Below, piece after piece: positions 1-51,375 of a stretch of DNA of 51,375 bases. Each line of letters begins with the position of its first letter. The stretch's first letter is position 1. The position numbers were made by a program, and so were the translations under genes. This DNA is from Gemmatimonadota bacterium (lineage in GTDB: Bacteria; Gemmatimonadota; Gemmatimonadetes; Gemmatimonadales; Gemmatimonadaceae), in contig JAJPIS010000064.1 of assembly GCA_021324635.1 (NCBI GenBank), positions 1 through 51,375 on the forward strand, in the 5' to 3' direction. The notes beneath the pieces are model-generated. The model searched no databases and was not told the DNA's origin. It saw only the letters and a list, made by a program, of their open reading frames with translations.

Positions 1-299
1 AGGCGCTGCGGTACCGCCCGCCCGACGCGCGCCCCGATGCGCTCCCCGATGCGCGCCCCGAGGCTGATGGGGGACCCAGAGGGGGAGAGGGAGGGGGAGG
101 GGGAGGGGGAGGGAGAGGGCGAGCGCGAGGGCGAGGGGAAGCGGAAGACGGAGGTGAGGGAGAGGATGGGGCGCTCGGGGTCGCCGGCCGGACGGCGGCG
201 GGCGGCCGCGCCACCACACGGTGAAGCGCCGATCGGCGCGGCTCGTCGCCGGCCGCAGGGCTGGCGCGCGTTGATGCCGGCCGGCGATCATACATTTCC
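1..299. other. Gene-free left edge with purine-rich low-complexity tract
   Basis: I see no supportable gene here. From about 69 to 176 the plus strand is almost pure G and A, in GGGGGAG-like units repeated many times. This reads as a glutamate/glycine repeat in one plus frame and as proline/serine or proline/leucine in minus frames, so the open frames here follow from base composition. Runs of four or five Gs separated by one to three bases could form G-quadruplexes on the plus strand. A divergent gene running off the left edge on the minus strand cannot be excluded, but nothing in its translation is recognisable. Confidence 0.6.
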
Positions 300-1196
300 G
301 TGGAGACGCTCCTGTCCATTCCGCCCGCCGCTCCCGACCGAGCGATCGACGGCCCCGATGCCGCCGGCCCAGCCGACGCGCTCGGCCGCGAGCAGCGGCT
401 CGCCGGCTGGCTGCGGGACCGGGGCTCGGTGCTGATCGGCTACAGCGGCGGGGTCGATTCCACCTACCTCGCCTGCATCGCCCTCGACACCCTGGGGCGT
501 GATCGCGTGCTCGCCGTGATCGGGCGAAGCGCGTCGTATCCCGAGGAGCAGTGGCGGGTCGCGCGCGCGGTCGCCGACCGATGGGCGCTACCCGTCCTCG
601 AGATCGATACCGACGAGCTGGCCGATCCCCACTACGCGGCGAACCCGACCAATCGGTGCTATTTCTGCAAGGGGCACCTCTGGGATCGGCTCGTCCCGAT
701 CGCGCGCGCGCGGGGCCTGGCCGCCGTCCTCGACGGAACCAACGCCGATGATCTCTCCGACCACCGGCCGGGTGCGGTCGCGGCGCGGGAGCGCGGAGTG
801 CAGTCGCCGCTCGCGCTGCTCGGTTTCACCAAAGCCGAGATCCGGACCCGGTCGCGCGCGCTCGGGCTCCCCACATCGGGGCAGCCGTCGTCGCCTTGCC
901 TGTCATCGCGCCTCCCGTACGGCACGCCGGTCACTCCAGAGCGGCTGCGCCGCGTGGAGCGGGCCGAGCGTGCGCTCCGGATGCTCGGCGTCACTGGGGA
1001 CCTGCGCGTGCGCGACCACGACGACCTGGCCCGCGTCGAGCTGCCGGCCGGCGGGCTCCAGCAGTGGCTCGTCGCGCCGGCGCGTGACCGCCTGGCCGCG
1101 GCCGTCCGCGATGCCGGGTACGCGCACGTCGCCATCGACCTGGGCGGATTCCGCTCCGGATCGCTCAACGTGCTGGCTGGCGTCCGTGACGGCTGA
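300..1196 (+). CDS. larE: LarE-type ATP-dependent sacrificial sulfur transferase
   Basis: This 298-residue protein belongs to the LarE family of PP-loop ATP pyrophosphatases. In characterised members the enzyme adenylates the carboxylated pyridinium precursor and donates sulfur from its own cysteine while making the nickel-pincer cofactor of lactate racemase. The PP-loop SGGVDS is at residues 49-54, NRCYFC (Cys120, Cys123) follows, and PCLSSRLPYG places Cys200 where the sacrificial or cluster-binding cysteine lies in the family. It starts at GTG; no better in-frame start is visible. No larA, larB or larC is in the window, so the true product may be another sulfurated cofactor. It overlaps the next small ORF by 11 bases. 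Confidence 0.88.
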   Translation: METLLSIPPAAPDRAIDGPDAAGPADALGREQRLAGWLRDRGSVLIGYSGGVDSTYLACIALDTLGRDRVLAVIGRSASYPEEQWRVARAVADRWALPVLEIDTDELADPHYAANPTNRCYFCKGHLWDRLVPIARARGLAAVLDGTNADDLSDHRPGAVAARERGVQSPLALLGFTKAEIRTRSRALGLPTSGQPSSPCLSSRLPYGTPVTPERLRRVERAERALRMLGVTGDLRVRDHDDLARVELPAGGLQQWLVAPARDRLAAAVRDAGYAHVAIDLGGFRSGSLNVLAGVRDG

Positions 1197-1410
1197 GCGT
1201 CCCGCGACACCCCAGGCGGCGGCGCTCGCGCGCGCCCTCGAGCCGCTCGACCTGCACGTCCGGGTCGAAGTCCGTGACCGGCTCGCCGTCCTGCACACAG
1301 CCGGGTCGGAGACCGACGTGCTCGCCGACGGCGCGGTCCGCGGACGGGTCGCGGCCGCCGCCCGCGCGCACGGCTTCACGCACGTGGCCATCGCCGTCGG
1401 GGGCGGCTAG
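1186..1410 (+). CDS. Small protein resembling the LarE C-terminal region
   Basis: A 74-residue ORF starts at a GTG inside the end of larE and overlaps it in another frame. Its second half, with HVRVEVRDRLAVL and then AHGFTHVAIAVGG, lines up by eye with the C-terminal part of the preceding LarE (DLRVRDHDDLARVEL and then DAGYAHVAIDLGG). It therefore looks like a stand-alone copy of the LarE C-terminal subdomain, without the PP-loop or cysteines. It may bind or assist LarE; that is inference. The small size and weak start leave some doubt that it is translated. Confidence 0.5.
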   Translation: MTAERPATPQAAALARALEPLDLHVRVEVRDRLAVLHTAGSETDVLADGAVRGRVAAAARAHGFTHVAIAVGGG

Positions 1411-1414
1411 CCCG

Positions 1415-2086
1415 GTGGGCTGCGCGCGACGACTCGGGTGCCTCGTCGGGCTCGCGGGGCTGGTCGGCCTCGCGTGGGTGACCCGCGACCGGTGGACGCC
1501 CTGGCTCCCGAGTGCCGTCGGCGGCACGGGGTCGGCCGACGCGTCGGGTGGCGGCGCCGCTCCGGTGTGGGGCCTCGTGACGCCCGGCGGAGCATCGCAC
1601 GCCGAGCATCTGATCCTGGGACTCGGGCAACGTCCGTCGCCGCCGTACACGCAGCTCCTCCCGGCGGACTTCGCGGCCTATCTCCTGATGGACATCTCGG
1701 GCCGGATCCCTCCGGCCGCCGACAGCACCCGAGCGGCCATTGTCGACCAGCGGCTCGCCCTCCGGACGGTCGTCGACGTCGACCGCCTGGGCGGACGCGC
1801 CGTCCTCGGTCCGCTGGCGACCGTCATCGGCAAGCGCGAGCCCCTGTCGCTCGCCGGTACGGTCGATGTCGTGCGTCCGGGGGTGGGTGAGTTCCGCGTC
1901 GAGGAATTGCGCATCCACGACCTGCCCGTCCCGTCGGCGCTCATCCCGCAGCTCATCCACCGGATCGAGAATGGCGCCCACCCCCCGGGCATCGCGCAGA
2001 ACGGGCTCCTGCTCAACGTGCCGCCGTACGTCGCCGACATCCGCATCGCGCGCGGACGGGTCGCCGTGTACGGGGCGGCGCCATGA
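1415..2086 (+). CDS. Membrane-anchored protein of unknown function
   Basis: A 223-residue protein whose N-terminus (GCLVGLAGLVGLAWVT) forms one membrane anchor or uncleaved signal, followed by an extracytoplasmic domain rich in beta-strand-like segments. The pattern resembles small lipid-binding or AsmA/YpmS-like exported domains, but I cannot assign a family. The start is GTG five bases after the preceding stop. Its TGA overlaps the ATG of the response regulator gene (ATGA), so the two are probably translationally coupled. Confidence 0.65.
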   Translation: MGCARRLGCLVGLAGLVGLAWVTRDRWTPWLPSAVGGTGSADASGGGAAPVWGLVTPGGASHAEHLILGLGQRPSPPYTQLLPADFAAYLLMDISGRIPPAADSTRAAIVDQRLALRTVVDVDRLGGRAVLGPLATVIGKREPLSLAGTVDVVRPGVGEFRVEELRIHDLPVPSALIPQLIHRIENGAHPPGIAQNGLLLNVPPYVADIRIARGRVAVYGAAP

Positions 2087-3450
2087 GTCGCCGCGTGCTC
2101 GTGGTCGACGACGAGCCCGGCATCCGGGGCGCCCTCGGCCAACTGTTGGAGTACGAGGGCTACGAGGTGCGGACGGCCGTCAATGCCGCCGACGCGCTGG
2201 CGCTCGTCGGATCCTGGCGCCCCCATCTCGTCTTCCTCGACGTCAAGATGGCCGGCATGGACGGCCTCGAGGCACTCAAGCGGATCCGCGAGTCCGATCG
2301 GTCGGTGACCGTGGTGATGATCAGCGGCCATGCGACGATCCAGACCGCCGTCGAGGCGACCCAACTCGGGGCCTACGACATCCTGGAGAAGCCCCTCGAT
2401 ACCGATCGCATCCTCGTTACGCTGCGCAACGCGCTCCAGCACCTGGCGCTCTACGAGGAGAACAGCCGGCTCCGCGAGTCGATCGAGTCCCGCTACGAGA
2501 TCGTCGGGAAGTCGTATCCAATCCGAGCGCTGATCGACCGCATCGACAAAGTCGCCGCCACGCCGGCCCGTGTCCTGATCACGGGCGAGAACGGCACCGG
2601 AAAGGAGCTCGTCGCGCGCGCGATCCACCGCCAGTCGCCGCGCCGCGACAAGCCGTTCGTCGAGGTCAACTGCGCCGCGATCCCCGGCGAGTTGATCGAG
2701 AGCGAGCTGTTCGGCCACATGCGCGGGTCCTTCACGGGGGCAGTCGCCGATCGCGCCGGGAAGTTCGAGCAGGCCCACGGCGGAACCCTCTTCCTCGACG
2801 AAGTCGGTGACATGAGTGCCGCCACCCAGGCCAAGGTCCTGCGTGTCCTTCAGGACGGCGTCGTCACCCGGATCGGAGGCTCGAAGCCCATCTCGGTCGA
2901 CGTCCGCGTGCTCGCGGCAACCAACAAGGCGCTCGACGCCGAGATCGCTGCCGGTCGCTTCCGCGAGGATCTGTACTATCGCCTCAACGTCGTTCCGATC
3001 GCCGTGCCGCCGCTCCGTGAGCGGCGGGAGGATATCCCGCTGCTCGTCGGGCACTTCCTGGCGACCGTCGCCGCTCGCGACGGGATCGCGCCTCGCGGCA
3101 TCACGCCCGACGCGGTCGCGACCCTCGCGGCCCTCGAGTGGCCGGGAAACGTGCGCGAGCTGCGGAACACCATCGAGCGGCTTCTCATCCTCGCTCCCGG
3201 CCCGTCGATCACCGCGGCCGACGTCGAGCGCCTGGCCGGCCGGCGCCCGGCCGAGGATGGCGCGGGCATCGGCGATCTCGCCGCGTGCACGACCTTCGAG
3301 GAGTTCAAGGCGCAGGCCGAGCGCGGCTTTCTCCTCGTCAAGCTCCGCGGCTACGACTGGAACGTCTCCGAGACCGCCCGGGCCCTCGACATGCCCCGGT
3401 CCAACCTCTACAAGAAGATCGAACGCTATGGCCTCACCCGTGAGCACTGA
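2083..3450 (+). CDS. NtrC-family sigma-54-dependent response regulator
   Basis: This 455-residue protein has the full NtrC/NtrX architecture. The receiver domain has phospho-acceptor Asp53 in FLDVKM and Lys103 in EKPLD. The AAA+ domain has Walker A GENGTGKE at 168-175 and Walker B LFLDE near 236-240. A Fis-type helix-turn-helix ends in SNLYKKIERYGL, a tail often seen in NtrX. It would activate RNA polymerase carrying sigma-54 using ATP hydrolysis. The sigma-54-contacting loop reads GSFTGA (215-220) instead of the usual GAFTGA. No partner histidine kinase is adjacent, so its signal is unknown. Confidence 0.93.
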   Translation: MSRRVLVVDDEPGIRGALGQLLEYEGYEVRTAVNAADALALVGSWRPHLVFLDVKMAGMDGLEALKRIRESDRSVTVVMISGHATIQTAVEATQLGAYDILEKPLDTDRILVTLRNALQHLALYEENSRLRESIESRYEIVGKSYPIRALIDRIDKVAATPARVLITGENGTGKELVARAIHRQSPRRDKPFVEVNCAAIPGELIESELFGHMRGSFTGAVADRAGKFEQAHGGTLFLDEVGDMSAATQAKVLRVLQDGVVTRIGGSKPISVDVRVLAATNKALDAEIAAGRFREDLYYRLNVVPIAVPPLRERREDIPLLVGHFLATVAARDGIAPRGITPDAVATLAALEWPGNVRELRNTIERLLILAPGPSITAADVERLAGRRPAEDGAGIGDLAACTTFEEFKAQAERGFLLVKLRGYDWNVSETARALDMPRSNLYKKIERYGLTREH

Positions 3451-5008
3451 GTCCGGCACGGCGCGCTCCGCGCCACCCGCCGCGCCGCCCGCCGCGCCAC
3501 CCATCGCCGGCGCGCGGGTCTTCCACAACTTCATCGCCGGCCAGTGGACTGCCGCCGCGAGCGGCGCGACGTTCGCCGACGTCAACCCCGCCGACACCTC
3601 CGATCTCATCGGCACCTTCCCGCGGTCCGGGCCCGAAGACGTGGAGCGGGCCGTCCGATCGGCGCAGCGCGGGTTCGCCCGGTGGAGCCGCACGCCGGCG
3701 CCGGTGCGAGGCGACGTGCTCCGCCGGGTCGGCGACCTGCTCGTCGCCCGCAAGGACGAGATCGCCGATCTCATGACCCGCGAGATGGGGAAGCCGCTCG
3801 CCGAGACGCGCGGCGATGTGCAGGAAGGGATCGACACCGCATACTACGCCGCGACCGTCGGCCGGCAGCTCGCGGGCCGGACGGTGCCGAGCGAGTTGCG
3901 CGCCAAGTGGGCGATGAGCTACCGGCGCCCGATCGGCGTCTGCGGCATCATCACGCCGTTCAACTTCCCGCTCGCGATCCCGACCTGGAAGATGTTTCCG
4001 GCGCTCGTGTGCGGGAACGCGTGCGTCTTCAAGCCGGCGGAGGATGTGCCGCACACCGCGACCGTGTTCGTCGAGATCCTGCTCGAGGCCGGACTGCCCC
4101 CGGACGTCGTGCAGCTCGTCCACGGCGAGGGCGACGTCGGCGCCGCGATCGTCGCGCATCCGGACGTCCCGGTGGTGTCGTTCACCGGCTCGACCGAGAC
4201 CGGCCGGTCGATCGGTGAAGTGTGCGGGCGGATGCACAAGCGGCTGTCGCTCGAGATGGGCGGCAAGAACGCGCAGATCGTCCTGGACGATGCCGACCTG
4301 GATCTCGCGCTCGACGGCGTGCTCTGGGGAGCCTTCGGCACGACCGGCCAGCGGTGCACGGCGACCTCGCGTCTCATCCTCCAGCGCGGGGTCCACGACA
4401 CCCTGCTCGCCCGCCTCGTCGAGCGCGCCGCCGGGCTCCGCCTCGGCGACGGCCGGCGGGAGGGGACGGACGTGGGCCCGCTCATTCACGACGCCGCCCG
4501 CCGGAAGGTCGAGGAGTACGTCGCGATCGGGCGCGCCGAGGGCGCGCAGCTCGTCGCCGGCGGCGCCCGCGCGACCGGCGGCGCGCTGGACCGCGGCTTC
4601 TTCTTTCAGCCGACCATCTTCGCCAACGTCCGCGCCGGCGCTCGCCTCGAGCAGGAGGAGATCTTCGGCCCGGTGCTGTCGGTGATCCGGGTCGACACCG
4701 TGGATGAGGCGTTCGCCGTCAACAACGATGTCCGGTACGGGCTCTCCTCGTCGGTCTACACCCGCGACGTCACGGTCTCCTTCCGTGCCCTCTCGGAACT
4801 CGACACCGGCATCACGTACATCAATGCACCGACGATCGGCGCCGAAGCGCATCTCCCGTTCGGCGGGGTGAAGCAGACCGGGAACGGACATCGTGAGGGT
4901 GGATGGGAGGTCTACGACTTCTACTCGGAGACCAAGGTCGGGTATGTCGATTTCTCCGGCACGCTCCAGCGGGCGCAGATCGATACCTATCTCGGGACTC
5001 CGGACTGA
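3428..5008 (+). CDS. NAD(P)+-dependent aldehyde dehydrogenase family protein
   Basis: An aldehyde dehydrogenase that oxidises an aldehyde to its carboxylate with NAD(P)+. The general base is Glu276 in LEMGGKN, the catalytic nucleophile is Cys310 in GQRCTA, and the cofactor-site loop is FTGSTETG. The C-terminal part with GAEAHLPFGGVKQTG resembles semialdehyde dehydrogenases such as alpha-ketoglutaric-semialdehyde enzymes, but the substrate cannot be fixed from sequence. From the ATG the protein has 526 residues, including an Ala/Pro-rich N-terminal extension of about 30; a GTG at 3440 is an alternative start. It overlaps the response regulator gene by 23 bases. Confidence 0.9.
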   Translation: MASPVSTESGTARSAPPAAPPAAPPIAGARVFHNFIAGQWTAAASGATFADVNPADTSDLIGTFPRSGPEDVERAVRSAQRGFARWSRTPAPVRGDVLRRVGDLLVARKDEIADLMTREMGKPLAETRGDVQEGIDTAYYAATVGRQLAGRTVPSELRAKWAMSYRRPIGVCGIITPFNFPLAIPTWKMFPALVCGNACVFKPAEDVPHTATVFVEILLEAGLPPDVVQLVHGEGDVGAAIVAHPDVPVVSFTGSTETGRSIGEVCGRMHKRLSLEMGGKNAQIVLDDADLDLALDGVLWGAFGTTGQRCTATSRLILQRGVHDTLLARLVERAAGLRLGDGRREGTDVGPLIHDAARRKVEEYVAIGRAEGAQLVAGGARATGGALDRGFFFQPTIFANVRAGARLEQEEIFGPVLSVIRVDTVDEAFAVNNDVRYGLSSSVYTRDVTVSFRALSELDTGITYINAPTIGAEAHLPFGGVKQTGNGHREGGWEVYDFYSETKVGYVDFSGTLQRAQIDTYLGTPD

Positions 5009-5079
5009 TCCCGCGCGGCGGCCGATCGCGTCGGCGATGGGGCAGGGAGGCGGACGCCGTCGTCGCGGCGAGCGCCGCC

Positions 5080-5107
5080 TTGCCAGGCTCTGGAGGCTCG
5101 GATTAAT
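5080..5107 (+). promoter_or_regulatory. Candidate sigma-70-type promoter upstream of lepB
   Basis: TTGCCA (5080-5085) and ATTAAT (5102-5107) are separated by 16 bases, 18 bases before the lepB GTG. This is the only gap in the 3428-14473 gene run with such a match, so it may start the lepB-sigma-yajQ-rimO transcript. The -10 hexamer matches consensus at four of six positions. Confidence 0.4.
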
Positions 5108-5125
5108 TCCGCGGATGGAGGTGAC

Positions 5126-5914
5126 GTGACCGACCGCGCGCGGGTCGATTCGATCCCGGCGCCCGGGGCGCCGGATTACTCGCCGGAGCGGCGCCAGGTC
5201 GCGCTTCGGCGGGTGAACCGGCGGGGGTTCCGGTGGCGGCTGCTCCGCGACTGGGCGCAGTCGTTCGTGATCGCGGTCGCGCTGTTCGCCGTCCTCCACG
5301 CGTTCTTCGTCGAGGGGGTGCGCATCCCCTCCGGGAGCATGGAGCGGACGCTCCTGATCGGCGATTTCCTCCTCGTCAACAAGCTGGCGTACGGGGCGGA
5401 GGTGCCGTTCACCAACCACCGCCTGCCCGCGCTCGAGCACCCGCAGCGGGGAGACATCATCGTGTTCCGGCCGCCCAAGGACCCGTCGACGCTCTACATC
5501 AAGCGGATCGCGGGCGTCCCCGGCGATACGCTGGCGATGCGGGACGGCGTGCTGCTGATCGACGGACGGGCCCAGGCCGAGCCCTACGCCACCCATAGCG
5601 ACACGTCGGCGGACCCGGCGCCCGAGGAGTTTCGCTGGCAGCGCGGCTATCTCGTGCCGCAGGGAAGCGTCGAGGACGGGGACCATCCGTCCCGAAACAA
5701 CTGGGGGCCGCTGGTCGTCCCAGAGCAGAGTTACTTCGTGCTCGGCGACAACCGCGATAACTCGCTGGACAGCCGCTATTGGGGGTTCGTCCCGGCGAGA
5801 TCGATCGAGGGCCGCCCGATTTTCGTGTACTACAGCTACGAGCCGGATACGACCGGGCGGTTCCCGCTGCTGACACACGTGCGGTGGCACCGGATTGGCG
5901 AACGGGTGGAGTAA
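5126..5914 (+). CDS. lepB: Signal peptidase I
   Basis: Type I signal peptidase, which releases exported proteins from the inner membrane by cutting their signal peptides with a Ser/Lys dyad. In this 262-residue protein one membrane helix (about residues 45-62) precedes the catalytic PSGSMERTL box (Ser71), and Lys126 lies in LYIKRIAG. The later conserved segment GDNRDNSLDSRYWG is intact. The GTG start has GGAGG about five bases upstream; a longer start is not supported. A 117-base gap with a candidate promoter precedes it. Confidence 0.96.
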   Translation: MTDRARVDSIPAPGAPDYSPERRQVALRRVNRRGFRWRLLRDWAQSFVIAVALFAVLHAFFVEGVRIPSGSMERTLLIGDFLLVNKLAYGAEVPFTNHRLPALEHPQRGDIIVFRPPKDPSTLYIKRIAGVPGDTLAMRDGVLLIDGRAQAEPYATHSDTSADPAPEEFRWQRGYLVPQGSVEDGDHPSRNNWGPLVVPEQSYFVLGDNRDNSLDSRYWGFVPARSIEGRPIFVYYSYEPDTTGRFPLLTHVRWHRIGERVE

Positions 5915-5975
5915 GGCACGCGTGCGGACGGGCATCCCGACACGGCAACCCGGGCAGCAAGGAGCGGCCAGCGGC

Positions 5976-6833
5976 ATGGCAGCGGCGAAGAGCAAGAAGG
6001 CGTCCTACGAAGAGGGCTCGCTCGATCAGTACCTCCGCGACATCAGCGCCTACCCGCTGATCACGCGCGAGGATGAGATCGAGCTCGCCAAGCGCATCCG
6101 GGCCGACGATCAGGAGGCCCTGGACACGCTCGTTCGCTCCAACCTGCGGTTCGTCGTGTCGGTGGCCAAGAAGTATCAGAACCAGGGCGTCGCCCTGTCG
6201 GATCTGATCAACGAGGGCAACCTCGGTCTCATTCGCGCCGCCCACAAGTTCGACGAGACCAAGGGCATCAAGTTCATCTCCTACGCCGTCTGGTGGATCC
6301 GGCAGGCGATCCTCCAGGCGCTCGCCGAGCAGTCGCGAATCGTGCGTGTTCCCCTCAATCGGGCCGGGACACTCCACCGGATCGGGAAGCGCGCCAGCAC
6401 CCTGCTCCAGGAGCTCGGACGGGAGCCGACTCACGAGGAGATCGCCGAAGGGATGGACATCACGGAGGAGGAGGTCGCGAAGACGATGTCGATCTCGCAG
6501 ACCCACCTCTCCCTCGATGCGCCACTCGCGCCCGGCGAGGACAACCGCCTGCTCGACTACCTGGCCGACACGATCAACCCGACGCCGGACGAGCAGACGT
6601 TCGAGAAGGCGCTCACCGAGACGGTCGAGGAGGCGCTTGCCGGCCTCAAGGAGCGCGAGTCGAAGATCCTGCGGCTCTACTTCGGCCTCGACGGCGAGGA
6701 ACCGATGACGCTGGAGCAGATCGGGTCGCTCATGGGCATCACGCGCGAGCGCGTGCGCCAGATCAAGGAGAAGGCCCTGTCGCGCCTTCGGCACGTGAGC
6801 CGGGCCCGCGCCCTGGAGTCGTACCTCGGTTGA
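5976..6833 (+). CDS. rpoD: RNA polymerase primary-type sigma factor (RpoD/SigA family)
   Basis: A 285-residue sigma-70 family protein with regions 1.2, 2, 3 and 4 but no region 1.1, the short form typical of Bacteroidota-like primary sigma factors. Region 2 is near-canonical (SNLRFVVSVAKKYQNQG, LIQ-type LINEGNLGLIRA, FDETKGIKFISYAVWWIRQAI), and region 4 has the helix-turn-helix TLEQIGSLMGITRERVRQIK. It directs core polymerase to -10/-35 promoters. ATG 5976 is chosen because AAGGAG lies about 11 bases upstream and family proteins begin with this type of Lys-rich N-terminus. It may be the housekeeping sigma or a close paralogue; the window alone cannot decide. Confidence 0.93.
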   Translation: MAAAKSKKASYEEGSLDQYLRDISAYPLITREDEIELAKRIRADDQEALDTLVRSNLRFVVSVAKKYQNQGVALSDLINEGNLGLIRAAHKFDETKGIKFISYAVWWIRQAILQALAEQSRIVRVPLNRAGTLHRIGKRASTLLQELGREPTHEEIAEGMDITEEEVAKTMSISQTHLSLDAPLAPGEDNRLLDYLADTINPTPDEQTFEKALTETVEEALAGLKERESKILRLYFGLDGEEPMTLEQIGSLMGITRERVRQIKEKALSRLRHVSRARALESYLG

Positions 6834-6861
6834 CGGCCGTACTCCCCTTTCGCGAGAGACC

Positions 6862-7362
6862 GTGCCCGCTGCCAGTTCCTTCGACGTGACCACCGGGGTC
6901 GACCTCCAGGAGGTCGACAATGCGGTCAATCAGGCGCAGAAGGAGATCGCGCAGCGCTACGACTTCAAGGGCTCCAAGGCGGCCATCGAGTTCAACCGGG
7001 TCGGCGGCACGCTCGTGCTCACGGCGGACGACGACTTCCGGATGCGCGCCCTGTTCGACGTGCTCCAGCAGAAGCTCATCAAGCGCGCCGTGCCGGTGAA
7101 GAACCTCACCATCGGCGACGTCGAACCCGCGGGTGGCGACACGGTCCGCCGCGAGATCACGCTCAAGACGGCCCTCGACGGCGAGACCGCCAAGAAGGTC
7201 GTGGCCGCGATCAAGGACGCCAGGATGAAGAAGGTGCAGGCGTCCATCCAGGGCGATCAGGTGCGGGTGACGTCGCCCTCGCGCGATGAGCTGCAAGAGG
7301 TGATCGCGCTCCTGCGCGCCCGCGACTTCGGCGTGGAGCTGAAGTTCGGGAACTATCGGTAA
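6862..7362 (+). CDS. yajQ: YajQ-family nucleotide-binding protein
   Basis: A 166-residue member of the YajQ family (two ferredoxin-like half domains). The family binds nucleotides, and the Xanthomonas and Pseudomonas members bind cyclic di-GMP. Hallmarks are SSFDVTTGVDLQEVDNAVNQ at the N-terminus (one residue replaced relative to the usual SFDIVS opening), RYDFKGSK, LTADDDFRM and the C-terminal FGVELKFGNYR. Full length for the family. The start is GTG 28 bases after the sigma factor gene, with a possible Shine-Dalgarno-like GCGAGAG upstream. Probably in the lepB-hemL transcript. Confidence 0.95.
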   Translation: MPAASSFDVTTGVDLQEVDNAVNQAQKEIAQRYDFKGSKAAIEFNRVGGTLVLTADDDFRMRALFDVLQQKLIKRAVPVKNLTIGDVEPAGGDTVRREITLKTALDGETAKKVVAAIKDARMKKVQASIQGDQVRVTSPSRDELQEVIALLRARDFGVELKFGNYR

Positions 7363-7447
7363 GCTCCGCCCCCACGCGACCGCGGCCGCGCGCTCTGACG
7401 CCGAGACTCCGTTGAGGCGCGCTGCCGGCACGGCTACCTTTCGCGCC

Positions 7448-8926
7448 GTGGCGCCGCACCAGAGCACACCGCAGCCGCGGATCGGGGTCATCAGCCTCGG
7501 CTGCGACAAGAACACGGTCGACACGGAGCGCTACCTCGCCGAGTTGGCCGCGCACGGTGCGCATCCCACGGCGGATCTGGCCGACGCGGACGTCATTCTC
7601 GTCAACACCTGCGGCTTCATCGATGCCGCGAAGCGCGAGTCGATCGATGCCCTGATCGCGGCCGCCCGGCTCAAGATCGATGGGCGGTGCCAGGCCGTCG
7701 TGGCCGTCGGTTGCATGGTCGAACGCCACCGGGCCGAGCTCGAGGCGGCGATTCCCGAAGTCGACGCCTTCGTCGGCACGTCCGACACCGATCGCCTCGT
7801 CTCGACACTGATGGCGCGCGGTCTGCTCGCGCCGGCGCCGGCGCTCGTGCACCCCGGCGTCCGCATCTTCGCCGGCGATCGCCCGCACGTGCGGTATCTC
7901 AAGGTGAGCGAGGGGTGCGATCACGGCTGTGCCTTCTGTGCGATTCCCCTCATGCGGGGACGCCATCGGTCGTTCGGCGTGGCCGAGCTCATCAGGGAGG
8001 CACAGTTGCTGGAGCTCCAGGGTGCCCGGGAGCTGAACCTCGTGGCCCAGGATCTCGCCCACTACGGGCGCGACCGCCGCGACGGCGCCGGCCTGGCCGA
8101 GCTGCTCGATGCGCTCGTCGCCGAGACGTCGGTGCCCTGGATCCGGCTGCTCTACCTGTACTCTGCGGGACTCACCGACGGCGTCCTCGATCGCCTCGCG
8201 CGTGAGCCGCGGCTCCTGCACTATCTCGACATTCCGATTCAGCACGGATCCGACGCCGTCCTTCGACGCATGCGGCGCCCGGAGCGCGCGGCCGGGATCC
8301 GATCGACCGTGGCGCGCGTGCGCGACGCGATCCCGGACGTTGCCATCCGGACCACCTGTATCGTGGGATTTCCCGGCGAGACGGAGGCGGACGTGGAGCG
8401 TCTGCTCGAGCTGCTCGAGGAGGTGCAGTTCGAGCGCGTCGGCGTCTTCGCGTACTCGGCCCAGGAGGGCACGCACGCCTGGGCCCTCGGCGACGACGTC
8501 CCCGAGGAGGTCAAGGCCGAGCGTCTGGAACGGGCCACCGAGCGGGTGCGCCTCATCACCGCCGAGCGGTACGAGCAGCGCCTCGGCCGACCCTCCCATG
8601 CGCTGGTGGACCGGGCGCCAGGCCTGGCCGGCGAGCAGGCGTCGCCGGCGGATCCGGTCGGGTGCGCGCGCCTGACGTGGCAGGCCGACGACATCGACGG
8701 TCTCACCCACCTCGACCGATCCGACCTCGCGCCGGGGACCATCGTCGAGGTCGACGTCGACGACGTGGTCGACGACTACGACTTTCGCGCCCGGGTGCGG
8801 CGAGTCGTGGATGTGCCGAGCGCGGCGGCGGGCACCCGTGCCGGGCGCGCGCTCCCCGTCGCCGCCGGCCCGGGAGGGTTCGCTCCGACGCGCTGGGCCG
8901 AGCGGGCCGGGAGTTACGGACGGTGA
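7448..8926 (+). CDS. rimO: Ribosomal protein uS12 (Asp88) methylthiotransferase RimO
   Basis: A radical-SAM methylthiotransferase that adds a methylthio group to an aspartate of ribosomal protein S12. The N-terminal UPF0004 domain carries three cluster cysteines (SLGC at residue 19, NTCGF, VGCM). The radical-SAM motif CDHGCAFC has Cys157, Cys161 and Cys164, and YLDIPIQHGS is typical of RimO rather than MiaB. A TRAM domain ends the protein, followed by a short basic tail. I use GTG 7448 (492 residues) since it sits just before the conserved PRIGVISLGC; a TTG at 7412 is possible. Its stop overlaps the hemL GTG (GTGA). Confidence 0.95.
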   Translation: MAPHQSTPQPRIGVISLGCDKNTVDTERYLAELAAHGAHPTADLADADVILVNTCGFIDAAKRESIDALIAAARLKIDGRCQAVVAVGCMVERHRAELEAAIPEVDAFVGTSDTDRLVSTLMARGLLAPAPALVHPGVRIFAGDRPHVRYLKVSEGCDHGCAFCAIPLMRGRHRSFGVAELIREAQLLELQGARELNLVAQDLAHYGRDRRDGAGLAELLDALVAETSVPWIRLLYLYSAGLTDGVLDRLAREPRLLHYLDIPIQHGSDAVLRRMRRPERAAGIRSTVARVRDAIPDVAIRTTCIVGFPGETEADVERLLELLEEVQFERVGVFAYSAQEGTHAWALGDDVPEEVKAERLERATERVRLITAERYEQRLGRPSHALVDRAPGLAGEQASPADPVGCARLTWQADDIDGLTHLDRSDLAPGTIVEVDVDDVVDDYDFRARVRRVVDVPSAAAGTRAGRALPVAAGPGGFAPTRWAERAGSYGR

Positions 8927-10290
8927 CCGCGACGGGGGGCGCGGCCCGGGGCACGGCGGCCCGCCCGCCGGCGATCGACGGGCCCGTGTCCGCTCCGGGC
9001 GACGGTGCGCGGTCGGCCGCCCTCATGGCGCGCGCGCGGGAGCTCTTTCCGGGCGGCGTCAACTCGCCGGTCCGCGCCTTCGGCGGCGTCGGCGGCGAGC
9101 CGTTCGTGGTCGCGCGCGGCGAAGGGGCGCGGATCTGGGACGTCGATGGTCGGGAATACATCGACTACGTCCTCTCCTGGGGGCCGCTCGTGCTCGGGCA
9201 CGCGCCGCCGGCGGTGCTCGACGCCCTGGACGATGCCATGCGGCGCGGCACCAGCTTTGGGATGCCCACCGCGCTCGAGGTCGAGCTGGCCGAGGTGATT
9301 CGGGCCCGGATGCCGCACATCGAGATGCTGCGCTTCGTCTCCAGCGGCACCGAAGCCACCATGAGTCTCCTGCGGCTGGCACGCGCCCACACCGGACGCG
9401 ACCGGGTACTCAAGTTCGACGGGTGCTATCACGGCCATGCGGACTCGTTCCTCGTGCGCGCCGGATCCGGCGTCGCGACGCTCGGGCTGCCCAACTCGCC
9501 CGGCGTGCCCGCCGCGCTCGCGGCGCTCACGGTCACCGCGCCGTTCAACGACGTCGAGGCCACGGCCGCCACCGTCCGCCGTCACGCCGGCGAGCTGGCC
9601 GCGATCATCGTCGAGCCCGTCGTCGGGAACGCCGGGTTCATCGCGCCCGACCCGGCATTCCTCCCGGCGCTCCGCGCGCTCGCCGACGAGGTGGGCGCCC
9701 TGCTCATCTTCGATGAAGTGATGACCGGCTTCCGCATCGCGCCGGGCGGTGCGCGCGAGCGATTCGGCGTCGTCCCGGACCTCACGGCCCTCGGCAAGGT
9801 GATCGGCGGTGGCCTGCCGGTCGCCGCCTACGGCGGCCGGGGGGAGATCATGGCCGGCATTGCGCCGCAGGGGACGGTCTATCAGGCGGGGACGCTCTCG
9901 GGCAATCCGCTCGCGATGGCCGCCGGTCTTGCGACCGTCCGGTCGCTGACGCCGGCGCTCCACGATCGGATCAGCGACCGCACGGCGACGCTCGTGCGCG
10001 GACTGCGGGAGATCGCGGCGCGACAGGGCGTGCCGTTCTCCGCCGACCATGCGGGGACGATGTGGGGATTCTTCTTCCGGGAGGCCCTCCCGCGGTCGTA
10101 CGACGAGGCGCGCGACTCGGACGTCGGGCTCTTTCGGCGCGTCTTCCACGCCGCGCGCGTGCGGGGGCTGTCGTTCGCGCCCTCGCCGTTCGAGGCGGCG
10201 TTCATGTCCGCGGCGCACGGCGAGCGCGAGCTGAGCGAGACACTCGCCCGCTTCGACGACGCCGTGCGCGCCGCCCGCGCGGCCGCGTGA
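8923..10290 (+). CDS. hemL: Glutamate-1-semialdehyde 2,1-aminomutase
   Basis: A PLP enzyme that converts glutamate-1-semialdehyde to 5-aminolevulinate, the first committed tetrapyrrole precursor of the C5 pathway. The 455-residue protein has the family opening ELFPGGVNSPVRAFGG, FVSSGTEATMSLLRLAR, FDEVMTGFR and the PLP-binding lysine Lys292 in LGKVIGGGLP. About 30 Ala/Gly-rich residues precede the conserved core if the GTG that overlaps the rimO stop is used; ATG 9025 would remove them. The four-base GTGA overlap with rimO favours the longer form. No other haem genes are adjacent. Confidence 0.95.
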   Translation: MTATGGAARGTAARPPAIDGPVSAPGDGARSAALMARARELFPGGVNSPVRAFGGVGGEPFVVARGEGARIWDVDGREYIDYVLSWGPLVLGHAPPAVLDALDDAMRRGTSFGMPTALEVELAEVIRARMPHIEMLRFVSSGTEATMSLLRLARAHTGRDRVLKFDGCYHGHADSFLVRAGSGVATLGLPNSPGVPAALAALTVTAPFNDVEATAATVRRHAGELAAIIVEPVVGNAGFIAPDPAFLPALRALADEVGALLIFDEVMTGFRIAPGGARERFGVVPDLTALGKVIGGGLPVAAYGGRGEIMAGIAPQGTVYQAGTLSGNPLAMAAGLATVRSLTPALHDRISDRTATLVRGLREIAARQGVPFSADHAGTMWGFFFREALPRSYDEARDSDVGLFRRVFHAARVRGLSFAPSPFEAAFMSAAHGERELSETLARFDDAVRAARAAA

Positions 10291-11702
10291 GCGCGCCGGC
10301 GTCGGCGGTGGCACGGGGTCGCTTCGTGAGGGCGGGCGCTCCGCGCCGCCCGCCTCCGACGGTCACGCTCGCCGGCGCCGCCGGGCTCGCCCTCGGCGTC
10401 TGGGCGTGCGCGTCGAGGCCCGCGCCACGCCCGGTGAGCGGTGCCCGCGGGCGGACCGCCTCGGGCGACGTCACCGCGCGCCACGCGCGAGCCGATCGGC
10501 TGCTCGGTGTGGTGCTGACGACCGGCCCGGCTCCCGGCCGGCTGTCGGCGACTGGCCCGTGGACGCTGACGACGCGGGATGGCCGGCCGGTCGTTCGCGG
10601 AACGGGACGCGGCGTCTGGACCCTCTCGCGCCGCGGGGGCCGCCTCCGCCTCGCGAGCCGGGACGGCCTCGCGGCAACGCGCGAGGGCCCGCTGATCGCG
10701 ACGCCGGCATCCGCCGATGCGTTACTCAGTTGGAACGGTCACCGATACCGCGGCGCGCTCGAGCTCTCGATCGGGCCGGCGGGACTGACCGCCGTCAATC
10801 GTGTCCCGGTCGAGGACTACCTGCGGGGCGTCGTGCCGCTCGAGATCGGGGCGGTCGGCGAGGCAGCGCGTGCCGCCGTCGAGGCCCAGGCGGTCGCGGC
10901 CCGCAGCTATGCCTACGTGCGGCTCGACGACCCGGACCGACCGGCAGGCGGCCGGCGCTACGACATGCTCTCGACTGTGACGGACCAGGTGTACGGCGGG
11001 GCCGACGCCGAGACGGCGCTGGCGGATGAGGCGGTCGCGGCGACTGCTGGTGTCGTCGTCATGTACGCCGGGCGGGTGGTCAACGCGCCGTACCACGCGG
11101 CGTGTGGCGGGAGCACGGCCGAGCCCCCCGAGGTCTGGCGCGAGGCGGCCATTCCCTACCTTCAACGCGTCAGCGATCAGATCCCGGGTACCGACCGCTA
11201 TTACTGCGAGGGCTCGGCGGACTTCCGCTGGACCCGAACGTTCACCCGCTCGGAGCTCGACGCGACGCTCGATCGGTATCTCCGTCGCTACGCGGCACCC
11301 GCCGACCAGGGGCCGGACGCGCGCGCCGGCGACGCGCGGGGCGGCGATCCGCGCCCGGTGGGTGCCATCCGATCGGTCGCCATCGACAGCTACACGCCGT
11401 CCGGCCGTGTGGCGTGGCTCGTCGTCACCACGAGTCGCGGCACGTTCCGCGTGCGAGGCAACGACATCCGGTCGGTGCTGCGGTCGTCGCGTGGCACGAT
11501 TCTCAACAGCACCTATTTTTCGATCGAGGACGAACCGGTTCGTTCGGGCCGCGTGGCGTCGCTGACGCTCCGCGGACGTGGCAACGGTCACGGCGTCGGC
11601 ATGTGCCAATGGGGCGCGATCGGCCGCGCGCGGGCGGGGCAGGACTACCGCACGATCCTCCAGACGTACTATCCGGGGACGACACTTGCACTCGAGCAGT
11701 AG
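10287..11702 (+). CDS. SpoIID/LytB domain protein, probable exported peptidoglycan enzyme
   Basis: A 471-residue protein with a C-terminal SpoIID/LytB domain; Bacillus SpoIID is a lytic transglycosylase that cuts denuded glycan strands. Recognisable pieces are NRVPVEDYLRGVVPLEIG, AVEAQAVAARSYAYVR, HAACGGSTAEPPEVW and the end motif GHGVGMCQWGAIGRA. The N-terminus has a hydrophobic stretch ending VWACASRP, which may be a signal or an atypical lipobox. In this non-sporulating context it probably binds or cuts septal glycan; that is inference. Its GTG overlaps the hemL stop as GTGA. Confidence 0.9.
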   Translation: MSAPASAVARGRFVRAGAPRRPPPTVTLAGAAGLALGVWACASRPAPRPVSGARGRTASGDVTARHARADRLLGVVLTTGPAPGRLSATGPWTLTTRDGRPVVRGTGRGVWTLSRRGGRLRLASRDGLAATREGPLIATPASADALLSWNGHRYRGALELSIGPAGLTAVNRVPVEDYLRGVVPLEIGAVGEAARAAVEAQAVAARSYAYVRLDDPDRPAGGRRYDMLSTVTDQVYGGADAETALADEAVAATAGVVVMYAGRVVNAPYHAACGGSTAEPPEVWREAAIPYLQRVSDQIPGTDRYYCEGSADFRWTRTFTRSELDATLDRYLRRYAAPADQGPDARAGDARGGDPRPVGAIRSVAIDSYTPSGRVAWLVVTTSRGTFRVRGNDIRSVLRSSRGTILNSTYFSIEDEPVRSGRVASLTLRGRGNGHGVGMCQWGAIGRARAGQDYRTILQTYYPGTTLALEQ

Positions 11703-11753
11703 GACCGGCCGGCCGCCGGCCGCCGGCGCGGAGTGGGCGGGCACGGCGGCGGC

Positions 11754-12755
11754 GTGACGGATCGCACCCGAATCGGCGTGCTTGGCGGCGGGGCGATCGC
11801 CCAGCTCGCGCACCTCCCCGTGCTGGCCAAGATGCGCGGCGTCGAGCTCGTCGCGCTCTGCGACAGCGACGCGGCCAAGGCACGCGCGCTCGCCGAGCGC
11901 TTTGGCGTGCGCGATGTGTTCACCGACATCGACGATCTGCTGGAGGGCGACACGCTCGATGCGGTGGTGGTCGCGACGCCCAATCATCTGCACGAGCCGC
12001 ACGTTCTGAGTGTGCTCGCCCGCAAGCTCGACGTGCTCTGTGAGCGGCCGCTGGCGTTGACGGCGCGGGGCGTCGAGCGGATCCTGGCCGCCGCGGCCCG
12101 GGTGGACCGCAAGGTGGCGGTGGCCAACAACCACCGCTTCCGGAGCGATGTGCAGGCCCTCGACCGGTTCCTGCACGGCGGAGAGCTCGGCCGCGTCCTC
12201 GGCATCCGCGCCGGGGCGTACCAGACGGTGCGCCCCGACGGGTGGCGGATCCGCCGGCCCGAGTCGGGCGGCGGCGTCTTCCTCGAGCACGGACTCCCGC
12301 TGCTCGATCTCGCCCTCTGGCTCGCTGATTTTCCGGAGCCGCAACGCGTCACCGCGCACATGGACCGAGCACGCGGCGCGGGCGCGGTGGAGGACAGCAT
12401 GCTCGCGCACCTGGAGTGCGCCCCGGCGCTGAGCTGCTCGTTCGACATCTCGTGGTCGTACGTGGGCGAGGAGGAGCGCTGGTGGTTCGAGGTCCTCGCC
12501 ACCCGTGGGAGCGCGCGCCTCTCGCCCCTCCGGGTCGTCAAGTCCCTCAACGGCCGGCCCACCGATGTGTCGCCGACCGGCGCCGCCGCGCGGGAGAGTG
12601 TCTTCCTCCAATCGTATCGGGCCGAGCTCGCGCACTTCCTGGCCGTCCTGCGCGGCGAGACCAAGTACGAGCCGCCAGCCGATCAGGTGGTCGTGACTCG
12701 GGTGCTCGAGGCGATCTACCGGTCGGCCGACGACGCCAAGGAGGTCAAGTTGTGA
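11754..12755 (+). CDS. Gfo/Idh/MocA-family oxidoreductase-like protein with altered catalytic residues
   Basis: The 333-residue fold is clear: an N-terminal NAD(P)-binding Rossmann motif (IGVLGGGAIAQ), VVVATPNHLH, and a C-terminal GFO/IDH substrate domain. However, the family EKP motif reads ERP (CERPLAL, Arg98 in place of Lys), and the G-x-H-x-x-D motif reads GLPLLD (Pro182 in place of His). Both usual catalytic residues therefore appear changed, so it may bind dinucleotide or sugar without oxidoreductase activity. GTG 11754 is preferred to GTG 11733, which would add seven Gly-rich residues. Its stop overlaps the lnt GTG, so the two are probably coupled. Confidence 0.88.
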   Translation: MTDRTRIGVLGGGAIAQLAHLPVLAKMRGVELVALCDSDAAKARALAERFGVRDVFTDIDDLLEGDTLDAVVVATPNHLHEPHVLSVLARKLDVLCERPLALTARGVERILAAAARVDRKVAVANNHRFRSDVQALDRFLHGGELGRVLGIRAGAYQTVRPDGWRIRRPESGGGVFLEHGLPLLDLALWLADFPEPQRVTAHMDRARGAGAVEDSMLAHLECAPALSCSFDISWSYVGEEERWWFEVLATRGSARLSPLRVVKSLNGRPTDVSPTGAAARESVFLQSYRAELAHFLAVLRGETKYEPPADQVVVTRVLEAIYRSADDAKEVKL

Positions 12756-14473
12756 CCGGCGGACGCGAGTCGACGCTCGCGACCGAGGTCCGCGACCGGC
12801 CGGCGACGGACGCCGCGCGCGTCGAGCGGCCACCGGCCTCCGGGCCGCCGCGGGCGCGCGGGCGCTCGCGTCTTCGCCCGAGCCGCTCCGAGCTTCTGGC
12901 CGCGGCGGTCTCCGGCGCGCTCTTCGCGGTCGCCTTCCCCCCGTCGCCGGGCGCGCCGCTGGCGCTGGTCTGCCTGGTGCCCCTCGCCGTCCGCATCGGC
13001 CGCGCCGCCGACGACGGTGAGCGCGCCGGTGTCGCGGCCCGGGTCGGGGTATGGTTCGCGATCGTCGGGTTCGGGCTCGCGCTCTACTGGATCGCGGTCG
13101 CCCTGTCGCTCTTCACGTCACTCGCGTTCCTGGCGTATCTCGCGACACTCGTGGGGATGGCGATCCTGGTCGCCGGCACGACGACCGCGCTCTATGTGGC
13201 ACGGCGCCGGACGCGGTGGCCGCTCGCGATTCTCCTGCCGGCCACCTGGGTCACGCTCGAGATCCTCCTCGCCTATCTCTCGGACCTGGCGTTCCCCTGG
13301 TTTCCGTTGGGGCTCGCTGTCGCGCGGCTACCGGCCCTGGCGCAGGTGGCCGATCTCAGCGGCGTCCACGGCGTCAGCGTGTGGATCGCCGCGACCAACG
13401 GGCTGCTCGCCGACGCATGGCTCCACGCCCGCGCCGGCGACGCGCGCCGGGCGGCGAGGTCGGAGCGCGACGGGGGTGGCCGGTGGCGCGGTGCCTGGGC
13501 GCGAGTGGCGCTCGCCGCCGCTCTCGCCGGCGGCGTCTGGGCGTACGGCCTCTGGCGACTCGCGACGGTGCCGGTACGGCCGCTCGCGCGCATCGGGATC
13601 GTCCAGCCCGACATCCCCGAAGACGAGAAGATGCAGGTGCAGATGCGCGACCGCTTCGTGCTCCCGCTCGCCGCGCTCACCCGCCTCGAGGAATCCGGGG
13701 CGTCGCGCCCTCCACAGCTCGTGCTCTGGCCCGAGACGGCGCTGCCCGACTTTCTGGTCAACCATCCCGATTGGACGGACAGCCTCCAGGCGCTCGCCCG
13801 GACCGGCCACGCGCCGATCCTCTTCGGCCTCATCGACTATACGATCACGGGCCCCGGGCCGGGCGACTTCGACTACTTCAACGCGGCGACGGTCGTCGAT
13901 ACCTCGGGGCGGATCGGGGTTCAGCCGGCCTATCACAAGGCCTACCTCGTCCCGATCGTCGAGCGCGTGCCCTTCATCAACCCACGATGGTTCGCCGGGC
14001 TCAAGTACTTCGGCGGCTTCGGCCGCGGGACGGGCGCCGTGCCGTTCACGTTCCCCTTCGGGCGCGTCGGGGTGCTGATCTGCTACGAGTCGATCTTCCC
14101 GCAGCTCTCCCGCCGGGATCGCCGCGCCGGCGCCGATCTCCTCGTGAACCTCACCAACGATGCCTGGTTCGGGACCGGCACCGCTCCCTACCAGCACGAG
14201 GCGCACCTCCGGCTCCGGGCGATCGAGAACCGCGTCGGTGTCGTGCGCGCCGCCAACACGGGGATCTCGGAGTACATCGATCCACTCGGCCGGCCGCACG
14301 GCGCGACGGCGCTCTTCGTGCGCGCGGCCCGTGTCTACGATGCGGGCACGAGCCCGATCGACACGCTCTACGATCGCTGGGGTGACTGGCTGGGCGGGCT
14401 GTGCGTGGCGCTGACCGTCACGCTGCTGGCCGCCGCGGCCGCGGCGGTCGTGAGGCGCCGCCGCCGCCCCTGA
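12752..14473 (+). CDS. lnt: Apolipoprotein N-acyltransferase
   Basis: Inner-membrane enzyme that adds the third acyl chain to lipoproteins, completing their maturation before Lol export. The 573-residue protein has several N-terminal membrane helices followed by a nitrilase-type domain with the Glu-Lys-Cys triad: Glu328 in LWPETALP, Lys396 in YHKAYLVP and Cys444 in LICYESIFP. A final helix ends in a basic tail. The first 45 residues before the first helix are polar and Arg-rich, longer than in many homologues. It overlaps the preceding gene by GTGA and meets the MBL gene tail to tail ten bases on. Confidence 0.95.
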   Translation: MTGGRESTLATEVRDRPATDAARVERPPASGPPRARGRSRLRPSRSELLAAAVSGALFAVAFPPSPGAPLALVCLVPLAVRIGRAADDGERAGVAARVGVWFAIVGFGLALYWIAVALSLFTSLAFLAYLATLVGMAILVAGTTTALYVARRRTRWPLAILLPATWVTLEILLAYLSDLAFPWFPLGLAVARLPALAQVADLSGVHGVSVWIAATNGLLADAWLHARAGDARRAARSERDGGGRWRGAWARVALAAALAGGVWAYGLWRLATVPVRPLARIGIVQPDIPEDEKMQVQMRDRFVLPLAALTRLEESGASRPPQLVLWPETALPDFLVNHPDWTDSLQALARTGHAPILFGLIDYTITGPGPGDFDYFNAATVVDTSGRIGVQPAYHKAYLVPIVERVPFINPRWFAGLKYFGGFGRGTGAVPFTFPFGRVGVLICYESIFPQLSRRDRRAGADLLVNLTNDAWFGTGTAPYQHEAHLRLRAIENRVGVVRAANTGISEYIDPLGRPHGATALFVRAARVYDAGTSPIDTLYDRWGDWLGGLCVALTVTLLAAAAAAVVRRRRRP

Positions 14474-14482
14474 CGGTCGGCC

Positions 14483-15373
14483 TCACGCGTCGAGGGTCAG
14501 GCCCTCGGCGGCCGCGACGATCTCGAGATGGCAGCCGCCGCGACGCCGGGCGAGCGCCCGGCACGCCTCGACGTGACAGTCGATCTCGTCGTCGGCCCGT
14601 TCGGGCTTGTGGTGAAAGAGCACGAGCATCTCGACGCCGGTCTCGAGCGCGAGATCGAGGGCGTCCTCGTAGGTCGAGTGTCCCCATCCGCGGTGACGCT
14701 CGTACTCACGCGCGGTGAACATCGTGTCGTGTACCAGCACCCGCGCCGGGCGGATGAACCGCACGAGGTCGTCCCGCCACGAAGGTGGCGTCTCGTAGCT
14801 CGCCGCCGGATCGAGCTCGTTGTCCGAGATGTACACCAGACCGCTGCGCGCGGCCTCGCCGCTGGCGGCGAAGCGATAGGCGAGCGCACCGCCGGGATGG
14901 CGCACCGGCATCACGTGGACGTCGTACCCGGGGCCGCCGCCCTCCGGCACGCGATGCCCGTCCACGAGCTCACGAAAGTCGATCGTGGCCGCGAGGTGCT
15001 CGAAGGGAACGGGGAACACGACCGGTGACATCTGGTCCCGCACGACCCGCCCGATGCTGGTCTCGAGCGCTTTCGACCCCCAGATCGTGAAGTGATTTCC
15101 CGGCTGGAAGATCGGGGCGAAGAACGGTAGTCCCTGGATGTGGTCCCAGTGGGCGTGGGTGAGAAAGATGTCGCCCCTGATCGGGTCACCCGCCGCGCGC
15201 GCGACGAGTGAGCGCCCGAGCTCGCGGATCCCGGTGCCCGCGTCGAGCACGATCAGCCATCCGTCCGCCGTCCGAAGCTCCAGGCACGGGGTGTTGCCAC
15301 CGTAGCGCACGGTGTCCGGCCCTGGGCTCGGGATCGAGCCGCGTGTCCCCCAGAACCGGACCCGGATGCTCAT
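14483..15373 (-). CDS. MBL-fold metallo-hydrolase
   Basis: A 296-residue metallo-beta-lactamase-fold protein. The metal site THAHWDH (His73, His75, Asp77, His78) is intact, and the opening FWGTRGSIPSPGPDTVRYGG is typical of a subgroup related to class II cyclic-nucleotide phosphodiesterases and RNase Z-like hydrolases. The DAGTGIRELG segment and a later GHST (WGHSTYEDAL) support the fold. Substrate unknown. ATG 15373 is chosen because the conserved MSIRVRFWG begins there; a longer start would add non-conserved residues. It lies 69 bases downstream of the Crp/Fnr gene on the same strand, and the two may be cotranscribed. Confidence 0.88.
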   Translation of the reverse strand: MSIRVRFWGTRGSIPSPGPDTVRYGGNTPCLELRTADGWLIVLDAGTGIRELGRSLVARAAGDPIRGDIFLTHAHWDHIQGLPFFAPIFQPGNHFTIWGSKALETSIGRVVRDQMSPVVFPVPFEHLAATIDFRELVDGHRVPEGGGPGYDVHVMPVRHPGGALAYRFAASGEAARSGLVYISDNELDPAASYETPPSWRDDLVRFIRPARVLVHDTMFTAREYERHRGWGHSTYEDALDLALETGVEMLVLFHHKPERADDEIDCHVEACRALARRRGGCHLEIVAAAEGLTLDA

Positions 15374-15442
15374 GGCTGTCTCTGCACGGTGATGGCCACC
15401 ACCCAAGCTGTCGTGCCGCGCGCCCGGGCGAAACGCGAGCAG

Positions 15443-16294
15443 TCACCGCACGCCTGTGATCGTCGTCACAGGCGCGGCCGGTCCGCCGACGACCCCATGG
15501 CCGGGACCGCCCACGTCGCCCGAGCGGCCATCCAACGGCCCCGACGGCGGCCCGCCTGTGGGGTCCCCGGCCCCCCCTGCGGCCCCCGCCGCGCCCGCCC
15601 CCGAGTCGCCCACGCCCCCCGCGGCGCGGGCCTGCGCGCGGGCCTTGAGCCCGGCCCGGTCGCGGATGCTGATGCGGCGCCGTTGGACCGAGATGAGTCC
15701 CCCGTCCTGGAACTCCCGCATGGTGCGCGAGACCGTCTCACGGCTCGCGCCGATCATCTGGGCGATGACCTGGTGGGTCAGCGGCTTGTCGATCGTGGCC
15801 GCGCCGCCCTCATCGGCCGTGTCGATCAGGAGACGGGCGATCCGGCCCGGCACGTCGAGGAGGACCAGCCCGCCGATCTTGCCATCGGCCCGGCGCAGCC
15901 GCCGCGAGAGCTCGGAGAGCAGCGCCCAGGCCACGGCCGGGTTCGCCTCCACCCGGCGCCGGAAGTCGTCTCGGCGGAGCACGAGCAGCATCGAGTCTTC
16001 CATCGCGATCACATGCGCCGACCGGGGCTGATCGTCGATCAGTGACAGCTCGCCAAAGTGCTCGCCGACACCCAGTACCCCGAGTATGACTTCGCGCCCG
16101 TCCTCCGAGACCAGCACGACCTTGACCCGCCCGCTGCGCACGATGAACAGGGAATCGCCCGGATCATCCTCGAAGAGGATCACGCTCCCCTTGGGGTACT
16201 GCTTCTCCCGGGTCACCTCGGCGAAGCGCCGAAGCTCGTCGGGCGCGATGCGACTCAGAAGGGGAACGGTCGCGAGAAAGTCGGCGGTATCCAT
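15443..16294 (-). CDS. Crp/Fnr-family transcriptional regulator
   Basis: A 283-residue regulator with an N-terminal cyclic-nucleotide-binding-like domain ([19 protein letters not shown]) and a C-terminal winged helix with the recognition segment [19 protein letters not shown], close to the Crp helix. There is no N-terminal cysteine cluster as in Fnr. The cNMP pocket motif [14 protein letters not shown] is close to the Crp consensus (FGELALL...PRAA), so a nucleotide effector is plausible. A Gly/Ala/Pro-rich tail of about 70 residues follows the helix-turn-helix, unusual for the family. ATG 16294 is the natural start. It is divergent from rpmE. Confidence 0.92.
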
Positions 16295-16342
16295 GGGCGG
16301 AGGCGCAGGCGTGGGGCGGCGGGACGGACGGGCCGCAGGGAT

Positions 16343-16371
16343 ATGATAGCCCCGGAGGCGCTGCCGGGCAC
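16343..16371 (-). promoter_or_regulatory. Weak candidate promoter for the Crp/Fnr gene
   Basis: On the minus strand TATCAT (16343-16348) lies 17 bases from GTGCCC (16366-16371). The -10 fits well, the -35 poorly. It sits about 50 bases before the regulator start. Confidence 0.25.
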
Positions 16372-16422
16372 CGGTACCATCCCCGGCGCCGCGACCACGC
16401 GACAGCCCGCCCGTTCCGACCC

Positions 16423-16431
16423 TGTTATATT
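16423..16431 (+). promoter_or_regulatory. Extended -10 promoter element for rpmE-prfA-prmC
   Basis: TGTTATATT (16423-16431) forms a TGn-extended -10 hexamer TATATT, 37 bases before the rpmE GTG. It lies in the only AT-rich patch of the divergent gap. No good -35 is present at 16-18 bases, which fits an extended -10 type. Confidence 0.45.
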
Positions 16432-16467
16432 CAAGTTTTGTCACAAATCGAGTACAGCGAGGCACCC

Positions 16468-16671
16468 GTGAAAGCCGATATTCATCCCGAGTACGCGACG
16501 GCGACCGTCACGTGCGCGTGCGGGAATACGTTCGAGACGCGATCGACGCAGGCCGAGATCCACACCGATATTTGCGCTGCCTGCCATCCCTTCTTCACCG
16601 GTAAGCAGAAGCTCGTCGACACCGCCGGACGGGTGGAGCGCTTCCGGCAGAAGTACGGTAAGCAGGCCTGA
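16468..16671 (+). CDS. rpmE: 50S ribosomal protein bL31, zinc-binding form
   Basis: A 67-residue L31 protein. It begins VKADIHPEY, the family start, so the GTG at 16468 is firm, with AGCGAGG a few bases upstream. The zinc ligands are present as CACG and ICAACHPF, so this is the zinc-containing type rather than the cysteine-less form used in zinc starvation. Its last bases overlap the apparent CTG start of prfA, the usual rpmE-prfA-prmC order. Confidence 0.96.
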
Positions 16672-17738
16672 GCCTCCGCGATCGCCTGGCCGAGGCGCTC
16701 ACCCGGGCGACCGCGGTCGAGCGCGAGCTCGCGGATCCGAGCACGCTCCGCGACTCCAAGCGGCTGGCCGCGCTCGGCCGCGAGTATGAGCAACTCCGCA
16801 AGGTAGTGCACGCCGCCGAGCGCTTGGACCGCACGACGCGCGAGCTGGCCGAAGCGCGTGAGCTGGGACGCGCCGACGATGCGGAGCTGGCAGCCGAGGC
16901 GCGGGCCGAGGAAGGCCGGCTGGCGGTGGAGCACGATCGGATCGAGGAGGAGCTCAAGCACCTGCTCGTGCCGCGCGATCCGCTGGACGACCGACCGGCG
17001 ATCGCCGAGATCCGGGCCGGGACGGGGGGGGACGAAGCCGCCCTCTTTGCCGCCGAGTTGGAGCGCATGTACACGCGCTTCGCCGAGCGGCGCGGCTGGC
17101 GCGTCGAGCTGCTCTCGCGATCCGATGGATCGCTCGGCGGGGTCAAAGAGGTCATCATGAAGATCCACGGCCCCGGCGCATACGGCGCGATGCGGTGGGA
17201 GTCCGGCGTGCACCGCGTCCAGCGGGTGCCCGTCACCGAGGCCCAGGGGCGGATTCATACGTCGGCGGCCACTGTCGCCGTGCTGCCGGAGGCCGAGGAG
17301 GTCGATCTCAGGATCGAGGACAAGGATCTCAAGATCGACGTCTATCGGTCGTCAGGCCCCGGCGGTCAGAGCGTCAATACCACCGACTCGGCGGTGCGGA
17401 TCACCCATAAGCCGTCCGGCATCGTCGTCACGCAGCAGGACCAGAAATCGCAGCTTCAGAACAAGCTCAAGGCGATGGAAGTGCTCCGCGCTCGGCTGCT
17501 CGACGCCAAGGTCCGGGAGCAGGAGGCCGAGCGCGCCCGGATGCGCCGCACACAGGTCGGGACGGGCGATCGCTCGGCCAAGATCCGTACCTACAACTTC
17601 CCCGACAATCGGGTGACCGACCACCGCATCGGCGTGCAGTTGCACGACCTGCCGGGCGTGCTCGACGGCCGCATCGATCCCTTCATCGAGGCCCTCCAGC
17701 TCGCCGATCAGGAAGAGCGTCTCGGTGACCAGGGCTGA
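16668..17738 (+). CDS. prfA: Peptide chain release factor 1, apparent CTG start
   Basis: RF1 reads UAA and UAG and triggers release of the finished peptide. With CTG 16668 as start the protein has 356 residues. The codon-recognition tripeptide PVT then falls at 188-190 and GGQ at 232-234, almost exactly as in E. coli RF1. The in-frame TAA at 16659 blocks a longer form, and the first ATG/GTG/TTG is GTG 16806, which would lose 46 residues of the conserved N-terminal domain ([19 protein letters not shown]...). The CTG overlaps the rpmE TGA as CTGA, mirroring the GTGA junctions elsewhere. Confidence 0.92.
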
Positions 17739-18642
17739 CGCTCGGATCGGCAGCCTCGTCGGCCGGGTCGAGGCCATGCTTCGTGCCGCGGCACCCCGCA
17801 TCACCGACGCGGCCGCCGACGCGGCCGCCGACGCGGCCGAGGTCCGCCGGGAAGCCGCCGATATCGTGACCGCGCTCGTGGACCGGCCGCGTCACTGGGC
17901 ATCGGTCCACCGCGACGCGATCGCGCCCGACGAGCTCCTGCGAGCGGCGACGGTGGCCGCCGAGCGACGGGCGGCCGGGATGCCGCTGGCGTACGCCGTG
18001 GGGCAGGCGGCCTTCCGACATCTCACACTGCGCGTGGATGAGCGTGTCCTGATCCCCCGGCCGGAGACCGAAGGGCTCGTCGATCTCGTCCTCGAGCGCG
18101 TCGCACCCGGCGGGATCGCCGTGGACGTCGGGACGGGATCGGGCGCGATCGCGCTGGCGCTGGCGAGCGAAGGCCGGTTCGAGCGCGTGATCGGCACCGA
18201 CGTCTCGGTCGACGCCCTCGCCGTCGCTCGGGACAACGGGCGTCGCCTGGCCGATGCCGGCGTGCTCACTGCCGCCGTCGAATGGCGGTCCGGGGCGCTG
18301 CTCGCGCCCGTGCGGGGGGTGCGCGCGCGCGCCGTGGTCTCCAACCCCCCCTACATTGCGCCGGCGGAAGCCGACGAGCTCCCGGCCGACGTCCGGGGAT
18401 GGGAGCCGCCGATCGCGCTCTTCTCCGGTGCCGGTGGCCTGGCCGCCACGGCCGCGATCGTCGGGAGCGCCGCCGATGTGCTGGAGCGAGGCGGCCTGCT
18501 GGCGCTCGAGGTCGACGCGCGCCGGGCGTCCACCGTGGGGGAGCTGGTCTCGGCCGACCGCCGGTATGTGGAAGTCGCCGTCCGACTGGACCTGGCGGGC
18601 CGCGAGCGCTACATCACCGCCCGTCGAGCCTCCGGAGGCTGA
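17725..18642 (+). CDS. prmC: Release factor glutamine methyltransferase
   Basis: PrmC methylates the glutamine of the GGQ loop of release factors, here encoded just upstream. The 305-residue protein has an N-terminal helical domain, the SAM-binding motif [13 protein letters not shown] and the catalytic NPPY at residue 207. [13 protein letters not shown] is the conserved linker (here [13 protein letters not shown]). The GTG start overlaps prfA by 14 bases. A 12-bp triplicated repeat near residue 30 makes an Ala-Ala-Asp run not found in most homologues. Confidence 0.95.
17806..17839 (+). repeat. 12-bp tandem repeat inside prmC
   Basis: GACGCGGCCGCC is repeated nearly three times in frame and encodes [11 protein letters not shown]-like residues in the N-terminal region of PrmC. 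It is in frame, so copy-number changes would not break the gene. Confidence 0.8.
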
Positions 18643-18832
18643 GCCCCGAGGGCCAGTCTGGCGGGTCGGACCCGATCGTTCCGACTCTGCCCCGTGTCCC
18701 GGGCGGTGTCCTGATCCCCGGCGACCGTCCGATCGATCGTCTCCACGTGCTCGGCGAGTCCGGGCGTCCACCGGCACTGCGGGTCGTCTCACGAGCGCCG
18801 AGTTGGTCGGAGCCTGGCCTCCTGGATTGCAG

Positions 18833-19207
18833 ATGCCTCGTGCAGATTACGTCATGCTCGAGGACAAGGCGATTGAGCTCGGCCGGATGATCGGCCAGAG
18901 CTCCGAATATCAGGCCGTCAAGCGCGCGAACGATGCACTGAGTGCGGACCGCGAGGCGGTCGGCCTGCTCCAACGACTCGAGCAGCTCCGGGTCGATGCA
19001 CAGCGACTGATCGAGCGGGGGGAGAACCCCACGCCCGAGATGGAGCAGCAGCTCGATGCCCTGTTGAGCGACATCCAGGGTCGCCCCGTGTACCAGCGCG
19101 CCATCGCCGCCCAGGAGAACTTCGACAAGATCATGGCGCGCGTGAACACCTGGATCCTCGACGGGATCAAGCGAGGCTCGGCGAGCCCGATCATCACGCT
19201 GGGGTAG
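18833..19207 (+). CDS. YlbF/YmcA-family small helical protein
   Basis: A 124-residue all-helical protein matching the YlbF/YmcA (DUF964) family: IELGRMIGQSSEYQAVKRAN, then two more heptad-rich helices ending GRPVYQRAIAAQENFDKIM. Bacillus members form a complex that acts with RNase Y on mRNA processing; whether that holds here is unknown. I start at ATG 18833; ATG 18854 is nearly as good and no clear ribosome binding site helps. The 190 bases between prmC and this gene hold nothing I recognise. Confidence 0.8.
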   Translation: MPRADYVMLEDKAIELGRMIGQSSEYQAVKRANDALSADREAVGLLQRLEQLRVDAQRLIERGENPTPEMEQQLDALLSDIQGRPVYQRAIAAQENFDKIMARVNTWILDGIKRGSASPIITLG

Positions 19208-19301
19208 CGTCGCGCACGCGGCTACAGACCTCCATCGGAGATCGCGATGCCGTACCCAGGCACCTCCTCATCGCGAGGGACCGGCGCGCGTGCGGGGGCA
19301 T

Positions 19302-19988
19302 ATGACTGCTAATCGACCACCGGGGCGCGGGCGGCTCATCGTGTTCGAGGGGGCGGAAGGGGCGGGGAAGACCAGCCAGGCCACCCGGCTCGCCACCGTG
19401 TTGCGCGCCGATGGGCGCCCGGTCGTGCTCGTGCGAGAGCCGGGGGCGACATGGCTCGGTGAGCGGATCCGGGGCCTGCTGCTCACGGAGCGCGTCGAGA
19501 TCGACCCGCGGGCCGAGTTGTTCCTCTTCCTCGCGGCGCGGGCACAGCTGCGGGGGGAGATTGCCAACCATCTCGAGGCGGGAACGACCGTCATCGCCGA
19601 CCGATTCTTCCTCTCAACTTACGCCTACCAGGTCGCCGGACGCGGGCTCCCCCTCGACGGCGTCGTGGCCGCCAACGCCCTGGCCGTCGACGGCCTCGTG
19701 CCGGACCTCACGATCGTCCTCGCCGTTCCACCCGCCACCGGTCTCGCCCGGAAACACGCGGCCGGAGAGGCGCCCGACCGCATCGAGCGCGCCGGTGTAG
19801 ATTTTCACGACCGAGTGGCTGCCGCGTTTGCCACGTACGTCGGACAGGATTGGCAGCGGCGGCACCCCGAATGCGGCCCGATCGTCGGGATCGACGCGAC
19901 GGGCGGTGAAGGCGCGGTCGCCGAACGGGTCGAGGCGGCTGTCGCCGCCCGCTGGCCGGAGGCCGTGAGCTCGAGCCGAGAGGCGTGA
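19302..19988 (+). CDS. tmk: Thymidylate kinase
   Basis: dTMP kinase, making dTDP for DNA synthesis. The 228-residue protein has the P-loop FEGAEGAGKTSQ, the substrate-site DRF (ADRFFLSTYAYQ) and a LID-like segment ending DRIERAGVDFHDRV. ATG 19302 is chosen, preceded by a G-rich stretch; GTG 19290 would add four residues. Its stop overlaps the ATG of the protease gene (TGATG). Confidence 0.94.
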   Translation: MTANRPPGRGRLIVFEGAEGAGKTSQATRLATVLRADGRPVVLVREPGATWLGERIRGLLLTERVEIDPRAELFLFLAARAQLRGEIANHLEAGTTVIADRFFLSTYAYQVAGRGLPLDGVVAANALAVDGLVPDLTIVLAVPPATGLARKHAAGEAPDRIERAGVDFHDRVAAAFATYVGQDWQRRHPECGPIVGIDATGGEGAVAERVEAAVAARWPEAVSSSREA

Positions 19989-21688
19989 TGCGTTCACGAG
20001 TGCTGATCGTGATCGGGGCGCTGGCCGCGACTCTGATCTGCGGCGGCTGGTTCGTCGAGGCCGGGCTGCACGACGCGGCCGGTGGACGGCGCGGCGCGAG
20101 CTGGCTCTTCCGCCGGGGCGGTCAGGGAGAGCAGGTGTTCGCGGCCGTCATGCAGCGGGTGGTCCGTGACTACGTCGACTCGATACCCCCGGCGCAGATC
20201 TACGAGAAGGCCGTCGACGGCCTCCTGTACGAGCTGCACGATCCGCACACCGCGTATCTCCCCGCCGATCGGCTGCGCCGGCTGACGGAGAGCACGACCG
20301 GCACGTATGTCGGGCTCGGCATCCAGGTCGATATCCGCGACGGATGGATCACGATCATCGCGCCCGTTCCCGGCTCCCCCGCCCAGCGCGCCGGGATCCA
20401 GACGGGGGACCGCATCGTCGAGATCGACGGCCAGCCGACTCACGGGTGGACGCAGGACGAAGCGACGGCGGCCCTGCACGGCGCGCCCGGGACGTCTGTC
20501 CATGTCGTCGTCGAGCGGCCGGGCGTCGAGACGCGGATCCCCTTCACGCTCACCCGGCGCGAGATCCACGTTCGCTCGGTCCGACACGCGGAGTTCCTCC
20601 GCCCGGGCATCGGATACGTGCAGGCCACGGTGTTCAGCGACTCGACGGCGCACGAGCTCCGTCAGGCCGTCGACTCGCTGCACGCGCACGGGATGCGCAC
20701 GTTGATTCTCGACCTCCGTGATGATCCGGGCGGCCTGCTCAGCGAGGGCGTGGCGGTCGCACGGCTGTTCCTCGGCTCGGGCCAGGGGATCGTCACGATG
20801 CGCGGCCGCGAGGCTGGCACGGTGCGCCAGTTCGTCGCCGACCAGCCCGACCGGTGGCCCGACCTCGGGGTCGTGATCCTCGTCAACGGGGGCACGGCGA
20901 GCGCCTCCGAGATCGTGGCCGGCGCGCTCCAGGATCATGATCGCGCGCTCATCGTCGGGGCACCGTCCTACGGGAAGGGCAGTGCCCAGACGGTCTTTCC
21001 TATCGGCGACGGTGCCCTCAAGCTGACGACGGCGCTCTGGTACACGCCGTCCGGGCGCAGCATCAACCGCCCGCTCCCGCACGACGCCGACGATGAGACG
21101 TCAGACGACGGAGATGGCGGCCCGCCCGCGGACTCGACCGCGGCCCGTCCGCTCTTCCACACCGACGCCGGCCGCGCCATCTACGGTGGCGGCGGCATCA
21201 CGCCCGATCTGGTCGTCGCCGATTCGGCGGCCGCAGTCGCCGAGATGGCCTTCCAGCGCGCCCTCGGCCCCGAGTTGCCGCGCTTCCGCGACGCCGTGAC
21301 CTCGTACGCCCTCTCGCTCGAGGCCACGCACGCGATCACCGGCCCGCCCGTGGTCGTCACCCCGGCCATGCGCGCCGAGCTGTGGCACCGCATGCACGCG
21401 CGGGGGGTGCACATGGATCGGAAGACCTACGACGAGATGGCGCCGACCGTGGATCGGTGGCTGGCCCGTGACATCACGCGTTACGTCTTCGGGGCCGACG
21501 CGGCCTTCCGCTCGACGCTCGGCGTGGATCCGGCGGTGCGGGCCGCGCTCGACGCGGCGACGCACGCCAGTGGCCCGCGGGACCTGGTGCTCCATCCGGC
21601 GCGGCCGGCCGACACGCGAGCCGAGGCATCCGCACCCGTGACCGATCGGGCAGGCGCACGATCGGAGGAGCGGCCGCCGATACGCTGA
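19988..21688 (+). CDS. Carboxy-terminal processing protease (S41 family)
   Basis: A periplasmic C-terminal processing protease of 566 residues. An N-terminal hydrophobic signal or anchor is followed by helices containing ELHDPHTAYLP, a PDZ domain (VPGSPAQRAGIQTGDRIVEIDG) and the S41 core. The Ser/Lys dyad is Ser305 in GTASASE and Lys330 in SYGKG. About 190 residues after the core form an extra C-terminal part of unknown role. Targets in other bacteria include murein hydrolases and lipoproteins. The ATG overlaps the tmk stop by one base. Confidence 0.93.
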   Translation: MRSRVLIVIGALAATLICGGWFVEAGLHDAAGGRRGASWLFRRGGQGEQVFAAVMQRVVRDYVDSIPPAQIYEKAVDGLLYELHDPHTAYLPADRLRRLTESTTGTYVGLGIQVDIRDGWITIIAPVPGSPAQRAGIQTGDRIVEIDGQPTHGWTQDEATAALHGAPGTSVHVVVERPGVETRIPFTLTRREIHVRSVRHAEFLRPGIGYVQATVFSDSTAHELRQAVDSLHAHGMRTLILDLRDDPGGLLSEGVAVARLFLGSGQGIVTMRGREAGTVRQFVADQPDRWPDLGVVILVNGGTASASEIVAGALQDHDRALIVGAPSYGKGSAQTVFPIGDGALKLTTALWYTPSGRSINRPLPHDADDETSDDGDGGPPADSTAARPLFHTDAGRAIYGGGGITPDLVVADSAAAVAEMAFQRALGPELPRFRDAVTSYALSLEATHAITGPPVVVTPAMRAELWHRMHARGVHMDRKTYDEMAPTVDRWLARDITRYVFGADAAFRSTLGVDPAVRAALDAATHASGPRDLVLHPARPADTRAEASAPVTDRAGARSEERPPIR

Positions 21689-22542
21689 CCGTCTTCGTGC
21701 TCGGTGCCGGCCGTGCCGGCCGGGGCCTCGCGCACGCGTTCCGCGCCGGAGGCGTCGAGGTGCTCGGGGTCCACGGCCGGCGCCCGGCCGTCGACGGCGT
21801 CTTCTCGATTACCGCCGGCCCGCTCCCGCCGGCGATCGGACAGGCCACGGTCGTGCTCGTCGCCGTGCGCGATGGCCAACTCCCGTCGGCGCTCGACGAG
21901 GTGGCGGCGGCTCCGCTCCGCCCCGGCGCCGTCGTGCTCCACGCGAGCGGGAGCGCCGAGCCTCGCGCGGCCATGCGGCGGCTCGCGGACCTCGGACACC
22001 CGACGGGCACCTTTCACCCGCTCGTCCCCCTCGCCGACCCGGCCCGGGCCCCGGCATTGGTGCGGGGCGCCTGGATCGGGATCGATGGCGACCCGGCGGC
22101 ACTCGAGGCGGGGCGCGCCCTCGCCCGGTGCGTCGGCGCCCACGTGCTGGCGATCCCGCCCGCGGGACGCGCCGCGTACCACGCGGCCGCCGTCATGGCG
22201 TCGAACTTCCCGACCGTCCTGGCAGCGCTCGCGGCGCAGCTCATGGAGCAGGCCGGAGTCGACCCGGCCGACGCCCGCGAGGCCGTGCGCCATCTGATGC
22301 TCGCGGCCGTCGCCAACCTTGCGCATGCGGCGGCGGGCGACAGCCTGACGGGTCCCGTGAGCCGGGGCGACGCCGACACGGTCGCGCGCCACCTCGGCGC
22401 GCTCGCGTCGAACCCCGAGCTCGACCTCGTCTATCGAGCGCTCTCGCGCGCGGCGCTACCGATTGCGGCCGCACAGGGCGCCGATGCGGGCGCTCTGGAG
22501 CGGATCCGATCGCTCGCCGCGATCACCCCGCCCCGTCGATGA
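21685..22542 (+). CDS. Rossmann-like DUF2520 domain protein
   Basis: A 285-residue protein with an N-terminal nucleotide-binding motif (VFVLGAGRAGRGLAHAF) and a helical C-terminal domain of the DUF2520 type (AAYHAAAVMASNFPTVL). Members resemble ketopantoate reductase and pyrroline-5-carboxylate reductase folds; the reaction is unknown. The first canonical start, GTG 21697, would cut the first beta-strand of the Rossmann fold. CTG 21685, overlapping the protease TGA as CTGA, keeps it and has GGAGGAG 14 bases upstream. I chose the CTG with low certainty. The 3' end overlaps lolA on the other strand by 20 bases. Confidence 0.82.
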   Translation: MTVFVLGAGRAGRGLAHAFRAGGVEVLGVHGRRPAVDGVFSITAGPLPPAIGQATVVLVAVRDGQLPSALDEVAAAPLRPGAVVLHASGSAEPRAAMRRLADLGHPTGTFHPLVPLADPARAPALVRGAWIGIDGDPAALEAGRALARCVGAHVLAIPPAGRAAYHAAAVMASNFPTVLAALAAQLMEQAGVDPADAREAVRHLMLAAVANLAHAAAGDSLTGPVSRGDADTVARHLGALASNPELDLVYRALSRAALPIAAAQGADAGALERIRSLAAITPPRR

Positions 22543-23275
22543 GACCCGACTGGTCGACGACCTTGACGCCCGGCGGCGGCCTGAACGCGAACGCCGACCG
22601 ATCCACGCGGCCATTGAAGGCTTCGGTGAGCAGCCGGATGCGGCGCGCCGTGCCGCTCGCATCGGTGACCTCGAACTGCCGCACCACCCCCTCGGCATCG
22701 ATCCACAACGTTGCCCTGGTGATCTGATCGCCGGGGTCGCGCGGCTGGAGCGTCACCGCGGTCGTTTGACGGTTCCCCACCGTGTCGGGGTGCTCGCCGG
22801 TCACCGTGAATCTCGCCGTCGGGTCCGTGAGCAGTTGCGAGATGAAGTCGACGCTCACGGTCCCGCCGCCACCGCCCGACCGGGCTTCGTTGACGGGGAC
22901 CCGCATCACCTGGCCGGGGGTCGCGCTCGGTACGTACACCCACACCCAGCGCCCATCAGCGACAATCCGATCGCCCGAGGGATCGGTGAACCGGACGTCG
23001 AGATGCGATGGCCGCTCCTGAACGAACTCGCCGCGCGCGACCGCGGATGTGCCGGTCAGCGGGTTGGTGAGCGTCTGCTCGAACGTGCCCCGCATGGTGG
23101 CGACGTGCGCGTAGGTCGCGACGGCGCGATCGAGGGCCGACGATCCCGCGCGCTGCGCGAGGGCGGGCGACGCCAGGGTCGCCACGGACGCGACACCCGC
23201 GACGACCGCCGCGAAGGCGAGCGCGGTCGGGTGTCCAGCGCCCGGACGAGCGGGGGAGGGCACGCGAGATCGCAT
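22523..23275 (-). CDS. lolA: Outer-membrane lipoprotein carrier protein LolA
   Basis: A 250-residue periplasmic chaperone that ferries mature lipoproteins to the outer membrane. A cleavable signal (LAFAAVVAGVASVATLASPALAQ) precedes the LolA domain: MRGTFEQTLTNPL, then a long beta-rich part with DRIVADGRWVWVYVPS and FVDFISQLLTDPT-like text, ending AFRPPPGVKVVDQ. It starts one base after the aroF stop, so it is the last gene of that run. Lnt, also in the window, acts upstream in the same pathway, although not in the same operon. Confidence 0.92.
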   Translation of the reverse strand: MRSRVPSPARPGAGHPTALAFAAVVAGVASVATLASPALAQRAGSSALDRAVATYAHVATMRGTFEQTLTNPLTGTSAVARGEFVQERPSHLDVRFTDPSGDRIVADGRWVWVYVPSATPGQVMRVPVNEARSGGGGGTVSVDFISQLLTDPTARFTVTGEHPDTVGNRQTTAVTLQPRDPGDQITRATLWIDAEGVVRQFEVTDASGTARRIRLLTEAFNGRVDRSAFAFRPPPGVKVVDQSGLIDGAG

Positions 23276-23276
23276 G

Positions 23277-24347
23277 TCACCCGTACCCGACGGCGACTGG
23301 CTCTGTTCCCGCCGGGCGCGCAGGGACCGGAGTCAGGGTCCGACCGATCGCGCTGACGATCGGCCGAAGCTCGCCCACGAGCTCGGCGAACTGGCCCGGG
23401 TAGAGCGACTGCGCGCCATCCGACAGCGCTCGGTCCGGTGTGGGGTGGACCTCGACCAGGATGCCGTCCGCCCCTGCGGCGACTGCCGCGCGGGCCATCG
23501 GGGTCACCTGGTCCCGGAGGCCGGTCCCGTGACTCGGATCGGCGATGATCGGCAGGTGCGAGAGCTTGTGCACGATCGGAATCGCGGTCAGGTCGAACAT
23601 GTTGCGGACCGCCGGATCGAAGCTGCGGACCCCGCGCTCGCACAGGATCACCTGCGAGTTTCCCTCGGCCAGGATGTACTCGGCGGCGAGGAGCAGGTCG
23701 CTGACGGTCGCCGCCATCCCGCGCTTGAGCAGCACCGGCTTCCCCAGGCGCCCGACGGTGCGGAGGAGCGAGTAGTTCTGCATGTTGCGCGCGCCGATCT
23801 GGATGCAGTCCGCCACCTCCGCGACCAGATGCGCGCCGGCCTCGTCCATCGCTTCGGTCACGATCGGCAGCCCGGTTTCGGCCCGCGCGACGGCGAGCAG
23901 CTCGAGGCCGCGCTCCCCGAGTCCCTGGAACGAGTACGGCGATGTCCGCGGCTTGAACGCGCCCCCGCGGAGCGCCACCGCGCCGGCCGCCCGAACCTGG
24001 TGGGCAGCGGTCACGATCTGTTCCTCGCTCTCGACCGAGCACGGGCCAGCGATGATCACCACCTCCGGGCCGCCGACCCGCACGCCGGGCGCCAGGGTGA
24101 CGATGGTGTCCTCGGGCCGCCACTCGCGCGAGACCTGCTTGTACGGCTGCGTGACGTGGATGACCTGGGCCACGCCGGGCAACGCCTCGATGCGCGATGC
24201 GTCGACCCGTCCGTCGTTCCCGACCAGGCCGACGGCGGTGCGCTGCGCCCCGGGCATCGGGCGAGCCTCGTACCCCATCTCCTCGATCGTGCGCACGACG
24301 CGCTCGATCTCCGACGGCGCGGCGCCATGCCGCATGACGACCAGCAC
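23277..24347 (-). CDS. aroF: 3-deoxy-7-phosphoheptulonate synthase, type I-beta with N-terminal regulatory domain
   Basis: Catalyses the first step of the shikimate pathway, joining phosphoenolpyruvate and erythrose-4-phosphate. The 356-residue protein has an N-terminal ferredoxin-like domain of about 70 residues, followed by the KDO8P/DAHP barrel: [30 protein letters not shown], and SDPSHGTG-like ADPSHGTG. The N-terminal domain is that of the Thermotoga type, where it mediates tyrosine feedback. The start is GTG, overlapping the smc stop as TAGTG. Confidence 0.95.
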
Positions 24348-27300
24348 TAAGCCTCCTGGAACGCCGGCTCGACCACGCGGTCGGCCCGCTCGACTACGCC
24401 CGCCGGGGCTCGCTCGTGGAGCCGCACGCTCACGACCGAGGAGATGCCGGGCTCCTGCATCGTGACGCCATAGACGGCGTCCGCGGCCTCGGTCGTCGTG
24501 CGAGGGTTGTGCGTGATGATGATGAATTGGGTCTTCACCTTGAACTCGTTCACCATCCGCACGAAGCGGCCGATATTCTGGTCGTCGAGCGGCGCGTCCA
24601 CCTCATCGAGGAGGCAGAACGGGCTCGGCTTGGTGAGAAAGATCCCGAACAGGAGCGACAGGGCGACGAGGGCCCGCTCGCCGCTCGAGAGGAGGTGAAT
24701 GCGCTGGGTCCGCTTCCCCCGCGGCGAGGCACGGATCTCGATGTCGCACTCGAGCGGGGCGTCCGGGTTCTCGAGGCGCAGATCGCATTCGCCGCCGCCG
24801 AAGAGGGTCATGAAGATCTGTCGAAAGTTCTCTCGCACCTCGCCAAAGGTCGCGAGAAAGAGCTCGCGCGCGGTGGCGTCGATCTCCCGGATCGCCTGTT
24901 GCAAGGAGGCCTTCCCGGCCGCCAGGTCCGCCCGTTGCGCGGTGAGGAAGTCCAGACGCTTCACTTCCTCGTCGTGCTCCTCGATCGCGAGCGCGTTGAC
25001 GGGACCGAGAGCCGCGAGTTGCTCCTGAAGCTCGGCCGCCTCGACGCGCAACAGCTCGGCGTCGACCTCGAGCGGCACCACGTCGGCGATCAGCGCGTCC
25101 CAGGGCCGCCGCCACTCCGCCTCCAGCCGCTCGCGCACGGACTGGAGCCGCCCGGCGACATCGCTGCGCCGCAGTTGGACGCGGTGCAGCTCGCTCGTGA
25201 GCGTCGCGCCTTCGTGCCGCGCGGCGTCCAGCGCGCGCTCCGCCTCGACGAGCTGGGTGTCGGCCGATGTCACCGCGCTCTCGGCCTCCCCCAATCGGCC
25301 CTCGGCGTCCACGGCCGCCGCCTGCCGTGCGGCGAGATCCACCCGCCACGCTGCGACCTGCCGCGCGAGCTCGCCGTCCACACTCGAGAGGGTTCGCAAC
25401 TCGGTTTGTAACGCCTCCAACCGGTCGGTCGCGGCCGTGTACTCCTCGGCCAGCCGTCGCGCCCGATCGGAGGCGACCTGCGCCCGGGCCTGCGCCTGGG
25501 CGACCGCCACCTGCGCGGCCGTCCGGGCCTCCCGCGCCTCCTCCTGCCGCCGCTCCGCCCGCTCGAGCGCCGCCCGGGCCGCGCTCGCGCTCCGCACGCG
25601 GTCGTCCAGCGTGCCCTCGGTCCGCGCCCGTTGCGCCGCCAACGTGGCCAGCCGTGTTGCCAGCTCCGAGTGCCGATCCGTCAGACGGCTGCGCAGCTCT
25701 TCCGCCTGCGCCAGCTCGCGACGCGCGCGCTCGAGCTGGCGGTCGGCCTCGGTCCGCTGCTCCTGGGCTCGGCGCACCCGCTGCTCGGCGAGGCTCGCCG
25801 CCTCGGCCGCCGCGCTCGCCCGCGACTGAGCCGCGACCAGCGCGGCTCGGGCGGCTGCGGCCGCCCCGGCCGCTGCCTCGCACGTCTCCGATGCACGCCG
25901 ATGGTCTCCCCGCAGCTCGGCGAGCTCCGCACGACGCCGGAGCGGGCCCTGACCGGACGGCGTCCCCGGCAGCCAGATGGCGCCGTGCCCGTCCTCGAAC
26001 GCGGTCCCGCGCCCCAGGTCGCGCACGCCCCCGAGCAGGAGCTGGACCCAGCCACTGACCGCCGCGACCGGGGTGACCCGCTCGGCGAGCGAGCCAGCCA
26101 CGACCGCGCCACCCGCGATCGCGCCGTCCGCGGTCTGCACCGCCGTCGCGCTGGATCGCGTGTCGAGCGGCAGGAGGCAGAGCGGGCCCGGGTCGGCCGC
26201 GGCATGCCACTCCCGAACCGCAGCCGCCGCGTCCCGGTCACGCACGACGACGGCGTGGACGATCGGGCCGAGATAGCGCTCGACCACGGCGGCATCGGCG
26301 GTCCCCGTCGTCAGGAAGTCGCTGAGCGGACCCAGGATCGCGCCCTCGCCGAACCGGCCCCGCTCGGCCAACAGGCGAGCGGCCGCCGGTGCCATGCCCA
26401 CGCGCTCGCGCTCCAGGCGCGCGAGCGCCGCTACTTTCCCCTCCAGCTCGGCGAGTGCGCCCTGAGCCCGTGCGAGCGCACGATCGGCCTCGGCCGCCAG
26501 ATCCCGTGCCGCGATCGCCTCCGCCTGGACGGTACTGTTTCGGGCCGCGGCGTCGGTCGCATCCGTGGCGGCCGCCGCGACTTCGTCGGCCGCCCTGTCG
26601 GCCGCCCGTCTCGCCGTCGCCTCCCGGTCGGCGAGGGTGACGCGTTCCGTGTCCAGCGTGACGAGCCGCTGGTGAAGCTCCGCATCCTCGCGTTCGGCGG
26701 CGGCGCGCTCGATGTCGAGGTGCGCGACCGCATCACGCAGCTCCCGAACCGCCCGATCGTGCTCGTCGACCTGTTGCCGTACGGCCGCCAACTCGGCCCG
26801 CGCCGCATCCTCGCGCCCCGCGTGCGCCGCCAGTTCGGCCTCGGCGGCCGCGACCGCGGCCTCGGCGTCGGCGCGCTCGGCTGCCGCCGCTTCGCGCTCG
26901 GCCAGCACTCGGGTGCCCGCGGCCTCCCCCGCTCGGCGCTCGTCCTCGGCGCGCTGCCGCCGGGCGAGGCCGTTCCGCTGCCGTTCCTCCGCGACGCTGA
27001 TCTCCTGCTGGAGACCGGCGAGCTGCTGCTGCTGGGCGGTGACGAGTCGCGCCAGCTCTGTCCGCCGTGCTTCGGCCGCCGCGCGCGCCCGGTGGGCTGC
27101 GTCGCGCTCCCCTTCGGCACGGGCCGCCGACGCTTCGCTCGCCGGGATGCGGGTGCCGAGGTCCGCGGCCGTGGCGTCGAGCGAGCCGAGCTCCTCGCGT
27201 GCCGCCTCGAGCTCTCCCAGTGCCAGCGTGATTTCCACCGCGAAGCGACGCGTCGTCAGCTCGCCGTGACGCTCGGCACGGCGGCGCTGACGCGCCAGCG

Positions 27301-27910
27301 AGCGGACCTGCGTCTGTACCTCGGCCAGCAGGTCGTCGAGTCGCGCCAGGTCGACGGACGTTTCCTCGAGCCGCCGCTCGGTCGTGCGCCGCCGGTCCCG
27401 ATAGAGCCCCACCCCTGCCGCCTCCTCGAACAGCTCCCGGCGATCGTCCGGCCGGTCGGAGAGCAGCGCGTCGATCATGCGACTCTCGATGACCACCCCG
27501 GCGTCCGCGCCAAGTCCCGTCCCCCGCATGAGATCGTGGATATCGCGCAGCCGGCACGGGGCCCGGTTGAGGAGGTAGTCGCTCTCGCCCGAGCGGCTGA
27601 GCCGCCGTGTGACGACGACCTCCCGATAGGCGATCGGCAGCATGCCATCGTCGTTGTCGAAGTGGAGCGAGACTTCCGCCATGCTCACCGGGCGCCGGGC
27701 GGAGGAGCCCTGGAAGATGACCTCGTCCATCTTGGCGCCGCGCAATGCGCGGGCGCGTTGCTCGCCGAGCACCCACCGCACCGCATCGGAGACATTGGAC
27801 TTGCCGCAGCCATTGGGGCCGACGATCGCGGTCACGCCGGGCTCGAAGACGAGGGTCGTCGAGTCGGCGAAGCTCTTGAAGCCGTGGAGCTCGAGTTTGG
27901 TGAGGCGCAT
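24347..27910 (-). CDS. smc: Chromosome segregation protein SMC
   Basis: A 1187-residue structural maintenance of chromosomes ATPase that organises DNA. Head motifs: Walker A GPNGCGKSN near residue 35, Walker B CLLDEVDAPLDD near the C-terminus. Two long Ala/Arg/Glu-rich coiled coils flank a central hinge around residues 510-640 (FGEGAILGPLSDFL). The ABC signature reads LSSGERAL rather than the usual LSGGERAL. ATG 27910 fits MRLTKLELHGFKSF, the canonical start. ScpA and ScpB are not in the window. It lies 22 bases after a SPOR-type gene on the same strand. Confidence 0.95.
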   Translation of the reverse strand: MRLTKLELHGFKSFADSTTLVFEPGVTAIVGPNGCGKSNVSDAVRWVLGEQRARALRGAKMDEVIFQGSSARRPVSMAEVSLHFDNDDGMLPIAYREVVVTRRLSRSGESDYLLNRAPCRLRDIHDLMRGTGLGADAGVVIESRMIDALLSDRPDDRRELFEEAAGVGLYRDRRRTTERRLEETSVDLARLDDLLAEVQTQVRSLARQRRRAERHGELTTRRFAVEITLALGELEAAREELGSLDATAADLGTRIPASEASAARAEGERDAAHRARAAAEARRTELARLVTAQQQQLAGLQQEISVAEERQRNGLARRQRAEDERRAGEAAGTRVLAEREAAAAERADAEAAVAAAEAELAAHAGREDAARAELAAVRQQVDEHDRAVRELRDAVAHLDIERAAAEREDAELHQRLVTLDTERVTLADREATARRAADRAADEVAAAATDATDAAARNSTVQAEAIAARDLAAEADRALARAQGALAELEGKVAALARLERERVGMAPAAARLLAERGRFGEGAILGPLSDFLTTGTADAAVVERYLGPIVHAVVVRDRDAAAAVREWHAAADPGPLCLLPLDTRSSATAVQTADGAIAGGAVVAGSLAERVTPVAAVSGWVQLLLGGVRDLGRGTAFEDGHGAIWLPGTPSGQGPLRRRAELAELRGDHRRASETCEAAAGAAAAARAALVAAQSRASAAAEAASLAEQRVRRAQEQRTEADRQLERARRELAQAEELRSRLTDRHSELATRLATLAAQRARTEGTLDDRVRSASAARAALERAERRQEEAREARTAAQVAVAQAQARAQVASDRARRLAEEYTAATDRLEALQTELRTLSSVDGELARQVAAWRVDLAARQAAAVDAEGRLGEAESAVTSADTQLVEAERALDAARHEGATLTSELHRVQLRRSDVAGRLQSVRERLEAEWRRPWDALIADVVPLEVDAELLRVEAAELQEQLAALGPVNALAIEEHDEEVKRLDFLTAQRADLAAGKASLQQAIREIDATARELFLATFGEVRENFRQIFMTLFGGGECDLRLENPDAPLECDIEIRASPRGKRTQRIHLLSSGERALVALSLLFGIFLTKPSPFCLLDEVDAPLDDQNIGRFVRMVNEFKVKTQFIIITHNPRTTTEAADAVYGVTMQEPGISSVVSVRLHERAPAGVVERADRVVEPAFQEA

Positions 27911-27932
27911 CGAGGGCTGAGTGAGGAAGCGG

Positions 27933-29327
27933 CTAGGGCATGCGGCCGACGCGAAACGCCAGCACGGGGACGATCCCCACTGTTTCCAGCGAGGCGGTGA
28001 GCGGCGCCGCCTGGCCCGCGGACTCGAAGGCCCCCGCGTACACCGTCGCCGTTCCCTCGTCGTCGAGGAGTGCGTAGGCCGGGATCCCACGCGCCCGGAG
28101 GGCGACCGTCGCCCGGTGGGCCGAGTCTCCCGTCAGCCGGCTCGCGAGTCGCAGCGCCAACGGGGTGCGTACCGGCGACGCCGTCGATCCGTCGATCCGC
28201 GTCCAGTCGCTGGCAAGACGATCGAGCGCCGTTGGTGTGCGCGCCGCGCCCACGTAGACCGCATAGCTCTGCGCCGTGACTCGGCCGCCGGGCGGTGCTG
28301 GCGCGGCGTCGGGAGCGGGCAGGGGCGTGATCGTCGCGGCTCCGAGGCGGACGGCATGGCGCCGCAGCACCTGGAGCGCATCGCGGAACGTCGGAAAGAT
28401 CCCGACACGAAGCGCGTAGGTCGCCGCGATTCCGGAATCCGCCGGGTCCGCGACCGCGGCCGCCGCGCTGTCCGTGACCGTCGCCGCGCCCCCGGCGAGC
28501 GCGACGGCCGAGGGCGCGAGGCGATCGGTTCCGCTGAGTCGTGCGGTCGACGTGACCGTGTCCGTCCGGGCGGCCGCGGTGTCGGCGGGGGCGGCCGCAC
28601 CCGCTTGCCCCTGGCGCGCCACCCACCAACTCAGCAGGCCTACAAGTACGACCGCGGCGGCGGCCGCGACGCCGATCGGGAGCCGGCGGCCCCGAGGCCG
28701 GGGCGCAACGCCGACGACGGCCGGTGCCGCGTCCTGGCGGCGCCGTCCGCCGAGGACCCGCCGGCGCTCCCCCTTCGGGCGCCGGGGCACGACGACCTCG
28801 CCGTCGACGAGCACCACCTCACGGGTTGCGGCCCTCGTGGTCTCCGCGTCGCGGGGCGAGGCCTCACGGCCGGACGCATCGCCCGCCCGGTCGCGATCGA
28901 CCGAGATGACGCGATCGACCCGGTCCGTCAGTGCATCGAGTGACCGGGTTCCGGCCAGGGCGGCGAAGACCACGACTCCGCCGCGCTCGCGAGTCCGTCC
29001 GATCAATCGGCTCCACCGCGGGCTCGGGAGCGTGCCGTCGTACTCCAACTGATCGGTCCCTGGGGGGATGATCGACACCAGCGGCCCGACGCTCGTGGGG
29101 CGCGAGACGGCGGCGAAGGAGATCCCGTACTCGAAGCAGTCGTAGACGCCGTGCGGATCATCGGTCAGTGCGACCGTGCGCAGCTTCGCGCCGTCGCCGA
29201 GCAGGTCCACGACGGTCACGGCGCGGTCGCGGGCGAGGTCGCGGGCGAGGTCCAGGGCGGCATCGGCCGTCGCATCGGGGTCGGTCCCGACGACGGCCAC
29301 GGCGGCGAGCGGCTCGATCTCCGGCAT
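27933..29327 (-). CDS. Degenerate MinD/CpsD-like domain, membrane helix and SPOR-like C-terminus
   Basis: A 464-residue protein with an unusual layout. Residues 5-145 follow the pattern of a CpsD/BcsQ-type P-loop ATPase (LARDLARDRAVTVVDLLGDG, then SIIPPGTDQLEYDG, then SPRWSRLIGRTRERGGVVV). However, the Walker A place reads GTDPDATADAA, with no GK[ST], so nucleotide hydrolysis is unlikely. A membrane helix at about 216-236 precedes a C-terminal part with two SPOR-like segments, the last ending VPVLAFRVGRMP. SPOR domains bind denuded septal peptidoglycan. Its ATG lies one base after the stop of the next SPOR gene; smc follows 22 bases later. Confidence 0.75.
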   Translation of the reverse strand: MPEIEPLAAVAVVGTDPDATADAALDLARDLARDRAVTVVDLLGDGAKLRTVALTDDPHGVYDCFEYGISFAAVSRPTSVGPLVSIIPPGTDQLEYDGTLPSPRWSRLIGRTRERGGVVVFAALAGTRSLDALTDRVDRVISVDRDRAGDASGREASPRDAETTRAATREVVLVDGEVVVPRRPKGERRRVLGGRRRQDAAPAVVGVAPRPRGRRLPIGVAAAAAVVLVGLLSWWVARQGQAGAAAPADTAAARTDTVTSTARLSGTDRLAPSAVALAGGAATVTDSAAAAVADPADSGIAATYALRVGIFPTFRDALQVLRRHAVRLGAATITPLPAPDAAPAPPGGRVTAQSYAVYVGAARTPTALDRLASDWTRIDGSTASPVRTPLALRLASRLTGDSAHRATVALRARGIPAYALLDDEGTATVYAGAFESAGQAAPLTASLETVGIVPVLAFRVGRMP

Positions 29328-29328
29328 G

Positions 29329-30900
29329 TTACGGTGCCCCCTCGTAGACCCACGGGTTGGGCTGCTTCGATGCCCGCCCGGCGGCATCCGCCGCATCACG
29401 GGTCGGGAACGGGCCGAGCACGACCAGATACACGGTCGTTCCGGCGCGCGACGTCGTTGCCACGCGGGCGTGCAAGCCGGAGACGGTGATCCTGCTGGCG
29501 CGAGCGCGCGCCGAGTCCATGTTGAGGAGCGCGGCAAACTGAACCGTGAACCCCGGCGAGCGTACGGGCGCACTCGCCCCGAGGCGTCCCTGGGCGCTGT
29601 CGACCGCGGCAGGCTGCGGTGGCGGGGTGGCAGTCGTGGGCGCCCGCTGCGCGACCGTGCTCTCGCGCTGGCTCCGCCGGATGGCGGCGAGGATCGAGTC
29701 GCCGGAGTCGACCGGTGCGCTCGGGAACGTCACCGGCTGGTCGAGGCCCGGGGCCCGCGGGCGGAAGCCGTCCCACCGAATCGGAATCCAGAAATCGCGC
29801 GCGCCCCCCGCGATCGTGCGGCGAGGCGCAAGCGTCCGGGGATCGACGAACACGACATCCTGGCCCTGCGCGAGCACGATCGATCCGTCGACCCCGACGA
29901 ACGGCAGATCGGCCGTCCAGGTCGTGCGCAGATGGCCGGTCACGCGGTCGGTGCCGACCGCGACGACCCATACGGAATCCGCCGCGTGCGCCGGCCGGAC
30001 GAGCAGGAATCGCCCGAGCGGATCCATCCGCAGCTCGGCCGCAGAGCCAGGCAAGGCCACCGTGCCACTCTCGCGATCGGTGTAGCGGTCAATGATGGTG
30101 AGCGCGTGCGCGGAATCCAGGGCGACGTACAGCCGATCGCCGCTGGGCGTCGGGGCGAGGGCATGCAGCCGGCGCTCGAAGCGCATCACCGGACCCGCCT
30201 TGAGGTCGCGGGTGCGGACCGGCTGGAGCACCGAGTCGGAGGCGAAGTAGGCCCGGTCACCGACTGCCGCGCGCACGAGGCGCTCCACGCGCGGGAGCAC
30301 CGTCGTATCGAGCAGGGCCGTTCCTGGGGGGTGGACGCGCCAGAGCGTGGTGGCGTCCCCCGCGTCGCCCACGATGATCACGCTGCCGTCGGGCTGCGGT
30401 GCCACGTCACGCGCCGCCATGGGCGGCCGAAGGGTCCAGGGGTGCACGTCGGTCGGTGTGAGGCGCGTCACCGCGCCGACCGGGGAGACACCGTAGACGG
30501 CGGCGCCGTCGGCCGAGTGGAGGGCCGTCAGCTTGACGGCTGGCGGTGCCGTCGTCGTCCCCGTTCGAAGCTCGATCCGGCGCGGTGCGCCCCGCACGTC
30601 GACGACGGCGACCGCTCCGGCGTCCTCATCAAAGGCAAGGACACGGGCCACGCCCGGAGCGCGCTCGGATGACGTCCAGACCGCGGAATCCAGCCGCCCG
30701 TAGTCGAACGCGCGGGCCCTCCCGCCGCCGCGCGGAATGCGCAGGATGAGCGCCTCCGGTCCGCTGACGACCGTTGGGGTCGCCGGCGCCGGCATGGCGG
30801 ATCCCCTGGATGGAGCCTGGGCGGGGTGAGCCGGGTTTCGATCCGAGCCGCCGCACGCCACGACCGCCAGCAGCGTCGCCGCACTCAGGGATATCCGCAC
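29329..30900 (-). CDS. Propeller-like lipoprotein with C-terminal SPOR domain
   Basis: A 523-residue exported protein. The N-terminus LSAATLLAVVACGGS gives a lipobox with Cys16, so it is probably a lipoprotein. The middle 350 residues contain repeating beta-strand text such as DRLYVALDSAHALTIIDRYT, consistent with a beta-propeller, and the C-terminal 75 residues form a SPOR domain (FTVQFAALLNMDSARARAS, then VYLVVLGPFPTRDAADA). A septum- or wall-associated role is inferred. GTG start at 30900; the 71 bases before it hold no clear promoter. Confidence 0.78.
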   Translation of the reverse strand: MRISLSAATLLAVVACGGSDRNPAHPAQAPSRGSAMPAPATPTVVSGPEALILRIPRGGGRARAFDYGRLDSAVWTSSERAPGVARVLAFDEDAGAVAVVDVRGAPRRIELRTGTTTAPPAVKLTALHSADGAAVYGVSPVGAVTRLTPTDVHPWTLRPPMAARDVAPQPDGSVIIVGDAGDATTLWRVHPPGTALLDTTVLPRVERLVRAAVGDRAYFASDSVLQPVRTRDLKAGPVMRFERRLHALAPTPSGDRLYVALDSAHALTIIDRYTDRESGTVALPGSAAELRMDPLGRFLLVRPAHAADSVWVVAVGTDRVTGHLRTTWTADLPFVGVDGSIVLAQGQDVVFVDPRTLAPRRTIAGGARDFWIPIRWDGFRPRAPGLDQPVTFPSAPVDSGDSILAAIRRSQRESTVAQRAPTTATPPPQPAAVDSAQGRLGASAPVRSPGFTVQFAALLNMDSARARASRITVSGLHARVATTSRAGTTVYLVVLGPFPTRDAADAAGRASKQPNPWVYEGAP

Positions 30901-30971
30901 CCGCTCAATGTATCACCGTGCGGCGCCGGCGCGGAACGGGAAACGTGGCCTCGTCCCTGAGCCGGCCGCGC

Positions 30972-33900
30972 TCAGAAGTCGGGTCCCACCGACCAGCGCC
31001 AGTAGCCATGATGGCCGGCGTCGATCGGGATCGCGTAGTCCCAGCGCAGGATCGCCAGGTTGTACAGGTTCACCCGGATCCCGGCGCCGTAGCTCGTCAG
31101 CGGATAGCGCTGGCCCGCGAGGTTGTAGTTCGCGGGGCGTGACCCGTAGAGCGTCTGGTCCTTGCTCCACGCGACTCCAGCGTCGCCGAAGATCACACCG
31201 TCGAGCGGCGGCAGGGACAGGGGAAGGAAGCGGAGATCGGCGCGACGGAGCACCGGAAATCGCAGCTCGGCGTTGGCGACGAGGACGCGGCTGCCGAGCG
31301 TCTGGACGAGGCTGCACGCCGTCGACTCGGCGTGCGTGAGGTCGCATCCCGTGTAGTAGCCCTCGGCGCGGTCGTACCCGCGGAGCAGGTAGGGCGAGGC
31401 GATGTACGCGGGAAGATACAGCTCGTCGCGCCCCGTCTTGACGTCGGCGAAGAACCGGGTCGCGAGCGTCAGGTAGTCGAAGAGCACGGGCACGTAGCGG
31501 CGGACGTCGGCCACGTATTCGGTCCAGCGCTTCGAGCCCACCGCCGGCTGGACCTCGAACCGGAAGCGATGCCCGGCAATCGGCCCGGTCGTCCCGAACA
31601 GCGCGTTGTCGCCGACGAGCGCGACGAACGGTTGCGCGAACAGCTCATCGCCGATCCCACGGATGCTGTCGAGGGAGAAGGTCGACGCGCCGCCGTGCAC
31701 GACATCGATCGGCCGACTGATGAAGTAGATCGACCGGTCGAGATTGGTGAACCGGCTCCCGAGCTCCCAGCGAAGGAATCGGTCGAGCGGATAGATCCCC
31801 ACCGCGAACGCCTGCCGGATCACATCGCGGGTCAACTGGAGGGTTTCGCTTCCCACGCCGGCGGTCGATACCAGGTATCGATCCGACGAGTAGTAGTAGT
31901 ACGGGACCTGGTACAGACCGGTGCTGTACTGGAGGCGGTGGCCGAGGTTCGTGTAATCGGCGAACAGCTCGGCGTCGCTGAATCGTCCATTGAGCTGGCC
32001 CGCGACCGCGAGGTGCTGGTCTCCCACCAGATCACTGAGTACCACCGTCGTCCCGCCGTACACTCCGCTGTAGTAGTTGTTGGCACCGTAGCCGATCGAT
32101 GGCTGTGCGATGTAGTCGGCGTGGAATCCCGCGCGGTACGGATGGTCGGTGATGGCCGCCGAATCGGGCAGCGCGACGCTCGTGCTGTCCAGGAGGGCGG
32201 CCACAGTAGGCGGGGCGGCACTGCCGGTCACCGCCTCGTCCCCCAGCGAGTCCGATGAGCGGATCGCGCCGCTCGGTGACCGGTAGAACGAGCGGCCGCC
32301 GTCCGACGCGCCCGAGTCGGACCCGCGGTGCGCGAGTGTCCTCCAGCGGTCGGCTGTCCCCGCTGACGGCGAGCCGGTGCCGCTGCCGCCCGCCGATGGC
32401 AGCGGCGGCTGGATGCCGGCCGCCAGTGTCTCCTCTCCGGTCGCCGCCGCCCCCTCGACCGTCGCGATCAGATCGTGCATCGGCGTCCGGTGGAGGGCGC
32501 GCGGGTGGTCGACACCCCAGACCAGATATCGGTCGTTCTCGTAGTACGTGAACGCCAGCCGGTCGGCGGCGCGGGCCCAGGTGATCGCTGGGCTGTATTC
32601 CGTGAACGCCGAGACCGCGCCCACGACGTTGGTCAGTCGAGACTGCGACTGCGTGACGAGGTCGTACAGATACACATTGGCGGTGCCGGTCCGGTCCGAG
32701 ATGTAGGCGATCGCGTCGCCGTCCGGTGACCACATGGGATTGAGATTCAGTCCCTCCTGGTCGGGGAGCACCGTGATCTGCCCGGTGGCCAGGTCGTAGA
32801 GACAGATCCGCCACTTGGGGAGCCGCAGTGCCTGCAAGCTCGCGCCATCGCCCCGGTCGCTGGCGAACGCGATCGTCCGCCCGTCGGGCGACCATTGGGG
32901 CTGGAGGTCGCCATGCCGATCGTCGGTCAGGCGCCGCACGCGCCCGCTCGCGACCTCCACGGTGTACAGATCGGTGATGCCCCCCGTCATCCCCGAGAAG
33001 ACCAGGGTCCGTCCGTCGGGCGCGAACGCCGGGCTCGAGACGTCCACCGGGATCCGGAACCGCCTCACGACGCGATCGCGTCGGAGGTCGAACAGGTAGA
33101 GAACGTCGTGTCCGCCGGTCAGGGCCGTGAACGCGAGGTAGCGCCCGTCCGGTGAGAACGCGTTCTGCGAGTAGAGGAGGTTGAGCTCCGCGTAGTTGGG
33201 ATCGGTCGTGCTGCGCACCAGCCGCTCGATCCGCTTCCCGGTGCGCGCATCGCCGAGCCAGAGGTCGGGGAACACCTCGCCGCGCACGAAGCTGCCAGTC
33301 GCGATGAACGCGATGTACCGACCGTCGCTCGACAGGGCCGGGGCGATGAAGATCGACCCGCCGGTCCGGCGGGGCGTGAGGATCGGCCGGGCGAAGGTCC
33401 GCGCGCGCTCCAGGTCCGGCACGGCGGGGAGATAGCGGGCCTCGGTCGCTCGACGCCAGTCGTCGCTCAGGTCGGCGAGCGACATGCCGAGCACGGTGTG
33501 GAACGCCCGCTCGACTCCGACGGCGGGCACTTCGGCCATGATCTCGCCAATCGCCTCATCGCCCCAGCGCTCGCCGACGTAGGCCCACAGCGCCTCACCG
33601 TACCGGTAGGGGAAAAAGCGTCCGGGATCGCGCGTCATCTGCTCGATGGTCGGCATATGCCCATTGAGCACTGCATCGCGCATCACCGACGCCGTCAGCG
33701 CGTGCCGCGGACCGAGCGACAGGTATTCGGCCATCCCCTCCATGAACCAGAGGGGCGGGTCGACCTGGGCCAGGACCTGAAGGCCGCCGCCCGCACGTCC
33801 CCGGCCGAAGATGTCGTACTGGAACTCGTGCGTCATCTCGTGCGCGAGCACGTGCTCGAAGGACCGGTAGTCGCCGGTCAGCGGGAGGATGATCCGGTCA

Positions 33901-34268
33901 CGCTCGGCCTCGGTCACCCCGCCCACGCCCTCACCGAGATCCCCGGTGACGTTGTTCTGCCCGAAGTCGGCGCGCGAGGCGAAGAGGAGGATCGGCTTCT
34001 TCTCGCGGAATTGGTGATCCAGCAGCCGCGAGAGCCGTCCGTAGTCGCGCTCGGCCATTCGTGCCGCGTCCCACGCCGCGGCCCGCTCGGCCGGATAGTA
34101 GTGGAGGCGAAAGTGCTCGGTCTCGAGCACGCGCCACTGAAAGTGCCGGTACTCGACCTGGTTCTGCCCGAAGTAGTCCTGGGCCAGGAGCCGGTCTGGA
34201 GCGAGCAGGCCGGTCCATGCCGCAGCGCAGACGAGACTGGTCCCGATCGCCGCCCGCCCGAACCCCAT
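30972..34268 (-). CDS. Metallopeptidase-like, TolB-type propeller and outer-membrane barrel fusion
   Basis: A 1098-residue exported protein with three parts. After a signal peptide ending LLAQ (about residue 30), an M1/M61-like gluzincin-type domain holds HEMTH (His143, Glu144, His147) and WFMEGMAEY with Glu177 or Glu181 as third ligand. Residues about 320-600 carry repeated SPDGRYLAF, SPDGRTIAF and SPDGDAIAYISD motifs of a WD40/TolB-like propeller. From about 730 on, aromatic-rich alternating strands to a C-terminal Phe (SVGPDF) match a bacterial surface antigen (Omp85-type) barrel. The start is ATG 34268 with GGGAGG upstream. Probably an outer-membrane protein; substrate unknown. Confidence 0.82.
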   Translation of the reverse strand: MGFGRAAIGTSLVCAAAWTGLLAPDRLLAQDYFGQNQVEYRHFQWRVLETEHFRLHYYPAERAAAWDAARMAERDYGRLSRLLDHQFREKKPILLFASRADFGQNNVTGDLGEGVGGVTEAERDRIILPLTGDYRSFEHVLAHEMTHEFQYDIFGRGRAGGGLQVLAQVDPPLWFMEGMAEYLSLGPRHALTASVMRDAVLNGHMPTIEQMTRDPGRFFPYRYGEALWAYVGERWGDEAIGEIMAEVPAVGVERAFHTVLGMSLADLSDDWRRATEARYLPAVPDLERARTFARPILTPRRTGGSIFIAPALSSDGRYIAFIATGSFVRGEVFPDLWLGDARTGKRIERLVRSTTDPNYAELNLLYSQNAFSPDGRYLAFTALTGGHDVLYLFDLRRDRVVRRFRIPVDVSSPAFAPDGRTLVFSGMTGGITDLYTVEVASGRVRRLTDDRHGDLQPQWSPDGRTIAFASDRGDGASLQALRLPKWRICLYDLATGQITVLPDQEGLNLNPMWSPDGDAIAYISDRTGTANVYLYDLVTQSQSRLTNVVGAVSAFTEYSPAITWARAADRLAFTYYENDRYLVWGVDHPRALHRTPMHDLIATVEGAAATGEETLAAGIQPPLPSAGGSGTGSPSAGTADRWRTLAHRGSDSGASDGGRSFYRSPSGAIRSSDSLGDEAVTGSAAPPTVAALLDSTSVALPDSAAITDHPYRAGFHADYIAQPSIGYGANNYYSGVYGGTTVVLSDLVGDQHLAVAGQLNGRFSDAELFADYTNLGHRLQYSTGLYQVPYYYYSSDRYLVSTAGVGSETLQLTRDVIRQAFAVGIYPLDRFLRWELGSRFTNLDRSIYFISRPIDVVHGGASTFSLDSIRGIGDELFAQPFVALVGDNALFGTTGPIAGHRFRFEVQPAVGSKRWTEYVADVRRYVPVLFDYLTLATRFFADVKTGRDELYLPAYIASPYLLRGYDRAEGYYTGCDLTHAESTACSLVQTLGSRVLVANAELRFPVLRRADLRFLPLSLPPLDGVIFGDAGVAWSKDQTLYGSRPANYNLAGQRYPLTSYGAGIRVNLYNLAILRWDYAIPIDAGHHGYWRWSVGPDF

Positions 34269-34349
34269 ACCCTGCCTCCCCGACCAGCGTCTCGGCCCCG
34301 GCCGAGCGGCACCCACGCGTCGGCCACCACCGGCCAGCGGCCCCGATCG

Positions 34350-34727
34350 CTACCCGACCGCGGCGGCCCCCACGGGAGTGACCTCGGCGTCACCCCACAG
34401 GCGCTCGAGCTGGTAGAACGAGCGCAGGGCGGGATGAAAGATGTGAACGACGAAATCGACGTAGTCGAGCAGCACCCACCGACCCTGGGCCAGTCCCTCG
34501 ATGTGGTACACGCTCATGCCTTCCTTCTTGAGCTCCGTCGTGACGTGCTCCGCCACACTCCGCACATGGGTGTCGGACGTGCCGCTCGCGATGACGAAGT
34601 AATCGGTCATATCGGTGAGCGGCTTCAGGTTGAGCATCAGCACGTCGTTCGCCTTACGGTCCACACACAGCGCCGCGGCGCGCTGGACGGCAGCGGCCAC
34701 ATCGAGTGTCGGGGCGGGTCGGGGCAT
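34350..34727 (-). CDS. rsfS: Ribosomal silencing factor RsfS
   Basis: A 125-residue member of the RsfS/Iojap family, which binds ribosomal protein uL14 and blocks subunit joining when nutrients are short. The core text is typical: ANDVLMLNLKPLTDMTDYFVIASG, YHIEGLAQGRWVLLDYVDFVVHIF and a tail with FYQLERLWGDAE. Start ATG 34727. It sits between the barrel protein and rplI in the same direction. Confidence 0.95.
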   Translation of the reverse strand: MPRPAPTLDVAAAVQRAAALCVDRKANDVLMLNLKPLTDMTDYFVIASGTSDTHVRSVAEHVTTELKKEGMSVYHIEGLAQGRWVLLDYVDFVVHIFHPALRSFYQLERLWGDAEVTPVGAAAVG

Positions 34728-34787
34728 CGGCTCCGGTCGAGGTCGGGCGTGGGGTCAGTACGAGATGCGCAAGAAGGGTTCCGCGCC

Positions 34788-35231
34788 TCAGCCCTTGATG
34801 ACCCAGACTTTGATCTCCGGCTTGACGTCCGCGTGCAAGCGGATCGGCACGCGGTAGACGCCGAGGGCCCGGATCGGCTCGTGCAGATCGACCTGGCGCT
34901 TCTCGATCTGGAACCCCTGTGCCTCGAGCTGGTGGGCGATGTCGGCGGCCGTGACCGATCCGAAGAGCTTGCCCTCGTCGCCGACGCGCGCCGAGAAGGT
35001 GAGGCTCACCTGCTCGACCGACGCCGCCAGCGTCTCGGCGGCCGACCGCCGGGATGCTTCGGCCGTCTCGAGCCGCAGCCGCTCCTGCTCGATGCGCTTC
35101 TTGTTCCCGGCCGTCGCGGCGTAGGCCAGGCCGCGCGGGAGGAGGTAGTTCCGTCCGTACCCCGGGGAGACCTTCACGATGTCACCGGGGTGACCGAGGT
35201 TGTCGACGGCGGCGCGCAGGATCACTTCCAT
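34788..35231 (-). CDS. rplI: 50S ribosomal protein bL9
   Basis: A 147-residue L9 protein: the N-terminal rRNA-binding domain begins MEVILRAAVDNLGHPGD and includes VSPGYGRNYLLPRGLA, then a connecting helix and a C-terminal domain with GKLFGSVTAADIA. GGAG lies upstream of ATG 35231. Last gene of the rpsF-rpsR-DUF2232-rplI run. Confidence 0.97.
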   Translation of the reverse strand: MEVILRAAVDNLGHPGDIVKVSPGYGRNYLLPRGLAYAATAGNKKRIEQERLRLETAEASRRSAAETLAASVEQVSLTFSARVGDEGKLFGSVTAADIAHQLEAQGFQIEKRQVDLHEPIRALGVYRVPIRLHADVKPEIKVWVIKG

Positions 35232-35281
35232 GGTGCGACTCCAATGTGAAGAATCAGGATGGTCAGGTCGACGAGGGCAAT

Positions 35282-36349
35282 CTATCCAGGCGACTGAGAG
35301 GTCGCCGCCTGCCAGCGGCTCCGCCAGTCCATCCAGGAGTCGCCCAGGCCGATCAGGCCGAGCGCGATCGCGCTCGGCACCGAGAGGAGCGCCGCGAACA
35401 GGGTGAGGACTGCGACCACCGGCGCACTGGCCCGCACGGCCTCGAGGAACGAGATGGTCACCCCGAGGCCGCGCAGCGCGTAGAGGGTCCCGAAGAACAG
35501 CAGCAGATTGAGCCCCAACTGACGCCACGCGCTGAGCGTCGGCAGCAGGACGAAGACGGCGCCGGCGATCAGTCCCCACGCCAACTGGTCGGTGAACCGG
35601 AAGTCTCGGAGCCGTCCGAGCGGCGCCCCGATGCGAGTCCGGCTGATCCTGTGGTACAGCCCCCAGGCCAGCGCCAGCCCGGCGAGCGACTCCAGCGCGA
35701 GGAGGGCGGGATAGAAGCGCACCGCATCCTCCGGGAGTGCCGCCAGCACGCTCTCCAGGCCTTCCTCGGCGGCCGCCAGCGAGCTGCCCTCCTCCCCCTC
35801 GCTGGTCAGCCGATGCCACTCCGGCGACCGGGCGGTCGATTGGACCCACTCGAGGGCGGCGTTCGGCCGCGCGTGCGCGTCGGCGAGCACGGCGCGCCGG
35901 ACCCCGGCCCAGCTGTCGGCCGAGGTGAGCGCCAGCGCGCCGAGGATGGCGACCGTGGCCGCGAGCGTCGTGAGGGCGCGTGGCAGGAAGCGGGTCCCGG
36001 CCGTACTCGCGACACACACGAGCCCGAACGACGCGGAGAGGGTCAGCGTCCACCCGCGCGCCAGGGCCGCGTTCACGACCGTCGAGGGATCCGCCCAGAT
36101 CACCAGGCCGGCCGCCAGCGCGACCCAGAGGAGGGCGAGCCAGATGCGGCCGCCGGCGGCCCACCCGAGGACCGCGCACGCCGCGAGCGCCGCAACCAGC
36201 ACGAGCGTCGTGCTCCCCACGGGAACGAGGGCTTGGAGCACCGGCGTGCTCGGCGCGAGGAGGAAGGCGAGCGCCGCCGTGACGAGCAACGCACGTCCGG
36301 CTTCCACCGCCGTCACGCGTGAAGCGCCTGGCGGCGCACCGCGTGCCAC
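35282..36349 (-). CDS. DUF2232/YybS-like polytopic membrane protein
   Basis: A 355-residue integral membrane protein with about eight hydrophobic segments (for example LLVTAALAFLLAPSTPVLQ, TLVLVAALAACAVLGW, VVAVLTLFAALLSVPSAIAL) and a polar loop in the middle. Its place between rpsR and rplI matches the position of YybS/DUF2232 proteins in many bacteria. Function unknown. The GTG start at 36349 is nine bases past rpsR; a second GTG at 36316 is an alternative. Confidence 0.8.
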   Translation of the reverse strand: MARGAPPGASRVTAVEAGRALLVTAALAFLLAPSTPVLQALVPVGSTTLVLVAALAACAVLGWAAGGRIWLALLWVALAAGLVIWADPSTVVNAALARGWTLTLSASFGLVCVASTAGTRFLPRALTTLAATVAILGALALTSADSWAGVRRAVLADAHARPNAALEWVQSTARSPEWHRLTSEGEEGSSLAAAEEGLESVLAALPEDAVRFYPALLALESLAGLALAWGLYHRISRTRIGAPLGRLRDFRFTDQLAWGLIAGAVFVLLPTLSAWRQLGLNLLLFFGTLYALRGLGVTISFLEAVRASAPVVAVLTLFAALLSVPSAIALGLIGLGDSWMDWRSRWQAATSQSPG

Positions 36350-36356
36350 CCGGGGA

Positions 36357-36578
36357 TCAGGCGGTGTGTCCCTTGACGTATGGAATGAGGGCGAGGTAGC
36401 GCGACCGCTTGATCGCCGTCGCGAGCTGTCGCTGGTGACGGGCGCACGTCCCGCTCAGCCGGCTCGGAAGGATCTTGCCGTGATCGGTGATGAAGCGCCC
36501 GAGCGTGCGATCGTCCTTGTAATCGATGAACCGGACGCGCATCTCGCAAAACGGGCACGACTTCTGTGGGCGGCGCAT
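36357..36578 (-). CDS. rpsR: 30S ribosomal protein bS18
   Basis: A 73-residue S18 protein. It has [20 protein letters not shown] and [28 protein letters not shown], the core of the family. An N-terminal CPFC pair with a third cysteine at GTCARH suggests the zinc-binding form found in some bacteria. It starts three bases after the rpsF stop; S18 and S6 form a dimer on the ribosome. Confidence 0.97.
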
Positions 36579-36581
36579 CAG

Positions 36582-36956
36582 CTATTCCTCATCGTCATCA
36601 TCGTCATCGCGGCGGCGGGCCGCCACGAGCTCTTCCTCGGACATCGGCGGCGCCCCGACCTCGTGCTCGTGCAGCGAGATCAGATAGCGGACGACGCCGT
36701 CGTCCAGCTTGAGGGCACGCTCGAACTCCGGCAGGACCGCCGGCTCGGCGCCGAACCGCGCCACGACGTAGTAGCCGGTCTCGCGAGGGCCGATAGTGTA
36801 GGCGAGCTGCCGGCGTCCCCAGGTGTCCACCTTGAGGTCGGCCGGCGGGGCGCCGTGCGCGCCGAGCATGTTGTGGAAGCGAGTCAACTTCTCGGTGATG
36901 GCGGCATCCTCGAGCGCCGAATCGAAGATGTACATCACCTCGTATGGACGGGGCAT
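36582..36956 (-). CDS. rpsF: 30S ribosomal protein bS6
   Basis: A 124-residue S6 protein with YEVMYIFDSALED, WGRRQLAYTI and YYVVARFGAEPAVLPEFERALKLDDGVVRYL, ending in an acidic run of Asp and Glu as in many S6 proteins. ATG 36956 has GGGAGG eight bases upstream, so the much longer open frame is not used. It partners S18, encoded next. Its 5' leader holds an inverted repeat (37033-37067). Confidence 0.97.
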   Translation of the reverse strand: MPRPYEVMYIFDSALEDAAITEKLTRFHNMLGAHGAPPADLKVDTWGRRQLAYTIGPRETGYYVVARFGAEPAVLPEFERALKLDDGVVRYLISLHEHEVGAPPMSEEELVAARRRDDDDDDEE

Positions 36957-37032
36957 CGGGCAATCCTCCCTGTGGTCATCGAGCCGCCCCCCGGGGGTTG
37001 CCGGCCACGGGGGGAGGGTGAGTATCGACTGT

Positions 37033-37067
37033 GATCGATCGACCCGGAAAGCTAACCCCGATCGATC
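37033..37067 (-). promoter_or_regulatory. Inverted repeat in the rpsF leader, possible S6:S18 control element
   Basis: GATCGATCG at 37033-37041 pairs with CGATCGATC at 37059-37067 around a 17-base loop. It lies 77-111 bases before the rpsF ATG. Leaders of rpsF in many bacteria bind the S6:S18 dimer through a structure with an unpaired CCG; the loop here contains CCG on the minus strand. Assignment is tentative. Confidence 0.3.
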
Positions 37068-37079
37068 CGCCGGTGTAGC

Positions 37080-37139
37080 GTAGGGGCGGCATTCATGCCG
37101 CCCGCCGTTCGCATCCCGCGCGGATGCCCGGCCCGGCAT
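37080..37139. repeat. 60-bp palindrome-bearing direct repeat, copy A
   Basis: The unit starts GTAGGGGCGGCATTCATGCC and contains two short palindromes, GGGCGGCAT/ATGCCGCCC and GCATCC/GGATGC. Copy B at 37163 is the same except for about four bases. The structure is that of a dispersed REP-like element. Confidence 0.85.
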
Positions 37140-37162
37140 GTCGCCCGGGTCCCCCGGCCACC

Positions 37163-37222
37163 GTAGGGGCGGCATTCATGCCGCCCGCCGTTCGCATCCC
37201 GGACGGATGCCTGGCCCGGCAT
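37163..37222. repeat. 60-bp palindrome-bearing direct repeat, copy B
   Basis: Second copy of the unit at 37080, in the same orientation and 83 bases away. The first 37 bases are identical; differences lie around the second palindrome (GGACGGATGCCT here against GCGCGGATGCCC). Confidence 0.85.
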
Positions 37223-37270
37223 TCGCGCGGCCCGCGTCCCGCGGCCGCCAAATGAACGGTTTTGTTTGAT

Positions 37271-37309
37271 GGTGCCAGGGGCAATCGCTTCGCGATCGCC
37301 CCTGGCACC
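37271..37309. repeat. Long near-perfect hairpin
   Basis: GGTGCCAGGGGCAATCGC pairs with GCGATCGCCCCTGGCACC (one mismatch) across a three-base TTC loop. It lies 54 bases past the ychF stop. No T-run follows on the minus strand, so it is not a standard terminator, although it could still stop or protect the ychF transcript. The GGTGCC...GGCACC ends are reminiscent of dispersed REP palindromes. Confidence 0.85.
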
Positions 37310-37363
37310 GGAAGAGCAACGGCGGGCGCGGGGTGACGGGCCGTCGCCACACGTCGGACGACC

Positions 37364-38464
37364 TCACACGTTGAAGCGGAAGAGGAGCACGTCCCCATCC
37401 TGCACGACGTACTCCTTCCCCTCGGCACGAACGGCGCCCCGCTCGCGCGCCCCCTTCCACCCGCCGGACGCCACGAAATCCTTGTAGCTCACCGTCTCGG
37501 CGCGGATGAACCCACGCTCGAAGTCGGAGTGGATCACCCCCGCCGCGACCGGCGCCGTATCGCCACGATGCACCGTCCAGGCGCGAACTTCCGGTTCACC
37601 TGCCGTGAAATAGGTCTGGAGCCCGAGCAAGTGGTAGCCGGCCCGGATCACCCGCTCGAGGCCCGCCGAGGTGAGGCCGAGCGTCGCCAGGAACTCGCCC
37701 CGATCCGCCGGAGGCAGCTCGGCCAGCTCGGCCTCGATCCTGGCCGAAAAGGGAACGACCTCCGCGTGCTCGCCGGCCGCGGCGATCGCGCCCCGAAGGG
37801 CCGAGACATGCGTCCCCTCGGCGCCCGCGAGCTCCGACTCCGTGACATTGGCCGCGTAGAGCACGGGCTTGAGGGTGAGCAGCGCGAGCGGAGCGAGCGT
37901 CGCCCGGTCGGCGGCCGTGAGCGATGCGGTTCGGAGCGGCCGGCCGGCCGACAGCTCGCCCGCCGCGCGCTCCAGCGCCGGCAGCTCGGCGAGCGCCTCC
38001 TTGTCGTTGGTCTTGGCCGTCCGCCGCACCCGATCGAGGCGCTTCTCGACCGTCGTGAGATCGGCGAGCGCGAGCTCGATGTCGATGACCTCGCGGTCCC
38101 GGACGGGGTCGATCGCTCCCATCACGTGCGTGATGTCCGGGTCCTCGAAGCACCGCACGACGTGCACGATCGCGTCGGTCTCGCGGATGGTCGCGAGGAA
38201 CTGGTTGCCCAGTCCCTCGCCCTCGGCCGCGCCTTTCACCAGCCCGGCGATGTCGACGAATTGCACGGCCGCCGGGACGACCCGCTTGGGACGCACCAGG
38301 GCCGCGAGGCGCGCCAGGCGATCGTCCGGGACCTCGACCATGCCGACGTTCGGCTCGACGGTGCAGAACGGATAGTTCGCCGCCTCGGCGCGCGCCGCCG
38401 TCAGGGCGTTGAACAGGGTCGACTTGCCGACATTGGGAAGGCCGACGATCCCGAGCTTCAGCAC
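37364..38464 (-). CDS. ychF: Redox-regulated ATPase YchF
   Basis: A 366-residue Obg-family P-loop protein that prefers ATP and associates with ribosomes. The N-terminus KLGIVGLPNVGKSTLFNALT gives Walker A; ANYPFCTVEPNVGMVEVPD and DIAGLVKGAAEGEGLGNQFL are the switch regions; the C-terminal TGS-like domain has YFTAGEPEVRAWTVHRGDTAP and FIRAETVSYKDF. The start is GTG 38464, overlapping pth by seven bases. The pair pth-ychF is a common neighbourhood. Confidence 0.96.
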   Translation of the reverse strand: MLKLGIVGLPNVGKSTLFNALTAARAEAANYPFCTVEPNVGMVEVPDDRLARLAALVRPKRVVPAAVQFVDIAGLVKGAAEGEGLGNQFLATIRETDAIVHVVRCFEDPDITHVMGAIDPVRDREVIDIELALADLTTVEKRLDRVRRTAKTNDKEALAELPALERAAGELSAGRPLRTASLTAADRATLAPLALLTLKPVLYAANVTESELAGAEGTHVSALRGAIAAAGEHAEVVPFSARIEAELAELPPADRGEFLATLGLTSAGLERVIRAGYHLLGLQTYFTAGEPEVRAWTVHRGDTAPVAAGVIHSDFERGFIRAETVSYKDFVASGGWKGARERGAVRAEGKEYVVQDGDVLLFRFNV

Positions 38465-39054
38465 CCGGCACTCCGGCGGTTGAAGGCGTTCATGGCCGGC
38501 AGGATGCCGTCGCGGACCCACGCCTCGATCGCGGTCGTGAGCGTCGGCAGCAGCTCCGCCAGCACGGCGCGCTCCCCCTTGCCGAGGGGGCCGAGCACGA
38601 AGTCGGCGAGGTGCGAGACCTGCCGCTCCGGATCCACCGGCCGGATGCCGATCCGCAGCCGCGCGTACTCGCGCGTGCCGAGTGTGGCCTCGAGGCTCCG
38701 GAGCCCGTTGTGCCCGCCGCTGCTCCCCGCGGCGCGCAGGCGGAACGTCCCGAGCGGGAGCGCGACGTCGTCGACGACGACCAGCAGATCCGTGGCCGGG
38801 TTCCAGGTCGGCCGGCGCAGGTACGGGCGGAGCGCGGCACCGCTCAGGTTCATGAACGTCTGCGGCTCGACGAGCCGAACGCGCGTGGGGCCGAGCGTTC
38901 CGGTCGCGACGCGGGCCTCACCGTCACGTGACCAGCCGCCGAAATGCCAATGGTCGGCCAGGTGGTCGACGACCAACCATCCGACATTGTGCCGGGTGAG
39001 CGCGTACTCGCGTCCCGGATTGCCGAGGCCGACGATGAGCTTCACGACGTGCAC
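38458..39054 (-). CDS. pth: Peptidyl-tRNA hydrolase
   Basis: Releases peptides from dropped-off peptidyl-tRNA. Family motifs are KLIVGLGNPGREY, the catalytic His in TRHNVGW, FMNLSG, VVVDDVALPLG and GSSGGHNGLRS. From GTG 39054 the protein has 198 residues. GTG 39045 is equally possible. The longer TTG-initiated frame adds 18 residues without conservation. It follows rplY, as in many genomes, and overlaps ychF. Confidence 0.95.
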   Translation of the reverse strand: MHVVKLIVGLGNPGREYALTRHNVGWLVVDHLADHWHFGGWSRDGEARVATGTLGPTRVRLVEPQTFMNLSGAALRPYLRRPTWNPATDLLVVVDDVALPLGTFRLRAAGSSGGHNGLRSLEATLGTREYARLRIGIRPVDPERQVSHLADFVLGPLGKGERAVLAELLPTLTTAIEAWVRDGILPAMNAFNRRSAGC

Positions 39055-39108
39055 GGGCGAGCAACGGCCGCTCCCGGGCGCCGTGCACCGGCGCCCGGCC
39101 GCGACCAA

Positions 39109-39777
39109 TTACTTGGACTCGCCTTCGCCCTCTTCCTCCGTCTTGGCCTTCCGAATGACCTCGGGCTCGGCCGCCGGCTCGGCCGCCTCGGGGGCAGCCG
39201 CCACCTCGGCCTCGATCACCGCGCGCGGTGCCGAGCAGACGCAGATGGTCGTATCCGGGTCCGTCAACGACTCGACACCCGGCGGCAGCGCGACATCGCG
39301 CACGTGGACCGATGACCCGATCGTCAAGGCGGTGACATCGACCTCGATGTGGTTCGGCATGTTCACGGGGTCGACCTCGATCTCGAGATCCCGCAGGGTC
39401 TGATCGAGGATCCCGCCGTCGACGCGGACGCCGACCGGGCTGCCGGCGAGGACGATCGGGATCCGCACGGTCACCTTCTCGCCGGCGACGAGCTCCTGGA
39501 AATCGATGTGCAGGACCTGACGGCGGAATGGGTGCCGCTGGACCTCGCGGATCAGCGTCCGCGACGACCGGCCTCCCAGCACGAGCTCGATCACCGTGTT
39601 CTCGGCCGAGATCTGGTCGAGCAATCGGTCCAACTCGCGGGTGTCGATCGCGAGGGCTTGCGGTTCGCGGGCGTGGCCGTAGACGACACCGGGGATGCGG
39701 CCGGCGCGGCGCAGCGCGCGCGCGGCGCCCTTGCCAGTCTCGGCCCGCGGGTGAGCGGCCAGTTGGGCGGTTGCCAT
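39109..39777 (-). CDS. rplY: 50S ribosomal protein bL25/general stress protein Ctc
   Basis: A 222-residue two-domain L25 protein of the Ctc (TL5) type that binds 5S rRNA. Features: GAARALRRAGRIPGVVYGH, the C-terminal beta-domain with LVAGEKVTVRIPIVLAGSP, and an acidic Glu-rich tail. Start ATG 39777, first gene of rplY-pth-ychF, with a good promoter upstream. Confidence 0.96.
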   Translation of the reverse strand: MATAQLAAHPRAETGKGAARALRRAGRIPGVVYGHAREPQALAIDTRELDRLLDQISAENTVIELVLGGRSSRTLIREVQRHPFRRQVLHIDFQELVAGEKVTVRIPIVLAGSPVGVRVDGGILDQTLRDLEIEVDPVNMPNHIEVDVTALTIGSSVHVRDVALPPGVESLTDPDTTICVCSAPRAVIEAEVAAAPEAAEPAAEPEVIRKAKTEEEGEGESK

Positions 39778-39856
39778 GGGTGACTCTGTGGTCAGTCGGG
39801 AGGAGCCGATCCGCCGGCCGGGCTCAGCGATCCAGGCGACACGGCGACAGCCAAGA

Positions 39857-39886
39857 ACTATAACGGCGTGGCCGACCGCCGGTCAA
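39857..39886 (-). promoter_or_regulatory. Promoter for rplY-pth-ychF
   Basis: On the minus strand TTGACC (39881-39886) and TATAGT (39857-39862) are separated by 18 bases, 80 bases before the rplY ATG. This is the best -35/-10 pair I found in the window. Confidence 0.6.
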
Positions 39887-39893
39887 TCGAACG

Positions 39894-40847
39894 TCAATCG
39901 AACAGGGAGCTGACCGACTGCTCGCTGTGCGTGTAGCGGATCGCCTTGGACAGGAGCTCGCCGACCGACAGCACCCGGAGCTGCGGGAACCGCCGCTCGG
40001 GAGGGATCGCGATCGTGTCGGTGACCGTGACCTCGCTGATCGGGGCGTCGGCGAGGCGCTCCGGGGCCGGTCCCGAGAGCAGCGCGTGGGTCGCGCAGAC
40101 GAAGACCTGCTCGGCCCCGAGCCGCTTGAGCGCCCGCGCCGCCTCGGTGACCGTACCGGCGGTGTCGATCATGTCGTCGACGATGAGACAATCCCGACCG
40201 GCGACCTCGCCGACCACGTTCACGACCTCGGCCACATTCGCCCGCGGCCGCCGCTTGTCGATGATCGCGAACGAGCCGTCGAGACGTTTCGCGAAGCCGC
40301 GCGCCATCTTGGCGGCCCCCACATCGGGAGCGACGACGACCAGGTCCCGGAGCTGCTTCTTGCGGTAGTGCGAGACGAACACCGGTGCCGCGTACAGGTG
40401 GTCCACCGGAACATCGAAGAACCCTTGCAGTTGGTGCTGGTGAAAGTCGATCCCGAGCACCCGGTCGGCGCCCGCGACCTCGATCAGGTTGGCCATCAGC
40501 TTGGCGCCGATCGCCACCCGAGGCTGGTCCTTCCGGTCCTGCCGCGAGTAGCCGTAGTACGGCATCACGCAGGTGATCCGCGCCGCCGAGGCCCGCCGCG
40601 CGGCATCGATGAGGAGCAGGAGCTCCATCGTGTTCTCGGCCGGGGCGTTCGTGGGCTGCACGATGAAGATGTCCGAGCCCCGGATGTTCTCGTCGATCCG
40701 GACGAAGATCTCGCCGTCGGCGAACTGCGAGGTCGTGAGCTTACACAGCTCGGTGCCGAGACATCGGGCGATCTCCTCCGCCAGCGGCCGGTTGGCCCCG
40801 CCCGCGAGCAGCTTGAACCCGTACTTCGGAATGACGATCCCGTCCAT
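39894..40847 (-). CDS. prs: Ribose-phosphate pyrophosphokinase
   Basis: Makes PRPP from ribose-5-phosphate and ATP, for nucleotide, histidine and tryptophan synthesis. The 317-residue protein has the ADGEIFVRIDENIRG start region, YGYSRQDRK flexible loop, DFHQHQLQGFF, and the PRPP-binding VDDMIDTAGTV. ATG 40847 is the only sensible start. A tRNA-Gln gene lies 49 bases upstream on the same strand. Confidence 0.97.
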   Translation of the reverse strand: MDGIVIPKYGFKLLAGGANRPLAEEIARCLGTELCKLTTSQFADGEIFVRIDENIRGSDIFIVQPTNAPAENTMELLLLIDAARRASAARITCVMPYYGYSRQDRKDQPRVAIGAKLMANLIEVAGADRVLGIDFHQHQLQGFFDVPVDHLYAAPVFVSHYRKKQLRDLVVVAPDVGAAKMARGFAKRLDGSFAIIDKRRPRANVAEVVNVVGEVAGRDCLIVDDMIDTAGTVTEAARALKRLGAEQVFVCATHALLSGPAPERLADAPISEVTVTDTIAIPPERRFPQLRVLSVGELLSKAIRYTHSEQSVSSLFD

Positions 40848-40896
40848 ACGTGCCCCGGTGGAGTTGGACCACGATCCCCAGGTCCAAGACTGGGAG

Positions 40897-40967
40897 TTCC
40901 CCCGGATGGAATCGAACCACCATCTGCACAGCCAAAGTGTGCCGTCCTGCCGTTAGACGACGGGGGA
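40897..40967 (-). tRNA. tRNA-Gln (anticodon TTG)
   Basis: On the minus strand the acceptor TCCCCCG pairs with CGGGGGA, the D-arm is GTC...GAC, the anticodon stem GCACA/TGTGC encloses the loop CTTTGGC (anticodon TTG, reads CAA), and the T-arm GGTGG/CCATC encloses TTCGATT. The discriminator base is A; the CCA end is not encoded. Confidence 0.93.
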
Positions 40968-40977
40968 GCGGGGCGGA

Positions 40978-41005
40978 AATCTAGCGTCGTTTTCGTGGCC
41001 GTCAC
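40978..41005 (-). promoter_or_regulatory. Candidate promoter for tRNA-Gln and prs
   Basis: TAGATT (40978-40983) lies 11 bases before the mature tRNA 5' end, with GTGACG 16 bases further upstream (41000-41005). Both hexamers match consensus at four of six positions. The spacing fits a tRNA promoter. The short tRNA-prs gap suggests both are made from it. Confidence 0.4.
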
Positions 41006-41058
41006 CGGCCAGCAGCCACGGCCCGCTCGCTCGGGGAGTCGCTCGGCGACTCCCTCGG

Positions 41059-41991
41059 CTACTCGATCCGCCGCACCTCGGCGACGTGATCGGCGGTCGC
41101 CGTCATGATGAGCGTCCCGGGGAGCGGCGCCGCGTCCGCGAGTGAGCCGAGCGGCGGCGACCCCGGCGACGGGGCGCCGGGAGGGCCGGCGAGGACCGCG
41201 AACACGGTCGAGCCGGAGCCGCTCATGAGCGCGGCGCATGTCGACGGGGCGGCGCGGAGCGCCGCGGTCAGCGCCGCGATCTCGGGATGACGCGTCGCGA
41301 CCACGGACTCGAAGTCGTTCGACATGAGCGGTGCGAGCGTCTCCCACTGCGCGAGCGCCGTGACGGAGGTCAGCCGGACCGCCGCGCCGGTGTTCCGCGC
41401 CGCGTCCGTCGCGCGGATGTCGGCGAGCCAGGCGTAGGCGTCCTTCGTTGCCACGCTGAACGGCGGCACGAGGAGCGCGACCGCCCGCGGCGGCAGCGGC
41501 GGCAGCGCGAGCAGCCGCTCACCGCGCCCGCCCCCGAGCGCGAGCGGCTCCCGCGACGCGAGGAACGGCACGTCGGCTCCCAGGCGTCCCGCGAGGCGCA
41601 GCACCTCCGCGGGCGTCGGCGCGGACGGATCGAGCGCGGCCAGCGCGCGCAGGACGGCGCCTGCGTCGGCGCTCCCGCCGCCAAGGCCGCCGCCGACCGG
41701 GATGCGCTTCTCGATTCGGATCTCACATCCGGCCGGCCATCCCCGTTCCTCGGCATAGAGGCGCGCCGCACGGGATGCGAGGTTTTCCGCCGGAGGCCCC
41801 GTGTCCGCACCCTCCGTCTCGATCGCCCAGGTGCCCCGCGTCGTGCGGACGGTGACGGTGTCGCCCAACATCACGCGGCAGAAGAGCGTCTCGATCTGGT
41901 GGTAGCCGCTCTCCTCCCGTGCCAGGATGTGGAGGAAGAGGTTGACCTTGGCCTGCGCGTGGACCGTCGCCGCGGCCCCCCGGCCGCTCAC
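41059..41991 (-). CDS. ispE: 4-diphosphocytidyl-2-C-methyl-D-erythritol kinase
   Basis: GHMP kinase of the non-mevalonate isoprenoid pathway. The 310-residue protein has AKVNLFLHILAREESGYHQIETLF at the N-terminus, the phosphate-binding loop PVGGGLGGGSADAG, FLASREPLALGGGRGE, and SGSGSTVFAV near the C-terminus. The start is GTG 41991, overlapping the stop of the membrane protein gene as GTGA. The C-terminal tail has a Pro/Gly/Ser-rich insert. Next to tRNA-prs, the common ispE-prs order. Confidence 0.94.
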   Translation of the reverse strand: MSGRGAAATVHAQAKVNLFLHILAREESGYHQIETLFCRVMLGDTVTVRTTRGTWAIETEGADTGPPAENLASRAARLYAEERGWPAGCEIRIEKRIPVGGGLGGGSADAGAVLRALAALDPSAPTPAEVLRLAGRLGADVPFLASREPLALGGGRGERLLALPPLPPRAVALLVPPFSVATKDAYAWLADIRATDAARNTGAAVRLTSVTALAQWETLAPLMSNDFESVVATRHPEIAALTAALRAAPSTCAALMSGSGSTVFAVLAGPPGAPSPGSPPLGSLADAAPLPGTLIMTATADHVAEVRRIE

Positions 41992-43037
41992 GCCGCGCCG
42001 GCCCGGCGCGATGGGGCGGACGCCGGGAGCGTCCCATTCTCGGCGGCGCCCACGTCGCGGAAGTGGAGCCCGAGGCGCGCAAAGTACCACATGCCGATGA
42101 GCGTGATCGGGATGAACGACAGGATGTGGTAACCGATCGCCCAGGTCACGGCCTGATCCCGTGGGACCCCATACACCGCCAGGCCAATGATCGCGCAGGC
42201 CTCGAACACGCCGAAGAAGCCGGGCGCCGACGGCACAGCGACCCCGATGGCCACGATGCCCTGGAGAAAGAGGGCGGTGCTGAAGGATGCCGGAACGCCG
42301 ACGGCGCGGAAGGCGAGCCAGAAGGACAGCGCGTTGGTCAGCCAGAGCACCGTCGCCCACCCGAAGACGGCCGCGAAGCGTGGTCCGTGGCGCAGCACAC
42401 TGAGGCCGTCGGCGAACGCCTGGAGCGCGGCCCGGCCCGGTGCCTCGAGGCGCGGCGCCAGCCGCCGCGACAGCCCCTCGTAGAGCCGGATCAACCACGC
42501 GGGGAAGAAGACGACCGCGTACAACGCCACCATGAGACCACCCATGAGCAGCAGCCCGATGATCGCCCACCGGACTGCCGACAGGTCGCCGACCCGCGCA
42601 TTGCGGGGGAAGGCCGGCATCAGCATCGCCACCAGCGTGAGGCAGAGCACGACCAGTCCGTCGAACAGCCGGTCCACGGCGATCGATGCCAGCGCCGCGG
42701 GCAGCTTGACCCGTGGCGTCTCGCGGGTGAGCGCGAAGGCCCGCATGAGCTCCCCGACCCGTGCCGGCACGACGTTGTTGATGGCCACACCGATCGCGGT
42801 CGCCGGCCACAGGACCGCGAATGGCAGCTTGGGCGCGACCGGATCGAGGATCGGTCGCCACCGACGCGCGCGCAACGGCACGACGGTCGTGGCGGCCGCC
42901 GAGGAGGCGATGAACAGGGGGATGTTCGCGTGCCGGAGCGCCAGCCACACCTCGTCGAAGCGCACCCGGTGCAGCGCCCACCAGAGCAGCACGGCGCTGA
43001 TCAGGATGCCGACGGCGCCCTTCCAGTCGATTTTCAC
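41988..43037 (-). CDS. Lysylphosphatidylglycerol synthase transmembrane (UPF0104) flippase-like protein
   Basis: A 349-residue polytopic protein of the UPF0104/YbhN type, related to the membrane half of MprF. About eight helices are visible. Family text includes NNVVPARVGELMRAFALTRE, ASIAVDRLFDGLVVLCLTL and VAVPSAPGFFGVFEACAI. Members are thought to move or sort lipid or polyprenyl substrates; the substrate here is unknown. The GTG start has no obvious ribosome binding site. It is coupled to ispE by GTGA, which suggests but does not prove a polyprenyl link. Confidence 0.88.
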   Translation of the reverse strand: MKIDWKGAVGILISAVLLWWALHRVRFDEVWLALRHANIPLFIASSAAATTVVPLRARRWRPILDPVAPKLPFAVLWPATAIGVAINNVVPARVGELMRAFALTRETPRVKLPAALASIAVDRLFDGLVVLCLTLVAMLMPAFPRNARVGDLSAVRWAIIGLLLMGGLMVALYAVVFFPAWLIRLYEGLSRRLAPRLEAPGRAALQAFADGLSVLRHGPRFAAVFGWATVLWLTNALSFWLAFRAVGVPASFSTALFLQGIVAIGVAVPSAPGFFGVFEACAIIGLAVYGVPRDQAVTWAIGYHILSFIPITLIGMWYFARLGLHFRDVGAAENGTLPASAPSRRAGAA

Positions 43038-43080
43038 AGGGATGGCGATCGGGGGTGCGGCCGGACGTGTGGCACGGTGG

Positions 43081-44964
43081 CTAGCCGGACGCCGCGAGGT
43101 CGAGCAGGTCGTACAGCTCTGCCAGCGCCTCGGGGTGGGGCATCCGCTCGCCGCGCAGCGCGTCGCGGATCGCGCGGGCCCGCGCCAGGGCAGCCGGCCC
43201 GCGAAAGAGCAACGCCTCGATCGGGACGAGGCCATCTGCGTCGGGCGCCGGTCCCGTGCCGGTCGACGCCCCGGTCGCCGCCCCCGTTGCGGCCGCCCTG
43301 CCGGCCCCTGCGGCGGGTGCTCTGCCGGCCTCTGCCGCGCCCTCCGGTCCCCCGGGTGCCGGCGCGATATGGGTGGCCGAGGCAGGGCGGCGGGTCGGGC
43401 CCGCGGGCTGGTCGATCAGCGGGACATCGTCCAGCGACGAGATCCCGGCGATCCCGTCGGCCAGGAGCGCGCGGAGCTCCGATCCGGCCGGCGTCCGCGG
43501 ACCCTTCCCGGCTCTCGACGGGCCCCCGCGCTCGAGGCCGGCACCGCGCGCGCTCCCACCGGCCGCGGCGGTGGCGCCCGGCCGTCCAGGGCCGCCGGCG
43601 GGAGGTCGGGACGCCCCCTGGCCGGCCGCCGCGGCGGCGGCCGCGCGGCTGCGTGGGCCGGCGGTGCCGGTGAGCCCTGCGCCTCCCCCGATCGCCCCCA
43701 GCCCGACCCCGATCCCTGCGTCGATGGCCCGGTCCCGCGCCAACTGGCCCACGCGCTGCGCGAGATCGCCGGCGGATCCGGCGGGGTCGGCGAGCAGGGC
43801 CAGGAGCTGGTCGAGGGTGTTGAGCGTCAGGAAGTCGAAGATCGGGGGGCCGTCGGTAAAGGTCGCGATGAAGTCCGAGACGTCCCGCTCGCCGAAGCTG
43901 TGGGCGGCGCTGCGAATGGCGCCCAATGCACCTCGAAGCTCCAGCACGGCGCGCTCGGGCAACGGTCCGGGCCCCGCGCCCTGTGCTTCCCGAACGAGCG
44001 CTCGGGCGTGCTCGGCCAGGCTCACCACCTCGAGGTAGAACCGCTCCCCCGATGTCGTCGGTGGGTTGATCGCGCGCGAGACCACGCCGTCGCTGCCATC
44101 CTCGTAGAACAGCTCACTGATCGGCATGATCCGGTCCGCATCGTCCGCCGTCGCCACCAGTGCCTCACGCGCGACCAGGAACCGGCGCTCCTCCGGGGTT
44201 CCCGGCTCCGACCGCCCGACCGCCCGCAGATCGCTGGCCGTGCGGCGCAGCAGCGCGGCCGCGGCGCTGAACAGCGCGCCCTGGGCGGCGGTCGCCGGCA
44301 CGTCGGCGAGCCCGAGCGTCCGGGCTGCGCGTTCGACGGAGTCGAGCACGTCGGGCACGGGCGGGATGTCGTGCACGGCCGCGACGCCCCGAAGCGTCCG
44401 GACGTGGCCGAGCGCGATCTCGACGGCCTCGGCCTGCCCCGCGCCTCCCGGCGAGACGCTGGCCAAGGCATCGAGGGCGGTCGCGGTCTCCATCGCCTCC
44501 CGAGCCACGAACGCGAGGCTCGACTCGGCGGTCCGAGAGCGGTCCGAGCGGTTCGCGCCCGCGCCCGCGCCATCCGTCGCCGACTCGGGGGCGGGCGCAA
44601 AGCGGGCCAGATCGGCGAGCCGCCTCGCGGCCCGCGCCTCCTCGTTCGGCCCCCAGATGCGCAGGTTGTGGAGCAGGATCTTGAGGTCGTCGACCGCGGC
44701 CGTGAGGGCCGCGGCGAGCGGCGGGGACCAGCGGAGCCGGCCGTCGCGGAGCGTCCGCCCGGCGCGCTCGACGGCTCCGGCGAGGTCGATCATCCCCGCG
44801 ACCCGGTGCATGACCGCGGCCCCCCGGAGCGTCCGGGCGTACCGCGCGAACTCCGCGGCATCCGGCCCCCCGGGTCCCGCCGTGGCCAGGATCCCATCCA
44901 ATCGCTCGAGGCAGTCGGATGCCTCGAGGATGAAGAAGCCGAGGGAGTCGTTGGACGTGGTCAT
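43081..44964 (-). CDS. Hpt-like protein lacking the phospho-acceptor histidine
   Basis: A 627-residue protein. Two N-terminal helical modules resemble histidine phosphotransfer (Hpt) domains, and a third more diverged one lies near residue 370. In module one the AHSIKG-like motif reads YARTLRGAAVM with Arg44 at the histidine position; in module two it reads VRTLRGVAAV with Arg189. The C-terminal third is a long Ala/Gly/Pro-rich linker ending in a short helical segment. No CheA kinase domain is present. It may be a structural scaffold for a chemosensory system; that is inference. ATG 44964. Confidence 0.75.
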   Translation of the reverse strand: MTTSNDSLGFFILEASDCLERLDGILATAGPGGPDAAEFARYARTLRGAAVMHRVAGMIDLAGAVERAGRTLRDGRLRWSPPLAAALTAAVDDLKILLHNLRIWGPNEEARAARRLADLARFAPAPESATDGAGAGANRSDRSRTAESSLAFVAREAMETATALDALASVSPGGAGQAEAVEIALGHVRTLRGVAAVHDIPPVPDVLDSVERAARTLGLADVPATAAQGALFSAAAALLRRTASDLRAVGRSEPGTPEERRFLVAREALVATADDADRIMPISELFYEDGSDGVVSRAINPPTTSGERFYLEVVSLAEHARALVREAQGAGPGPLPERAVLELRGALGAIRSAAHSFGERDVSDFIATFTDGPPIFDFLTLNTLDQLLALLADPAGSAGDLAQRVGQLARDRAIDAGIGVGLGAIGGGAGLTGTAGPRSRAAAAAAAGQGASRPPAGGPGRPGATAAAGGSARGAGLERGGPSRAGKGPRTPAGSELRALLADGIAGISSLDDVPLIDQPAGPTRRPASATHIAPAPGGPEGAAEAGRAPAAGAGRAAATGAATGASTGTGPAPDADGLVPIEALLFRGPAALARARAIRDALRGERMPHPEALAELYDLLDLAASG

Positions 44965-45010
44965 GCGTGTCCGAGTGTGCCGCGCGGCGGGAGCCCCGGC
45001 GGCCAGCGCG

Positions 45011-45817
45011 CTAGGTGGATGCCCGGTGGCTCGTGTAATGTGACGAGCGGACGGCGTCCATCGCCACCCGCATTTCCCGGACGGAGGCCGCCAGGCCCAC
45101 GAACACGGCCCGGCTGACGATCGAGTGCCCGATGTTCAGCTCTTCGATCTCGGCGATCGCGGCCACTCCCCCCACATTGCGCACCGTGAGCCCATGCCCG
45201 GCGTGGACCGCCAGCCCGAGCGCGCGCGCCCGCTGCGCCGCCGCGCGCAAGGCCGCGATCTCCGCGTCGCGCGCCGGCGTGGCGCCGCGGCTCCCCTCGG
45301 CGTACCGGCCGGTGTGCAGCTCGATCGCTGCCGCCCCCAATCGGTGCGATTGCTCCACCGCCCGCACATCGGGGTCGATGAACAGGCTCACCCGCGCTCC
45401 GCCCGCGCGCAGTCGCTCGATCACGCGCGCCAGCCGGGTCGGGCTCGCCGCCACGTCGAGACCTCCTTCGGTGGTGATCTCCTCCCGGCGCTCCGGGACG
45501 AGGGTCACCTGGTACGGGCGAAGCCGACCGGCGATCTCCACCATCTCATCGGTCGCGGCCATCTCCAGATTGAACACCGTGCGCGTCTGACGGACCAGCC
45601 GCTCGACATCGGCGTCCTGAATGTGGCGACGGTCTTCGCGCAGATGCGCCGTGATCCCGTCCGCGCCCGCGTCTTCGCACACCAGCGCGGCGGCCACCGG
45701 ATCCGGCTCGTCGGTGCGGCGCGCCTGCCGGACGGTCGCCACGTGATCGACATTGATGTAGAGGCGCAGGTGCGCGCCATCCGCGTCCGATGCGGTCGTT
45801 GAACGGGTTGCTGCCAT
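45011..45817 (-). CDS. pdxJ: Pyridoxine 5'-phosphate synthase
   Basis: Last step of deoxyxylulose-dependent vitamin B6 synthesis. The 268-residue TIM barrel has [54 protein letters not shown], and [20 protein letters not shown] 45817 has AGGAGG upstream. The first 15 residues are variable and Thr/Ser-rich. It faces a divergent lipoprotein gene across 47 bases. Confidence 0.97.
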
Positions 45818-45864
45818 CTGCTCCTCCTGCTACCTTCGCGCAAGTCATCCCCGGAGCCGTTCGC

Positions 45865-46341
45865 GTGCCGTCTCGCGTGCTGTGTAGAATAGTGACCCTG
45901 ATCGCTGCGGGCGCGGCCGCGGTGACGGTCGCCTGCCGGTCCACTCCCACGCGACCGTCTGGTGATCTGAGCGGGGCGCCGTCGGCCCGCGGTGCGGTGG
46001 AACGATTCCTGGCGGCGGTGCGGGCTCAGGATCTCCAGGCGATGTCGGTCGTGTGGGGAACCAAGAACGGCCCCTCGCGCGACGCGTTGCCACGCGAGGA
46101 GCTCGAGAAGCGCGAGATCATCATGACCAGCTGCCTCGCGCATGATTCCTCGAGCTTCCTCGACGAGTCGCCGATACCGAGCGGCGATCGACAGGTGCGG
46201 TTCGTCCTGTACCACGGTCCGATCAGCCGGACCACCGTGTTCATCACGGAGAGCGGACCGCAATCACGGTGGTACGTGCGCGAGGTCGACCTGCGGTCGA
46301 CGCACTCCTGCACGGTCGAAGCGGGAGCGCCGGTCAGGTAG
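45865..46341 (+). CDS. Small lipoprotein of unknown function
   Basis: A 158-residue exported protein: VTLIAAGAAAVTVAC gives a lipobox with Cys24, so it is probably acylated. The rest, about 120 residues with RGAVERFLAAVRAQDLQAMSVVWGT, has the look of an NTF2/DUF4878-like small alpha+beta fold (a helix followed by beta-strands), but I cannot assign a family. GTG 45865 has GGAG nine bases upstream. Its end overlaps mce on the opposite strand by eight bases. Confidence 0.7.
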   Translation: MPSRVLCRIVTLIAAGAAAVTVACRSTPTRPSGDLSGAPSARGAVERFLAAVRAQDLQAMSVVWGTKNGPSRDALPREELEKREIIMTSCLAHDSSSFLDESPIPSGDRQVRFVLYHGPISRTTVFITESGPQSRWYVREVDLRSTHSCTVEAGAPVR

Positions 46342-46825
46342 CGGCCTGCGGCGCGGTCGCGGAACTTTCGTCGCCCGGCGCGGATTCCATCTCGGTGAGC
46401 TCGACGAGCACGCCGCCGGTCGCGGCCGGGTGAATGAACGCGATGCGTTTCCCCTCGGCGCCGATCCGCGGCGTCTCGTCGATCAGGCGGACGCCGGCCG
46501 CGCGGCAGCGGGCCAGTGTGCCGTCCAGGTCGGGCGTCGCGAAGCAGACATGGTGGATGCCGGGCCCTCGGCGGTCGAGAAACCGTCCGATCGGCGTCTC
46601 CGGCGCGAGCGGCTCGAGTAGCTCGACGAGCGCCTCCCCGGCCTGAAGGCCGGCGATGCGCGCGCCGTCGGCGTCGGCGAGGGGCACGACGGGGAGGCCG
46701 AGGACGTCGCGGTAGAAGGCGAGCGCACCCGGCATGGCCTGGACGGCGATGCCGATGTGCGAGAGGTGGAGGCGCGCCACCGGAGGAGTGGCACCGGCGC
46801 GCGAGGGACGGATGGCGTCGGGCAT
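46334..46825 (-). CDS. mce: Methylmalonyl-CoA epimerase
   Basis: A 163-residue glyoxalase-fold (VOC) protein that interconverts the epimers of methylmalonyl-CoA, feeding propionate and branched-chain breakdown into succinyl-CoA. Metal ligands are visible in LSHIGIAV, IHHVCFATPDLD and VLVELTE. ATG 46825 is preferred over the upstream TTG of the longer frame. The mutase genes are not adjacent. It is the only minus-strand gene after 45865. Confidence 0.9.
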   Translation of the reverse strand: MPDAIRPSRAGATPPVARLHLSHIGIAVQAMPGALAFYRDVLGLPVVPLADADGARIAGLQAGEALVELLEPLAPETPIGRFLDRRGPGIHHVCFATPDLDGTLARCRAAGVRLIDETPRIGAEGKRIAFIHPAATGGVLVELTEMESAPGDESSATAPQAAT

Positions 46826-46884
46826 GACTGAACGATCAGGGATCAACCGTGGACGCGCCAGGTGCGCACCAGGAGACGAGGACG

Positions 46885-47208
46885 ATGTCGAACGCAGTCG
46901 CGGTATCGGACGTGAATTTCGAGGTCGAGATCGAGAAGCACGAGGGACTGGCGGTCGTGGACTTCTGGGCGACGTGGTGCGCGCCCTGTCGGATGATTGC
47001 CCCCGTGCTCGATCAGCTCGCGAGCGAGTACCAGGGCAAGGCCAAGGTCGCCAAGCTCGATGTCGACGCCAACCAGCGGACCGCCAGCCGGTACAACGTG
47101 CGCTCCATCCCCACCATCCTGTTCTTCAAGGACGGGAAGCTGGTCGATCAGGTGATCGGCGCCGTCCCGCGCCCGCACCTCGAGAAGAAGTTCAAAGAGC
47201 ACGCGTGA
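46885..47208 (+). CDS. trxA: Thioredoxin
   Basis: A 107-residue thioredoxin. The redox site is WCAPC (residues 31-35) in VVDFWATWCAPCRMIAPVLDQLA, in place of WCGPC; the cis-proline motif SIPTILFF is normal. No signal peptide, so it is cytoplasmic. AGGAG lies upstream of ATG 46885. The 113-base gap after it is GC-rich without a visible feature. Confidence 0.95.
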   Translation: MSNAVAVSDVNFEVEIEKHEGLAVVDFWATWCAPCRMIAPVLDQLASEYQGKAKVAKLDVDANQRTASRYNVRSIPTILFFKDGKLVDQVIGAVPRPHLEKKFKEHA

Positions 47209-47321
47209 GCCCGGCCCGCCGCCACGGCCGCCCGATCCGTGCGCCGGGTGCGGCTGGAGCTGCGCTCGGAGCACCCGCAGCGGCTCCGGCCGCGGCGCGG
47301 CGGCACTGACGTCGTCCGACC

Positions 47322-48221
47322 GTGGCCGCTGGCAGGCTCTACGTCGTCAGCACGCCGATCGGGAACCTCGCCGATATCACGCTGCGGGCGCTCGAGGTGC
47401 TGCGGACGGTGTCGCTCATCCTGGCCGAGGACACACGCCACGCTCGGGTCCTCCTGGCCCGCTACGACATCACGACGGCGACTGCGGCGTACCATGAGCA
47501 CAACGAGGCTCGGGCCACCCCTGCGCTCGTCGACCGGCTCGCCGCCGGCGAGGACCTGGCACTCATCAGCGACGCGGGGACACCGCTCCTGTCCGATCCG
47601 GGCGGGCGGCTCATCCGCGCCACGATCGACGCCGGGCTCGCCGTCGTCCCCGTGCCGGGCCCCTCGGCGCTCCTGGCGGCCCTCGTGGCCTCGGGACTCC
47701 CCGCCGACCGGTTTACCTTCTTCGGGTTTCTCCCCCGTCGCGGCGCCGAACGCCGCCGGGCACTCGCCGACGTGGCCGAGCTCGGCCATGTGGCTGTACT
47801 GTACGAGGCGCCGGGTCGGACGGCGCAGACGCTGACCGACCTCGCGGTCCTCGGCGTCGAGGGGCGCCGGGCGGTCGTGGCGCGCGAGTTGACGAAACAG
47901 TTCGAGGAGGTCCGGCGCGGAACGATCGCCGAGATGGCGGCGTATTACGCGGGGACGCCGCCCCGCGGTGAGGTCGTGATCCTGATCGAGGGCGCGGCCG
48001 CCCCCGCCACGGACCCGACGGCGTGGAGGACGCAAGCGCGCGCGCTGCGCGCGACGGGAGCGAGCGCGCGCGAGATCATGGGCACGCTGATGCGGGACGG
48101 TGGCGCGCCCCGCAATGCGGCCTACCGGATCGCCCACGAGCACGAAGCGCACGACACCGACTCGGCGGATCCCGAGGAGCCCGACGAAGGCGAAGCGGGA
48201 GGGGGAGGGGCCGACGGGTGA
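47322..48221 (+). CDS. rsmI: 16S rRNA (cytidine(1402)-2'-O)-methyltransferase
   Basis: RsmI methylates the ribose of C1402 in the decoding centre. The 299-residue tetrapyrrole-methylase-fold protein has LYVVSTPIGNLADITLRALEVL, AEDTRHARVLL, LISDAGTPLLSDPG, VPVPGPSALLAALVASGLP and FFGFLPRRGAERRR. The last 20 residues are an acidic, Gly-rich tail. GTG start at 47322. Its TGA overlaps the next ATG (GTGATG). Confidence 0.96.
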   Translation: MAAGRLYVVSTPIGNLADITLRALEVLRTVSLILAEDTRHARVLLARYDITTATAAYHEHNEARATPALVDRLAAGEDLALISDAGTPLLSDPGGRLIRATIDAGLAVVPVPGPSALLAALVASGLPADRFTFFGFLPRRGAERRRALADVAELGHVAVLYEAPGRTAQTLTDLAVLGVEGRRAVVARELTKQFEEVRRGTIAEMAAYYAGTPPRGEVVILIEGAAAPATDPTAWRTQARALRATGASAREIMGTLMRDGGAPRNAAYRIAHEHEAHDTDSADPEEPDEGEAGGGGADG

Positions 48222-48958
48222 TGCGACTGTTCGTTCCGCTCGTGATGGCGGCCGCGGTGGGAGCGGGGGCCCGGTATGGACCCGGCACCGTGCGCCCGGT
48301 CGCCGTCGTGCCGCGCCCCGCCGGCTCGGCCGGCGCCGCCGGTGGAGGGGTGGCCCACCTCGCAGTCGCCCGCCTCCAGTACGATGGCGGTGGGGATTGG
48401 TACGCCAATCCGTCGAGCCTCCCCAATCTCATCGCCGCCATCAACGAGCGGACCTCCTTGCGGGTCGACCCGGCCGAGGCCAGGGTCACGCTCATGGATG
48501 ACCGCCTGTGGGACTATCCGTTCCTGCACGTGACCGGTCACGGCAACATCCATTTCAGCGACGCCGAGATCGTGCGCCTGCGTGAGTACCTCGCCCGCGG
48601 CGGGTTTCTGCACGTCGACGACAACTACGGGCTCGACCCCAGCTTCCGGCGCGAGATCGCGCGGGTCTTTCCCGACCGGCCACTCGTCGATGTGCCGCTG
48701 TCGCACCCGATCTACCACATCGTCTACGACTTCCCCAAAGGGATCCCCAAGATCCACGTCCACGATGGACTGCCGGCGCGCGGCTTCGGCATCTTCATGG
48801 GCGACCGCCTGGTCGTCTACTACAGCTTCTCGTCGGACCTCGGAAACGGATGGGAGGATGTCGGGACATACGGCGACCCGCCGGCGCTCCACGAGGCGGC
48901 CCTCCGCATGGGAGTGAATCTGTTCGTCTACGCGGTGACGAGTCGGCCGGCGGCATGA
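48221..48958 (+). CDS. DUF4159-domain protein
   Basis: A 245-residue exported or anchored protein. A short hydrophobic N-terminus is followed by a DUF4159 domain: LAVARLQYDGGGDWYANPSS, LWDYPFLHVTGHGNIHFSD, YLARGGFLHVDDNYG and the C-terminal MGVNLFVYAVTS. Such genes commonly sit beside DUF4175, MoxR and DUF58 genes in high-GC diderms; the next gene here is DUF4175-like. Function unknown. ATG follows a GGGAGGGGGAGGGG purine tract. Confidence 0.85.
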   Translation: MRLFVPLVMAAAVGAGARYGPGTVRPVAVVPRPAGSAGAAGGGVAHLAVARLQYDGGGDWYANPSSLPNLIAAINERTSLRVDPAEARVTLMDDRLWDYPFLHVTGHGNIHFSDAEIVRLREYLARGGFLHVDDNYGLDPSFRREIARVFPDRPLVDVPLSHPIYHIVYDFPKGIPKIHVHDGLPARGFGIFMGDRLVVYYSFSSDLGNGWEDVGTYGDPPALHEAALRMGVNLFVYAVTSRPAA

Positions 48959-48998
48959 TCTCGTCCGGAGCACGCTCGGGCCCGAGCGCCACGCGTCC

Positions 48999-51375
48999 GT
49001 GACGGTCAACGAGCTCGTCGCCCGCGAGCGGAAGCGACTGGGCCGGATCCTCGGGATCTGGGGCGTCGCCCGTGCGGTCGGCGTCGTCGCGACGCTGCTC
49101 GCGATCGCGGCGCTCGCCCTCGGGGGCGGTCGGTGGATGACCCTGCCGGCGGCCGTGCCGTTCGTGGCCTGGTTCCTCGTCGTCGCGGCGGTGGTCGGGC
49201 TCGGGGCGCACACTGTGCGCGGGCTCCGGCGTGATGCGTCGACCGGGCGGGTGACGGCCGCGATCGAGAGTGAGCGGCAGTTGCGCCGGGGCGCGCTGCG
49301 GGGCGCGCTCGAGGTCGCCCATCTCGGCGCCCTGGGCCGGCGTGGCGCGCGAGACCTCGCGGCCCGGCTCCAGGCCGGTGCGCCCGGCCGGCGGGCCCCG
49401 CTCGCGCCCCGCCTCCGCCGGCGCGCCCGCCGCCACGCGGCGATCGGGGCCGGGCTCGCCGCCCTGGCCGTGGCCACGCTCGCCGCCGCCGCCGCGACCG
49501 AGCCTGCCGGGTGGAGTGCCGTACGCCACCCGATCCGCGCCTGGCGGGGCACGCTCCTCCCCGCGCTCCGGATCGACGCGCCGCGCGACGTGCCCCGCGG
49601 GCACGAGGCGAGGATTCGGATCGCGGCCGCCGGCCGTCGGCGCATCGCCGTGTACACGCGCGTCACCGGGGCGCCATGGGGCGGAGACTGGTACACCACG
49701 CGCGCGGAGCGGGTCGACCTGCGGACGGGCCCGGTCACGGCCGAGATGGCGGTCGTCGCGACCGATGGGCGAGCGACCAGCGACACGGTGGTGATCCGCG
49801 CCAGTGATCGCCCGTTCGTCGGCGCCGTGACGATGCGGGCGGTCTATCCCGCCTACCTCCACCGGGCCGACGAGGCGCTCGCAGCCGGCGAGGTCGCGCG
49901 CGTGCCCCGCGCGACCCGGATCGAGATCAGCGGCCAGGCGTCGGCTCCGCTCCAGGCCATCGCGCTCGTCCGCGGGCGTGACACGGTCACCCTCCGGCCG
50001 GACGGTCGACGCTTCGCGGGACGGCTACTCGCCGAGATCCCGGGTCAGTGGGCCTGGTCGGCGACCAGCGACTCGGGTGCGGTGACCGATGTCCCACCCG
50101 CGATCGAGCTCGACGTCATCCCGGACTCGGCGCCCCGAGTGGACATCGTGGACCCCGCGCACGACACCACGGTCACGCCCGCCGATCAGGTGCCGCTGTC
50201 GATCACGGCGTCCGACGACCACGCGCTCGCCTCGGTCGTCGTGCGGAGCTGGCGCACCGGACCAGGAGCCGGGGGAGGAGCGGGCGAGGCACCGCCGGTG
50301 GTGCAACGCGTGAGCGACAGCGCCGTCGCGCAGTGGGCGGGCGTGGTCACACTCTCGCTCGCCGGCCGCGGGCTCGCGCCGGGCGACGCGATGCACGTCG
50401 TCGCGCAGGCCACCGATGCCTCGCCCTGGCACCAGGTGACGCAGAGCCGCGAGCTCGTCCTGCGGGTCCCGTCGCTGGCCGAGGAGCGGACCCTGGCCCG
50501 GGCCTCCGCCGATTCGGCCGTGTCGGCCGCCACCGCGACAGCGGCCGCCCAGCGGCAGCTCGAGCAGCGGACCGAGGAAGCCGCCCGCGCGCGAGGCGCC
50601 CGCACCGGACCGTCGGCGGGGAGCACGAGCGGCAGCGCCAACCGGTCCGCTCTGTCGTACGAGAGCGCCGAACGGGCCAAGGCGCTCGCCAACGAGCAAC
50701 GGCAGCTCGGCGACCGCGTGCAGCAGGTGCAGCGGCAGACGCAGGAGCTCGAGCGGCAGCTCAAGCAGGCGGGGGCCTTGGACAGCGCACTCGCCTCGGA
50801 GCTGCATCAGGCGCAGCAGTTGCTGAACGATGCACTCACGCCCGAGCTCCGCGACCAGTTGAGCAAGTTGGACCAGAGCGCCGACTCCCTGCGCGGCGGG
50901 GACACGCGACAGTCGCTCGAGCAGCTCGCTCAGCAGCAGCAACAGCTCCGCTCCCAGCTCGAGCGAAGTGTCGAGGTGCTGAAGCGCGCGGCGCTGGAGG
51001 GGGCGATGCAAACGCTTCGCGACGAGGCCCGCGACATCGCGAAGGAGGAGCGCTCGAGGGCCGGGACGCCGTCCGCACCCTCCCCGGCGCAACTGGCCGC
51101 GAAGCAGCCACCGGCCGGCGCGCAGCAGGGATCCCCGCCGGCGGGCGCTGTGACGCCTCGCCCGAACGACAGCGCACCCGGGCGGACGGCGACCCGGCCC
51201 GGGGAGCAGGTCGGCGGTCAGCCCGGGCAGCGGCTCGCCCAGCAGGCCGATAGCGCGGAGCGGGAGAACGCGCAGAACGCGCAGAGCGCGCAGAACGCGC
51301 AGAGCGCGCAGAACGCGCAGAGCGCGCAGAACGCGCAGAGCGCGCAGAACGCGCAGAGCGCGCAGAACGCGCAGA
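48999..51375 (+). CDS. DUF4175-like membrane protein, truncated by the window edge
   Basis: An open frame from GTG 48999 to the window end (792 codons, no stop). It starts VNELVARERKRLGRI, has two membrane helices in the first 75 residues and a third near residue 150, then an extracytoplasmic beta-rich region with Ig-like text (VDIVDPAHDTTVTPADQVPLSITASDDHAL). From about residue 490 a long Gln/Ala/Glu-rich coiled coil begins (QRQLEQRTEEAARARG, QQVQRQTQELERQL). This order fits DUF4175 proteins. The frame enters an NAQSAQ repeat at the edge. Confidence 0.78.
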   Translation, partial: MTVNELVARERKRLGRILGIWGVARAVGVVATLLAIAALALGGGRWMTLPAAVPFVAWFLVVAAVVGLGAHTVRGLRRDASTGRVTAAIESERQLRRGALRGALEVAHLGALGRRGARDLAARLQAGAPGRRAPLAPRLRRRARRHAAIGAGLAALAVATLAAAAATEPAGWSAVRHPIRAWRGTLLPALRIDAPRDVPRGHEARIRIAAAGRRRIAVYTRVTGAPWGGDWYTTRAERVDLRTGPVTAEMAVVATDGRATSDTVVIRASDRPFVGAVTMRAVYPAYLHRADEALAAGEVARVPRATRIEISGQASAPLQAIALVRGRDTVTLRPDGRRFAGRLLAEIPGQWAWSATSDSGAVTDVPPAIELDVIPDSAPRVDIVDPAHDTTVTPADQVPLSITASDDHALASVVVRSWRTGPGAGGGAGEAPPVVQRVSDSAVAQWAGVVTLSLAGRGLAPGDAMHVVAQATDASPWHQVTQSRELVLRVPSLAEERTLARASADSAVSAATATAAAQRQLEQRTEEAARARGARTGPSAGSTSGSANRSALSYESAERAKALANEQRQLGDRVQQVQRQTQELERQLKQAGALDSALASELHQAQQLLNDALTPELRDQLSKLDQSADSLRGGDTRQSLEQLAQQQQQLRSQLERSVEVLKRAALEGAMQTLRDEARDIAKEERSRAGTPSAPSPAQLAAKQPPAGAQQGSPPAGAVTPRPNDSAPGRTATRPGEQVGGQPGQRLAQQADSAERENAQNAQSAQNAQSAQNAQSAQNAQSAQNAQSAQNAQ
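51267..51375 (+). repeat. 18-bp tandem repeat at the window edge
   Basis: AACGCGCAGAGCGCGCAG is repeated five full times (51276-51365) with a partial copy on each side. It is in frame with the DUF4175-like gene, encoding Asn-Ala-Gln-Ser-Ala-Gln repeats, and continues past the window. Copies look identical, so its length may vary between isolates or be mis-assembled. Confidence 0.9.

Follow-up and report, generated by a model that had tools for sequence, protein, structure and literature searches.

A POTRA-less Omp85 barrel protein of Gemmatimonadota with a TolB-like propeller and a probable N-terminal zinc metallopeptidase

The locus and the layout of the chain

The window analysed here is the whole of a 51,375-nucleotide stretch of DNA from a Gemmatimonadota bacterium (contig JAJPIS010000064.1 of assembly [GenBank:GCA_021324635.1]). 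Its minus strand carries a single, uninterrupted open frame (30972-34316), in which an ATG at 34268 gives a protein of 1098 residues. The N-terminus is hydrophobic and, judged by eye, resembles a signal peptide, so that the protein looks like an exported one. The features of this gene and its two conserved neighbours are as follows.

30972 to 34268, minus strand: whole gene, an open frame of 1098 codons plus stop.
34179 to 34268, minus strand: probable Sec signal peptide, residues 1-30, with a basic start and a hydrophobic core (by eye).
33384 to 34172, minus strand: gluzincin-type metallopeptidase domain, residues about 33-295 (conservation, profile searches and model).
33828 to 33842, minus strand: HEMTH zinc-binding and catalytic motif, residues 143-147.
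33723 to 33749, minus strand: WFMEGMAEY, residues 174-182, with E177 as the proposed third zinc ligand and A180 and E181 as proposed second-shell residues (conservation and alignment to collagenases; roles as in the active-site description of PMC3711286).
32484 to 33368, minus strand: TolB-like beta-propeller, residues about 301-595 (PD40 matches and structural similarity to TolB).
32154 to 32483, minus strand: linker, residues 596-705, variable in length and mostly of low model confidence (model and alignment).
30975 to 32153, minus strand: Omp85 beta-barrel, residues 706-1098, with 16 strands and an aromatic last residue (PF01103, model and match to BamA).
31374 to 31382, minus strand: RGY, residues 963-965, which we take to be the Omp85 loop-6 motif (R in 73, G in 76 and Y in 69 of 76 alignment rows).
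31314 to 31346, minus strand: C975 and C985, a cysteine pair of loop 6 and a possible disulfide in an extracellular loop (each in 70 of 76 rows, the other 6 being gapped).
34350 to 34727, minus strand: RsfS gene, just upstream, a conserved neighbour (PF02410, 110 bits).
29329 to 30900, minus strand: putative lipoprotein gene, downstream, a conserved neighbour whose product has a SPOR domain and matches propeller repeats weakly.

The last of these genes has, by eye, a lipobox-like start, and its SPOR domain is C-terminal.

From the letters alone, the chain had been read as one polypeptide with a HEMTH protease, a TolB/WD40-like propeller and an Omp85-like barrel, and conservation, profile searches and a structure model support all three identities. 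Homologues were collected by scanning named genomes with strict peptide patterns, which gave 163 stretches and 133 relatives, the best 80 of which were kept. These best 80 of 133 come from Gemmatimonadota, from Candidatus Latescibacterota, and from records named only uncultured bacterium or bacterium HR33. The alignment has 76 rows, namely the window protein and 75 of the 80 homologues; the remaining five (L057, L064, L097, L098 and L116) are cut by contig ends and were left out. In each of the other 75 rows, too, a single frame encodes all three parts. Compared with the window protein, the rows average 59% identity in the peptidase, 49% in the propeller, 39% in the barrel and 22% in the linker, the peptidase being the best conserved part of the chain.

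Active site, propeller and barrel

In the peptidase domain, H143, E144, H147, Q150, E177, G178, A180, E181 and Y182 do not vary across the 76 rows, and the spacing from H147 to E177 is 30 residues in 60 rows, 29 in 9, 31 in 4 and 28 in 3. According to the active-site description in PMC3711286, the HEXXH motif of collagenases G, H and T is followed at a distance of 28-30 residues by the third-ligand glutamate; one helical turn past the HEXXH and this glutamate stand a Gln and a Glu, respectively, and an Ala lies three residues past the third ligand. This second-shell plan is matched at every point in the window protein, by Q150, A180 and E181, in all rows. In the predicted model the HExxH lies within helix 134-154 and E177 within helix 173-185, with a short helix (163-169) between them. 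Model and alignment both show an HExxH with a glutamate on a downstream helix, the pattern by which gluzincins are recognised. The proposed third zinc ligand, whose absence from a model was to count against the first reading, is invariant and stands at the collagenase position.

A PDB profile search with the peptidase domain returned microbial collagenases first (E 1.9e-4) and M1 aminopeptidases weakly next. Pfam Peptidase_M9 matches 23 of the 24 rows of the peptidase alignment (A2) at E 0.1 or less, the best at E 2.5e-7. For the window protein itself, Peptidase_M9 gives about 19 bits (18.7-19.2), under its curated cut-off of 26, and BSP gives 20.3 bits on residues 1-302, under its own; no named peptidase family matches the window protein above its curated cut-off, and the peptidase matches of the whole-chain Pfam scan at the N-terminus are weak. 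The window protein therefore shares the active-site pattern and spacing of the microbial collagenases (M9) but differs from them in its score under the Pfam cut-off, with only the catalytic part aligning. Because the active site is invariant, proteolysis by this protein is strongly suggested.

In the middle of the chain, Pfam PD40 matches five stretches (whole chain, E 2.8e-27); the NCBIfam TolB equivalog, at 133.9, does not reach its cut-off of 343.15. AlphaFold2 on the 76-row alignment gave a model with pLDDT 84.2 (against 33 for a structure prediction from the single sequence) and pTM 0.83, in which only residues 1-30, most of 600-683 and 969-986 fall below pLDDT 50. With VIA-align, the propeller matches TolB at Z up to 27.0 (245 residues, 2.4 A), and the barrel (model residues 716-1098) matches Deinococcus radiodurans BamA (8xnb) at Z 24.1 (314 residues, 4.1 A). 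The propeller thus shares the TolB fold but differs from TolB in being fused to a peptidase and a barrel. The Foldseek matches listed are propellers, S9 propeller peptidases and Omp85 barrels only, and are uninformative on the peptidase fold. The linker, taken from alignment position 590 to 702, is 63-163 residues long, and its few conserved residues are R670 and L700-P701-D702.

By our own count on the model, 16 barrel strands lie between residues 733 and 1094 (865-887 being split in two), and the RGY loop connects strands 11 and 12. All 76 rows end in F or Y. The whole-chain Pfam scan missed the Omp85 barrel, and the view that the barrel was only wishful was considered on this ground; it was dropped, as residues 691-1098 alone match PF01103 (Omp85) at 35.0 bits against a cut-off of 24 (35.5 bits in a genome-wide search). 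PF01103 also matches 11 of the 18 barrels of the barrel alignment (A3) at E 0.1 or less, and sequence matches of the barrel profile include Fusobacterium BamA (9ccg, E 3.8e-6) and another BamA (4n75, E 0.0021). Whole-chain model and Omp85 profile agree, therefore, on the C-terminal barrel that had been expected, and a non-barrel outcome did not occur. The barrel domain, the 16 strands with an aromatic C-terminus and the loop-6 motif, by which Omp85 proteins are recognised, are all present. The loop-6 RGF/Y motif is a feature of Omp85 proteins and is linked to insertase or translocase function. No POTRA was matched in the chain (Pfam, whole and by domain) or at the gene in the genome scan.

A propeller N-terminal to an Omp85 barrel is the mark of WD40-Omp85, one of ten Omp85 subfamilies, which has been likened to a BamA-BamB fusion (Heinz and Lithgow 2014, PMC4104836). 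As the subfamily is described there, its TolB-like propeller precedes a POTRA-less barrel, just as in the window protein. The superfamily definition in the same text is based on the barrel domain and accepts POTRA-less subfamilies. By the wording of the PlpD abstract (PMC11116518), an Omp85 protein has at least one POTRA, and the window protein, with none, falls outside that wording; the PlpD paper also mentions WD40-like Omp85 proteins as uncharacterised. The main text of PMC4104836, which describes WD40-Omp85, contains 0 occurrences of the word 'peptidase'. No other open-licence paper was found to use the hyphenated term WD40-Omp85, and in the main texts of the open-licence literature no other paper was found on a peptidase or metalloprotease fused to Omp85. 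The WD40-Omp85 kind is known, and the fused conserved peptidase was not found in print in the open-licence literature. PMC4104836 does list a 'Metallo' subfamily, described as metalloprotease plus Omp85, but the domain given is PF00149. That family is absent among the Pfam families matched by the domains of the window protein. We take PF00149 to be the calcineurin-like phosphoesterase family, and the name 'Metallo' may therefore be mistaken.

In the source genome, seven Omp85 matches exceed the cut-off, including the window gene and its paralogue. Three other Omp85 genes have POTRA matches. The gene at C114 has five of these and is, in our reading, BamA; the window protein differs from it in having no POTRA array. 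The identity of the window protein with the organism's BamA was considered and ruled out, since three Omp85 proteins with POTRAs are encoded elsewhere in the genome and the fusion comes in addition to them.

Occurrence, paralogues and gene order

The distribution survey covered Gemmatimonadota, Latescibacterota and a plasmid collection. A match at E 1e-20 or better was found in all 60 relatives searched. Of 200 genomes sampled from the phylum, 198 have a match to the peptidase part, orthologues and paralogues being pooled (189 of 191 good genomes; 93 of 93 genera), as do 16 of 16 Latescibacterota genomes. In one relative (L033, in the one-contig genome G023) the protein is spread over two frames, residues 21-917 and 889-1096, through a frameshift or a sequencing error.

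The source genome holds one full-length paralogue (at C42). Among the matches listed, there are two further forms in Gemmatimonadota besides the RsfS-linked one, 36-45% and 31-35% identical. The same domain plan was found in 13 of 15 fetched paralogue stretches; the other two (L137 and L148) were not counted, as the longest-frame rule picked the wrong open frame. All 13 assessed paralogues have HExxH and EG(M/L)AE, 12 have the second-shell Gln (Glu in L144), and 11 have the RGY/F pattern (the exceptions are L136 and L141).

The plasmid collection gave one full relative: a plasmid of Salinibacter ruber (Rhodothermota) encodes a protein of 633 residues, 37% identical over 566 columns (L149, 5935-7836) and annotated as 'basic secretory protein-like protein'. 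It consists of peptidase and propeller, stops before the barrel, and has His at the second-shell Gln position. No barrel match was found on the plasmid. A split operon with a separate barrel gene was considered and rejected, the next gene matching Peptidase_S10 and showing no barrel similarity. In a quick tree of 44 hand-picked rows (the window protein, 29 of the 80 homologues, the 13 paralogues and the Salinibacter protein), the third form comes out as a single clade (SH-aLRT 100). The second form groups only weakly (59), and the Salinibacter relative joins four of its members (SH-aLRT 100). Its nesting among full-length proteins suggests barrel loss.

RsfS lies upstream in 67 of the 72 loci with 600 bases of upstream sequence, and the SPOR gene lies downstream in 51 of the 62 with 1500 bases downstream. 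SMC is conserved in order in 48 of 52 loci, and the order of the SPOR gene with SMC is kept in most Gemmatimonadota loci. The loci without these neighbours include all the Latescibacterota loci with room for them. In G001 and G002 (same genus) and G015 (same family), RsfS is directly followed by the SPOR gene (loci L154, L155 and L156). Since the fusion gene is absent between the two, it is not indispensable there. All three genomes keep a paralogue, their best matches being second-form paralogues by score. The neighbours were considered as functional partners and set aside: the SPOR gene stays without the fusion and Latescibacterota are without the neighbourhood, so the linkage is probably only shared gene order.

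A possible role in the cell envelope

In our best reading, the window protein would be a zinc protease that is anchored in the outer membrane, faces the periplasm and serves the quality control or processing of envelope proteins. Because of the barrel, anchoring in the outer membrane is strongly suggested. The even strand number and the order enzyme-propeller-barrel would leave the N-terminal part periplasmic, unless it is threaded outward, and Omp85 topology together with the precedent of PlpD likewise suggests a periplasmic protease and propeller. According to the account in PMC11116518, PlpD is a patatin-Omp85 that shares an enzyme domain N-terminal to the barrel, but its enzyme is a lipase and not a peptidase, a POTRA is present and a propeller is absent. 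Its enzyme domain proved to be periplasmic, and the earlier idea of surface export was overturned experimentally (PMC11116518).

Like TolB and BamB, the propeller would bind a partner or client, which it would present to the peptidase. The peptidase, in turn, may cut or clear proteins of the envelope; the most plausible targets are outer-membrane proteins that are mis-assembled, or precursors, in the vicinity of the barrel. Overall, a quality-control protease of the BepA type would here be joined to an Omp85 scaffold, as a specialised paralogue that exists alongside BamA. BepA works with BAM on LptD, as described in PMC8423444. The set of BepA, BamA and BamB, which acts on outer-membrane proteins, resembles the window protein in its kinds of parts: an Omp85 barrel, a propeller and a zinc peptidase (as portrayed in PMC8423444 and PMC4104836). 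It differs in that these are separate proteins and that BepA belongs to M48, whereas the window site is collagenase-like.

Several observations count for this explanation: the invariant site with its collagenase-like second shell, the collagenases as best PDB profile hits, the best-conserved peptidase, the PF01103 match together with the fold, the three Omp85 proteins with POTRAs elsewhere in the genome, and the peptidase match in 198 of 200 genomes. By analogy, the periplasmic enzyme of PlpD and the action of BepA at BAM on LptD count for it as well. Other observations count against it. First, the barrel-less Salinibacter relative means that the enzyme part can exist without the anchor. Second, a linker of such variable length is ill-suited to a rigid hand-over machine. 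Third, the peptidase family scores lie below their cut-offs. Fourth, G001, G002 and G015 are without the gene at its site, although they keep a paralogue. The reading of the window protein, a WD40-Omp85 protein that has no POTRA and carries an apparently active zinc metallopeptidase at its N-terminus, as serving client quality control in the envelope is proposed tentatively, with somewhat less than even confidence. The quality-control role and the binding of clients by the propeller are inference, as would be any insertase or transport activity. The sequence-only reading went further, to substrate capture, cleavage and transport by one protein; this would be conceivable, but the gene is absent at its site in three relatives and the Salinibacter relative is barrel-less.

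Some of the same evidence fits other explanations. The barrel may be only an anchor that neither inserts nor moves proteins, leaving a tethered periplasmic protease or processing enzyme. The use of an Omp85 scaffold for a lipase, as the PlpD account has it, is a precedent for this, and both the lower conservation of the barrel compared with peptidase and propeller and the nesting of a barrel-less relative among full-length ones are consistent with it. However, the loop-6 RGY, with its link to insertase or translocase function, has been kept across the alignment, and on balance we consider an anchor-only barrel somewhat unlikely. Export of peptidase and propeller through the barrel, to process extracellular protein at the cell surface, as was once proposed for PlpD, is quite improbable. 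A collagenase-like active site and a long flexible linker would fit a secreted scavenging enzyme, but two large folded domains precede strand 1 in the model, and the equivalent idea for PlpD was overturned by experiment (PMC11116518). The conserved RsfS and SPOR neighbours could indicate a dedicated client, perhaps the SPOR lipoprotein or some other protein of the envelope, that is matured by the peptidase and assembled or exported by the barrel; with the SPOR gene remaining where the fusion gene is lost, and Latescibacterota being without the neighbourhood, we regard this as very improbable. That the domains are degenerate or came together by chance, with no function, is scarcely credible in view of the invariant site and the architecture shared by 76 of 76 rows; the low peptidase family scores are the sole point in its favour.

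Taken as an envelope quality-control protease on an Omp85 scaffold, the fusion may be a one-chain cousin of machinery built elsewhere from separate parts. It is unlikely, in our estimate, to be a full single-chain assembly and quality-control machine, in which a barrel-bound client is either helped into the membrane or cut; if that were true, BamA, BamB and BepA, separate in Proteobacteria, would be fused in one phylum-wide protein. Omp85 proteins in which an enzyme or a propeller replaces the POTRAs are known and have hardly been studied, and the patatin type, PlpD, overturned expectations upon testing, by the account in PMC11116518. Here, a type with an apparently active protease occurs in nearly all of a phylum, in many cases with several copies, and close relatives show natural losses at the same site. 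Such a near-phylum-wide type with natural losses would make possible a clean test of one chain versus separate BamA, BamB and BepA.
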